From the NCBI GenBank assembly GCA_030144725.1, contig JASKMD010000012.1, positions 6,248,498 to 6,312,497 of the forward strand: 64,000 bases of DNA, in the 5' to 3' direction. This document shows positions 1 to 64,000 of the stretch, piece by piece. The DNA is from Haematococcus lacustris (Eukaryota > Chlorophyta > Chlorophyceae > Chlamydomonadales > Haematococcaceae). The position numbers and the translations under genes are program-made. The stretch's first letter is position 1; each line of letters starts with the position of its first letter. The notes below the pieces were generated by a model that was not told where the DNA came from, made no database searches, and saw nothing but the letters and a program-made list of their open reading frames with translations.

Positions 1-1957
1 GTGCGAGTGGGAGTGGCCGCCGTGAGAATGGCCCTGCGACGTACACCACGTGACGCGAAGCTGGTCAATGCTGATGGTTCTACACTTGCCCACGGATACA
101 AACTATTCTGCCTGCGTGCAGCTGTGGTCTGCCTCCATGGAACGCTTGAGGGAACCAGCGGCCACTATCTGTGCGAGGTGCTAGATTACTCACAGTCAAC
201 AGTCAGCACCAGGTGTCATGCTGGTCTTGCGTGGGGCAAGCCATCTCAGGCATGTCAAGATACCCTACACAGTAACTTGCCTAATTTTGGTCACCCCGTT
301 TCTCGTGCTCCCGTAAGGCAAAACCAGGATTTGCAGATGCAGGTGATGCAAGGTCCCAACCCCACTGACCTCAAACACTACGCGCTCCACCATGAGCACT
401 AGCAGGTAACCCAGCGTGACGAGCAGCAGGTACAGCGGGTACTCAGCCGGCAGACCCCACCTGCAGGCAGGCAGGCAGCCAGGTAGGCTGGCGGGCGAAT
501 AAAGTCAGGTTGGGTCAGGGTCAGGGTTAGGGCTAGGGCCAGAGTCAAGGCTGGGGCCGGGGTTGGGATCGGGGTCAGGGTCAGGATCGGGTTCGGGGTT
601 GAGGTCGGGGTCGGGGTCGCCAGGCCTAGCGCCACCCATCCAAAAATTCGAAGTCTGCTGCCCTGCCCACCTGCTGAGGTCCACAGCCAGCTGGGCCTCC
701 TGGCAGTGTGGGATGAGATGCATGAGGCCAGCCGCCAGGAACACACCGCCAGAGAAGGCGTTGAGGAGGCCCATCCACCTGCAGGGGCACACCAAGGGCG
801 TGTCGGTGTCAAGAGGCCACCCACCACACTAGAGTCCAGACCAAGTGGCGTCACCCACCACACTAGTTGGCAGCATCAGGGCAGCAGGAGCAAGCAGTCC
901 CCCTGCATGCCTCCCTGCCTGGGATGTGGATGTACCCTCTGCTGGTGGGGGCTGCAGCAGCAGGAGTGGTGGCAGCTGACTTGTGCACTGCGCACAATGC
1001 AGAGGGGGCAGTGTGCACAACTCCAGCAGCCATGCATGTTGCCATACCGTGTTGACATCTTGAACACCATGAGCAAGGGTGGGGCATGCCACTCTTGGGC
1101 AATTGATGCACAGCTGGCAGACATCACACCATGCCACCACACCAGGCATGCATGTGATGTTAGCTGTGCATGCATAATTGCTCATGCACACCATGCAGCA
1201 TGGAGGTCTAGGCGCACCATTGGTGTGTGTGCATGTGCGACACCAGCAGTGGCACCATCATCCCCACAATGGCCTCGCCGCACAGCAACACAGCCGCTGC
1301 CACCTTCAGAGCCAGCGGCACGCCACCTGGGCAGTGGCAGCAGTGGCAGTGGTACAGGCAGCAGCAGAGGGAGCAGCAGCAGGGGACAGCAACAGGGGCA
1401 GCAACAGGGGCAGGTTAGTTCCCAAACCAGGCCAGGACAGCAAGCCCATACCCCAACGCTTTGGCAGATTGTAGGAGAGCTGCTTTCGTAGAGGAGTGTT
1501 TAATGACGCAGGCTGGGCGGCTGCTCCACACATCAGTTCTAATGTGACCCACCTTGCTGGTCAGCGCGGAAGATCTTGGGCAGGTGCTGCCAGATGCCTA
1601 GCTCTTGGCTGATATCATGCGCGTGGTGGTGGTGGTGTGATAGGTGGCCGCGGTCGTGCATGTGGCTGTGACTGTGACCACCATGGGCAGCCCCATCCGT
1701 TGCTTGTGGAGCAACATCATCAAGCCCATGGGCAGTAATTGTTGCCTGGATGTCGTGGGGTGCGCCTTGCACAAGTCTGCAGGGAGTTGGGGTGGATGGG
1801 CCTCAGCTGGTAGATATCGGGTGAAAAGCATCACGTTGGGGCTCCAGTCTATGCTGTATTGAAATCTAGCCCTAGTCTAGACATTGGCAAGCAAGGAGCC
1901 CCATTACCCGATGACAACGGCAGCCAGGAACGTGACGAAGGCGAGACGTACAGTCAT
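1..1957 (-). CDS. ZIP-family zinc/iron transporter, C-terminus outside window
   Basis: Metal-ion importer of a membrane; the ZIP family moves Zn or Fe into the cytosol. Exons (minus): 1957-1908, 1776-1553, 1326-1218, 778-671, 460-370, and the start of another at 33-1. All joins have GT-AG ends and matching phase. The first exon encodes a signal-like start (MTVRLAFVTFLAAVVIG). The second carries a first His-rich segment (HGGHSHSHMHD, then HHHHH). TM I follows (VAAAVLLCGEAIVGMMVPLL), then the family signature LLNAFSGGVFLAAGLMHLIP (TM II), then TM III (YLLLVTLGYLLVLMVERVV). The last visible exon begins the usual His-rich loop between TM III and IV (GHSHGGHSHSH). TM IV-VIII, with the metal site, lie beyond position 1. 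The start ATG at 1957 lies 125 bp from the divergent gene at 2083, so the two probably share a promoter. Family certain; metal not determinable. Confidence 0.9.
515..625. repeat. Degenerate GGGTCA/GGGTTAGGG hexamer tract
   Basis: G-rich degenerate 6-bp repeats (gggtca, gggtta, ggggtc) fill much of the ZIP intron between exons 671-778 and 370-460. Similar hexamers occur in other introns here (12610-12640, 63905-64000). They look like intronic simple repeats, not telomere. Confidence 0.7.
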
Positions 1958-2082
1958 GCAGGTCAACCACTGCAGCTCCACTCCCTCCCCGACCGGCGAT
2001 CACAGACACATGTCATTTTTCTTCTCGGTGACATTCAAATGGACATGGACTCGCCGTAGAACGTGTCGACTGCTATACTTCA

Positions 2083-5000
2083 ATGGATGCGAATGAGGCG
2101 TCTGCGGAAGAGCTCCTGGCTCTGGTTGAGGAGATCCAGCGGCAGACGGGGAGCCTGGATGATGTGCCCCCGGACTTAGCGGTGGGTGCTGGCTCGCCAG
2201 TTGCACACCCCAATCCCATGCTCTGTCACTGTGTCTGTGCAAGTGCCTACATGATGCTGTGCTGCGCAGCAATTGCTGCGCAGAGTCAAGAAAGAACAGG
2301 GCAAGCCTGTAGAAGACATTCCCAGCGAGGAGATCATCCCCAGGCCTGGGTGAGGACAGGGAGCAGCCCCAGCACAGTGCCCTGCAGTAGCATGACCTGA
2401 CACAGTGTCTAGCCAACTGTGGGCAACACACACCTGTGGGCACAAGCTGTAGGCAACACACACCTGGCTCACACATGGCAACACATTTACAACAGCAACA
2501 ACAATAATAACAGCTCTCCTTTTCCCAGTCCCTCGTCCCTCACTAGGGCATCCATTCAAGTCGGACCACTAGGGACCACTAGGGACCACTCTGAATGGGT
2601 CATGGGGCTGTGTGGAGTTATGTTCCCATGCACATGGCACATGGCACAGGCTGCCTTACCACCTACACCATTTGCCTGACTCCCTGACAGGGCTACAGTC
2701 TAGAGTACGCACGACCTGCATGCACTGATTGTAAGCTGGTGACAGCTCAACGGGGGCACACACTACTGTGCCCCAGCAGGCTGCAGCTGCTGCTGGGCCT
2801 TGGGTAGCTTGTCTCGCAGACGCTTAGAGCCCAGCTCAGGGTACTCCTTGCCCTTGGCTGGCAGAGCTGCCTGGCCTGGCCACCAACACAGCTCCAGTGG
2901 GCGCCACCTGCTCTCTCCAATGCGCTGCATGTTCAGCGCTGCATTTCAGTCCCTGTCTAGCCACCTGACTGGCTGTGGTGCTGGTTTGGCTCTAGCAGCC
3001 TTGCCCTGGTCCTTGCCTTTGTCCTTGGTGGGCTGGGTAGGCTCAGCTGCCTGCTCAGCCTTGGTGCGCTTGCTGCGCTTGGCTGGAGGGGGAGTGCTGG
3101 GCCAGGCTCTGAGGGTGCTAGCTTTCCAAAAATTCATGGAGTGATTCATGCCACCCAAGGCCATCCATACCAGGGTAGGGATTACTCCCTACAGGACCCT
3201 CTCCTTTTCCCAGCCTCGTGGCCCTCACAGCAGCCCCTGACAGCACTCCACCGCATGCAATGTCTTTTGTTGTGTCATACTTATGCTTACTGCTCCGCCA
3301 TTTTTCCAATTCTTAAGGCATGACGTAAGGGCAGCGAGCAGCAGGGTTGCTTACACGCACAGGGTGCACACATGATGGTCCAGCCTTATTGCGCTGCCAG
3401 CATGCAAAGTCATGCCGTTAATCTGGATTGCCACTGCCACTGCCATCACACACAGCCGCAAGCCCACCGCAGTTATGTGTAGTCCGAACTGTTTGCCTGA
3501 GACAAGCACCAATACCTAATGTCCTACCCCCACCCCCTACCTACCAATGTCTACCTACCCCTACCCCTACCCCATACGTACCTACCTACCCCTACCCCCT
3601 ACGTACCATATTATGCACCAATACCTAATGGCCTACCCCCACCCCCTGATGAAAGCAACAGCTCAAGCATTGCCTAGTGCACACATGCTACTGTCCTACA
3701 GGCTGCTGGGCTAGGGCCTTGGGTGCTCGGGCATTGGCAGCAGTCACATTGGCGACAAGGCACCTCAGCATGCGTCTGCCTCTATCACTTCCCAGTTGAC
3801 GTTGACAGTACAGTGCAGCACACACCCAGTCTTCCCCTATTGATGGGCCCACGTCATGGACTCATACCATCAGCATTTACTGCGCCACCAAACTGCCCAG
3901 CTTTGTGAGCGGGTGGGCCAGATGCGCCTCCTTGGCGAGACAGGGCCCTTCCAGCCCACTTGGTCACGCGCACCAGGCTTTCCCTTGGGCTTTGGCCTGG
4001 GGACCTTGGGTTTGGGCTGTTTGGGCTCATCCGCGCCCTTGCGCTTCTTCTCCCCTCTCACGACTCTCACTCTCGCGACTTACATTGGCAACAATTACAT
4101 TGGCAACAGTTACTTTGGCAGCAGTTGTATTTGCGACAAGGCACTGACCGACTGACCTGACTGACCTGAACAGCACCTGGCTGGGTGTCACCCCACATTG
4201 GCCACACCTTGATGGCGGATGACAGGGGCTGGAGGCACAGAGCCAAAGGCCACAACTGCTTCAGGCAGGCATGCAGCCAGGTACAGCCACAGCAGCAGCA
4301 TGCAGGCCTCACACTTTGCCCCTGCTGCCTACCTGTACCCCAGCTCAGGCTTGCTGGTATGCTGTCCGGCTATTTTAATCCTCCTGTGCATGCAGGTTTG
4401 TGGTGAAGACAAGCGATGCCTCAGGCGCCAAGGTGTTCATCAACATGTGTGGCCATGACAAGGTGGCTGCACCCGGCAACTGGCAGGGCCTACAGGTCCC
4501 TGAGGAGGTGCAGGCGGCGCTGGACAACGTGGACAGCCTGACTGATGCTCAGGTGGGCTGGACTGGCATGGGTAGGTGGTTGTGGTGGTTGGGTGGGGTG
4601 ATGTAAATAGGTAGTTGTTGTGATTGGGTGGGTTGGTGTGGATGGGTGTTGTGGTGGGTTGGTGGGTAGGCATGGGACGGTGGGGTTGCTTGTGTGTGCT
4701 GGGTGGATGTGCGTATGGTTAGGGTGTCCACAGCCAGGTAGAGAGCCTGGCTAGGTCTGCCCACAGGTTGCCTATACAGGCTCGGCTTATGCCTGACGTA
4801 CATACAGCGCACTCACACCGCAAGAGACTCCACAGCCAGCCATAGTGGATGGTAGTGAGGGTGGCAGGGGGTGGGCTCCCCCTGATCAGCAGCAGTGGCC
4901 TGGATGGAGGGCTGCACTGCTGGCATCTGCCCATCTTCCCAGGCAGCGCTGAGCAGCCAGGTGTGCCCTGCTTGGCAACAGGGGATGCCTGAGGTTGCTG

Positions 5001-7198
5001 GCCCTGGCTGATGGAGCACAGGTCCTCTGCCTGGCAGCTAGGGAGGTGGGGCCGGCTGGCTGGCTAGCTGCCATCTGCCATGTGCAGCAAGGCAAGCTTG
5101 TCTGTGTGCTTAGCTGACATGGCGTGGTGCCACCTCCTCCTTGCTTGGCCTGGCTTGTATGGGTGATGCTGGCGTAGCAAGAGTCCCTGCGCTTCCCCCT
5201 CAGCATGACACCGCCCCAGCCTGACGTGGACAAGAAGGGCGCGGCCTGCACCACCTTTGACTGCTGCCTGAACGAGGATGTGATCAAGACGGTGCGCTGG
5301 CCTGTCCCGCATTTGCATGGACCAGCCTCACGTAGTGCTGCAGGCAGGCGGGCGGGCGGGCGGGCGGGCGGGCGGGCGGGCGGGCGGGCGGGCGGGCGGG
5401 CGGGCGGGTGGGCGGGCGGGCGAGCGGGCGGGTCACCCCCAGCCCCTGATTCCAGGGGTAGCCACCCTGCCACTCTGATGAGGCCTGCCGTGCAGGTTTG
5501 CCTATCACACCTCCCATCCCTTAGCTTCTGTAGCTTCTGCTTCAGCGTCAGGCTGGGGTGTATTGTGGCTATACTACCACCACCACAGCCCGCACACCAG
5601 CATTATGGGTACATGACCGCCTTCTCAGGTGAACGGCAGCAGCAGGGCTGGCCAGCCCTGGCACAGACAACAGCATCGGGCCCTGACATAGCCAGAAGCC
5701 CAGACACCTCAGGAGCTCTTGGGGGCGTGTTGGGCTGCGTGGCTGCAGGCAGCGCTGCACAGGGGCCTCAAGCTCTTCATCATCGAGCTGGCCATCAATT
5801 GGATTGCGCACAAGCACAAGATGCAGGCAAGTCAACAGCCCAGATGTGTGACTCACACAGTATCTGATGTGCAAGCCTGGTGCGCACACCCCAGGCCAAG
5901 AGAAGGTTCACCAGGGTGCAGGTGCAAGCTCAGCGCAGCTGGAATGAATGGTCGACATGATGCCCCATGCAGTTGTTAAGCAGAGGGATTGCCAGGGCGC
6001 AGGTGCAAGCTTAGAGCAGCGCGGCAGGGGTCAACATGGTGTCTCGGTGGATGTTAAGCCGTCAACCGTCACGCTGCGTGGCTGCCATCTCACGGCCTGT
6101 CAGTCGCCGTGCTGTCGCCACCTCCGATTCATCCGATCTGCAGCTGGACCCCAAGTTCAAGTTGCCGAAGATGCGGTACAAGGGCGGCGACAAAGTACTG
6201 CCCCAACGCATTCGCCTAGACCGCAAGCGCCTCGTGACCGAGGTAGCAGACGTGCCAGAGCCCCCCGTCTTTCCGTTGTTGACGAAAAAGGTTGCGCCCG
6301 GCAAGCTGGAAAGCTTGTCGAATGGAGGGGCGCGCACCGCTGCGACCTCAGCACCTCGCTCAGCACCTGCCACCGAAGCTGCCGCAGCCGCAGCCCCAGC
6401 CGAGAAAGGAGCTGGCAAGCTGAATGGATCTGTGGTGCCCGACAAGACAGCCAGCAAGCCTGGTATCGCAGACAAGGCCGCAGCCCCCTCACCCCGGCTG
6501 TTGGGCTCCCCAGAGTTCCACGGTCGGCCCGTTCAAACAATCAGTTTATCGGTTGAGCTCCCAGCTGAATTGTGTGCGGGCTACCTGCCAGACCGCGACT
6601 GGCCAACGGGGTCAGCAGGCCCAGGGAAGGCCAAGCACCAGCAGGGATCAGGGCAGCCGGGTGCAGGTCCAGGGGCCAGCTGCCTGGCCAGGGCAGTCCG
6701 AGTGGAGGTGTGTGCAGAGCATGTGCTGGTGGGCGCACCTGGCTGTGCGGAGCTGGTGGTGCAGCTGCCTGTGGCCGTCGATGACCAGGTGTGGGTGTTG
6801 TTCAGTGCGCAGCCAGCTGCAGTGCACAGCAATTGATTGTGCGGAGCCCGTGATAGTGTGCAGCCAGTTGCAGAGCATAGTAGTGTCTGCCTGCCTCCAT
6901 AGCACCTACCAGATTCTAGACCACTCAGCCAGCATGCCAAACTACATCTTGCCCATGTCACCATGCGCTGCCCTCCTCGCCTCTGCCTGCCAAAAACATG
7001 TGCTGTGCTGTCCTGTGCTCAACGGTGCAGGGGGCCGAGGTGCACTTGGACGTCTCATCCCGCCCGTTACCCACCCTCCTACTCCGCCTCAAGCCGCTGT
7101 TGCTTGACCAGCTCATCGCCAGAGCACAGGCACAAGTCCCGCACAGCTTCGGTCAGCTTGGGCTGAAAACCAGTATGGCACTAGAGCTGGAGCCGTGA
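2083..7198 (+). CDS. PIH1-domain dynein-arm assembly factor (MOT48/PIH1D1-like)
   Basis: PIH1 proteins are cytoplasmic co-chaperone adaptors (HSP90/R2TP) used in pre-assembly of axonemal dyneins. Exons: 2083 to about 2181-2188, about 2288-2349, 4396-4552, 5178-5291, 5749-5826, 6144-6788, 7031-7198; about 440 aa. All joins from 2349 onward are in phase. Order: N-terminal helix (SAEELLALVEEIQRQTG); PIH1 core with the GFVVKT...KVFINMCGHDKV block, LRFPLSMTPPQPDVDKKG, and GLKLFIIELAINWIAHKHKM; LDPKFKLPKMRYKGG; an Ala/Pro-rich linker of about 100 aa; then a C-terminal beta region (VVQLPVAVD..AEVHLDVSS) resembling the CS-like domain of PIH1 proteins. The intron after 5826 uses a GC donor (ATGCAG/GCAAGT). 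The exon 1 donor is ambiguous (GTGGGT at 2182 or GTGCTG at 2189). Which of the three algal PIH1 paralogues this is cannot be settled here. Confidence 0.85.
2768..3164 (-). pseudogene. Fanzor/TnpB-like transposon protein remnant, C-terminal part
   Basis: Lies inside intron 2 of the PIH1 gene. The minus strand reads a Lys/Pro-rich linker (PAKRSKRTKAEQ), then RWLDRD, a TGA stop, and NAALNMQRIGESRWRPLELC, then KGKEYPELGSKRLRDKLPKA to a natural-looking end. The DRDxNAAxN block matches the third RuvC motif and zinc-ribbon end of TnpB/Fanzor (OrfB) nucleases. Here the codon between D and N has become a stop. A longer relative lies at 14475-15420. No intact copy is seen. Assignment to Fanzor rests on these short motifs. 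Confidence 0.55.
3470..4085 (-). repeat. Further fragments of the same transposon family
   Basis: Positions 3478-3535 and 3622-3720 repeat the terminal sequence of the 14.4-15.4 kb relic (atacctaatgtcctaccccc, then gcctagtgcacacatnc and ggctgctgggct.gggccttgggtgct). The minus strand of 3875-4070 reads a basic Pro/Lys-rich stretch (KPKVPRPKPKGKP) like the linker of that protein. CTACCCC simple repeats lie at 3530-3600. No functional frame remains. Confidence 0.45.
5346..5434. repeat. GGCG tetranucleotide array in PIH1 intron
   Basis: About 22 nearly perfect GGGC units lie between exons 5178-5291 and 5749-5826. Long ORFs in several frames across it are low-complexity artefacts. Confidence 0.9.
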
Positions 7199-7290
7199 CC
7201 AAGCCACAACTGCGCTGACTCGCATTCTCCATGGGCACAAAGCGGTATCATCTTTTGATCTGGTCTTGACGGGAAGTAGTGGACTGGGGC

Positions 7291-7580
7291 CACTACTGGC
7301 ACCAGCAGGAGCACATGCAGCCGCATATGATGTAGTCACAGTACGAACCCTGCGCCCTCAACGGCCCCGACAGCCCGTCCAGCCTGTTAGTAACTGTCAG
7401 GAATTGCAAGCATGCATTGAAGGTAACCCTGCCTAGAGCCACTACTGACACCAGCAGGAGCACATGCATATGATGTAGTCACAGTACGAACCCTGCACCC
7501 TCAACAGCCCCGACAGCCCGTCCACCCTGTTAGGCACTGGCAGCAGTTAGTAAGTGTCAGGAGTTGCATGCATGCCTGCA
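7291..7580. repeat. Two-copy tandem duplication between convergent genes
   Basis: The stretch starting cactactggcaccagcagg at 7291 recurs at 7440 (offset 149 bp) with a few substitutions and small gaps, including cacatgatgtagtcacagtacgaaccctg-like text in both. It fills the 600-bp gap between the stop of the PIH1 gene (7198) and the stop of ALADIN (7800). No gene is seen in the gap. Confidence 0.8.
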
Positions 7581-7799
7581 TAACCCTGCCATGCCTTGAA
7601 TACCATAGCACGCTTGGTGCTGTGTTACCACCCCGCCAACCTATCAACGACCACGGTGGCTGAAACTTTAGCTCGTTGCAGCAACGCTCCTCGTATACAA
7701 CTTCGGCCAGCCAGGTAGCGGAGGTATAAAACACGGCGGGGAACAGATACCAGGCTTTTTTTACAGACAGGTGCGTCGAACGCGATGCGGGGACACAAG

Positions 7800-10700
7800 T
7801 CACCACAAGCAGGGCAGGTTGAACAACACATCGCCCGAAGTGTGGCGATCTGAGTTGCCACGAGGCCGTGCTGCCCGGACCGTAAACAGCGCGCCACGCG
7901 TGAAGCACTGGTGACAGGCGACTCTTCCTCCAACTTGCGAAGTTGGATGCGCGGCGGCGGCTTCGTTGTCGACCGCAGGAGGAGGTCGGGCGAAGCCCAG
8001 GAGCCGAGCGGTCACAACCGGCTCAATGCTCATCGCAAACAGCGCAACCTGTCCGGCGGCGGGATGCGGATACTGCAGCAGCACGGCCAGGCGTTCACCA
8101 CTGGCATCCCAACACCAGTCCGCCATGGTCCCGGCGACAGCTTTCCTCCCATTGAGTTTGTATCCCAAGGCAGCTTGCAGCAACGACGGTTTAGCTTCCG
8201 ACGGTGCGGGCAGCTGCGAGTCTGCGCTCCGATGGCCGTCATCGCGGGGCTGGACGTCTTGCAACAGCACGGGCAACAGCTGGGCGACCTGCGAGGCACA
8301 ACACCACCATATCACAACTTCGAGGAAAAAGCGACCTCCACTCACACTACAAGAGCCTCCGGCTTTCGCGCTTACCAGCGAAGGTGGTTCTTCGACCAAG
8401 TGCAGCGCCACTAAGTTGCCTCCAGCTGTGCCCCCGGCGAACGACAAGAGTAACAAGCGTTGTGAGGGCTGTGCCAGGCCCGCTGGGGCTCCCATTGGTG
8501 GTCCCCTGCCCGCCAGAGTGTGTGCAGCCAACGGTTGCAGGGGAGCACTGGCGGGCAGGGGACTGGTGCGGGGACCAGGGGCCCACGCCGCCCCTGTGAC
8601 TGGGCCGCAGCCAGGGGGTGTGCTCCAGGAGGCGGAGGTCCAGGAGCCAGTCTCCAACAGGTAGAACTGGGAGCCTACGCCGGCTGCGGGGCAACGGGGA
8701 CAGGCTGGCTTGCCTTGGTGTGGAAGAGGATCGTGGGGCTGTGTGAGGCTGGGGAGGAGGGGTGGTGGTGAGGTGGGAGAAGGAAGAAGGGGAGTAGGGG
8801 GCGCCAGTGCAAGCGGGAGGGTAGGAGGAGGGAGGATACATTGTTGGGTAGCTGCAGGGGTGAGTGTGTGCGCACAAGGGAGGGAGGGTAGGTGGGGGGC
8901 GAGGTGGGAGGAAGGCGGGGCAGGGGGTGTGCCAAGGGAGAGGGGCAGCAGCGGAGGTATGTGCGCTGAAGGGCCCTCCTGCTGGCTGTCTGGGCAAGGG
9001 ACAGGTGCATGGGGGCTCACACCATGTTGTGCATGTGGCTCCCATGTGCCCTTTAACCTCATCTCTGCCCTGGCCCCGTGGCACCCAGCCGTACCTGCGA
9101 AGAGGTAGGCGCCACAAGGCGACCAGCGTAGCTGCGTGAAGGCAGCCAGGCCCACTCCCACCTGCAGCAGCATTCGCAGGGACACATGGCAAAGGACAGA
9201 AAGGAGGAGGCTACTCCGGCATACATGGCAAAGGGAAAAGGAGGAAGGAGGCTGCTCTTGTTCCCACTGACATGCCATGGAGGAGAGCGGCCTGGGGCGC
9301 GGCCTACTCCCATCATGCCGCATGGCACTAGGCCAGGGCCAGGGCACTGCGGCCGGCATCCTTGTCACCAGCACCTACCACACCAGCTGTGCAACCAACT
9401 GATGGCTGCTGGCATCAGCTGGCTCCATGCTGGGGTGGCCGCACAGGCCAGCGGGTGAGCAGCTGCCTCTAAGCAGCTGCCTCTGTGTCACTTGGTGTGT
9501 GATCCACGCATGACCTGATCATCATGCAAGGCCGTAGCAAGTACATCCTATCACATCCAACATATCTATACATACAGCACACATCTCGTTTCCACTGAAA
9601 ACCTTGGCTTTTAGCAAGGTGTGACACCACCACAGGTGTGACCTTGGCATCACACCTGAGAGCGCTCCCCGCTGGCCACACTCCAGAGTGTGATCCCCGG
9701 TGTGAGAGGACCTGCTGCTGCCAGCAGCCGACCATCAGGGCTCCATGCTAATGCTGTGTATGCTGCAGACTTGCTGGGCCCAGGCAGCCAGGTCACCCAG
9801 GGACCCCCCCTGGGCCCCCCCAGGCCCCGTAGCCCCCCCAGGGGCGGCCGGCTGCTGCCGCCCAGCGTCCATGCCAGCACTCCCCCCTGGGTGCCCACCG
9901 CCAGCATGCGCCCTGACATTGGGCGCCATGCAAGCGACAAGGTGCATGGCTGCAGCCGGTGGGCTAGGCGCATGGAGGGGTTGGTCAGCATGCTTGGGGG
10001 CCAGCGGCCATTGCCTGGGGCTGACCCATGTCCATGTGGGGAAGAGGCCTGCTCCACAGGATCCAGGTCAAAGACCTGCAGCGGCGGTACAGGTCGGTAC
10101 AGAGCTGGGCTGTTAGCCAGCTGGCACCCACACACAAGTTACACAGGGGGTCTTTGAACCAACACTTTCATGTGTCCAGCAAGAGTATGGGTATTGTGCG
10201 GCACATGCCTTTGCATGTCATCCATACTAGGGCAGTGGGCCCGTCCCACATCGCACGGGCAGCAGACAACATATGTATGCGCGGCCTCCGGCCGCACTAC
10301 ATATCTTTAACAACCAGCCGGTCAAGCAAGCCCGCATGCAGCCAAACAAAACTATGCACGTCCAAGTCCACTTGCAATGTGTGTGATAATGATGTTCGCA
10401 TGCTTGCATGATGTCCGCTTTACATCCCTTGGCATCTGGAAAATGTGTGTGAGCCATGATGTCCAGTTACTGTTACTGCTGCTGCTGCCTTTGCTGCTGC
10501 TGCTGCCCCTGCTGCTGCCGCCGCTGCCCCTGCTGCCGCCGCCGGTGCCCCTGCTGCCCTTGCTACCCCCGCCCCTGCTGCCGCCCCCGCCGCTGCTGCC
10601 GCTGCCCCAGCTGCCGCTGCTGCCACTGCCCCTGCTGCCGCTGCCCCTGCTGCTGCTGCCCCTGCTACTGCCGCACCTGCTGCCGCCGCCGCCGCTGCCG

Positions 10701-12093
10701 CCGCTGCCGCTGCCGCTGCTGCCGCTGCTGCCGCCGCTGCCGCTTCTACTGCCGCTGCTGCTGATGCCCCTGCCCCTGCTGCCCCTGCTGGTGCTGCCCC
10801 TGCTGCTGCCCCTGCAGCTGTTGCCCCTGCTGCTGCTGCCCCTGATACTGCTGCCCCTGTTGCTGCTGCCCCTGTTGCTGCTGCCCCTGCTGCTGTTGCC
10901 GCCGCTGCTGCCACTGCTGTTGCTAGCGCTTCTGCTTCCGCTGCTTCCGCTGCTTCTGCTGCTGCTAATGCTGCTACTGCTGCTGCTGCCCCTGCTATTG
11001 CTGCCCCTGCTGCTGCTGCTGCTGCTGATGCCACTGCTAATGCCACTGCTGCTGCCGCCGCCGCCGCCGCCGCTGCTACTGCTGCTGCTGCCACTGCCCC
11101 TGCTGCCCCTGCTGATGCTGCCCCTGCTGCTAGCCTGGCTGCTTTTCGGGGCTAGAAACATGCCATGAGGTGCATTGGGGACGTGAGGCACCGCATAAGC
11201 AGTGCGCTATGTTGACGTGCGCGCCACGCACGCCACGGCCAAGCGCCGCATCCGTGAAGTGCACCTCAGTCCTGGCCCTGGACTGCGGCTGTCAGTTCAG
11301 GATGATAGACCAACCTGTGTCATGTTCATCTAGGGCCGGGGCTGTACTCCGCAGGGGTTGGGGGTCTTTGTTTGATTGGACTGTCGGTTGGCGGGACGGC
11401 CAGACCATTCAAAACGAAGCACCGCGAGTGGACGCGTTGGCGTGTACATTACCACACCCACTTCTCATCTCTATTTTGAAGGCCTTTATAATTCAGGACG
11501 ACTTTCGATCTCAACCGCACAGTGAGTCGCGCTCGGTTTCCTCGATGTACTATGCGGTGAAAAAGTTAGGAGAGGTCGCGCAGGCCTTTCCTAGCACATT
11601 TTTCATCTTGCCCCCTTCTTATTTTTATATGTAGATGTAGATGCATGCACATGAGTTGCGCATGCATACATGATACAAGCGCTGGACACATGCACACATG
11701 CCCCAGCTTCTTGTGATGAGAATGTGCATGCAGGTAGTGCCCTGCCCCTTCCCTGAAGCAGCCCATGGCCTCCGCACCATGCTGGCGACACCCCCCTTGT
11801 CTTGCCCCCTCGTAACCTGATCAACACCCACCTGCACAGCCCCCTCTTCATCAGCCACTGCCAGCAGAGGGCGGTGAGGGTGCCAGTCCAAGGGTGGAGG
11901 CAGCTGGCCCTGGCTGCCTGCCTGGGGTGGGTCCAGGGCCCCAGGCCAGCTGTGACTGCTTGAGGGTGTGGGGGGTGCATGCCAGCCGTTGGTGCGGGGA
12001 GGGGAAGAGGAAGAGGAGGAGGAGGGGGGAGGGGAGGGAGGCAGGGTTTGAAGGAGGGCTTGGAGGAGGATGTCAGGCGGGTGGCCCATGAAC
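7800..12093 (-). CDS. AAAS: ALADIN, nuclear pore WD-repeat protein (N-terminus unresolved)
   Basis: ALADIN is a WD40 nucleoporin anchored at the cytoplasmic face of the pore. Exons (minus): 11903 (possibly 12093)-11832, 10075-9656, 9161-9095, 8683-8376, 8288-7800. Phases close exactly, giving 451 residues plus stop. Diagnostic stretches: LDWHPHRPLLAVADEEGAVQ; VFDLDP; LSLAWRPMSGRMLAVGTQGG; TALAWSPDGRLLAAAGPL; LRWSPCGAYLFAG; WCWDASGERLAVLLQYP; CFTRGALFTVRAARP; all match the family in order. A possible upstream exon at 12430-12358 joins in phase to the long form (12093) of the first exon, but its sequence is not clearly ALADIN. The 1.75-kb intron 11831-10076 holds a CTG array, and intron 9094-8684 is G-rich on the plus strand. 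The true start probably lies between 12.4 and 13.3 kb. Confidence 0.85.
10271..10304. other. Short imperfect palindrome (hairpin)
   Basis: ATATGTA..GCGGCC TCC GGCCGC..TACATAT forms a stem of about 13 pairs with a 3-base loop inside the large ALADIN intron. No coding or RNA-family match was recognised. Confidence 0.6.
10450..11150. repeat. CTG/CCCCTG triplet array (0.7 kb) in ALADIN intron
   Basis: Mixed ctg, ctgccc, ccgctg and cccctg units run almost without break, open in several frames on both strands (poly-Leu/Pro, poly-Ala, poly-Ser/Gly), as expected for a triplet array and not a gene. It ends with a non-repetitive tag (gctagcctggctgcttttc, about 11130-11150) that is found again in the second array at 28.96 kb. 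Confidence 0.9.
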
Positions 12094-12430
12094 CTAGGGG
12101 AAGGGCAAGCAAGGGAGGGCGGGGTGAGGCTCACGCAGGCTCATGGGAGAGCAGGGCTGGGCAGGGCAGCAGGGCTAGCAGCTCCCATCACCAGGGCAGG
12201 TGGGGTTGGCACGACAGCGAGCAGTGGGGAAGGAGAGGAGGAGTAGCTGAGCTGGGTAGTGTCAGAAGCATGCAGCGCAATGTCACGTGGAGACAAGGAG
12301 TGAGGGAGGAGGTGGAAGAGGAGGTGGAGAAGCAGGTGTCAGCCAGGTCACAGCCACCTAGGCTCCTTATCTTGCACTGCCAGCCGCTTGCACTGTGCCG
12401 CTGCGTGTTTGGATGGTGCAGGGAGGCATG

Positions 12431-13755
12431 CTACAGGTGAGGGGGCTGGGCGTGTTGTTGCTAGTTGCTGCAACAGATGCTGCTGCTTGCCCTGATCCCC
12501 ACATACCATCGGCGTGTGCAGTGCCATGGCAGGGTGGCCGCCCACCACACTGACTGCAGCTGCCTTAGTGCTGAGCGCATGGCAGGAGGCAGGGAGGCCC
12601 AGCACCTGGGGCCAGGGTCAGGGTCAGGGTCAAGGACTTAAGGTGAGTTGGGAACTGGTGCATTTGAGGGAGGGGGTGGGAGGGAAGGGCTAGGGTGGTT
12701 GCTTGGTAGAAGGTTGAGATTGTGAAGCATGGGGGTGCCAGTGTGGGTGTGTTGGTCCTGCTAGGACCCAGGCCAGCCCACCGAGTGCTCAGGGCCGCTG
12801 CTGCTGTCTGCAACGCCTCTTGCGGTGTCTCCTGGCCTGTAGGCAGGGTGAAGAGGCAGGGCATAAACAGTGCCAGCGCTCCTCTAAAATGTAGACTTTA
12901 ATTCAGGGCGGTGCTAGCGAAGCCTCCTTGGAACTGTCTGACGCCAAACACCGTGCTGCCATCCTGCCGTCATGGTCATAATGGTGCTAGTCTGGTGGTT
13001 GGTGGAACTAGCTGCAGCTCCAGTTCGTTTGGCTGAGCAGCTGGCACGTTACATGTCGCTAGGCTTCCTGCTGAGGGACCAGTGCGTATTGGTCGCACCA
13101 GGAGAGTACACAGGGATCTCAGCAACATCAACTCCTGTGTCCTCCCCGTCCTCGCTGGCTGGGCTAACTCGGATCAATGGATATGATAGACCCTGCAAGG
13201 CAGCCACCATGCCAGGGATGTCAATTTGATGTTGACTGCATCTCAAATCTCAAAATGCCACGCACTGGCGAATCCGCGGCCGAGGCGGCGTCTACGTGTA
13301 CCACTGCAAGAGCGCGCAAGCGAGTCAGCACAGATCAAAAACACGGAACAGCGACGGCTTTTAACAAGTACACGCACATCCTTACATCTACAGTTCAGCT
13401 CGCAGACTGTGCGCTGCGTCTCATCGCAATACTGCATCATCTGCTGAGTGGCGTTATTGAGGTGCTAAGGGTTGGCATATCTGTATCATTAAAAAAGGGT
13501 TGCCGGTAGGATTGTAGTGGCAAAAGTACCAATTGTAACAAAAATCCCAAACATTCCCAACATGCATGCAAGACAACATGCACGGCAGCTCCACTCTCCC
13601 CTTTTCGCAAGCGAGAGCTTGCCCTTTGGCACCTCAGGGCCAAGAGTATGGACGGGTTAGGCAAGGGCAAGAGCGGACCGTACCATGGAGCGAAACACTG
13701 TGTGCATGGATTGTGAAAAGCCCCGTATGAGACTACACAGCTGGGCTGCGTCGCT
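12431..13755. other. Divergent interval between ALADIN and NDUFAF5; one possible minus exon
   Basis: Contains the unresolved 5' end of ALADIN and the promoter side of NDUFAF5. On the minus strand, 13196-13052 reads as a possible exon (acceptor CTTGCAG, acidic stretch ASEDGEDTGVDVAEIPVYSP, donor GTAACG). It might be the ALADIN start or an unrelated fragment. The plus-strand ORF over the same bases starts in a hydrophobic stretch but shows no splice logic. No other gene was recognised. Confidence 0.35.
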
Positions 13756-16700
13756 ATGCGGACGAGTCCGTTCCAGCAACTGTGGGGATTGGGGCTCCAG
13801 CGACCTCTACATGACGCGCTGAGGGCAGCATGGCCAGCGTCGTTCAGCTGCGGAGGCCTCACGGCATCTCTGCATACCATTGCTGACCCCACAGCAAGCC
13901 GCGAGCAGTCGCGAGTCGCTGTCTTCGACGGGTGAGCCAGACTCGTCAGATGGTTATTGGGCTTAGTCTCAGGCATCAACGCCCAGCTCGGCTTCCTCAC
14001 GCTCTGCAGCGTAGTCAAAGCCCGGCATCGAGACAGAGCAGCTTACTTGGCACGCTTGCACGAGGCACAAGCAGGAACATTGCCTCTAGGCTTAGCGCCT
14101 AGCTCTTCCAATGTAGCAGTCCCAGCCAGCGGAGGCCAGCAAACAGGACAGGGCCCCAAATCCAGCTACCGACACGACCCTCTGCTGGGCACGGTGGCAG
14201 ACAGGCTCTTGGATCGCTTGGAGGACTGCGTGAAGACGTTTCCAAAGGCAGCTATCATCGGGGGAGCAGGTGGGCCCAGATACCTGCCAGCAGCAACCGC
14301 ACTAGTACCAGCAGTAGGTTCAGCGCATATCTCCCCTACAACCCGGGGCTACGTTATCTGTAATCCGGATATTTAGTCCGCACTGATACCTAATGTCCTA
14401 CCCCCCACCCCTTTTGAAGGTGGGACGATAGACGTCGGGCATAAAGCACATGATCTGATGTAAATAATAGCTTGGACATGGCCTAGTGCACACATTCCTG
14501 AGCTAGAGGCTGCTGGGCTTGGGCCTTGGGTGCTTGGTCTTGCAGCTTCTTGGAGCCCAGGCCAGGGTACTCCTTGCTTGGGCAAGAGCCCTTGCTCGAT
14601 GTGGCCACCAGTGCAGCTCCAGTTAGCGCCATGGGGCCTCCCCTGCTCGCTGAAGGTCGAGGGCTGCGTTGCAGTCACTGTCCACCCATTTGCCTATGTC
14701 CCCAGCTGAAGAGAGCTGGAGAACGCAGCGCGGTGGTCTGGTGCAGCCAAGGGCACCACTTGAGGCCCCGCACTGGCATCCCAAACCGCTGGCTCCAGGC
14801 TGACCACAACAAGCGGTCCTGCACCTGACCTGGCTGGGGCTTCCAGCCCTCAGGCCTGGTGGGCTTGCTGCGGTCCAGCTCCTCCTCACAGGGCTGGGGG
14901 CTGTTCATAATTGCGCTGACCCAGCTGGTGCGGAATTCATCCACCGTCACCACCTTGCCTTTCACCCTGTCTGTTGGCTTGCCGCTGTTGGGCCTCTCCA
15001 CCACCTTACGGCAGGCCTGCAGCACGGCCTTGGCCCCCCACCCACCCTGCGTGCCAATGCTAGCGTTGCAAAAGAACACCACCTGCTGCTTGCGGGTCTC
15101 CCACTGCTTCTGGGACTCAATGGCTACCTACTGCTCCAGCTGCATGGTTCACAGCATTAGCAGGTCACATGGGGGGCAGTCATCAGCCTCTGGCCCTGCC
15201 CCTCCCCCCTTACCATTGGCACTCTCGCATTCTTGAAGTAGTGCTCCAGGACCCCTTCTGCGCGCCGTGCAGCCTCAGCTTCTGCTCTGCCCACTTGGGA
15301 TGCAGGTACTTCCCCCACACTGCATCCTCAAGTGGCCAGGGTGACGTCCACATGCTGCTGGATGGCCACCAGGGAGGTGCATGCTAGGGTGGCTGCTGCC
15401 AGGTGCTGCAGCTGAAGCTTGATCTAGTTATTCGACCGCTGAGAGTTGCGGCGAGCCTGGACCAAGCCACTGTCATGCTGCACCTGGCTCGTGGTCAGCT
15501 TCCTCATGTAGACATGTGTCAGTCTGCCATCTTCATCCCCGAGGCGGCGCTGACTGCCTGGATGGCGCCAGGGTCCGACCCCATGCCCATCTGGGTGGCT
15601 GGGTCAAACTGGAACGCCCGCTCATCAGCTAGGCCCTTTTGCCTGTATCAGCTGGTGGGCGCTTGTTGCTGATGCTGCTGTCGGAGGGGTCTGCTGCTGG
15701 GCTGCTGCCAGAAGAAACTGCTGCTGGGCTGCTGCCGCTGCCAGAGAGGCCTGCTGTTGGGCTGCTGTCAGAGGGGCCAGAGGCGTAAGAAGGGGTGGTA
15801 CACACACACACCGACCCCACCAATGAGGATTTGCCCAGTAAACACAAACTCTGGTTAGCCAGCTTACTTGTCTTAAAGATCCTGTTCCGATGCATGTGGA
15901 TGGCATGCTGGGCCTTAAAAGTTGGCTCAGTGGCCGTGGTCAGACCTAGCTGACTGCACACCCCATGCAAGGCCCGGCTATCTATCTTGATGGAGTGTGC
16001 ACCTGACCTAGCAATGGGGGTGAGGATGAAGGGTGGGGGGCAGGCTAGCACCTGGCAACGGCTTTTCCTCACGGCGACGGCTTCTTCATGGATACGGACT
16101 TTTCACGGCAATGTAGTGAAGGCCTTATGGGGTTGGCTCAATGGCCGTGGTCAGACCTAGCTGACTGCACACCCGATGCAAGGCCCGGCTATCTATCTTG
16201 ATGAAGTGTGGACCTGACCTAGCAATGGGGTGGAGTGAAGGCACCCCAGCCAAGTGTCTCTGAGCACCATGGCACGCTTCCTGCACTGCAACCACCCCGC
16301 CATTTCATTAACAGTCATGGTGGCCAAATCTCACATACAGTTTTTGCCAACCAGCAGTAGGTTCAGCAAAGGTGTCAGCAGGTGAAGCAGCAGCTACAGC
16401 ATGCGCGCTGGTCTGCACCATGTGCTGTTGTGTACAGCAGCACCATCAGACGCAGCAGCAAAAGCAGCATGAAAAGATGATGAAGCTGTTCTGCACAGAA
16501 GTGCACCAGCTGCTTCCCCAATGTCAGCATCGCCTGATGAGTGTGCAAGTGCTGTTGCCGCCCCTTTTGCAATCTGAGCTCTCTAGCCTAACAGCCCACT
16601 CCCTAAGCTCTGACATTACCGCACAGGAGGTGCGCTGTCCTGCACTAGCCCTTCGTTCATGCGCTGTCATATCATCCATTGCTGCACCAATGAAGTCCTG

Positions 16701-19700
16701 TGATCCCCGCCTGGTGCCCAGCCCAGCTTCAGCTGGACTCTGGCTCCAGCTGTGTCTCCGTGCCTGCCTGTCTTCCAGTCAACTCTGCCCCTGGAGCTGC
16801 GCTGTCAGCCCTGCAGGTGCTGGACCGGCTGGCTGGGGGGCGTGCAGGCATCCAGTCCGCCACTGTGCTAGACACCTCTCCTGACATGCTGCAGCTGGTG
16901 CAGGTACTGCACATCTTCCCTGATCTCACTCCCTCCACTCACAGCAGCACCGGCTTAACCTCTCGCAGCCACAGTGCCCGCTCCTTCCCATATTCGGTGG
17001 ATCTTGGCCACACTGCACTGCCCCATCCCTGTCCCTGTCTAGGTTCCAAAGCCATGACATTCAACACCATGCAGCTTTCATCCTATGCAGTGCCCTGGCT
17101 CATACGGACATACAGAGACATACAGCCTATACAGCTCTTACAGACAGAGCTTGGGGGGTAGGGTGCCCCTCCATGCAGTCATGCCGTTACATGCTCGCGT
17201 GCATGGCATGCAGGACTTGGCGACAGCCCAAAGACAGCAAGTTAGAAGCGGAGCCAAGGCCTGGCCGGCTGTGTCTACTCAGTTGATGGACCCTTCACTA
17301 GAGGTGTTGCCTGTGGAACCTCACTCTTTTGATGGTCAGTCCCACTCGTATCTCCAGCCCAAGATGCCTGCAGGGGCCACAGCAATAGCAGGAGCAGCAG
17401 CAGAGGTAGTAGGCAGCAACAACAACAGGGAAAAAGCAGGAGCAGCAACACCACCACCAGGAAGACAGAAGTGTAGTTGGGAGACCAGGGTAGGGGCCGG
17501 GGTTGCACAGAGTCTGTTGGTGAGAAGAATGAGGTCAACATAGCACAGGGTTCCGCCACATTGCTGACCCAAGCTTCCTCCAGGAAACCTGCTTGCGCTT
17601 GCCTGTTCATCTGCCCTGCTGCCTGTCCTGTGGCCCTGCTCTTGCAGTTGTCATCAGCTGCCTGGGCCTCCACTGGATCAATGACCTGCCAGTGAGTTTT
17701 GCCATTTCTTGATTTAATTTGCTGATGTTGCCTCGATCCAGCACCTAGCCTGAGGCTGAGCACCAACATGTACATATGTTGGTTACAGTTGCCCCTGACT
17801 CTGCCCTCTACCCTGGGCCCCCTCCTCCCCTCTCCATGCCACTGCCCCTCCCCATGGCCCGGACCCTGCCCTGACACCGCCCCGCCATACAGCCTGCCTC
17901 TAGTGCTGCAGCCTGAGTGGTGGCTCAGTGCCGGCAGGAACGGGGTACAGCACTCCCTGACTGCAGCAGCAGCAGCAGGAGGCGGGGGAGAACAGTTGCG
18001 CACCGGCGAGGGCACGGGGCTGCCGCTACATCCACCGCCACAGCCTCTAATGTCAGCCACCACTGCCACAGCCTCTTCTGTCCGCCACCACTGTGACCAC
18101 CACCATTACCACAACCAATGATACCCTTTCTTTTGAGATGCTTTGCCCACTGGGTGTGCTTGGTCTCTTTCACCCTGTCTAGCACTGTGCCAGGCCTATC
18201 TGTGCTTGCTTGACAGGCTTCTGACCTGTGCACAATCTAGCCGCCAGACCTGCCTGCCTGTCTGCCTGACTTGTATCACAGCCTGCGAGGGTGCTGCATC
18301 TTCTGCTGTTGCCGCTGCCATTGTCACCACATCAAATGCCTGGTCCAGCACTGCCTGCCCCGTCAATGTGACCAGCACTTTGCCATGTTGCTGCTGCCCT
18401 CTACTGCTACTGCAGCTGAGGGTAACCTGCTGCTGCGCCAAACACCTGAGCTGCTGCTACCGTTGCGTCTGCAGCTGGTCATGGCCCAGTGTCGCTTTGC
18501 CTTGGTACCAGACGGCCTTTTCCTATCGGCCATGTTCGGTGGTGACACTCTACAGGTACAAGGCCACATGCTGCATGCTTGCAAGGGCGGAGGTAGCCAG
18601 CGGCTGCTAGTGGCTATCAGCCACGCCTATGCAGAGCCTACAATATGCCAGGGGCCAGAGGGGCAGTTTGGCAACATTGCCTTATGTGTGAAGTGCCAGT
18701 GTGTCCTGCCTTGTGAAGCACTCTAATGTCTTGGTTCAAGTAAACCATGTCAGGCAGGATGGTTGTGGCGTTCAGTTCTGACCTGGGCAGGCGTCGAGGC
18801 AGAGTGGTGTCCAAGCACCTTGCCTTGCCCGATTCATGTCAAATGTATGTCCAAGCAAAGGGGCAATGTTTCCACCTCCGCCAGCGCTTTTCCCATGCTC
18901 TGCTCGCTCAACCAGCTCCTGCCTCAACTCAGCTGTTGTGCCCTTGCTGCTGCGCTTGAGCAGGAGCTGCGCATTGCATGCAGCGTGGCGCACATGGAGC
19001 GCGCAGGAGGTGTGACCCCTGTGGTGTCGCCCTTTGCCCAGGTGTGACACCAGTGTAACACGCTAGCAGTTCTTGGGCTTCATTCTCAGTGGGGCCATTG
19101 TACAAGTACCCTGCCGCCACTGGTTCACATGGCCAATGCCACAATGACTGGCGTTTTAGGACGAGGGGTCCTAAGGCAGCAGACACGATAGCATGGTGGC
19201 TTGAGTGATTGGTGAGGTGTGGGTTTCTCAATGCCAAGCCAGTTTGAGTTGAAGTGTCTGTGTATTGTCTGCGTGGCCTGCCAGATGCGTTGATTGACGT
19301 TGATTGCCATGGTAGGCAAAGAGGCCCTTGCCCTGCTTGTGGGGTTGTTCCTTCAGCCAGCGTCTCACCCCACTAGGTGTGGCCATGACCTGGCACCCCA
19401 CCTCAGGCAGTGCTGTGAGCACCAGGCTGGGGCACTGCCCATGGCACCACCACCAGGTGCGTGATGGAGGCAACCTGCTGACCCGGGCGGGCCTGGCACT
19501 GCCAGCAGTGGACCAGGACGACTTTGTGGTGCGCTATGCAGCTGGGCCAGCTGAGGTGGTCGACCACTTGCGGGTGAGTGCTGGCACGCTCACTTGCTGA
19601 AGGACTTGCTGAGATTGTCATGCTATGTTGCTGGTCGCACCCTACGGCCTCCTGTCCCTCAAAGAAAAAGAAGGAGAAGAAAGTACTCCTCAGGCTGTCA

Positions 19701-20964
19701 GGGTCATCAAGGGTGGATCTTCCGCCTGGGGCGTGGCCCGCTCCCACCACCATCCTTACCACCATCCCTATCATGGCCCCCTACCCAGCATGCCTTGCAT
19801 GCCTGAGCATTGTCAGCTCAGGACCTTTCCGCCTTGCGATGCATGGTGCCATTCCCTGTTAGTGCTTGTGGTTGATGGCATTGTGCGCTATGGAAGGGTT
19901 GCGGATGCAATGGTCAGGAGGTGTTGTTGCTATGCCAAAGCAGCATTGAGGCTGACCGCCAAGCGTCATTGCATGCTGTCATAGCTGAGCTTTGCCGTGC
20001 TGTGCTGCGCTGACTAGGCCATGGGCGAGAGCAACGCGGTGCAGCAGCGGCAGCGTTACCTGGGCAAGGATGTGCCATTGGCTGTGAGTGGCACGACAAG
20101 CTTGCCATAAACTGGCAGAAGGTACATTGGTAGAAAAGGAGGGGCTGCAAAGCACCACAGCAAACCAGTGTGTGGTTCCTAGCGCTGGACAGCTGTCCTG
20201 TGTGTGTGGTGCTTAGAGCTTGCCTGCTGTGCTGTGTGGGTGCTGCTTGGAGCTGGCCAGCTGTCCTGTGTGGATGGTGCTTAAAGCTGGCCTGCTGTGC
20301 TGTGTCTGCAGGCCGCTGCAGCATATAGCAACATGTTTGGTAGTGAGGTGGACGGCAGTGTGCAGGCTACATATCAGGTGAGGTGTCAGTATCAACCCTG
20401 GCACAGGGCTGAGAACAGCTGACGGCGCTGATGATGCAGTTGTGGTGATGTGGTGGTGGCAACGCAGGCAATGATGCAGTTGTGCCTGTGTTGATGCTGT
20501 GTGTGCTGCTGATCAGGATGTAGCTGGTGAGGGGCTGGGGGATGGTCATGAAGCAGCCAGGCAAGTGCTCCAAATGGCTGTCCACCTCATGCTGCAAGCG
20601 TCACTGGCCTGGCTTGCACAGGTCATGTACCTTGCTGGCTGGTCTCCACATGAGGCGCAGCAGCGGCCAGCCAAAAGAGGCTCCGCCACTGTTTCCTTCC
20701 AGGTCAGTTCTCACTCCACAGGCCTCTGCACTGAAGTTTCCTGGGGCCAGGGGTCCTGCCTTGCGGGTGAGAGGGTAAGCCTGACCCGACCCGACCTGAC
20801 CTGACCTGACCTGACCTGACCTGACCCGACCTGACTTCACTTGGCTCCTCACCCTTCAGGAGTTGGCCACAGGCCTGGTGGACAGCGGCAAGGCCACAGG
20901 CGGGTCGACTGGGGAGGCAGAGGACAGTGGCAGAGGGGAAGGGTCAGGGGCAGCGCCACGCTAG
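13756..20964 (+). CDS. NDUFAF5: NDUFAF5-type mitochondrial complex I assembly factor
   Basis: The family has a methyltransferase fold; the human protein hydroxylates an arginine of complex I subunit NDUFS7 in the mitochondrial matrix. Twelve exons: 13756-13931, 14010-14269, 16779-16903, 17214-17334, 17648-17691, 18475-18555, 18964-19041, 19457-19573, 20018-20083, 20312-20377, 20622-20702, 20860-20964. Every phase closes, giving 439 aa. An Arg-rich, acid-free start (MRTSPFQQLWGLGLQRP) looks like a transit peptide. Then VVKARHRDRAAYLARL; DPLLGTVADRLLDRL; VLDTSPDML; VVISCLGLHWINDLP; LVPDGLFLSAMFGGDTLQ; GGNLLTRAGLALPAVD; MGESNAV; YLAGWSPHEAQQRPAKRGSA. The human glycine-rich motif I (LGCGRG) is replaced by IIGGAVNSAPG. 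The 2.5-kb second intron holds a transposon relic. Confidence 0.93.
14373..15420 (-). pseudogene. Fanzor/TnpB-like transposon relic inside NDUFAF5 intron 2
   Basis: On the minus strand from about 15420: PKWAEQKLRLHGAQKG, a degraded stretch with a stop, ESQKQWETRKQQVVFF, SIGTQGGWGAKAVLQACRK, GKVVTVDEFRTSW, then a frameshift to WVDSDCNAALDLQRAGEAPWR and a C-terminal tail. VDEFRTS and D.DCNAALN resemble the TS-C-C and third RuvC motifs of TnpB/Fanzor RNA-guided nucleases; the catalytic DRD reads DSD here. The flank at 14373-14460 (gcactgatacctaatgtcc) is the shared terminal sequence also seen at 3.5 and 37.2 kb. Inactive: stop, frameshift and missing 5' half. The family call is inference. Confidence 0.6.
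15924..16231. repeat. Direct duplication inside NDUFAF5 intron 2
   Basis: About 96 bp starting ggctcagtggccgtggtcag at 15924 recurs at 16135 with about 6 differences (offset 211 bp). No coding content. The rest of the intron from 15.4 to 16.78 kb shows nothing recognisable. Confidence 0.8.
20771..20836. repeat. CTGAC/CCGAC pentanucleotide array
   Basis: About 12 tandem 5-bp units lie in the last intron of the NDUFAF5 gene. Confidence 0.85.
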
Positions 20965-21616
20965 CCCCAACATGAGTAGGGCAACCATCGACTGACTCAT
21001 GGCTGCTGCATAGCCCCACCCCGCTCGCCCGCATGCACACAATGGGTTGACAGTGATCTTGGCTCTCTAATGGCATGGTCATACTCACCACCTGCGCACT
21101 GCATGATTCCTGAAGGACAGAGCGCGTGGTGATGATGTTGTTGAGGGTGACCATGTTGGTCGGTGGCATGGTAGTGATGATGATAGGATGAGGCCGTATG
21201 GGCTGTCAACAGTTAGGCTGCTAGGACGTATTCAGTTGAGGAACCTGTATGATGATGGCGTCTGTGTGTGAAGGGTGTGGCAAGGTACACAGAGTGTCCA
21301 GCAGGTCACCAACATGACGACCCCACAGGTGCTATCGTTGATTTGGTGCCACGTGCACCCAGTCCTAACCTGGTGTGCCCTGCTTGGGCATGGCGCGGTT
21401 ACTTGCCCATGTGCACAATGCAATGGGTCTGCACAGCGACTGATGTTTAGCGCAATTGATGTAGGATCCTCCTGTGAGGTCAGAGGTTGTAGATGCATGA
21501 GTCATCTAATGGCGAGGCTTTGAGGAAGGACGAAAACATAATCAGTGAGGAGAAGAATAGTGAGTATTGAATGAAAGAGGACTTATGTACCCTTTTCCCA
21601 TTGGCGAGGCTACCAG
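20965..21616. repeat. Spacer and segment C, copy 1 (duplicated at 27048)
   Basis: 20965-21213 shows no gene. 21214-21616 (starting taggctgctaggacgtatt) is duplicated at 27048-27450 with about one difference and no indels, and in both places leads directly into a TIR element. Small ORFs within it on both strands are identical in the two copies but match nothing recognised. Confidence 0.8.
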
Positions 21617-22999
21617 TCAGGTGTTCCCAACTAACAGAAAATGACAGGAAACCGACCCTTGGCAGTAGGACGGCTGTAACTCCGAACTCACTGCGCCGAA
21701 TATTATGCTAGATGATTCACAATGTAGCCCAACCCGGCCAGCTACCTTTCACTCATCCAAAATGGTTTTACACTCAGTAGGCCGTGCGCAACAAAGCCTC
21801 AAAGTTAGTGATTCAAATTTGAGCCGTAGCAGAGCATGCAGTCATCGCTGCGACCGCCCGCGTCGCTTAGGCTGCTCTACATGAGCATGGGCGTCGGCGG
21901 CAGCAGTCGGATCGGAAAGCGGTTGCGGGAATGTGGCACTGAGCCCACCTCCTCCCCATACCTTGAGGGCAATGCCACAACTCAACCATCTCGACTTACA
22001 GCATGCTACTTACTAGGTTAAGCTCCTCTCAGACAGTGTTACAAGCAGTCATACTCAGATAAGCCACAAGCTCACTTTGGTCTGTGACCCCCAACTCCCT
22101 TAGCCGATCTCAGGACCAGGGCCATGCAGTCAGTCATGCAACTCCACACCATGACCGAATTTGGACTCGGCTCCTCTGAGAGTTATACTCCCCTACATGC
22201 CACCCACCTGCTTGCAAAGTTTCATAGCTCAACTGCCACCCCACAATGGTCCTCTGGGAGGTGTGGGCTGGGAGGTGTGGGCTAGAAGGGGGTGGGCTTG
22301 GGGAGGGGACGAGGGGAAGGGCTGGGAGGGGGTGGGCAGGCTCAACGAGGTGGGCTCCTGCAATGATGGGTTGAGGGGTGGCGGGCATGGTGGGTCGATG
22401 CATACCATGGCCTTGGATGTGCCTGGTGAACATGATGTAACTTTGAAAGTGTCAAACTGATTGAGGCCTGAGCTGTTTAATGTGCAATCTGTTTTAAGAG
22501 ATGCACCAATGAGTCAGGAACAAACATTACGTATCGCTTTTTCTATGGGTGCAGCGGGTGCAACACAGTCGAGGACACAATGGAGGAGGGGGGGGGTGTA
22601 ACCCGGTGATACCTTGGTGTGCGCCGACCCAAATGGTGTATCCGGCGAAAGCGAATACGCCCAGATGTTTCAATCACCCCGTCAAGGTGGCCTGCACGCC
22701 CGGCAAGCATCGCGTTGGGTGTTGGTCGGACATTCCATTTGTGCACATTCGACTCACTACGCTAGGTAGATGTGGTCTCAGCGATGTGGCTCACCGTGCC
22801 AAGGAGCCTCGTCTCGCCGATGAAATTTGTTCGCGGGCACATGTGGCAGTACGCGAGCAAAGACTCCAATGGCTAGTGCTGATGGTCAGATTACGCGGAC
22901 TAAATCGCCAATGCCAATGTGATAGACGCTATCGAAAACGGTGCTGTATTGAGAGAGTAATCGCATGCATATTACCAACCCCATGTTGGGAACACCTGA
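21617..22999. mobile_element. TIR element, copy 1 (about 1.38 kb, non-autonomous)
   Basis: Starts GTCAGGTGTTCCCAAC at 21616 and ends GTTGGGAACACCTGA at 22999, a perfect terminal inverted repeat of about 15 bp. Inside are landmarks shared with the copies at 25.7-28.7 kb: aggacggctgtaactc near the left end, a gcgggtgcaacac block, and ttaccaaccccatgttggg at the right end. CTACC on both sides may be a target-site duplication, offset by one or two bases. No intact transposase frame; mobilised in trans if active. Confidence 0.75.
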
Positions 23000-23445
23000 A
23001 CTACCGGTCATCGGAATTTATGGCGCAATGAAGAGGGCTGGGATGGAGGCTCAACACCCAGGTGTGGAGGCTGCTCAAATCACCAAGCTATTGGCATCAG
23101 CATGGGCATGTGGGGGGGGGGGCTATCCAGGGTGTGTACAACATGTATGATGCCATTGCCAACAAGCTGGAGGGCAGGAAGTGAGCGACATGCCATCAGT
23201 ATGTGGATCAGCTGTTGATTGTGACTGGGTTGTTTGCATGGTTTACATGGATTGGTTGACAACGATACGTGGAAGGAGCTATATGGAAGGGGACAAGTCT
23301 AGTTTAACTGCAGGAACGCGTTGGAGAAGACGCTTGTTCCTGTTGCTTACATATGTTAGAAGAGGAAACACATGTAAGGGGCTGTCTATGCATTGCATCC
23401 ACTGTGCATACTGCTGCCACTCCCTAGCCCCTAGCACCACAGCTG
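23000..23445. other. No gene recognised
   Basis: Flank of the TIR element and a stretch with no splice-supported coding sequence on either strand. Confidence 0.5.
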
Positions 23446-23790
23446 CTCCTGCCCAGCACCACAGCTGCTCCTGCCCAACACTACAGCTGCTCCTGCCTGG
23501 CACCACAGCTGCTCCTGCCTGGCACCACAGCTGCTCCTACCCAGCCCCACAGCTGCTCCTGCCTGGCACCACAGCTGCTCCTACCCAGCCCCACAGCTGC
23601 TCCTGCCTGGCACCACAGCTGCTCCTGCCTGGCACCACAGCTGCTCCTGCCTGGCACCACAGCGGCTCCTCTCTGTAGCACAGCTGCTCCTGCCTAGCAT
23701 CACAGCTGCTCCTCTCTTTCGCACAGCTGCTCTGTAGCACAGCTGCTCTGTAGCACAGCTGCTCTTCTCTATAGCACAGCTGCTCCTTTT
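23446..23790. repeat. 22-bp minisatellite (caccacagctgctcctgcctgg)
   Basis: About 15 units of a 22-bp repeat with variants (acccagccc in place of gcctggcac), degenerating at the right end into gctctgtagcacagct units. Both-strand ORFs here are repeat artefacts. Confidence 0.9.
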
Positions 23791-23799
23791 TGTAGCTCC

Positions 23800-24690
23800 G
23801 TGCCAAGTAGTCAGTCAGCGCTTCTGCACCTCAGCTTTTCGTCGACCTCACCAGCCGCTTGGCCCACGCCTCTAGCCCGCAGCGTGCGGTTCCCGTGGCT
23901 TTCTGCTTTCACCGCACTTTCACTTTGGTTACGGCTGGGGCACAAATCGCGCGATTTGTCGTTAATCGCACGATTTTGGACCAACTTACCGATTCACTAA
24001 CCGCCTGCTCAGGGTGGGCTGCAGCGGCAGGGGATGCTACCGTTAGAATCAGCGTTTCGCGCTCGTTGCAGCCATACCCTCGCAAGCAGCAGCGATGTCT
24101 GGCCATCCGCTTGCATGGCTGCATGGCTGGCTATAAAACGGGAGCGGAGCGGACCAGAGCCTAGCAGGAGCCTTTACAACGTCATGCTTCATTCATTCGA
24201 ACAAGCACTTCACCAGCACATCAATGCAAGCACGATGCCAGTTTCCCTAGTCACCCAACACTCGGCATGTCTAGCCTGTCACTCGGCATTCTTATCATGC
24301 ATGTTGTCTACTATGGAAGCCTACCCAAGCTGGCCCAAGTAATCCTCGACCACAATGGTTGCCTGGCATCATTGTGAGCTTGGATCCATGTGGAGGGGTC
24401 CAATGGCAAGGACCCTCGTTTGATGAAGACCAAGGAGCGTCTCCATGTGTTGCTGACTGATGTAAAAGGGGCTACAACACAAGCAGCATGTGCCAGTGCT
24501 ATTTTGTGCAATGTGCAATGAGTCTAGACATTGTGCAATGAGTCTAGACATAAGACAAGCTGGCTGGTCTGTAGCAACAGAGTTGTGGAACAACACCAAC
24601 CTCAAACTGCAAGACCTCCATCAAATCCACAACAGTGTGGCGACGCTTCGCCCCAGCCTCCAACCATTGTACCACATGGTCCATTATACG
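23800..24690. other. No gene recognised
   Basis: Moderate-complexity sequence with short ORFs only. An 18-bp direct repeat (gtgcaatgagtctagaca) occurs at about 24514 and 24532. Confidence 0.5.
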
Positions 24691-25012
24691 TGGGTGGGTG
24701 GGTGGGTGGGTGGGTGGGTGGGTGGGTGGGTGGGTGGGTGGGTGGGTGGGTGGGTGGGTGGGTGGGTGGGTGGGTGGGTGGGTGGGTGGGTGGGTGGGTG
24801 GGTGGGTGGGTGGGTGGGTGGGTGGGTGGGTGGGTGGGTGGGTGGGTGGGTGGGTGGGTGGGTGGGTGGGTGGGTGGGTGGGTGGGTGGGTGGGTGGGTG
24901 GGTGGGTGGGTGGGTGGGTGGGTGGGTGGGTGGGTGGGTGGGTGGGTGGGTGGGTGGCTGGGTGGGTGGCTGGGTGGGTGGGTGGGTGGCTGGGTTGGTG
25001 GCTTGGTGGATC
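24691..25012. repeat. TGGG tetranucleotide array
   Basis: 24691-24957 is uninterrupted (TGGG)n, about 67 units; interrupted TGGC/TGGT variants run to about 25012. Strong G-quadruplex potential on the plus strand. The 200-aa ORFs across it on both strands are artefacts of a 4-bp period lacking stops. Confidence 0.95.
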
Positions 25013-25720
25013 CCGCTGTCTTGAGCCCCACCCCTGCACTGCACTGTCAGGAACGCCAGCTGCTGATGTCCAACATTGCGCTGCTGCACCTGGTCAGACA
25101 TGCCTTGACCTTGGCCCTTGCGCTCTTTGTGGGCTGATAGTAGTCCACTGCACATGATGCTCACGTCATGGCGACGATATCAATCGATATGGTGAGCTAA
25201 CCATGGTGAGTAGAGCTAATAACATGAATCTGACACACCATGAGAGGAAGATAGGTGCCAAGCACGGAGCACCTGGACAAAGACACTGCAGCTGCAGCGA
25301 TCATGGCCATGACATGCCCTGCACGCTCCCGCGGCAGTGGACTGGGAGGTCGTGCCGCAACACCTGGGCACTGGAACTGGCAGTGCATCAAACCGGCATT
25401 GGGCTGATTGACAGCGGCCTATGCATTCATCTGCATTCTTCGCTGCTCTCGCTGGTCTCGCTGGTCGCTGTTCTCGCTGGTCGTCACATGTTTTTTGCAG
25501 GCTCACTCGTATTTCGCACGCAGTTTCGCACGCAGGTGTGCGGAGATGCAACATGCATAAGCAGCCTGGATCCTAGCCTTCCACTTGGGAGGCGATGTAA
25601 GAGCCACACACGGAAGGTACGCGCATCACTGCTTTGAACAAATCGCTTGCAATGTCGCTTGCAGCCTGCAGATGCCTCTTGCAGCCATGGAGCCATGGAG
25701 ATGCCTCTTGCAGCCATGGA
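25013..25720. other. No gene recognised; short local repeat at right end
   Basis: No splice-supported coding sequence. At 25670-25720 an approximately 28-bp unit (gatgcctcttgcagccatgg) is repeated; the same text follows the compound mobile element at 28685. Confidence 0.5.
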
Positions 25721-28684
25721 GTCGGGCGCCCCCAACCAACAGAAAAAATACCCCTGGTAGTAGGACGGCTGTAACTCTGCGCTCACTGCGCCAAATATTA
25801 TGCTAGGTGGTGCGCAATGTAGCCAACACAGCCAGCTACCTTTCACCCATCCAGAATAATCATGCAGCCAGTGGGCCGTGCACAGCAAAGCATCAAAGTT
25901 GGTGATTCAAATTTGAGCCGTAGCAGAGCATGCAGTCATCGCTGCGACCGCCCGCGTCGCTCAGGCTGCTCTACACAAGCATGCGCGTCGACAGCAGCAG
26001 TCGGATCGGAGAGCGGTTGCGGGAATGTGGCACTGAGCCTACCTCCTCCCCATACCTTGAGGGCAATGCCACAGCTCGACCATTCGGACTTACAGCCTAG
26101 GTTAGGCTCCTTTTAGACATTGTTACACACGCTCATACTCAGATATGTCAAAAGCTCACTTTGGTCTGTGACCCCCAACTCCCTTAGCCGATCTCAGGAC
26201 CATGGCCATGCAGTCAGTCGCACAACTCCACACCATGACCGAGTTTGGACTCGGCTCTTCTGAGAGTTACACTCCCCTACATGCCACCCACCTGCGTGCA
26301 AAGTGTCATAGCTCAACTGCCACCTGATTCTGCTTGGAGAACATAATGTCACTTTGAAGATGTCAAACTGATAGAGGCCTGGGCTGTTTAATGTGCGATT
26401 TGTTGTAACAAATGCGCCAAGGAGTCAAGAACAAACATTTCGTAGCCATTTTCTTGTGGTGCAGCGGGTGCAACACAGTGGAGGACACAGTGGAGGAGGG
26501 GGGGTGTAACCCCGTGATACCTTATTGTGCGCCGACCCAAATGGTGTATTCGGCGGAAGCGAGTACGATTATATGTTTCATTCACCCCGTCAAGGTGCCC
26601 TGCACGCCCGGCAGGCATCGCGTTGGGTGTTTGCCGGACATTTCATTTGTGCACAACCCGCTCATTGCGCCAGATAGATGGCGCCACAGGGATGTGGCTC
26701 ACCGTGCCAAGGAGACTCGTCTCGCCGATGTGATTTGTTCGCGGGCACATGTGGCAGTACGCGAGCAAAGACTCCAATGTCGTGCGCTGATGGTCACATG
26801 ACGCGCATTGCTTCGCAGAGTTCAATGTGACAAACGCTATCGAAAGCGATGAAGTATCGAGAGAGTACTTGCATGCATATTACCAACCCCATGTTGGGGT
26901 CAGGCGCTCCCAACATTCAAAAAATAGCAGTAAACCGACCCCTGGTAGTAGGACGGCTGTAACTCTGCACTCGCTGCGCCAAAATTTATGATAGCTGGCT
27001 CAGAATGTAGCCAACCCAGCCAGCTACATTTCACCCATCCAGAATAATAGGCTGCTAGGACGTATTCAGTTGAGGAACCTGTATGATGATGGCGTCTGTG
27101 TGTGAAGGGTGTGGCAAGGTACACAGAGTGTCCAGCAGGTCACCAACATGACGACCCCACAGGTGCTATCGTTGATTTGGTGCCACGTGCACCCAGTCCT
27201 AACCTGGTGTGCCCTGCTTGGGCATGGCGCGGTTACTTGCCCATGTGCACAATGCAATGGGTCTGCACAGCGACTGATGTTTAGCGCAATTGATGTAGGA
27301 TCCTCCTGTGAGGTCAGAGGTTGTAGATGCATGAGTCATCTAATGGCGAGGCTTTGAGGAAGGACGAAAACATAATCAGTGAGGAGAAGAATAGTGAGTA
27401 TTGAATGAAAGAGGACTTATGTACCCTTTTCCCATTGGCGAGGCTACCGGTCAGGTGTTCCCAACTAACAGAAAATGACAGGAAACCGACCCTTGGCAGT
27501 AGGACGGCTGTAACTCCGAACTCACTGCGCCGAATATTATGCTAGATGATTCACAATGTAGCCCAACCCGGCCAGCTACCTTTCACTCATCCAAAATGGT
27601 TTTACACTCAGTAGGCCGTGCACAGCAAAGCGTCAAAGTTAGTGATTCAAATTTGAGCCGTAGCGGAGCATGCAGTCATCGCTTCGACCGCGCGCGTCAC
27701 TTGGGCTGCTCTACATGAGCTTGCGCGTCGGCAGCAGCAGTCGAATCGGAAAGCGGTTGCGGCGATGTGGCAATGAGCCCACCTACCCCTCATACCTAGA
27801 GGGCAATGCCACAGCTCGACTATTCGGACTTACAACATGCTACTTACTAGGTTAAGCTCCTCTATGACAGTGTTACAAACGCTCGGACTCAGATAAGCCA
27901 CTTTGGTCTTTGACCCCCAACTCCCTTAGCCGATCTCAGGGCCAGGGCCATGCAGTCAGTCACGCAACTCCACACCATGACCGAATTTGGACTCGGCTCC
28001 TCTGAGAGTTACACTCCCCTACATGCCATCCACCTGCGTGCTAAATTTCATAGCTCAACTGCCACCCCACAGCCCCGTGGCCCTGATTCTGCTTGGAGAA
28101 GATGATGTCACTTTGAAGATGTCAAACTGATAGAGGCCTGGGCTATTCAACGTGCGGTTTGTTTCAATAGATGCGCCAATGGGTCAAGAACAAACATTAC
28201 GTATCGCTTTTTCTATGGGTGCAGCGGGTGCAACACGGTGGAGGACACAGTGGAGGAGGGGGGGGTGTAACCCGGTATTACCTTTGTGTGCGCCGACCCA
28301 GATGATGTATTCGGCGAAAGCGAATACGCCCAGATGTTTCAATCACCCCGTCTAGGTGCCCTGCACGCCTGGCAGTCATCGCGTTGGATGTTTGCCGGAC
28401 ATTCCATTTGTGCACAACCAGCTCACTACGCTAGGTAGATGGGGTCACAGCGGTGTGGCTCACCGTGCCAAGGAGACCCGTCTCGCCGCTGTGATTTCTT
28501 CGCGGGCACATGTGGCAGTACGCGAGCAAAGACTCCAATGGCTAGCGCTGATGGTCAGATTACGCGGACTAAATTGCGGTTGCCAATGTGATAAACGCTA
28601 TCGAAAACGGTGCTGTATTGAGAGAGTAATCGCATGCATATTACCAACCCCATGTTGGGGCCGCCCGAGTTGGGGGCGCCTGAC
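25721..28684. mobile_element. Compound of nested TIR elements, copies 2-4
   Basis: The outer ends are inverted repeats: GTCGGGCGCCCCCAAC at 25721-25736 and GTTGGGGGCGCCTGAC at 28669-28684. Inside: copy 2 (25721-26898), then a left-end fragment restarting at GTCAGGCGCTCCCAAC (26899-27047), then segment C (27048-27450, duplicate of 21214-21616), then another left end at 27451 leading into copy 3 to 28684. Left and right blocks of all copies are homologous to the element at 21617-22999. The flank atggagccatgg.. is present on both sides, so a 5-bp duplication ATGGA is possible, but the flank was already repetitive. No intact protein. Confidence 0.7.
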
Positions 28685-28857
28685 ATGGAGCCATGGAGAT
28701 GCCTCTTGCAGCCATGGAGCGAACCAGAACAGCCAGCAGCGGCCAAAGCACTTCAGAATGGGGAGACTAGGGACTAGCTCTTGATGGTGTGTTGTTGTAG
28801 CAATGCCAAGCTGTGCATGATAGGCTGCTGAGACAGAGCTGAGATGCAGGGCGATGA

Positions 28858-29390
28858 GAGCGATGCTACTGCTGCCCCTGCTGCCGCCACCGCTGCCGCT
28901 CATACCGCTGCTGCTCATGCCGCTGCCCCTGCTGCTGCTGCTGCTGCTGCTGCCCCTGCTGCCCCTGCTGCTAGCCTGGCCGCTTTTCAGGGCTGCCCCT
29001 GCTACTGATGTCCCTGCAACTGCTGCCCTTGCTGCTGCTGCCCCTGCCGCTGGTGCCCCTGCTGCTGCTGCCCCTGCTGCTGCTGCCCCTGCTGCCTCTG
29101 CTGCTGCTGCCCCTGCTGCCCCTGCCGCCCCTGCCGCCCCTGCCGCCCCTGCCGCCCCTGCCGCTGCTGCCCCTGCTGCTGCTGCCCCTGCTGCTGCTGC
29201 CCCTGCTGCCCCTGCTGCTGCTGCCCCTGCTGCCCCTGCCGCCCCTGCAGCTGCTGCCCCTGCTGCTGCAGCTGCTGCCCCTGCTGCTGCTGCCCCTGCC
29301 CCTGCTGCCCCTGCCCCTGCTGCCCCTGCCCCTGCTGCCCCTGCCCCTGCTGCCCCTGCCCCTGCTGCCCCTGCTGCTGCCCCTGCTACT
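28858..29390. repeat. Second CTG/CCCCTG array
   Basis: Mixed CTG, CCCCTG and CCGCCC units, open in several frames. It contains the tag gctagcctggccgcttttc at about 28970, homologous to the tag closing the array in the ALADIN intron. Confidence 0.9.
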
Positions 29391-29765
29391 TTGCATGCAG
29401 AAGCAATCCAACAATACATGAAGCAGCTGGATATGGATACTGCACGTATCCCAGACCACCACCACCTCCAAGCTCAAGCGTCAAGTGCAAGACTGTCAAG
29501 CTCAAGCGTCAAGTGCATGAATTTTTCGGTTCACCGAAACCGTGGGCCCGCGGTTAGCTCCTGGTCATCGCTATCATAGCATCCCAGCCAGCCGCAAAAC
29601 CCAGCACCGCATCCATTTGGCGTGGCTGAGGCCAATCAGCAATCAACGGTACGAACGGTACGAACGGTACGAGTACGGGGAGGAATGGTCTCAGTGCCCG
29701 TTAAAAACTACGTAATGGCCAGTGGGTCAGGAGCCCGGCTGTCCCTCGAGATGCTGTTGGTGTTT
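29391..29765. other. No gene recognised; acggtacga triplication
   Basis: Contains a short repeat (aagctcaagcgtcaagtgca twice near 29470-29515) and three acggtacga units at about 29648-29672. No coding sequence recognised. Confidence 0.5.
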
Positions 29766-30394
29766 CAATCAAGTCTCCCGGTAACTCTTCCACCTGTGAG
29801 GTAGAATTACTTCCCGCTGTCAGGTGGAATAGCGCAACCGCCAAACCGCTGCCCGCACAGGTCGTGTTGCTCTATCTAGGGCCATCTGCAGCTCTGCGGA
29901 CAAGACGGCTGCGCAGCAGGGTAAAGAATGCCCATGGTAATCCTCTCCAGTAGCCTCAGCGCCGGCAGCTCCTACCAGCACCAGACAAGGCGCACCAGCT
30001 GCAGTGCACAAATCAGCTGCTGGGCCAACGCTACGTCCGTACCAGCTGCTGCGGATGCTAAGGATGGACTGCGGTCCCAGCGGCCAACGCAGCTCGCGCA
30101 GTAGGAAACGGTCGCTCCCACCCAGGTATGAGCTGCGTTGTGCCCGTTGTTGCTGGTATACCCGCACATGTTGTTGCTTGCTGCTGTTGTTGCACCTCAC
30201 CAGCTCAAGTGCTTAATGCACAGCTATGCGCTGCATTGCTTCACTCCTATGTGTGTCATCGTGCTGGTTGTGGTGCTCGTCCACAGGTATGGCGACACAG
30301 AAGCGTATCACCCGTGAGCAGACATTGCCCCAAAAGGGGCGAAGCCATGTTGGAAGAGTTACAGGTGGAAGAGTTACTGGGACACTTGATTGGC
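29766..30394. mobile_element. Small TIR (MITE-like) element, left copy
   Basis: Begins AATCAAGTCTCCCGGTAACT and ends with the near inverse (AGTTACTGGGACACTTGATT), 629 bp. It contains a 126-codon ORF on the minus strand identical to one on the plus strand at 34443-34823, because a near-identical copy lies inverted at 34291-34877. The ORF matches nothing known to me and has no splice context, so it is not called as a gene. Confidence 0.7.
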
Positions 30395-30439
30395 TGCCCC
30401 GCAGCCAGCCCAGCCTATGCGAAGCCGACCTGGTCAGCA

Positions 30440-31125
30440 ACCCACGACCAGCCAGAGCTCTAGGACCGCCGCATCCCAGTCCCGCCCCACCCCCTCCCAA
30501 CCTTGCGTTGCCCCTTCCCTCCCTGCCCACCCCTGCCCCACCCCCTCCCACCCTGCCCACCCCTCCCCCTGCCCCACCCCCTTCCTGCCTTGCGTTGCCC
30601 CTCCCCTCCCTGCCCAACCCTGCCCCACCCCCTCCCAGCCCTGCCCCACCCCCTCCCAGCCCTGCCCCACCCCCTCCCAGCCCTGCCCCACCCCCTCCCA
30701 TCCTTGCGTTGCCCCTCCCCTCCCTGCCCAACCCTACCCCACCCCCTCCCAACCTTGCGTTGCCCCTCCCCTCCCTGCCCAGCCCTGCCCCACCCCCTCC
30801 CACCCCTGCCCCACCCTATCCCAACCCTGCCCCATCCCAGCCCTGCCCCACCCCATCCCACCCCTGCCCTACCCCCTCCCAACCTTGCGTTGCCCCTCCC
30901 CTCCCTGCCCAGCCGTGCCCCACACCCTGCTAGCCCTGCCCCACCCACTCCCAGCCCTGCCCCACCCTATCCCAGCCCTGCCCCACCCCAGCCCTGCCCT
31001 GCCCTGCCCTGCCCTGCCCTGCCCTGCCCTGCCCAGCCCTGCCTCTGCCCTGCCCTGCCCTGCCCAGCCCTGCCCTGCCCTGCCCTGCCCTGCCCTGCCC
31101 TGCCCTCCCCTGCCCTGCCCTGCCT
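30440..31125. repeat. C-rich minisatellite and CCCTG array
   Basis: 30480-30985 is built of about 21-bp units (ccctgccccaccccctcccag) alternating with a ttgcgttgccccttccctccctg variant; 30985-31125 passes into a CCCTG pentamer array. ORFs in all frames are low complexity. Confidence 0.9.
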
Positions 31126-31129
31126 GTAG

Positions 31130-31755
31130 GTGTGTGGCAGTGCAGGCTGCATGTAGCAGCAGGCTGTTGGTGTGCTACACTGCATGAGCAGCAGCAGTAG
31201 GAGCAGGCTGTAGTGCATGAGCAGCAGTGCAAGGACAGCTGCAGCAGCAGGCTGTGCGCTTGTAACAGTGCAGGTAGCAGCAGGCTGCAGGTGTGCAGGC
31301 TGCAGGTGTGTGCAGGTGTGCAGGCTGCAGGTAGCAGCAGGCTGCAGGTGTGTTGCAGTGCATGAGCAGCAGCAGCAGGCAGCAGTGCATGTGACGAAGT
31401 GCATGAGCAGCAGCAGGCTGTAGCGCATGAGCAGCTGTGCAAGGACAGCAGCAGCGGGAGGCTGTAGGTGTGTGGCAGTGCAGGCTGCAGGTAGCAGCAG
31501 GCTGTAGGTGTGCTGCAGTGCATGAGCAGCAGCAGCAGGCTGCAGTGCATGTGTTTTAGTGCATGAGCAGCAACAGCAGCAGGCTGTAGTGCAACGAGCA
31601 GCAGTGCATGGGCAGCAGCAGCAGCAGGTTGTAGGTGTGTTGCGGTGCATGATTAGCAGCAAGAGCAGCAGGCTGTAGTGCATGAGCAGTGCATGGACAG
31701 CAGCAGCAGGCTGTAGGTGTGTGGCAATGCAGGCTGCAGGTAGCAGCAGTGCCCA
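31130..31755. repeat. CAG-rich complex minisatellite
   Basis: Irregular units of about 40-60 bp built from gtgtggcagtgcaggctgca, ggtagcagcagg and gcatgagcagcagcagcagg. No gene. Confidence 0.85.
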
Positions 31756-31949
31756 TCAGTCAGAGCCCATCAGTGCAGTCAGAGCCCATCTGAGAAGAAT
31801 GTTGCATGGTACAAAAGCTTTCAAGAGGCTGTCCTGAGCGTCCGTTCAGTTCCATGCCACACAACGTGAATTGTAAGCTGTGAATGGTCAAGATGTAATG
31901 AAGAAAACGGTGGTGGTCATTAGCCGTGTATCCTCTTCTCAAACGATTC

Positions 31950-32345
31950 CTACGCCCCTTGTATGGACAACACCACCACGCGGTGATGCGCTAAGGCCGC
32001 AAATGTGGTAGCCACCTGCTACAAACCCCCTTTGCATGTATGCATCACGGTCATGCTTAGCAAGTGCAACCCTGGCAGTGATCCACACCCAATGTGTCAC
32101 AGCTTGCTGGACCACGGATGGTACCTATAGTGGAGGCTCACCACGTCTAGCCACATGCTAGGGTGTGGTGCGCCACATGCCCCTTGTATGGACAACACCA
32201 CCACGCGGTGATGCGCTAATGCTGCAAACGTAGTAGCCACCTGCTACATACCCCCTTTGCATGTATGCATCACGGTCATGCTTAGCAAGTGCAGGCCTGG
32301 CAGTGATCCAGCCACATGCTAGGGTGTGGTGCGCGTTATGCCCCT
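31950..32345. repeat. Direct duplication of about 220 bp, plus third partial copy
   Basis: ccccttgtatggacaacacc starts copies at about 31955 and 32179; a truncated third begins at about 32340. Copies share atgtatgcatcacggtcatg and differ at roughly 5-8 percent of sites. Confidence 0.8.
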
Positions 32346-33965
32346 TGTATGGACAACAACACACAGCTAGGTCCTGGAGACGCATCCATAACAATGTAGT
32401 GTGTGCATGTGGTCGGTGCATGAGGGCGACACTAGGGGTATCAGGCTTGCAGCTGCAAACCATGCTATCACTTGCGTCTCGTGAGTAGTGCATTACATCA
32501 AGGCTTGGTAAGGCACGTTATGCTAGCAAGGGCAAGAACACGAGAACGTTACGAAGATGGGTTATCCGTACAAGCGGGCCATCCATGCACTAACCGGTTG
32601 TCAGCTTTACACAAAACATCCTACCCTCCCACTATTACATTAGAAGACTAGGTATCATTGAGACTTCAAGGCTGTGTGACGTACGCTTGCATCAACATGA
32701 TGTTGCATACTCAACATGACTTTACAGGAGCCAAAGTTACGATGCATGGCAAGTACATGACACACATCACCCCAACCCTTTTCAATGCCATTCACAAAGC
32801 CAAGCAGCCCAATGTCTCGCCATCATCTGTGGGTGCTATTATCCACACAGCAAGGAAGTCAAGAAGCTCAAGACATACATCAGCGCAATTGTTTTCACTT
32901 GTCCCACAGGGGCCAAGGGGCAGGTGGCCAGTAGGGCTGAGCCCGGCTAAGCTAAGCAGAGGCTGTGTTGTGGCAGGTAAGGGGGAATGGTAGAAAGGAA
33001 GGGGAGAGGAGGTGCCCATCAGACCTGCAACCAAGGGGCATGCACATGAGGGAGGAGGTTAGGCTGGGTATTGGGTGTCGGCCACTTGCCGGCAGGCGAT
33101 TAGCTAGAAAGGGACGAATGAGAAGGGGCAGGGAGAAGAGGGCTACTACTAGCTCTAGGCTGCCCGCTGGGGTGGGGGACTTGGTGGTAGTGGTTGGACA
33201 GCAGAGGGAAGGAGCAAGAAGCCAAGGGGCAGGAGGCCAGCTGGGCTGGGCTGGGTGTCAGCCACTTGCCAGCAGGCGGTTAGCCAGGCGGTTACCTAGG
33301 GCAGGCAGGAGAGGAAGAAGAGGAATGAGAATGGGCAGGGAGAAGAGGGACAAGAGGGGGCTTCCTCCTGGCTGCTGGGTAGGGTAGGGAGGGGACCACG
33401 ATGTCCAGGGGGAGGTGAGGGGGAGTGGGGAAGTGGGGGCGTAGGAGACTTGGAGGTGTTGGTGATGGGTAGGAAGGGGGAAGGGGCTATGTAACTGTTA
33501 CACCTGCAGCAAGCAAGGGGCACGCTTGTGATCAACAAACAAGGACATGCATGACTAGAAGTGGGCAGGCTGGCCAAACACCCCGACAACGCCTGGCTGC
33601 CGCTCCTGGCTGTGCTGTGCTGGGAATGCTGTGCTGGGAATAGACACACAGATAGGCACACATGATGGGACACACAGATAGGAACACGCAGGCACAAGCA
33701 CAGGCTAGCACGAGACATGTGTACCTGGACATTTCTAGAAGATTGCCGACATTGCTGACTTGTATCGACATTTCCGCTGCTCCTGCCGCCACTGCCGCCG
33801 CTGCTGCCGCTGTTGCCGCTGTCGACGCTGTCGATGCCTGTTGATGTCTCTGTCGCCTCTGCCACTGCTGCTGCCATCGTCCTACTTGCAATCCTTTGGT
33901 ATGCTGCCCGCTTGCCCCTGTCCCCCACTATCTGCCTAGCCACTCTGTGCTTGCCATCGTTGTTA

Positions 33966-33997
<32 letters not shown>

Positions 33998-34290
33998 GCT
34001 AGCACCGCCTCCCCCACTGATGCCGCCATCACATCGTGCGCCTTGGGCGGGCATCTTCCCAAGCACCAGTAGGCACAAGCATGGACATATTCTTCCCTGT
34101 TGATAAGCAAAGCATGCCTTTCTCTGATACTCTATCCCTGCTGCGTTTGCCACTGCAGCCCTGAGTGTATACTGTTGTCTTGCCCCTCCACCGCCTGCCT
34201 ACCCCTGCTGCACCTGCCCCGGCTGCGCTTCATACCTGCCCCTGCCCCTTGTGGGCCAGCTGTGCTTACTGCATGCTCCTGCTGTGATGC
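32346..34290. other. No gene recognised; local duplications
   Basis: A block around 33064-33155 (gggtgtcggccacttgccggc .. gggcagggagaagaggg) is repeated at 33250-33350. 33960-34005 is a CTG run. The minus-strand ORF across 33.3-34.15 kb is low complexity (poly-Ser) with no domain, and the plus ORF near 32.66-32.99 kb has no recognisable family. Confidence 0.45.
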
Positions 34291-34877
34291 CAACATGGCT
34301 TTGCCCCTTTTGGGGCAATGTCTGCTCACGGGTGGTACGCTTCTGTGTCGCCATACCTGTGGACGAGCACCACAACCAGCACGATGACACACATAGGAGT
34401 GAAGCAATGCAGCGCATAGCTGTGCATTAAGCACTTGAGCTGGTGAGGTGCAACAACAGCAGCAAGCAACAACATGTGCGGGTATACCAGCAACAACGGG
34501 CACAACGCAGCTCATACCTGGGTGGGAGCGACCGTTTCCTACTGCGCGAGCTGCGTTGGCCGCTGGGACCGCAGTCCATCCTTAGCATCCGCAGCAGCTG
34601 GTACGGACGTAGCGTTGGCCCAGCAGCTGATTTGTGCACTGCAGCTGGTGCGCCTTGTCTGGTGCTGGTAGGAGCTGCCGGCGCTGAGGCTACTGGAGAG
34701 GATTACCATGGGCATTCTTTACCCTGCTGCGCAGCCGTCTTGTCCGCAGAGCTGCAGATGGCCCTAGATAGAGCAACACGACCTGTGCGGGCAGCGGTTT
34801 GGCGGTTGCGCTATTCCACCTGACAGCGGGAAGTAATTCTACCTCACAGGTGGAAGAGTTACCGGGAGACTTGATTG
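34291..34877. mobile_element. Small TIR element, inverted right copy
   Basis: Reverse complement of 29766-30351, near-identical across about 586 bp (for example one change in ggtacgcttctgtgtcgcc). The far TIR found at 30372-30394 in the left copy is missing here, so this copy is truncated at its left edge. It ends 210 bp upstream of the first ectodomain exon of the next gene. Confidence 0.75.
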
Positions 34878-35088
34878 GGTGTTTGGTGGGTTGCGCAACG
34901 AATGTTGAGTACAGAACAAAACGAGCTCGCAACAAACTAACATCTAGTACGCGTGATTGGACCCAGGTGCAATCGCAGCTTTTGCGTTGCCCGGGCCCCC
35001 CCCCCCCAGCCCACCTCTGCTAGCCGTGCCTTTGCGACCTGTCCCACCTCGAGCATCAGCGCCGCCCTCACCTGAAACCATCGGCGCT

Positions 35089-36512
35089 ATGACCTCGCTG
35101 CGCATCACCTTCTTCGGCCTAGACCTGTGGTCGCTGTGCACTTGGCAGTCTGATGTCGAAGTGCTGGTGGATAGACAATACTCACGGACAAACATGACCA
35201 TGACCTACCTGACAGCTCCCGGCATGTGCTATTCAGCTCTCAAGGCTTTGAACTACACCACACTACTTAACACCTCCCTTCCCGTTGAGCAGCTCATGCC
35301 CGGCCTTGACTACTTCATGGCGGATGTGAGTCACATGTATGATGAAGATGTGGAGTGTCCTGTAGTATGTGCAACACAACAGGTTAATGATGGTCAGCTG
35401 AGCGCAGGCTGGCACGATGAATCCATACCCATGCTGACTGGAACAGCACAGCACCCTCACCTCTCCACCTTTGCATCTGCCTGTCGCTGCTCTTCCTTGC
35501 AACATGCAGATCACCAGCGTGTTGCGCAACTATTTCACTGACAAAAGTCTGAGTATTGGAGTGTCCGACTACTGTGCCGGCAATCGTACCGAGTCCACCT
35601 TCTATAATTCCACCACGCCAGTATACGGTACCTGGGCCACCCTGCATGTGGTGGTGACAGTATCCTCACCCAGCCCGCAAGGGTAAGCTGCTGTGTACAA
35701 ACCGCACCACCTGCTTAGCCAACATGGGACTCTTTAGCCATCACCGTCTGGTCACATGAGCCTGCCACATAGTAAGCCCTTGGAAGTGCCTGCTGTAGCT
35801 GGCCCACTTAACATCATCTCCTCCAGTGCTGCAGTTGCGGCGCCCCTCACTGCCCCGCAGGCTGACCGTGCCTCCCACAACGATACAGCTGCGCAACCTG
35901 CAACGCAACTGGTGAGCTGGGATGGGTGTACCTCTTGACGCGGCGTCATCGGCAGCAGCAGCGTCAGCAGCAGCGGCAGCAGCAGCAGGCGGCAGCGGCA
36001 GCAGCAGGCGGCAGCAGCGGCAGCGGCAGCAGGAGCGGCAGCAGCAGCGACAGCAGCAGCAGCAGCGGCAGAAGTGGCAGGAGCAGCGGCAGCAGCAGCG
36101 GCAGCGGCAGCCCCATGAGGTCTGAGGCATCCAGGGATCCATGTCCAATGTGACAGCTGAACCTGAACCTGGATATTGTTCAAGGGTCCAGCACTGTCTT
36201 GAGATAGCAAGGTGGTCATGACCACCAGGGCTAAGCAAGCATCCACCACCCTGGCTGCACACAGTTTTGGGCTATGCAAGGCAGCGCTACTACCGCTTTG
36301 CTCGTCATAACTCACAACGTCCCTGCGACTGTTGTGCTTTGTGCCTTGTTGCTTGCATGCCACAGTATCTCAGTTGCTGTATTTGCTGTCCTTCTATTTG
36401 GCTGGACTAAGGCACCGCCCTAGGCTGGACCCTCCCTTTCATCGCCTCCTTACCTGCCCGCAGTCGTGGCGCACTCATCACGGCTGGGCCCGAGTTCTTC
36501 AGACTATACCAG
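35089..36512 (+). CDS. N-glycosylated ectodomain exons, probably 5' part of the SPPPP-Hint gene
   Basis: Four exons join in phase: 35089-35325, 35510-35682, 35827-35911, 36464-36512. The first begins MTSLRITFFGLDLWSL and contains YLTAPGMCYSALKALNYTTL; the second reads IGVSDYCAGNRTESTFYNST. N-x-S/T sites are frequent (NMT, NYT, NTS, NRT, NST, NDT), fitting a secreted or surface protein. The same frame is open upstream of 35089 with a Pro-rich stretch (GPPPPSPPLLAVPL) behind a 13-C run, so the real start may lie further upstream, possibly cut off by the mobile element ending at 34877. No family recognised. The link to the HRGP exon at 38212 is not shown: the last exon ends in phase 1 while 38212 needs phase 2, so at least one exon between is missing. 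Confidence 0.55.
35940..36115. repeat. CAG/GCGGCAGC repeat
   Basis: Imperfect CAG and GGCAGC units in the intron after 35911; open in several frames as poly-Gln, poly-Ser or poly-Ala. Confidence 0.85.
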
Positions 36513-36788
36513 GTGCGCAGCGCCCCTCAACCACTTGCACCACCACCATGTTGCATCCTTAGCACTTCCCTTTTCATCTCCTGGGCAACAAGTCCCCTTG
36601 ATGAACTTAGGGTTGTTAGGTTTGGTTAAGGGAGGCCTGCTAGTAAGACGGGTGTCTTTATAAGAGGGCCTGTGCGTGCTATCTTCCTTGCTGCCTGTCA
36701 AGCCCCTTGCTGTTTGACTCCTGATGGCCGTGGGGCGGCAGGCATGAGCTGTGGCTGGGGTTCATGCTAACAACCTGGCTTATCGTTT

Positions 36789-36921
36789 GCATACCGTATT
36801 GATACGCCTTGTTGGTGATACGCTGATTTGGTGACACAAATCCTATGCTCAAACAATTGGTGATACAATTTGGTGACAAAATGGGTTGGTGAAATCACCA
36901 ACAAGGCATATCAGTACGGTA
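36789..36921. mobile_element. Tiny MITE-like foldback (133 bp)
   Basis: Left arm CATACCGTATTGATACGCCT.. and right arm ..AGGCATATCAGTACGGTA are inverted repeats of about 28 bp with 3-4 mismatches; the centre is AT-rich with gtgataca/ggtgacaa repeats. No gene. Confidence 0.65.
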
Positions 36922-37159
36922 CCATCATCAGCAATCGAAGTGCATGACCGCCTCCTTAGGGCCTTCTAATTTGCATACCATCAGCACACCACAGCCACAA
37001 CCACCTCACCAGCATTATAGGGGTGCATGACCGCCTCCTCAAGGCTGCCTGCCACACTCTCGTCCTTTGATCCATGCACATAGCGTCACCAGACACATAC
37101 AGTACACATCTCCGCTACAACTGAGCAAGGGCTGTGTTATGTAGACGGTCTGAGACCGA

Positions 37160-38115
37160 AGGAAACTGCGTAGTTTCGACCAACACCTAATGCCCCACCC
37201 AAGGCCCGTTCAAAGGTGTGAGATAGATGTCGGCATGAAATGCACACACGCACGCAGCTGCGACACCACCTGGCTTTAAGCTGCTGCAGTTGAGAGCTCG
37301 CATGTTCTAGTACTTTGGCGCTGGCATGCTCCTTGCCCCAATGAGCATAAAGACGCAACATAATGACCAGGCCATCTAGATCCAGTCCCATGACAACCTC
37401 ATCCCCTGTAGTTGTAAATAACCTCACTCCCTGCTGCTGCTGCCCTTGCATGCTCCTGCCCCTGCTGTAGCAGGCTCCTGTGCTCCTGATGCTATTACTG
37501 CACTGCAGATGCCTATCCAGCGCTGCCTAGTGGAGCCACTGCTGCAGCCACTCAGCCCTTCACCCTCACCCGCCCAACCTATGCATGCACCCCCACCACC
37601 AACCCCCACACTGTAAGCGCTGCCACCCACCCTGCCACCCACCCATACTGCGCACCTCACCTCAGCCCTGGCTCCCTCCAAGACCTTGTGCCCGATGTCC
37701 ATGGTCCCTCTTGAGTGTGTTTTGTGTGGGTGTTTGGCACCTGTTTCGTAACCTCTAATGTAAAGTGTAATGTAATGTATGTGACACAAACATCACACCT
37801 GCACTTGTGACAATCAGACGTATATTTGTCACCTGCGTCTCAGCCACAGCTCACTCCTGGACTGGAAGACTAGGCAGCAGCAGCAGCATTGTGTGGGTGG
37901 TGGCAGCAGGTTGTCTGGTGCATGGTGTGGATCATAGCCATGTATAGGTGATAGTGATGGTGGTGATGATGATGATGGTGATGATGGTGATGACCCCATC
38001 GCCCATGATCTCCCTTGCATGTGTGTTGGGTGGGTTTTGGCTACCCATTTTGTGACACATACTGTGAAGTGTTATGTAATGCATGTGACGTACAAGTCAC
38101 ACCTTGCAACCTGTA
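37160..38115. repeat. Transposon terminal fragment, GAT repeats and a 110-bp duplication
   Basis: 37170-37245 (caacacctaatgccccaccc .. gatagatgtcggcatgaaat) matches the terminal sequence of the relic at 14.4 kb. 37935-37993 is a GGTGAT/GAT run. 37717-37830 and 38015-38115 are a diverged duplication (tgtgtgggtgtttgg / taatgtaatg.atgtgac / acacct). If the ectodomain and Hint parts are one gene, this lies in an intron. No exon recognised. Confidence 0.55.
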
Positions 38116-38211
38116 GCATCTGCCCATGACACATGTAGAGCTGTGACGCTCATTTCCTGCTCAATGCCTGACTGCTCCCTGCACCCCATGCTGTGCGCAT
38201 GCTGTGCGCAG

Positions 38212-41200
38212 GCCATCCCCTGGCCCTCCTTTCCCGCCATCACCCTCGCCTGCACCCCCTCCCCCTGCCCCACCCCCTCCAAACCCACCCCCACCCAGCC
38301 CAGCCCCAAGCCCTGCTCCTCCCCCACCTCCCCGTCCTCCTCCCAGCCCCCCTCTACCACCCACCAACAACAACCTGCTGGTTCCACCGGTGCGTTGCCC
38401 ATGATGTGCCTAAGGTCCCATTGCATTGGCTGGCAACCAGCGTGGGCGTTGTGTCAGGGTGTGCTGTGCTTGGCGGCAGACAACAGCGACCCATTCAGTG
38501 TGCTCCTGTGTTCCTGCCTGCAGTCCCCACCTTCACCCTCGCCTCCCCCTCCATCGCCCCACCCACCCTCGCCATCACCCCCCCCACCTTCACCGCCACC
38601 CCCCTCACCTCCCCCTCCGTCACCCCCCCCACCTTCACCACCACCCACCTCACCCTCACCTCCCCCTCCATCACCCCCCCCGCCTTCACCGCCACCCCCC
38701 TCACCTCCCCCTCCATCACCCCCCCCACCTTCACCGCCACCCCCCTCACCCTCACCTCCCCCTCCGTCACCCCCCCCCGCCTTCACCGCCACCCCCCTCA
38801 CCCTCCCCTCCCCCTCCATCCCCCCCCCGGCCTTCACCGCCACCCCCCTCACCCTCACCTCCCCCTCCATCACCCCCCCCCGCCTTCACCGCCACCCCCC
38901 TCACCCTCACCTCCCCCTCCATCACCCCCCCCGCCTTCACCGCCACCCCCCTCACCCTCACCTCCCCCTCTGTCACCCCCCCCCGCCTTCACCGCCACTC
39001 CCCTCACCCTCACCTCCCCCTCTGTCACCCCCCCCCGCCTTCACCGCCACCCCCCTCACCCTCACCTCCCCCTCCATCACCCCCCCCGCCTTCACCGCCA
39101 CCCCCCTCACCCTCACCTCCCCCTCCATCACCCCCCCCACCTTCACCGCCACCCCCCCTCACCCTCACCTCCCCCTCCATCACCCCCCCCCGCCTTCACC
39201 GCCACCCCCCTCACCCTCACCTCCCCCTCTGTCACCCCCCCCGCCTTCACCGCCACCCCCCCTCACCCTCGCCTCCCCCTCCATCACCCCTCTCACCCTC
39301 ACCCTTACCTCCCGCTCCATCACCCCCCCCACCTTCCCCGTCATGCTCTGATCCATATGCCGATCCATATTCCAACCCTCCGTGCGGGGCTTGCCTTCCT
39401 GGCTATCAAAGCGAGAACCTGCTTTGTGTCGTCATCTGCTTTGCTGCATCCACCCGGGTCAAAGTCAAGGCGCCCCAGTTGGGCTCCGCCCCTGGCTCAG
39501 GCTCAGGCACTGGCAAGGCAGTGGAGCAGGCTGCTGCCTCGACACCACGCTGGCTGCACACGGCTTTGGAGGACCTGCGCATTGGTAAGCTCCCGCACCA
39601 TCATGAGCCTCACCCTGCATGCTTTCATCTGCACCCATGCTCCCACATGCTTCCCGTCGACATGCTCCGTCAACATGCTTCCAGGCGGTTGATAAGGAGC
39701 TGTTAAGGAGAGGGGAGGGAACCCCCGATTGATAGCAAGGCTGAATTGACAAAAACACTGATTGATAGTATGCTTTCATCCACACCCATGCTCCCGCATG
39801 CTGCCTGGCTGTGTGGGCCTAGATGTGTCACCATCATGACATAGGCACGCCAGGCTTTAGGGGTCAGGCACAGCCGGCACCACTCATTGCCTGCAAGGCC
39901 AACAGCCTGCACCGGCGCCTGGGCCACACGGTCGAGTGCGAACCTACGTCACACCCCCGGACCTACGTCACACCCCCGTCACACCTAGGTCACAGCCAGT
40001 CTGCCTGCCCTGCCTGGCTTGCCTACCTGCCTGCCTAGACTGTGTACACCACATGCGGGCAACAAGGCAGCCTGTCAACCCAGCCAAACAAGGCCACACG
40101 GGGCCAAGTCAAGTGCACAGCACCCAGGTCCCTGCATGACACCCAGTCTGCCTGCCCTGCATGGCCAGCCTACCTGCCTGATCACCTGCCTGGCTGTGGC
40201 TGGCTGGCTGACAGGCAGCGAGGTGGAGTGCTTGATGCCTGTTGGCAAGGCTGGCGTGGATGCCTCGGGCTCTGCCACCAACACGGCCTACCAGCTGGGC
40301 ACCTGCCACGTCATGTACTATGTAAGCAGCTGGGTTTTCAGTTAGGGCCAGGGTTAGGGTTAGAGAGTGCACCTGGTCATGGCAGCCACCACCAAGTGCT
40401 AAGCAGCATGTGACAACCCCAGGCATGAGTTGGCTGGCTGGCTGGCTTGGCTGGCTGGTCGGTTACCAACTTGTATGCACTCCAGCTTGGACCCCAGGCA
40501 TCTCGCCCATGATCACGCATCCCTGCCGTGCACCCCTCCTTCTGACCAGACTGCTGGCCCTGGTTGCGGTACCGGGGCAGCACACCGGGGTGCATGCATG
40601 CATGAAGGGCAGGCCTGCATGGCTGGCTGCATGGAGTCCTGCCCACTGCCCTGCAGACCCATGCGGTGCGGGCCACCCTGAATCAGACCCGCCTGACCTT
40701 CACCAGGGCCGACGGCAGCACCGGCCAGCTGACCGCCACCCCCAATCACCGCTACCTCCTCCCTGGCCACCCTGTACCCCTGAACCGCCCACCCACCATG
40801 CCCCCAGCTGCTGCTGGCAACCATACATGGGAAGGGGAGCAGGCTGAGGTCCAGGCTGGCCGCCGCTGCCTCTCTGACGTTTCGCATGTGCCAGGTGGCT
40901 GCAAGACCTTTGGCCAGGTGGTGGTGGGCGACCTGGTGCTGCTGAGGGATGAGGGCAGCGGCTGCCTGCACACCAGCACCATCACTGCGGTGGAAACGTG
41001 AGTGGCGCTTGGCTGCGACCCTACTATTCCCTCCAGCTGCTTACACCACAGCACCCCTCACACTGGTCACCCTCACCCTGAGCCATGTGCGCATCTGCAC
41101 AGCCGCCAACACCACATCCAGCCCCCACCTGCAGCAGCCTGCCATAGGGGCCAAAGGTGTGTTTGGCCTCTCCCCTCACCCTGCAGGGTCGAGGAGTATG

Positions 41201-42165
41201 GCAGCTTCACCCCCCTGCTGACAGGCAATGCGCTGCTGTTGCCTGAGGGGGTGGCCACACACACGGTGGCCCGCACAGCCTACCTGATGGGCCTGGCCCC
41301 CTACGAAGCAGCCTTCTCCCAGCGCCTTGCTTCAGATGCGGCACATGCCCAGGAAGCATCGCCCCTGTCTATGCAGCTGCCCACACTGGGCCCGGCAGGC
41401 AGCCAGGCTGTGCCTGTTGTGCGAGCCACCATTGACATGCCAGTGGGAAATTGCAAAGCTCAGCTGACACCTCGGCTTGCTGAGACCTGCGCAGGCCAGG
41501 GACCTAGCCTTGCCCGCCCCTTCCACACTAAACCCTCATGGCGCCTAACCAGCCTGGATTATTCAGCAGCAGGGGCGACATCGTTGCTAGACACAGCCAT
41601 CCATGTGCCGTCCTCGAATCCAGCTGCCCTAAATCAAGCGCAGCCTAAGCCGCAGCTGTCTTGCCCCACCACTGCATCAGCCCTACACCAGCGTGGAGAC
41701 AGTCAGCAGGCAGAAAGCATGGGAGGCATGCCAGTGCCTGCCTCTGACCTGCTGCCCCTGTGGCGCCACTGCTTGGAGCATTGGACTGTGAATGCAAGCC
41801 TCAGCCGCACCTGGCAGCGCTCATCACTGCCCCTGGCCCCGCAGCTCGCCCTGGCCAGCATGGGTCAGCTGCAGCTAGTCAATGAGCCCAGGGCGCCGGA
41901 TGCCTATTTAGACATGGCCAGTGTCCCTGCCCAGCTACAGCCTGCAGTCAGGCAGCTGCTGGGAAGCTGTGTCCAGTTGGGGGCCCGCATGGGGGACTTG
42001 CCGTTCACTTCCCCGGCTGGGCACGTGTTCAAGACGCTGCTGGCCCAGATGGACGAAGAGAGCTTTGCAGCCCTGTCCGCTGTGGCTGTTCAGCAGCAAG
42101 CCAGTAAAAAGGCTCTGTCGCTGTTTGACGTGGTGGCTATGTTCATGCAGAGCATGGCCGACTAA
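38212..42165 (+). CDS. SPPPP-rich (HRGP/pherophorin-like) protein with C-terminal Hint domain
   Basis: Exons: 38212-38389 (PPPPAPPPPNPPPPSP, ending PPTNNNLLVPP), 38524-39594 (SPPPPSPPPP array, Cys-rich spacer PCGACLPGYQ, Hint start), 40215-40321, 40657-40997, 41187-42165. The last four join in phase. Hint features: N-terminal Cys in CFAASTRVKV (about 39439), HTALEDLRIGSEVECL, TXXH motif in LTATPNHRYLLP, VVVGDLVLLRDEGS. Hint domains of hedgehog and inteins self-cleave at that Cys. The tail begins VEEYGSFTPLLTGNALLLPEG and ends FMQSMAD, about 300 aa with no family I know. The SPPPP part is a rod typical of algal wall proteins. It enters in frame but must shift by one base before the Hint frame; the breaks fall at 7-9 C runs (38770-39240), so sequencing error, assembly error or pseudogenisation are all possible. 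Likely secreted; no upstream signal peptide identified. Confidence 0.7.
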
Positions 42166-42285
42166 GCCAAGCCACAGCAGGCACTCCTCGCCTGCAGAGT
42201 GGTTGAACAGGCGTAGCATGGACAATGTTTCCTTAAAACATAACCTTGCATGCTGAACTGTGCACAGCTGAGCATCCCTACATTC

Positions 42286-42500
42286 TTCATGTCATGGAAG
42301 CTGAGCACGTGACTTTGTTTAGCTACCGTGCACTCCGCTGAAGCCTTGACCCCATCATGTTTGGGCTTCGTTCAAGTCCTTTAACTTTTTGACTTACCGC
42401 GATAGCCTCAGCTACCCTTCACTAACGCGTGGTGCGATGCGCAGGCCTGGCACGGATTGGATGCTTGTTATGTTATGGAAGCTGAGCACGTGAGCAAGAT
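42286..42500. repeat. Flanked repeat: atggaagctgagcacgtga pair around a dispersed block
   Basis: tatggaagctgagcacgtga-like text occurs at about 42293 and 42475. Between them, 42395-42462 (gacttaccgcgatagcctca .. ggcctggcacggattgg) is found again at 53706-53780. This looks like a small dispersed repeat between the Hint gene and the J-protein gene. Confidence 0.65.
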
Positions 42501-42914
42501 TGTGTCGCAAGATTTGAACCCATCGGTATAATGAAGTACATTTGTGTGTGTGTATATATGCTGCGGAATGGGGCCTTCACGTACCTAGGACCGCCCTTGC
42601 ACACCTCCTCCGCACCTCTTCCGTGGAGCAAATGTCGTCATACAGACACTATTTACCCGCCCCAGCCACCGCCAACGTCGTTGGCAACAACCGGCTTCCG
42701 GCCAGGAAAGACCCCTGATTCGGAGTCAAAATATTCGACGCTTCACCTGCAGATCGCACAGAGGGTGTTAAGAGCCACTGTGCGCCTAGTAGTAGCAGAC
42801 AATCACAATGTGGGCAGGGTCAACAAAACTGATGACATGCGGCGGCTTGCTTGCGCGGGGTGCAAGATGCAAGCGTAAATATAGCAGTGCGCGGAAGCCA
42901 GCGCTTGCGCACCG

Positions 42915-45900
42915 ATGGCTTCTGGCCAATCGGAGCTTAGCCGCCATGAGGCATTGGCAATCCTAGGCGTGCAGGTTTGCCCCGTGGCGCCGCGTAGTGG
43001 CAGAGCATGCCGCTGTCGCATCAATACAAGCAGCCCACTGCTGTAAACTACTGCAGGAAGGGGTGAGCACCGCGGATCTCCGTCGTGCCTTCAAAGCGCG
43101 CGCTCTGCAGAGGTGCCCTTCCCGTCGCATACTCTTACTCCGTGCAGCTCATCAGCTATGCAGCGTTGGACCTCCCTGCGTGCAGTCACCCAGACAAGAC
43201 CAGGCAGCATGTCTCCGCCTCAGACGCAGCCTTCAAGCGCCTGGTGTCAGCCTACCAGTGCCTCACACAGCCCGCTGCAGCCAAGACATGGTGAGGAAAG
43301 GTTGGCCTCCTGGTGCAGAGCATCAGCAGCCATAGCGGGCGTTGGAGAAGTATAACAGGGAACGCAACAGATGCTTGACTGGACTGGGAATTGTATCAGA
43401 GAAAGCAACAGCTGGCTCAGGGCATATGCAAATGCCTTTGTAGTGGTTCTACTATGGCTGCTGCTGCCGGTATAGCCAGCCTGATAAGTCCGCAGGAACA
43501 AAGAAAGCAAGCTGTGCTGTGTGCTGGTGGGCAGCCAATCTCGCCAGTGCTGCTGCTGCTGCTGCACTCAGGGCTGAGCTGGACATGTCAGACATCCTCA
43601 GCGACGCATTCTTTGCTGAGGCCTTTGCCCAGGAGCTGCCGGCCTTTGAGATGATGTACATGTGTGTGTGGGGCACGGAGGAGGAGAGGAGCAGGGGCTG
43701 ACGGGGGCAGCAGGCAAGGCCAGGGACAGATCTACAGGCCAGGGCTAGAGGCCAGGGCTAGAGGCGACGTGGGAGGACCGGGAAGCCTGGGGGGCCTTTG
43801 GGGTCAGGGCTGCTGCTTGAGGGGCGGTGCCAGAGGTGCCCCTCTTGGGTGTGGGTGTGGTTCTTGCATGGCTCTGGCCCTGACCAGGTTCTGCATGTGC
43901 TGAGTACTACCAAACAGCAGCATAGCGTCAGAACGGGATATCTATGGGTTTGGGGGAGGGAGGTGCACCAGAGCTGGTGAATGCTGCAGGCTGGTCAGCC
44001 CTGTTGCCCATCACCCTACCCCACCTTAACTCACCCCCATTCATCAGAGCCCACCAACCCCTATCCCACCTACACCTACCCTACACACCCCACCCCATAT
44101 GCCTGTCACTTAACCCTTACCCCACTTAAACCATGCTATGATATACTGAGCTGTGATTTGTGCATAACGGGCAAAACGAAAAGACAAACACTGCTACACA
44201 CCCCACCCCATATGCCTGTCACTTGCCTGGGCAGTCGCCTGATCTGGCTGGTCTGCCACCTGCGCTGCAGCCATACCCATATGCCCTCTGCGCCTGGCCA
44301 GGTGGCCATGCCTTCCCCCACACCACCTCCTCACCACCACCACACCAGCTCGGCAGTCGCCTGTCCTGCAGCTGCTCTAAAGGCTGACATGCAGCCGCCC
44401 GACAGCACCCACCCTGACACAGGGCAGCATCAGCTTCCATGCTCAGAGGACACAGCAGGTCAACAAGTATTGCCACTGCATGGGAGTGAGCAGTTAAAAC
44501 AGAAGGAGGAGGAGGGGCACTCATACACAGAGCAGCAGCAGGGGCAGCAGCAGGGGCAGCAGCAGCAGGGGCAGCCGGGCATGGTGAGCAGTGTGTCACA
44601 GGCAGTGCAGGGGCCCATGCCTCGCATCTGGGCGGATGAGTTGCCGAGTCAGACGGGGCTGAGGGATGCAACATGGCGCAGGATCCATGAAGCCGTGCAG
44701 CGCAAAGCGGAGAAAGCCAGAGGTGCGGGGGTAAAGGTCAGGGGCAGAGCAAAGAGTGAGATGTGTCTCCTAGTCGACCTTAGTGTCACGAGCTGGACAC
44801 CACCAGGGTGTGCGCCGGGTCAGCCCTGGGTCAGCGCTGGACAGGCCTCTGCTGTGCTTTTGTGCTACAAGCTGGCAACCACATCCCTTCAATGAAGGTA
44901 GTAACTCGGCAACTTCTTCCCACTTTTACTGACTCGAACACCCACCACCTGCTTCCCCTGGCTCCCCTGCCCCTGCTACCTTCACGACTGGCCTCTCGCT
45001 TGCACCCACTCACAGTCCCCCTCCCCCTCACTACCTTCCTCTGTGCTGCATATGACCTCTTCCCTCCACCCGCCAGCCCACCCTCCCCTTCTCTCCCTCC
45101 CTATGCAGCCTTCACCCTTGACTCATGCCCCCTCCCCTCCCCTGTCCTGCCCCATGCAGCACGAGCAGCCGGCCAGGTGCCCAGCAAGCCTCATCGCCGT
45201 TTCCTACACCGGCAAGCCCAGCGCTGGTCCCTGCTGTGGGCCCTCCTGGCTGACCTGCTGCGCCCAGACCCCGCCGCCTTTGTGTTGGTGGACGAACAGG
45301 AGCGCATCGTGTGCATCGCACCCTCCACCTCCTCAGGCCCCTCTCGGGCCTTGGTGCCCTTTGAGCAGCCTGGCCGCCAGCAGCGGCTGCAAGCCTCGCT
45401 CCAGGGTGAGGGGCTGCAGCTTGCTGCACAGCCTGCAGCCTGTGCAGGTGGAGGGGCAGGGATGGTGTGCCTAGACTCTGTAGCACAGGGTCTGACGCTC
45501 ACAAGGCCAGGGAAGCTGGGGCCGCAGGCTGGGCTGTTGAATGCAATGCCTGAACCAGATGCTGGTATCGGCAGCCAAGGTTGTGGAGCAGCAGCAGCAG
45601 CAGCAGTGCTTGCAGCAGCGGGGCCAGGGGCCCCAGCAGCTGTCAGGGAGCGCGCAACAGTTGGGGCAGGGGTAGGGACAGCAGCAGCAAAAGAGGAGCC
45701 CACTACAGCTGGGCCAGGAGAGGGGGAGGTCACCTCATCAGCAGAATCAACAGTCGATGCAGCGCCAGAAGCGAAGGCACCAGCTGCGGGCCAGTCGGGT
45801 GCCAGCTCCTCTGTTCACGTCATTCCTGTGACCACCTTCATCGCTCTGCCGCGGCATAAGCAGCGGCACGCCCTGGCCGCACGGCCTGCCTCGGGCCAGC

Positions 45901-46160
45901 CGCCAGTGCTTGAGGGATGCCGGCAGCCATCTGCGACCTCATCGCAGCAGCACGGTCACGGTAGTGACATGTCGGGGAGCGAGTGCGGAGCCACAGCGGT
46001 CTTGGCGCTGTATTCTGCGGTGCCGGGTCAAAAGGATGTGGCAGTACCGGGCTTGGACCTGACGACGCTGAGGCGGCGCACCAGCCTGCGCTTCTACTGG
46101 ATGTGGGCCAAGCGGATGCTGGTGGCCAAGGCGGTGCTGATGCTCTTGCGGCAGCGATGA
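42915..46160 (+). CDS. J-domain (DnaJ/HSP40) protein with long novel C-terminus
   Basis: The J domain stimulates Hsp70 ATPase. Exons: 42915-42974, 43057-43112, 43186-43290, then unresolved exons (one around 43510-43660 with ELDMSDILSDAFFAEAFAQELPAFEMM), about 44372-44722, and about 45159-46160 (stop). The J domain reads HEALAILGVQ, STADLRRAFKARALQSHPDK, AAFKRLVSAYQCL. The HPD tripeptide is created across the splice at 43112/43186, with spacing exactly as in DnaJ. There is no Gly/Phe region or DnaJ zinc finger, so it is a class C J protein. The C-terminal half includes RIWADELPSQTGLRDATWRR, RWSLLWALLADLLRP and a hydrophobic/basic end (SLRFYWMWAKRMLVAKAVLM) that may be a membrane or amphipathic helix. 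Partner Hsp70 unknown. Exon structure between 43291 and 44371 is uncertain. Confidence 0.75.
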
Positions 46161-47700
46161 GGGCATCCTCCCAGCAGGCAAACCTGACACACAATCTCAC
46201 TCGACAAGTACAACCAGGCGCAGCTCAATAAAAAGGCTGTCGGGGCCCGCATTTGAGACAACACCTATTACGACAGAAAATGCAAGCTAGGCCACTCACC
46301 CCCCTCCAAAGCTGTGGGGCGTCTTCCTGGCTGCGGTGCTGGCAAGGGTGAAGGCTTGCAGTTAGCGGGCAGTGATCGGCAGCCTGCTGCTGGGTTGCTT
46401 GTGCGCAACCTGCTCACCTTTCACGTGACCTAATCGTGCCGGTCATGAGACGTTGTTTGAGCGTTTGAGTCTGAGTGAGGGTCATAGCCACGTATGGCCG
46501 TGCCAGTAGTTTTCTGCCATTGAGCATGTGTACATAGTGTTGCAGAGCTCACTGGTTCATACAACGGTCAACAACTTCGTTCTGTGCCACTCCTATATTC
46601 TCGTACTACATACTGGCAAACCATCACGCTCATGCATGTCACCATACTCTCACCGGTGCCCATGCAAATAGTCAGGCGCGGTAGCAGTCAGTGGGCAGCA
46701 GCTGCAGCTGCAGCAGCCCCTTCAGTGGGGAACAACAGTCAATAGCAGCAGCAGCCCCTTGAAGGGGTCTGTATCCTTGCGCACCATCTGGAGATGTTCT
46801 TGTGCTGCCAGATAGCGGACAGTCACATGTCAAACGAGTCCATGCATACCCCGGGTCCAGCTCACTAAACCTCCCGCAGGCCAGTGCGCTCAACAGACTG
46901 CTCTATAAACATTCGCTGCGGCGTTTGTACAGCCCATGCCCTTTGGGCGTCTGGAGTGATGGGTGAAGGCTACCTGCGCATCCTCCACCACACGTCATCA
47001 TTGCTGTCATGCTCACACCACCAGTGTAGCCAGGCCAAGCTGGGCGCTGAGTAGCTGAGCCTGAATCATCCACACAACCGACTGCCCCCTACGATCCTTG
47101 TTCCAGATCCAGCTGGGCGCACCAGCGTAGCCGGGCCCGTCACTGCGTTCATATGACAAAATGCTTGACTGTGGGTAATCTCACTCTGCTACACACGCAC
47201 GCCCACTGCCCCTCCAATCCGTCTTCATGCCATCACGTGACAGCCATGGGCCTGCCTTGTACAGCCCTGCCTGTCACGGCCCGAGGCGGAAAGGAGCAGG
47301 AGCGGTAAAGAAGAGTGTGAGGTCAGGTCAGGGGCTGGTCTTGCCCAGTGCCTCGTCACCTGCAGCCACACCCAACAGCCGGTACAAAGTAGTATTTTGA
47401 ACACTGAGGAGGCAGGGCCTGGGTGGAGACAAGCCAACCTCCTAAGGCAACGGCAAGAAAGAGACTCTGGTCTGAAGGCAGCGGAGGGAGGCAAACCGCC
47501 AAGTGCAGACAGTACCCTGACCAGAGCTGTGGGTTGCTACCTGAGTGTCCACCCAAGGCCAAGCAGCAGCAGCCCAAAAGGTATCATCTGCTCAATTACA
47601 TGTCACATGGCTGCTGGATTGAAGAGAAAAGAGCTCCTTCACTACTTTGATCAACAAGGTGGGCAGCGGGAGGTGGCTGCCACTCTCATTGTCGGTCACG
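46161..47700. other. Intergenic or unresolved; no gene recognised
   Basis: Downstream of the J-protein stop (AATAAA-like text at about 46227). Short CAG-rich patch at 46680-46760. Several small ORFs on both strands lack consistent splice phase. The 3' exons of the minus-strand gene at 48.0-48.6 kb may lie here. Confidence 0.4.
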
Positions 47701-47704
47701 ATGG

Positions 47705-47730
47705 CGACGACTGCTGCTGCTACTGCGGCA

Positions 47731-47763
<33 letters not shown>
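47705..47763. repeat. CTG trinucleotide run
   Basis: Interrupted, then about 10 pure CTG units (47731-47763). On the minus strand it reads poly-Ala, Ser or Gln and could sit in an exon or intron of the neighbouring minus-strand gene. Confidence 0.85.
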
Positions 47764-47764
<1 letters not shown>

Positions 47765-48020
47765 ATCACACAGCCTCTGCTGCTGCTACCACTCCTCAAG
47801 TCTCCAGACACACCTGACCCTTTATCTATCCATTCACCGCAACTGCAACAGATCCACAGGGCTAGGAGGCTAGGAGGGGTGCTGCCATGCAGCAGTTCAC
47901 TAGCGTCAGGGGTGTGAGGCTCTGCTTCTATGCAACGGGAGGATGCATGCCGGCCTGTGAGATACAAGAGGTGCTGAGAGGGGTGTGCACAGCCAGATGC
48001 ACAGCAGCCCCGCATCTCAC

Positions 48021-48644
48021 CTGGCAGGCCAGCTGGCATGTCCCCTGCCTCCCCGGCCTCCTCAGACTCGCCCACGTCCTCGTCGTCCTCATGCACCTGA
48101 ACACCATGGCGAGCATGGGAGTGTTATTGCAATGAGCAGACAATCAAGTCGGGGCGAACACTTAGGTCTGATTGGTGCTGCAGCGGCATTGTCAACTGCA
48201 GAGCTGTGTCAGAAACAGGGGAGGTGCTCAGTGAGTGTCACACAAAGGAGGTGGCATAGTGAGATGCCACACAGGTACACCAGTGGCCCTGCAGGGGTCA
48301 GGCATGATGGGCGGTAGTTGGTCTGATGCACATGCTTGACTATGGAACTGGGAGGGCTGCGGATATAGAGGGTGGTTAGCCATTTGTTGACGGGCACTTA
48401 CCTTGGAACTCGCAACTTGCGCGGGTGGAGGTGTTCCCGGCGCACTGCCAGTCGCAGCTGCCTGCTCATCTGCCAGGCTGGTGGGCTGCTGGCCCTCGGA
48501 CACTGCGGCGTCTCTGTCTGTCCCAAAGCTCGACGTGCTCGAGGGGGCCCCTTCAGCCATTGCGTGTGCGCGTGTCGGCAGCCGGACTGCGCAGCAAGGG
48601 CTTGCTATAGGTCGTTGGTCTCGCTGACGTCTCTGTGATGCCAT
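48021..48644 (-). CDS. Unrecognised acidic protein, two 5' exons only
   Basis: Exon 48644-48402 starts MASQRRQRDQRP and runs through EGAPSSTSSFGTDRDAAVSE to APGTPPPAQVASSK with donor GTAAGT. Exon 48096-48021 follows in phase (VHEDDEDVGESEEAGEAGDM, donor GTGAGA). In-frame ATGs further upstream (about 48726) are possible. Composition is hydrophilic and probably disordered, rich in Ser, Ala, Glu and Asp; no domain recognised. It lies downstream of FAHD1 on the same strand. The remaining exons were not located. Confidence 0.45.
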
Positions 48645-48970
48645 CAGCCCGGGCTTGCATTTCGCGTGCCACAACAGCCGATGCGGCAGCGCACCTCGAC
48701 GCGAGAGGTGACCGGCAAGTCTGTGCATATCTTGTTGGCTCCCTTTGAGCACACTCTCGTTGTTTACAGACTCTGAACCGAAGTTGGGAGTGACCAGGGT
48801 GACCAGACGGCTCAATGTAGTTGCGTGTACGTCTGCACGGATGTGCGCGTCTTTATGGGGTGCTTGGGCCAGGTTGTGAGCGCTAGTGCAGCCAATAGCA
48901 GCCTGAGAGACATATCGCTGTCTCGCTGGCGCTGTTCTGGTAGTGTCGCAGCGTTCCTGACAGTCTTACA

Positions 48971-50549
48971 TTACGATGATCCTTGCAACGCTTGCCGTCG
49001 GGGCAGTTCTGGCAGCACCGGTGCAGCAGTACAACACCATGCGGCTGCGCTCAGAACCTGGGGGCCGCGGGCGATACTTGCGCGGACTACGTCGCCAGGT
49101 TGCAAGCGGCCAACTCCCTCCGGCGTGCCTGCGACGCGCAGCATCGACACCAGCACTGCGCCAACGAGCCGCAGCCTGGTGGCCGTGCTGACGTCTCCTC
49201 CCACCACCCCGGACGACCCCAGACACCCAGGAATCAGGTACGAACATGCTTATCCTTGACAAACAGACAAACGAGTCCAGACAAATCAGCCCAACAAAAC
49301 TTATTCAACACGGAATAACATGCTGGGCTGTGGGTAATCTCACTCTGCTAGACAGACAAATCAGGCTGGAGGCTCGTAGGTATACCCTAAGCTGACGGTT
49401 ACGGGAGTGGTAAGGTTGAGGGTCACGGCAAGGTTCACGGCTCATGATTGTTGGTTATGGCCATGTCTGCACTCACCAGTAAGGATAAGGTCCCCTGCCT
49501 CTATGGGGAAACGCGACTTCAGGTACTGCACTAGCTCCTCCACCTGCACACACCAGGTGGTGACCTGACTCCGCCTGCTGTGCGGCTGCGCCTGCTGAGC
49601 ATTGCCTAACAGGCTGAGCTCGGACCTGGTGTTGCTGCTGGGCTTGGGAGCAGCGGTGCTGGATGCCGGCAGGTCTTGAGAGCAGCAGAAGCAATGGCAG
49701 CAAGATGGTTTGTGTACTAGGTGTATGCCAGGTCCAGGCAGGAGGACATAGGTTGCCACCAAACATCCAGTCAAACCAATTGGAGCTGACAACTTGCCTT
49801 GAAGATCATGAGGCTTGTGTTGCTACTCTGCCGCATACTGCCATTTACCTGAATACATCATCATGGTCCACACGACGCTTAGTCAGAGCTGGGGGAGGGG
49901 GAGGGGGAGGGGGAGGGGGAGGGGGAGGGGGAGGGGGAGGGGGAGGGGGAGGGGGAGGGGGAGGGGGAGGGGGAGGGGGAGGGGGAGGGGGAGGGGGAGG
50001 GGGAGGGGGAGGGGGAGGGGGAGGGGGAGGGGGAGGGGGAGGGGGAGGGGGAGGGGGAGGGGGAGGGGGAGGGGGAGGGGGAGGGGGAGGGGGAGGGGGA
50101 GGGGGAGGGGGAGGGGGAGGGGGAGGGGGAGGGGGAGGGGGAGGGGGAGGGCACCTGCAATTGTATGTGCAGGCCCCGCAGGTCAGCCTCAGACTCCACA
50201 GGGAAGGTCGCACCAATGGGGGTGGCGGCAGGGAAGCTCTTGCCCAGGGCCCAGGGGTGCCCCTTGCTGGCAGCTCTTCGCTACGGTCAGGCGCACTGCT
50301 ACCAGTGTGTGGGGCTTGGTGGTGCGGCAGTGGGACTGGTCAAGGGATGAAGAATGGTAGTCAAGCCGCAGGGTAGCTATGGAGCACGCAACAGGGGTCA
50401 CATAGCCAGGAGGTAAGTCAAGATTACAAGGCAGCTATGTAGGAGGCAACAGTGGACACATAACCAGCAGGGCAGAGGGGTCAGGATAAGGATGAAGGAC
50501 GGACAGGAACATGCAGCAACAACAGTACTGGCACCACGCTTGGCCAGGT

Positions 50550-50583
<34 letters not shown>

Positions 50584-52010
50584 GAGTATGAGACGTGACG
50601 GCTGTCCCTTTTGAGCACAAGGTGGTGAGCCTGTTTTCAGCCAGCCAGAGGTTGGAGGGGCTGGAAGGGACAGGCTGGGGCTCATCTGCCCAGCAGCCCA
50701 CCTGAGCATCCCGTGCCGTCATGTCCAGGCACACCGCAGCCCTCAGCGGCTGCAGCCCAGGGCCCAGCTCCACCGCCAGCTCAACCTCGTGCTGCACGTC
50801 ATCTAGGCACCCACACCCCAACCACACCCATGAAATCACACCTGCCCGCTCACACCAGGCCAGCCCGCTCCCAGCCCCGTTAAAGCAAGAGGAGGCTTGC
50901 AACTGACAGTTCGCAGCCTGGGCTCAAGATGATGACCCTCATGTGCTGCAGCCCTCCACCCGTGCCCACCTCCTTGCTTCCTAACACCTTTTTATATCCT
51001 AACCGCTGTCTTGCCCTGCTCCCTCACCACATCCCATGCTTTCGCAAGATCTGTTCAAGATGCATGCAAGCACCCAACCAGTACATGGTTATCCTTGAAT
51101 GCCCACAGCAGCTGCTGGCAGCAGGCTGGCTTTACCCTGCTATCAAGTAGTCCCACAAGCTAGGGAAGACCACTCCCCTTGACGGTGAGCCTGGATCAGG
51201 GGAAGAGGGTAGCCATGCTGCTCTCCTCTCTTGCATGCACCTCCCCTCCTGCACCTGTGGCCGCAGCCTTCCCTTCTTCCCTTCTTCTCAATCTTTTGAG
51301 CTGATAGGTCCCTCACTCACCAGACCAGTGCACCGGCAGTGGCAGTGGCTGCAGGGGTAGGGCTGCCACCTCTTCCTGTGTCTGGGCGCAGGGCTGACCA
51401 GGTGGTGGCAGCAGCAAGGTACCGCCACTCTTGATGAAGATGAGAGGCTCCTGGACAGCCACCATGCCAGTGGTCACCCCTCCCAGTCAACCATGCACCA
51501 TGGCCTGGTGCCTCCGTGCAGCAGCAGCGCCATGCAGAGCACACAATGTGACAATGGGCCATGATGATGACATCGCCGACATGGTCTGCTACAGAGTAGG
51601 GAAGTTTGGAGAGTCTTCAACTGGGATGGAAGTAGGGAGGTGGTTGCCAGGCTGCCAGCTGCCAGGTTGCCAGGGGAGCACCGCCAGCTGCTGTTCCCTG
51701 AATAGGCTACCTCAGGGATGTCCGCACTGATCGTGTCCAACACAGTGCTCAGCTCCTGGATATGAGCGACGTAGTTCTTGCCAACCTGCAGCAGCAAACG
51801 TTCCACGACGGTGTGGCCGCAGGGCCATGGGTGATGACATGCAAGCCGGCATTGTCGGATTAGACGTACAGCCCATATGGTTCTTGGCGCGACGTCTGGT
51901 ACGGCTTGCATCGAGCTGCTGTGAGCGGACAGCCCGCCAGCGAGGTTATAGAGCCTGCAACGCTGCTGAGCTGCCGCCGCACTAAGCAAACGCCTCGCTC
52001 CAGCAAGCAT
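48971..52010 (-). CDS. FAHD1: FAHD1-type fumarylacetoacetate hydrolase family enzyme (mitochondrial)
   Basis: The family cleaves acylpyruvates and decarboxylates oxaloacetate in mitochondria, using a divalent metal. Eight exons (minus): 52010-51870, 51785-51711, 51450-51321, 50802-50702, 50280-50155, 49848-49798, 49543-49477, 49128-48971. All phases close, 282 aa. Start MLAGARRLLSAAAAQQRC is a transit-peptide-like Arg/Ala stretch. Then TIWAVGKNYVAHIQEL; EPLIFIKSGGTLLLP; DDVQHEVELAVELG (the HExE-type metal ligands); CLDMTARDAQ; KGHPWALGKSFPAATPIGA; VNGSMRQSSNTSLMIF; GDLILTGTPEGVGRLQPGD. The intron after exon 6 uses a GC donor (CAAG/GCAAGT). Intron 49849-50154 is almost wholly a hexanucleotide repeat, and intron 50281-50701 contains a CAG run. 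All expected family blocks are present and intact. FAHD1 versus FAHD2 is judged from length and block order. Confidence 0.93.
49891..50151. repeat. GGGGGA hexanucleotide array (about 43 units) in FAHD1 intron
   Basis: Pure GGGGGA/GGGGAG array occupying 261 of the 306 bases of intron 5. The plus strand is G-quadruplex-prone; the transcript carries the CCCCCT strand, a very long polypyrimidine run upstream of the acceptor. Poly-Gly, Arg-Gly and poly-Pro ORFs here are spurious. Confidence 0.97.
50551..50582. repeat. CAG run (about 10 units)
   Basis: Pure CAG repeats within the FAHD1 intron between exons at 50802 and 50280. Confidence 0.9.
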
Positions 52011-52099
52011 AGGCACAAACCAGCTAGCTCGTCGGGTAAGAAAAGGGTATAGGGCCACACCCCAATCTGTAAGAGAACCTTGCAAGCTCCTACATGACC

Positions 52100-53343
52100 T
52101 ACATGACCTTTCTCATTTCAAGGGCCGCCATGACAGCTGGCTCTGGACCAGCAGCAGCTGCAGGATGCCCAACACCAGCTGGCTGTGGACCAGCAGCAGC
52201 TGCCGGATGCCCAGCACCAGCTGGGCTTAAATCAGCAGCAACTTTACATGTGTTCCTGCGGACCTGATGCACCCCACCAAGCACGTTGCTGTCTCCGCAC
52301 GTGTTCTGACTGCAAGGACAAGTGCATGAAGCTGAAGCCAGGTGTGGATGGGTCTATCATGCTCTCTGTCAAGCAGTACGCACCAGTTAAGCAGAAGGAA
52401 GGGCCAGCAAGGATTGAGTTGCAGCAGTTCAGGTTGAGCCTGAGGTAGTGGACAAGCTAAACGAGCAGCATCAGGTGCTTGATTATCTACAGGGTGAGCG
52501 GTGCATGGTCATGAAGCAGTTGTGCATGTGGTCAGATGGGTGCGCAGCCCAGTACAAGGGCAAACCGGCGTTGCAGCTGCACCGGCGCATGGCCATGAGG
52601 TACAAGGTGTCAGTGTGGTGGTCGTATGGGGCCTCATCTCATTTCAAGGGCCGCCATGACTCTGAGGGTGGGGTATTCAAGCACAGCATGGCAGCCAGAG
52701 TCTTGGCTGATCACCCAGATCTCAGTGCTGAGTGCAAGGCTCAGCAGTTGGCAGGTGTGCATTATGTAGAGTGCGTGGTGCCTGCTGCACAGCTAGCTGC
52801 CAGTGTTGCGCATCAGACTAGGGGGAGCGTGCAGCGACGGTGGTGTTTGGTGTTGAAGGATGAGGAGGTTGAGCAGTGTGCTGAGCCTGACCCTGATGCC
52901 CACAGGCTGTTGCGCATCATCTCTGGGTCGCGGGCCATGCATGCAATGTTCTTCCCTGCAGATGGGGTTGTGCCCATGTGGTCTGAGGCTGCATGTGCGT
53001 GTGTGAGGCACATGGGCAGCAAGCCACAGCAGTGCATGTGCCATGGAGCATCTACCCTGAGCAGCATCCCCATGTTTGGACGTGTGACATTGGCAAATGA
53101 CAAGGAGGAAGATGTTGAGTGCTTGGAGCTTCTGCATGCACGGGCACCGCACATTGCAAGCTCCTACATGACCTTGACTGTGCATCTGTTGAAGGAGTAT
53201 GCCCATGGGTGCTTGGGCTGGAAAGGCAAGAGCAGAACAAGCCATTGCTCAGGGCTGACATCCTGGAACATCTGAGGTGGGAGCAAGAGATGGAGGAGGA
53301 TAAGTTCGCTGAAGTGGGGGTTGACGAGGCAGATGACATGTAA
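52100..53343 (+). pseudogene. Decayed DDE-type transposase-like gene
   Basis: N-terminal Gln-rich repeats (DQQQLPDAQHQLGLNQQQL), a Cys-rich patch (CSCGPDAPHQARCCLRTCSD, CKDKC), then after a frame change near 52430 QVEPEVVDKLNEQHQVLDYL, CMWSDGCAAQYKGKPALQLH and VWWSYGASSHFKGRHDSEGG, then a second frame change near 53215 to a C-terminal acidic tail (EDKFAEVGVDEADDM, stop 53343). SDGCAAQYK and the GxSHxKGxxDxxGG block resemble catalytic-core motifs of alga and plant DNA-transposon proteins. The two shifts lack good splice sites, so it looks dead. At 52083-52130 short copies of internal text (gcaagctcctacatgacc; tttcaagggccgccatgac) suggest rearrangement. Family assignment is by motif shape only. 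Confidence 0.5.
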
Positions 53344-53705
53344 GGCCAAGCACCTTTGATCGGAACCAACAGCAGCAACTGAGTTAGAATAGCACAACTA
53401 AGCCGCTAAACTGAAGGAATAGAGGAAGGGCGCCAATAGAGCCGAAAATGTTCAGAGTGCTATGCACCCTACTTGAACCGACTTCAGCGAAGCGTGGCGT
53501 GAATCAGTCTCGTGGTGTAGTAACGTGGCTCGATAGCATGGCGCACTGCGATGGCCTACTGCGCAGTACTACGAGGCTGCCCCACGGAGCGCCTCGCTAC
53601 CCTGCTCTTAAACTTGGGTCGCTGCTTGTTTGCGCTATCCTCGACCTGGTGGCGGGCGGTGATCTGGGACAAGGCTTCAGTCTAAAACGCGAGTTTCAGC
53701 GCGCG

Positions 53706-53780
53706 TGACTTACCGCGATAGCCTCAGCTACCCTTCACTAGCGCGTGGTGTGAGCGGCAGGCCTGGCACGGATTGGCAGG
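53706..53780. repeat. Dispersed repeat, second copy of 42395-42462
   Basis: gacttaccgcgatagcctca .. cactagcgcgtggtg .. ggcctggcacggattgg, about 90 percent like the block at 42.4 kb. Function unknown. Confidence 0.75.
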
Positions 53781-54479
53781 ACCAACGGCCGGGGTGACCA
53801 AGGTTAAACTTTAACTTAAAGGCCGCAGCTGCGCCCCCTCAGCAGCAGCTGACACCTGCAGGCACCACCCCTGATCTGGCTGAGCCTGCTGGTGCACCCC
53901 CTCAGCAGCAGCAACAGCTGGCAGCGGCAAGCACGTCCCGTAAGCGTGGGGCACCTGCAGCTAACAAGTCGAGGGCAGCAAAGCAAGGTGAGACAACACC
54001 ACGTACTGCACCTAGCACCTTGTTTAAGCGTAGTAGAGCAGCCGGTAATGCACTAGCGCCAGCAGCAGCTCCAAAAGCTCATAGTGGTATCCAGTCGTCA
54101 CGACTGCCGTCGTCGCGTCCACATGCCAAAAGCAAAACATGTTCCGACTGCTGCTTCGTGTTGCAGGTGCCACTCACAACAGCGTGGCGAAGCGTGCTAG
54201 TGCGGCGCGTCTCGCATGTGGCGAAATCGCATGAATTCAAATGTGTATATTTGGACAGGCACTGAGCACCGCTGAGAGCGAGATAGTTTTTGCTGCGTCG
54301 GCCATTTCGTAGATATGACTCCTCTCTGTTCAAAGCACTGTTTACATATATTTTTGACTGAGTGGCTGCGGAGATACGGGCTTCGTATCACAGGGGGGTG
54401 GTTTTCAGGTAGTTGGGAACGCCTGAGTTAAAGGCCAAACCCTCATCCCTTCGTGTCTGTGTTCACATGCATCCCGGTA
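53781..54479 (+). other. Basic Pro/Gln-rich coding remnant and a TIR-family right end
   Basis: 53821-53995 reads as a plausible coding stretch (PPQQQLTPAGTTPDLAEPAG then SRKRGAPAANKSRAAKQG), possibly an N-terminal exon of a transposon protein. GTTGGGAACGCCTGA at 54412-54426 matches the right terminus of the elements at 23.0 and 28.7 kb. No matching left terminus was found between 52.0 and 54.4 kb. Confidence 0.4.
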
Positions 54480-54672
54480 GCAGCAGCAGCAGCAACACCA
54501 GCACCAGCACCAGCACCAGCACCAGCACCAGCACCAGCACCAGCACCAGCACCAGCACCAGCACCAGCACCAGCACCAGCACCAGCACCAGCACCAGCAC
54601 CAGCACCAGCACCAGCACCAGCACCAGCACCAGCAGCAGCAGCAGTAGCAGCAGCAGTAGCAGCAGCAGCAT
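54480..54672. repeat. ACCAGC hexanucleotide / CAG array
   Basis: About 25 ACCAGC units flanked by CAG runs on both sides; open in all frames. It lies between the decayed transposon and the HSPA12-like gene. Confidence 0.95.
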
Positions 54673-55156
54673 GAAGGACAGGAGTTGGAGCCTGGACCCA
54701 TCCCGTTTGCGGTAGGTTAATTAGTGGGCGGCAAGGGGTATGGCGGGCCGACATGCAGCGCGATGCAGTCACCATGCAGGTGAACAGGTGAACAGGTGAA
54801 AAACTGCAGTTGTTTTAAAACAGTCACCCAGGAGCAAGGGCAGGATCTGAAGGTACATGAGACGCCTGATTGACGTGAAAATGATATGAACATTAGTCGC
54901 CAATCCGACTCTGTGTGGTGGTGGCACACGGGGTGCCATTGTGCTACTGGTGACTGCTGTTCGCGGTGTGTTGGCGGTTGGCGGTATACTATTTTTCGGG
55001 GCCGCTTTCACGGCAGTTTGCGGAGTAGCATCGCGTTCACGGTGTTTCACGGTGTGAGAATCCACTGATCCGAGCACCCACTGATGCGGTGATCCAGGTA
55101 CCACTTGCGCCTGCAGTCACCCGCCGCTGCCGCACCAACAGCGCAGCAGCAAATCG

Positions 55157-58100
55157 ATGCAGTCGGATGTGCAGCTCGCGCCGCGCTCGCTGATCGTCGC
55201 GCTAGATATCGGTACACACGGCTCGGGGTTCGCATTCGCTACCAAGACCCCTGCAGGGGGCCTGACGCCCGTCACGCTGCATGAGGGCTGGCCCGACCAG
55301 CCAGTACCTTACCCAAAGACACGTTCCGCGCTGCTTTACAATGGCCGGTAGGGGGCGAACAGAGCGTCGAGCTCCGAGCTAGGAAGGGCTGGCATTGCGC
55401 CTGCATCACGGGTGCCGTGAACCTTGCACCGGCGCCTCGTCAGGCCGCCCGCTCTCGCCGCGTTTGCTTCGCAGTTCGCCTGTCGCTTGGGGCTACACCG
55501 CTATCCGCAAGCTGTGCGCTCTGTGCAATGAGGGCCAGGACATCAGCAAGTACCGTCTCGTCAAGAACTTCAAGCTAGCCATTCATGACCCAACGCGTGC
55601 CGCAGAACTACAAGCCGTGGCCCCGGGCCTCACGCCAGCGACGGTAGGTTTACGGCGGTGCAATGTGAGGTCTAATCAGGGTGTGTACTGGTCGTTGACG
55701 TCGACATCTATGATTCCCAGGTTATGGCTGACTTCCTGACCTTCATGCGCAAGTACGTCATTGAGCAGCTGGTAGAGGAGGTGGGCAGTGACGCTGCCCG
55801 CTTGGACAACATCCACTGGTAAGGCAGAACCTGATGAGTAGAGCTGCATGACAGGTGTAAGCAAGGGGCCAGCAGCTGGCCTGTGCTTTCCAGGCATTCC
55901 CACCTTCACATTTTATGTTCCCTTCATGCCTTGCTCCTTAACGGTGTGCTCCCATGTCTACAACTCCCTCTCCCTTCCTGTCCCCATGTGCTGCCAGGTG
56001 CCTGACAGTGCCTGCCATGTGGACTGAGCGTGACAAGGCTGCTATGCGCACAGCTGCCCTGCGTGCTGGGCTCATCAAAAAGGCTGGCAGTGATGCCCTA
56101 ACTATCATTCTGGAGCCAGAGGCAGCGGCAATGGATGCTCTGGACAAGCAAGAAACACCCTTGATGGCAGGTCAGGGGAGTTATGCACAGCACACGGCTG
56201 AGTTCACGCCACGGCTTAACATGTCAGGCACTGGCCTCTTGTCCCTGGTCTCCAAGCCTGCCTGCTGCAAACACACGATGGTCACACCATGACATGCATG
56301 CTGCGAGCAAGCCTCCACCACACGCGACCGCTACCTGGTTGCTGCAGGCATGACGGTGATGGTGGTGGATGCGGGAGCGGGCACTGTAGACGTCACAATA
56401 CACAACTGCCAGACGCTGGGTGGCCAGGTGGTGCTGTCAGAGGCCACATGTCCTGATGGGGCGCTGTGTGGCAGTGTGAAGGTGGATGAGAGGTTCAGGT
56501 GAATGCTGCCCACTGCACCAGATAAGACAAATTGCTAGTTCTGCTGCCCTTGCCTCCGCCTCCACACAATGCTATGGCCCTTGCTAATGTGACGCAATGC
56601 TCTGGCCTCACCCACACTGCTCTGGCCCTAGGCCACTGGTACTTGTAATTAGAATGACCGCGAGCCCGGTTTGCCTTGCCATTGACATGAGCGCCTGGCA
56701 CGGCAGATGAGGCATATATGCCGTCAGTGCATCAAGCGTACAAGCCACACCAACTCTGATCTCACCTGCAGTGAATACTACCGGGCAGCAGTGGGTGCTG
56801 CAGCCTTTAATGCCTGGGTTGCCCAACACCCCGCCGGCTTGCAGCAACTCATGAACAAGTAAGTGTGTTCAGTGAAGCTACCAGCTGCCAGTATGCCAGG
56901 ATCTGTGCCCTCAGCCCTCAGCCAAACATCCTGTCGATGTTTGCGTGTTTTTGGTGTAGTGCTGGTGATTGCATGCTCCAATGCTCCTTGTGCTGAGCTC
57001 TGCGCATGCAGGTGGGAGGCAGTGAAGTGTAGCTTCCTCTGCAACCCACGCAGCGACCTAGCAGACAGCATGAGTCGGCTAAGGCTGGGTGCAGACGACC
57101 TTGGGTCAAGTGAGACTTTCAGGTGTGGCCATCCATTTTTTGCAAGGCCAGGCAACCTGCTGTGCAGTGTGGTGACAGTGTGGTGACAGTGTGGTACTAG
57201 CAGCTCGGGTCAGTTATGCCAATGCATGTGTCACCCAATCTCATGCTCTGCCCACTGGTGGCTCTGCTCATGCTGTGTGGTGCTGCGACATGGTAGGACT
57301 GACAATGGTAGCATAAGCTCTACCCCCACACGGCCTCAGCTGAACTTTTAAACCAACTCACAGCCAGGGCAGACCTGGCATGCTCTTCACTGCATGGTCC
57401 AGTGGTGCCGGCATTGTTACTGGCCAGTCAGGGTTGTGCCGGCCAGTTGCTGCTTAGCGTCCTCTGCCACTGCCTCGACCCTGCTGTGCACACCCCGACC
57501 TGCAGGGTGCCCATCCCGCCCGAGTTGGTTGACCTCATGTCAAAAGATCAGCGGGGCAGCCTGAAGCAACAGCAGCATGGCCTGGATTCGCAGCTGGTGT
57601 TGAGCAGCTCGGTTATGCGACAGCTGTTCAAGGGCCCAGTGGACGAGGTGTGCCACCTAGCAGTCAGCCAGCTCATGGCAGCGAGAAGTGAAGGCAACGC
57701 CCGACCCTGCTCCACGGTATGAGCAATGGCCCGGTGGTTTGAAAGAAGGGGGGACCACAGGTCCCCACTGAGCATTGCAACACATGAATGCATGCACAAT
57801 CAAGTTGCTGCCATGAACTGTGCACGAAATGTGTGAGCCTTAAAGATACATGAAGCTACAGAATTCGCATCCGGGTCGAGGTGCATCTGGTCTACCTACA
57901 GCAACTCAGCATTGGGCTTCTCAGCCTAGACAGTCCCTTGCCAAACCGGTGCAGGTGCTGCTGGTGGGTGGTTTTGCACGCAACCGCTACCTGCAAGCTC
58001 GGGTGAGGGCGGCAGTGATGGGCTCGGGCCTGGCTCAACAGGTGGTAGTGCCTGACGTGCCCCATGCGGCAGTGCTGGGAGGTAAGTTCTGGGGGGCCCA

Positions 58101-59092
58101 GCAATTCAAGCCAGCAAGCGTGGTGCATGGGGAGTGTACTAGATTAGGTTTGTGGTTATTCTATTCTGTGACACAGCTGACAGAACATGAGGTGCTCATT
58201 CACAAAGTCACCAAACAGGCTGGACATTTGTCCTTACTGTGCAGGTGCCGTGCAGTACGGCTTTCACCCCGCACGCATCCATGGTCGCCGCAGCCTCAAG
58301 GCCTACGGCGTGACGACCTGCGCACCGTGGATCGAGGGTGCGCCTGGAAAGTTCCCAGATTTTGGGACAGGCATTTGGATGACTGATTGCTACTTTCTGC
58401 GCTTCGTGAAGAAGGGGGAACTGGTGAGCAAGTCATGACGTTTGCAAGCAGCCATGGCGTCTGATATGCCGCAGTGTCCCATGACAACCAAGCATTGAGT
58501 GTAAGCCAACACAGCTTATCACAACATCCATGTGACACAGGCTGCTGCTGCTGCTGCTGCTGCTACACATGCCATGCACCCTGAGGACCTTGGTACTTCA
58601 AACGTATGCCCTGCTTACATGCCTTGCAACATGCCAGTTGTTGCTTCATGCCCTTGAGCAGCCTGCACTGGCATGACGCAGGTGAACTGGGACAAAGAAG
58701 TAGAGCACACGTTCTTGCCCCTTTTCAAGGCTCAGGATGGGGTGGTTGTACGTCTCTATGCCTGCAACAACAACTCGACTAGGTCAGCAAAAGGCAGAGG
58801 ACAGCTATGCATATGCTTCACTTGATGTAGATGGGCCAAGCATGCTGCTACCTGATTGTGCAGGTTCGTGAAGGATGGCGACGATGACATGGAACTGTTG
58901 GGTAGACTGCGTGTGGATCTGCCTGAGGACTCATCCGGTGATGATCGGGACATTGTGGTGAAGTTCAAGTTTGGGAAGACACAAATCCATGCGAGTGCTC
59001 ATAATGCTGCCACTGGTAGCGAGGATGACCTTCCCATCAGCTTTGAGCAGGAGGCGGCGAGCGTGAGCAGCCTGACAAGGAAGCGTGGCTAG
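55157..59092 (+). CDS. HSPA12-type atypical Hsp70
   Basis: HSPA12 proteins keep the actin/Hsp70 ATPase fold but lack a standard substrate-binding domain; animal members have signalling roles. Twelve exons: 55157-55347, 55475-55643, 55721-55818, 55998-56170, 56348-56498, 56772-56858, 57012-57122, 57506-57716, 57955-58081, 58245-58423, 58682-58782, 58864-59092. Every phase closes, 608 aa. Phosphate-1 loop: LIVALDIGTHGSGFAF. LTVPAMWTERDKAAMRTAA and IILEPEAAAMDAL match the domain between. Phosphate-2: VMVVDAGAGTVDVTIHNC. Adenosine-binding: VLLVGGFARNRYLQARV. GAVQYGFHPARIHGRRSLKAYGV is typical of HSPA12. The C-terminus is Asp-rich then basic. The start ATG follows a short, uncluttered 5' region after the CAG array. 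Confidence 0.92.
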
Positions 59093-60029
59093 TTGCGTGC
59101 GGCGCAACAGTGGGCTGCGAATCTAAGGGCCCCTTGTGAGGTGCCCCCCACCCCCTGCATAGTAGACCACCCCGATCTATGCTGGTCACCCTGAACCGTT
59201 GCTTAGCGGGGCTTCCTATGTCAGACCTGTTGTGAGGAGATGTCGGGAAGGATACTCGAGCCCCATCTCATCTTTGGTTGCCGATCTGCTGATGTGGATG
59301 ATGTGGATGATGTGGAGGGAGTTCAAAAGCAGGACTATGAGGTTATTTATGGTTGAGTTGTGTGCACCTAGTGCATGCTGCCATGGAGTGCCGCCAGGTT
59401 TCATGCCCTAGTTGCTAGTGAGCAAGGCGAGTGTTGATGTCATGTTACCCATCCTATGCCATAAACAACTCGACTGACGTGTTGCCATAGATGTCTGCAA
59501 TGCCTGTCTGATGGCTACTGGCCCTGACTAAAGCCGCTCTGTGCACTAATCCTGCTGGCCATACCAATTGTGGTGGTGCTGGTGGTGATGTCGGGTGGTG
59601 GTGAAGCCACTCTCTTCTGCATCGGTGTGTGACAGCCCTGAGCTATCACACCATCCATGCACTGGTTGCCCAGTGGGTTGAACTAGCAGTCAGTATACTC
59701 AGTGAAGTCGATAGTGAGTGAGCTATAGTCAGCTATAGACTAAAACAAACCACTTTCACCCGCCCCCTTCCTTTCCAGACAATTGACATCTTCCTGCATT
59801 GATAGCTGTTTTAGTGCATAAAGCTCCTAGGTTTCGGCCATAGCAACTATCCCTGCGTATGCGCTCCCGTGTCAGCAACCACAATATGTGCGTTTAAGCA
59901 TGTGTGTTCAAACGTTGCATGTGTTTGGCTGCTTGGAGCACTCTAAACCCTGTGCGCCGTGCTTTCCCCTGCAGATGCACAGTGTTGTGCACGACCGGGC
60001 ATTACACGAATTGTAAGGGCATATCACAA
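59093..60029. other. Intergenic; no gene recognised
   Basis: Between the HSPA12-like stop and RSP11 start. Contains a GATGTG run (about 59290-59315). The RSP11 promoter and 5' leader lie in the right part. Confidence 0.6.
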
Positions 60030-61022
60030 ATGGACATTGAGCCTATCTACTGCGCGGAACAGGTTAGTGTCAATTGTTTGCGGCCGCTTGGCAAACTTAC
60101 TGAACATGTCCGTCTTCTCGGCTCGCAGATAGTAGTCAGCCCGGACTTGGCTGATGTGTTAAAAGCATACACCAAGGAAGTCATCAGGCGCCAGCCGCAG
60201 AACCTCATAGAGTTTTCCGCAAAGTGGGTGACATGTCGCATACTTGCCCCCTCGCCCCCACCTTCACCATCCTACCAGTGATAGTGACCAGTTCCACAGT
60301 ACCTCTCTATAGGTACTTCCAAAACCTTGCAAATGTCGCAGCCAGTGTGCAAGAAGCACCTGCCCCGTCCAAGGAGCAGCTACAGATGTTCCTCAAGCGA
60401 GCTGGGGACACAGCAGTTGTTACGCCTGAGCAGATACATGCCTTGGCTGCTCAAACAGGCATGGCCAGGAGTATTGTTGCAAAAGTCCTGTCCGTGGGCA
60501 AGTTTGAGTCAGCCGTCAACATCGACAAGTTCCTTTTCCTGCTGCTGGTGATGAGCTGCGAAAGCTTTGGCGCTGTGCTAGAGGGGCTTTTCTTCGTGTT
60601 TGGCAGCACACTGGCCAGCGACAGGTTCCAGCTCCTCATCTCCTACCTGGCCCCCGACATGGTGAGACACAGCCAGGACGCATCAAGCTGCAGAGAGACA
60701 TGTACAGCCTGCACTGCCAGCATGCTTGTGGACACAGCTCTAGACTGGGTTCTCTGCCGCAGCTTGGTCACATATCCAGCTTTGCTGTATTTTGGGGTAA
60801 GGATTCGTGCAGACAGCTTTAGCAGGAGGTCAGGTTAATCATGCCATAGACCTCAGCAGGAGGGAAGCTCGTCACATGCAAGTATCATGTCCTGTGCCTC
60901 TGCTGCAGGACCCTGACATTACATCACAGTGGCTGATGGACCTGTCATCTCAGCTGGCTGCCGTGGCCACCGTGACATATGAGAGCGCAGCAGCGTTGCC
61001 CATTGTCCAGACCAAGCTATGA
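60030..61022 (+). CDS. RSP11: Radial spoke protein 11 (RIIa-domain, ROPN1L-like)
   Basis: RSP11 sits in the stalk of axonemal radial spokes; its RIIa dimerisation/docking domain binds the AKAP-type helix of RSP3. Exons: 60030-60062, 60129-60223, 60313-60661, 60909-61022; phases close, 196 aa, the length usual for the family. Start MDIEPIYCAEQ, then the RIIa domain IVVSPDLADVLKAYTKEVIR and QPQNLIEFSAKYFQNLA, then an EF-hand-like helical region (LKRAGDTAVVTPEQIHALAA, VNIDKFLFLLLVMSCESFGA), ending in PIVQTKL. An earlier ATG at 59975 is closed by a stop after 13 codons, so 60030 is preferred. It confirms that the organism builds motile cilia. Confidence 0.9.
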
Positions 61023-61884
61023 GCGGGCAGTTCAAGACTCACAGTGCCACACCAAGCTGTGACAGCTACTGCTATGTTTTCTCTGCATTTCCCTGCATGC
61101 AGCCGGAGGCGCCTGCCAGCAAGCATGAGACAGTACGACTTGCATGCAACTTGCCACAAGATTGCACTAAGGTCGCCCATGGGGGTGCTCGTCTCCGTTC
61201 TAGTCCAGCCTGGTCAGACGCGAGCTGAGGAGGGCTACCTGTTGTAGACTGTCAACTGGGATCTGCATATTCTGATTGACTGCCCTGTGGGTGCGAGGAC
61301 ACTGGAAGACAACTCTACACCGCTAGTTGCACAAATGACGGTACACATGGGCTTGATATCAAGGTAACCACAATATCTGTGGATGACATGTTTTAAATCT
61401 ATGTGAAGAATGTAATGCTTGTGTGGATCAAGTTTAATGCGAATTGCAGCCCATGGGTAATGACTGCGATGGCTGATGGTGGTCAGACTACAATTGAATT
61501 GGGCTTTCATTGACCGGTGCGCAACATGAAGATTATTACCATGCAGCTGGGAGCCGATGAGTCACGACATTGTCGCACATTAGTTGCACTGCTCACGAGC
61601 ATTCTGCCTTGCTGAAGCCCCCCCTGAAAGGTGTCTGCATTGCATCTGGCATCATCTGGCCAGAGTGTGGGTTGACGTTAACATCTCAATGTGCGCCTAT
61701 CGTCTACCGTCAAGTCTATCTTTCATGGAATCAGCTTGACGCCACAGTGATGCACGCGGGTGTCACAGCTCTTGTTTAAAACGATGGCTGGCACCACCGC
61801 ATCCCGTCGTTTTGAATTCAAACGACACACCTCGTTCGGTCGCAATGTTCGCGTCGAAGGTTACCGTCTCCGGGCGAGCCACCC
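61023..61884. other. Intergenic; no gene recognised
   Basis: Between RSP11 and the next gene. An upstream ATG at about 61783 opens a short frame (MAGTTASRRFEFKRH) that could be a first exon of the following gene (possible donor GTTACC), but its phase was not reconciled. Confidence 0.45.
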
Positions 61885-63896
61885 ATGACAGTACCGGTAG
61901 CTTCTGACTCAGTGAATGTTGAGCTGCAAGCATCAGCGACAGCAGCATGGGAAGCACTTGCATGTGGCCTGGACTGCAACTTAGGGCCATGGCCCACCAA
62001 GGTCTGTGCAGCCACCCCAGCAGCCAGCAACACTCCGTTCATAAGCTGCCCCTGCCTCTGTCCCTGGGTGCCCCTGCAGCAGGGCGGTCACTGCAACCCC
62101 CCCTTGCCATCCACAGCTGAGCTGCAAGCCCTGGTCACAGCTGGTCACACTGAGCTGCTGGTTGCCGCAGTCTACGACCAACTGCAGGTACAGCTACTCA
62201 TTCTACAATGCTGACGCGCTGTTTCATGTACTTCGAAAAGGAACCAGTTAGCCATGCAGCACCTATGACCCAGGTAGTTATGCAGTGTACCTACCTGGCC
62301 GCATGGGACTGGCTGACCACCTTGTGTAGGCTCATCTACATCCAGCACTCACCAGCTGCTGGGCCTTTCAGTGCACAGGGTCACGGCAGCTGCGCACACA
62401 CAGGCAGGATGCACTGCTGCAGCTGCCTGTCTACATGATCCAGGAGAAAGAGTATGACAGAAGCTCATGACATGACTTGGCAGAGCTTCAGGATGGCAGG
62501 CCGTCTCTTCACAGGGCTCCGCCCGGCCCCCTCCTCGTGCCTGCCCCTCCCTGGCTCCCTTGCAGGCTGAGCTGCAGCACTGCCACCTGCCAGAGTTCTG
62601 GGGGCAGGTGCTGGGGGCGTGCGCCTGCCTGGCCCCTCCGGCTGAGCTAGGCAGTGGGCCGGGGGGGCTGTGGGCCCTGGGTCAGGGGCTGCGGGGCGCC
62701 TTGATGGTGAGAGTTGGGGCGCCAGTGCTGCTGCCGCTGCTGCTGCTGCTGCTGCTGCCTACTGCTGCTGGCTCTGCTGGCTGCTGCTGCTGGCTGCTGC
62801 TTCTGCCTACTGCCGCTGACTGCTGTACGGGCTGCGCTAGCATCCCCTGACCTTGCCTGGCAGCTGTCCTGCTATGCCTTGCCCTGCTGCTGACGTGCTG
62901 GCTGTGCCCTCCCCCTTTGCCCCAGGGCCTAGCCGCCAGCGTCAGCAGCCACACCATGCTGCTTGACCAGCTGGCCCAGCAGCTGCTGCGCCTGCTCGCC
63001 ACCACCCCAAGCACCCAGATCCAGACCACCCTCTGGCCACCTCCACTGACCCCGGCAGCACTGGGGCAGCAAGAGCAGGAGGAAGGGCAGGGACAGCTGC
63101 AGGGGCAGGAGGGGCAGCAGGGGCAGGAGGGGCAGGAGGGGCAGGGGGGGCAGCAGGAGCAGCAGGGGTTTCCCCCTCGTGTACCTGCCCGGGGTTCAGG
63201 GCTGACCCTGGTGGCCCCTCACCTCCTGGTGCTGCTGTCAGGGCTGAGCTCACGCTACAGGTCAGGCCTGGCACCCCTGATCATGGTGTCAGCGCCAGTC
63301 TCCTTGTCAGGTGGGGGGTGGGAGGGGTCAGCAGGGGGGAGGGGTCAGCAGGTGGGGGGTCAGCAGGGGGGCCAGGGGGGCCTAAGGGGGCTCTAGGAGG
63401 GGGGCACCCAGGTGGGGGTCTTGGCGGTCAGGCAGGGGAGGCACAGGGTGGCCGGAGCTCAGTCGGGGCTGAGTGGGGGCTCAGGGGCTGGGGGTAAGGG
63501 GGGTGGGCTTGCCTGCTTCTGCTGCTCCTCAGGGTGATCCTAGTGACCCTGGTGCTAGGTTGACAGGTCTGGAGACGCCTAGTGCAAACATACCAAAACG
63601 TTTGCAGAGTTTGCAGAGTCAGCAGGCATCTAGGAGGATTAGTGGGTCTGCAGTGATTGTCACACTCCAAACACTGAGGAGAGTAGGCAGAGTGTGCAGA
63701 GCTCGAGACGGCCCGTACCCCTGTAATGCTTATGGCTGGCCTTACTGCTGCACCTGGGAGGTTTACCCCTAACCCCCTAAGCCAGCTCACGCTGCAGGCC
63801 TGGTCCAGCGCTTCTTCACTGCTGTCCTGGACCAGCTGGGGGCCAGGCATGAGGAGCAGCTGGAGGAGGGGCAGCCACCCAGCCCTGACTTGCAGG
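61885..63896 (+). CDS. Unrecognised multi-exon gene, continues past window
   Basis: Exons in phase: 61885-62001 (MTVPVASDSVNVELQASATA, WEALACGLDC), 62080-62187 (TAELQALVTAGHTELLVAAV), 62566-62706 (AELQHCHLPEFWGQVLGACA), 62926-63310 (GLAASVSSHTMLLDQLAQQL, a Gln/Gly-rich insert at 63075-63170, then LVAPHLLVLLSGLSSRYRSG), and 63798 to about 63896 (LVQRFFTAVLDQLGARHEEQ). The protein is helical and Leu/Ala/Gln-rich, like a tethering or scaffold subunit, but no family was recognised. The start is uncertain. The last visible donor is probably GTGGGG at about 63897, leaving a CCCTGA array in the next intron. Confidence 0.55.
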
Positions 63897-63904
63897 GTGG
63901 GGCT

Positions 63905-64000
63905 ACATTGCGGCCTGACCCTGACCCTGACCCTGGCCCTGACCCTGACCCTGACCCTGACCCTGACCCTGACCCTGACCCTGACCCTGACCCTGACCCT
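63905..64000. repeat. GACCCT hexanucleotide array at window end
   Basis: About 14 units with one variant (ctggcc), running off the window. Read in frame it would give Asp-Pro repeats, but intronic hexamers of the same type elsewhere in the window favour an intron. It differs from the plant/algal telomere unit. Confidence 0.9.

Follow-up and report, generated by a model that had tools for sequence, protein, structure and literature searches.

A wall-type SPPPP rod joined to a Hint domain in one gene of the green alga Haematococcus lacustris

Could a green alga make a wall-type rod protein that processes itself? The question is raised by a locus of Haematococcus lacustris lying in a stretch of 64,000 nucleotides (contig JASKMD010000012.1; hereafter the window), in which a sequence-only reading had seen a cell-wall-type SPPPP protein fused to a Hedgehog/intein-like Hint domain. 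We followed up this reading with gene modelling, searches for relatives, profile comparison and structure prediction.

Gene structure and state of the window copy

Guided by the annotated relative P0013, the gene model comprises eleven exons on the + strand (29715-42165). Its parts, together with an element inserted in it, are as follows.

29715..29765, + strand: exon 1, start codon and signal peptide MASGSGARLSLEMLLVF (100% match over 17 residues to P0002; same start in P0013)
29766..34877, no strand assigned: inserted element of 5112 bp, with inverted terminal repeats of ~550 bp and GGTGTTT on both sides
34967..35325, + strand: exon 2, signal-peptide end, Pro-rich lead and first ectodomain part (from P0013)
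35510..35682, + strand: exon 3, ectodomain (guided by P0013)
35861..35911, + strand: exon 4, ectodomain (guided by P0013)
36464..36512, + strand: exon 5, ectodomain, RGALITAGPEFFRLYQ (guided by P0013)
37509..37612, + strand: exon 6, ectodomain end and rod start (donor CACACT/GTAAGC read from the sequence)
38212..38389, + strand: exon 7, Pro-rich rod (guided by P0013)
38524..39343, + strand: exon 8, first part, SPPPP rod with a 52-bp tandem array (poly-C length changes, net +1 frame change)
39344..39436, + strand: exon 8, Cys-rich spacer, CSDPYADPYSNPPCGACLPGYQSENLLC (P0008, P0012 and P0013 have similar ones)
39437..39584, + strand: exon 8, Hint start (Cys1 at 39437-39439)
40215..40321, + strand: exon 9, Hint (in-phase joining, GT-AG)
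40657..40997, + strand: exon 10, Hint (His at the Asp46 place, 40660-40662; TPNH, 40738-40749)
41187..41265, + strand: exon 11, Hint end, YGSFTPLLTGNALLLPEGVATHT
41266..42165, + strand: exon 11, C-terminal region of ~300 residues (helices predicted at low confidence; stop at 42163-42165)

The SPPPP rod is present at 38212-38389 and 38524-39343, and its last units, the Cys-rich spacer and Cys1 of the CFAAST motif lie in a common exon and a common frame (ORF 38414-39706). The rod and the Hint domain therefore belong to one gene, which is a fusion of a wall-type rod with a Hint domain. Of the two outcomes that the sequence-only reading had named as refuting, SPPPP and Hint exons in different genes did not appear, one exon carrying both, and neither did a lack of any Hint match, profile and fold searches both pointing to Hint. 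The TPNH motif was found as described, and the exons from 39.4 to 42.2 kb join in phase at GT-AG sites. The link to the exons at 35-36.5 kb, which the sequence-only reading had called not proven, is supported by the order of parts in P0013 (annotated, 1063 aa: signal peptide, ectodomain, rod, spacer, Hint, C-terminal region) and in P0012 (where the order is the same and the rod very short), both of which are gene predictions rather than cDNAs, as are all the relatives. The earlier description of an N-glycosylated ectodomain holds for its sequons, with five N-x-S/T sites among residues 1-225 of the joined N part, but not for the start of its first exon, which lies at 34967 and not at ATG 35089; this exon ends at 35325 with the donor GAT/GTGAGT. 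The signal-peptide exon at 29715-29765 had been missed, and the signal peptide of P0013 contains the hydrophobic stretch MLLVFGAIAGFAL.

Whatever the family does, the chances are about even that the window holds a paralogue or allele that is decaying or has been disrupted and makes no full protein. The signal-peptide exon (exon 1) is split after codon 17 (29765) by the 5112-bp element, and its original donor (G/GTGGGT, 34885/34886) now lies behind the element. Its inverted ends are nearly identical, with no mismatch in the first 500 positions and one in the first 550, the flanking GGTGTTT is a 7-bp duplication, and no transposase was recognised by eye in the list of its ORFs; the element is perhaps a young non-autonomous transposon. 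The insertion argues for disruption, but the element might be spliced out or heterozygous, and H. lacustris is described as diploid (PMC7617258). The rod, mostly a 52-bp tandem array, contains C8/C9 tracts, across which SPPPP passes through all three frames. Read in the exon 7/8 frame, it comes to a stop at 39349; Hint is read in a frame that is net +1 from this one, and the change also speaks for a disrupted copy. On the other side, poly-C tracts of 8-9 are prone to sequencing errors, and a stretch similarly out of frame occurs in the annotated rod of P0013. For these two reasons, sequencing error and decay are indistinguishable as sources of the frame change. Across 38572-39290 the array reads SPPPP in all three frames and contains no stop in any of them; a frameshift there would alter the rod and not end it. 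P0014, an annotated protein of another assembly (HaLaN locus name), shares 99.6% of 229 aligned residues with the window protein and is therefore probably the same gene copy; that it begins only at MPVGKAG is a further sign of disruption. Against this, the Hint and C-terminal exons are free of stops and their splice sites are intact. Given the split signal-peptide exon and a rod that, as assembled, changes frame, the mechanism considered below is proposed for the family and not for the window copy.

Elsewhere in the window, a downstream ORF on the + strand (43067-43294) carries an HPDK motif (CSHPDKTRQHVSASDAAFKRLVSAYQCL) and is J-domain-like by eye, and two G-rich arrays occur, a long simple array of 320 bp at 24690-25009 (GTGGGTGG) and a perfect GGGGGA array of 261 bp at 49891-50151. 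No Rfam match was obtained within the window at gathering scores.

Relatives of the gene and the identity of the Hint domain

The locus is probably one copy of an H. lacustris family of secreted hydroxyproline-rod precursors that end in a Hint domain like that of Hedgehog, followed by a C-terminal region predicted to be helical. The protein searches listed 12, 26 and 11 relatives, with overlap between the lists, every one from H. lacustris. None from another alga was among the matches listed, each search having scored the 7996-7997 candidates that share most words, a scope in which distant relatives can be missed. P0013 is 95.8% identical to the window protein in the N part (238 residues) and 91.6% in the C part (524 residues), and P0012, at ~42% identity, is the most divergent copy. 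Among copies with Hint the C-terminal region is conserved, and it is missing from three proteins with ectodomain and rod but no Hint, P0022, P0024 and P0026; the helices predicted in this region are of low confidence (pLDDT mostly <50). These three proteins share the ectodomain and the proline rod, and a different C-terminal part replaces Hint in them, an architecture that marks a modular wall-protein family. None of the 68 stretches of viral contigs that fit a pattern encodes a relative, plasmid records gave no match to the region of exons 2-3, and NCBIfam gave none to P0013, P0012 or P0008.

The family as a profile points to the Hedgehog Hint domain, while the single members scanned stay under the Pfam cut-off. 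The window protein scores 14.7 bits against Pfam Hint (PF01079), for which the curated cut-off is 29.7; every member scanned lies below the cut-off, with 11 of 21 at E <=1 and a best E of 0.0068. A phmmer search of PDB with the window Hint alone returned no Hint chain, only two capsid matches (E 0.18 and 0.28). The family profile, in contrast, places Hedgehog autoprocessing chains at ranks 1-3 in PDB (E 0.023, weak), followed by seven intein sequences, and as a whole it scores higher against the Hedgehog Hint than against any of 5000 shuffled versions of that sequence. The N-half, with Cys1 and TxxH in it, is weak: its score is reached by 60 of 5000 shuffles when it is set against the Hedgehog N-half and by 185 of 5000 against the whole Hedgehog Hint. 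The hhalign probabilities are 31.9 and 22.7, for a match that covers the last 50 columns only.

Structure prediction, which the sequence-only reading had also suggested, recovers a Hint fold, although at low confidence. In the Foldseek search with the Hint model built on alignment A7 (mean pLDDT 40.5), rows 1-23 are all Hint folds, and the top row is 6tyy, 'Hedgehog autoprocessing mutant D46H' (E 2.5e-3, probability 1.00). An earlier model (P0013, 21 rows) did not resolve Hint, and its fold searches, in effect searches with the ectodomain alone, gave no Foldseek match at E <=0.001.

Catalytic positions and the proposed self-cleavage

Cys1 is found in the window (39437) and in P0002, P0008, P0011, P0012 and P0013, the five of 14 models that cover the stretch. 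Six of the other nine begin downstream of Cys1 or its exon, and P0001, P0007 and P0010 run past it. The residue preceding Cys1 varies between Ile, Ser and Asp; in Hedgehog it is Gly. The TxxH motif (block B) is present in the window and in all 14 models from P0001 to P0014, and it is absent from the fragment models P0027-P0029.

The place of Hedgehog Asp46, residue 303 when counted from Cys258, reads differently in the family. VMYYTH aligns without gaps to VILFMD, which sets a His on Asp46, and VIA-align with 6tyy (model 86-206 on 305-382) puts His85 of P0011 within one residue of it. At this place 11 of the 13 script-readable relatives have His; P0004 has Tyr and P0006 has Gln, the model of P0006 appearing mispredicted exactly here. 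From the alignment and the model we infer that the family His occupies the Asp46 place, and because Asp is not found there, the sequences describe the domain as a Hog-like Hint rather than a Hedgehog Hog domain. The engineered D46H swap in Drosophila Hedgehog leads to the acceptance of a wider set of sterols (reviewed in PMC8529194). Cys143 of Hedgehog motif J is Cys in P0012 only, with Thr, Met or another residue elsewhere, and PMC2362128 likewise reports its replacement in many non-Hedgehog Hog proteins, with losses in moss and red algal Hogs. In P0012, an HNT triplet lies a few residues behind the motif-J Cys.

We put the probability at roughly 0.6 that, as sequence and models suggest, the secreted rod precursor of the family cuts itself at Cys1 and that the rod is thereby set free or esterified. 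Cleavage would take place in the secretory pathway: Cys1, with the aid of the Thr and His of TxxH, would attack the preceding peptide bond, and the Cys-rich end of the rod would become joined to Hint by a thioester. This bond would then be broken by a nucleophile that the C-terminal region may hold and that the His at the Asp46 place may activate. The ectodomain and rod would depart with a newly formed C-terminus, as an ester where a sterol or a wall hydroxyl acts as the nucleophile and as a plain carboxylate where water does.

Self-cleavage of the active members is suggested by Cys1, TxxH and the fold, and we think it somewhat better supported than not. On a rival reading, which we judge unlikely but worth weighing, the Hint fold would have lost self-processing and would act as a structural or binding domain, and the ectodomain, rod, Hint and C-terminal region would stay one chain. 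The half of the profile that holds the catalytic residues resembles Hedgehog less than the other half does, the residue before Cys1 is variable and P0004 has Tyr at the Asp46 place, all of which would suit an inactive domain, but Cys1 is kept wherever the models cover its stretch and TxxH is kept 14 times out of 14, even in the divergent P0012. Intein-like splicing, by which Hint would be excised and the rod joined to the C-terminal region, is very unlikely, because no Asn with a nucleophile is seen closing Hint. The family has the Hint fold, Cys1 and TxxH in common with inteins; however, the intein C-terminal junction (Asn, then Cys, Ser or Thr) was not seen at the Hint end in the window or in P0013 (EGVATHTVARTAY), a co-inherited C-terminal region follows Hint, and Hedgehog stands first in both the Foldseek and the profile ranks. 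The self-processing wall protein of the sequence-only reading is partly upheld, in the rod-Hint gene and in the profile and fold matches, and splicing is unlikely.

If the precursor does cut itself at Cys1, the formation of a sterol or wall-hydroxyl ester on the rod would follow Hedgehog by analogy, and we regard this step as doubtful. Equally speculative is the fuller proposal that a natural His46 Hog-like domain cuts the rod and leaves an algal sterol or wall-hydroxyl ester, which would anchor the rods to the plasma membrane or ligate them into the wall, with the His serving as general base as in D46H Hedgehog. Of the ten Hog genes of one red alga, eight are expressed mainly in haploid cells and one mainly in walled diploid cells (PMC13353863). 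Because these genes are mostly expressed in haploid and not in walled diploid cells, a wall role is disfavoured by analogy.

Comparison with known systems

The Hog domain of Hedgehog (Hint and sterol recognition region; PDB 1at0, 6tyy) is the best match in both profile and Foldseek comparisons. The family has in common with it Cys1-Phe, TxxH, the end motif PLL...GxxLVxEG, an N-terminal cargo that is secreted and, behind Hint, a region made up mostly of helices, the last being a low-confidence prediction here. It differs in the His for Asp46, in the restriction of Cys143 to P0012, in long Hint inserts and in a C-terminal region of ~300 residues compared with ~100 in Hedgehog. Its cargo is an HRGP-type rod, and the Hedgehog signalling domain is absent.

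Pherophorins have pherophorin domains on either side of the rod. Like these and other volvocalean HRGPs, the family combines a secreted globular domain with an SPPPP rod, but it has Hint after the rod. A pherophorin was considered for the ectodomain and rejected, as no pherophorin family is among the Pfam matches.

Hoglet has a new N-terminal domain and a Thr-rich low-complexity stretch, followed by Hog. The order of parts is alike in the family, with an SPPPP rod in place of the Thr-rich stretch and a different N-terminal domain. Choanoflagellate Hoglet is named among the Hog proteins in PMC2362128, which describes Hog proteins with lineage-specific N-terminal domains in many protists, red algae and mosses. 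Like these non-Hedgehog proteins, the family has a signal peptide, a lineage-specific N-terminal domain and a Hog-like C-terminus (PMC2362128); the available part of that source describes no SPPPP rod and no chlorophyte member among them. The Hog and Kelch-Hog genes of Cyanidiophyceae are multi-copy algal Hog genes, as in the family, but they belong to red algae, carry Kelch or no known N-terminal domain and are expressed mainly in haploid cells (PMC13353863, PMC5405695). Hint genes are also expanded in some diatoms (PMC12803021). In the literature searched (pherophorin, Hint/Hog, Haematococcus, Volvox and green algae), no HRGP-Hint fusion is described in the available text of the matches listed. 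Lineage-specific Hog fusions are already known; these sources showed no case of a green algal Hog-like domain that is attached to a hydroxyproline rod and has His at the Asp46 place.

The function of Hog-like proteins outside animals, which occur in many eukaryotes, is called unknown or merely suggested in the literature accessible to us, and matrix building via lipid modification is one possible function proposed for Hog proteins (PMC13353863). With a recognisable wall-type rod as cargo, this idea becomes directly testable, in a commercially grown alga. If active, the family would have a self-acting means to release, anchor or ligate hydroxyproline rods, and its Hint would be a natural counterpart of the engineered Asp46-to-His swap. 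By analogy with animal Hedgehog, which cuts itself and takes up cholesterol, wall rods of the alga may be trimmed or tagged with a lipid.
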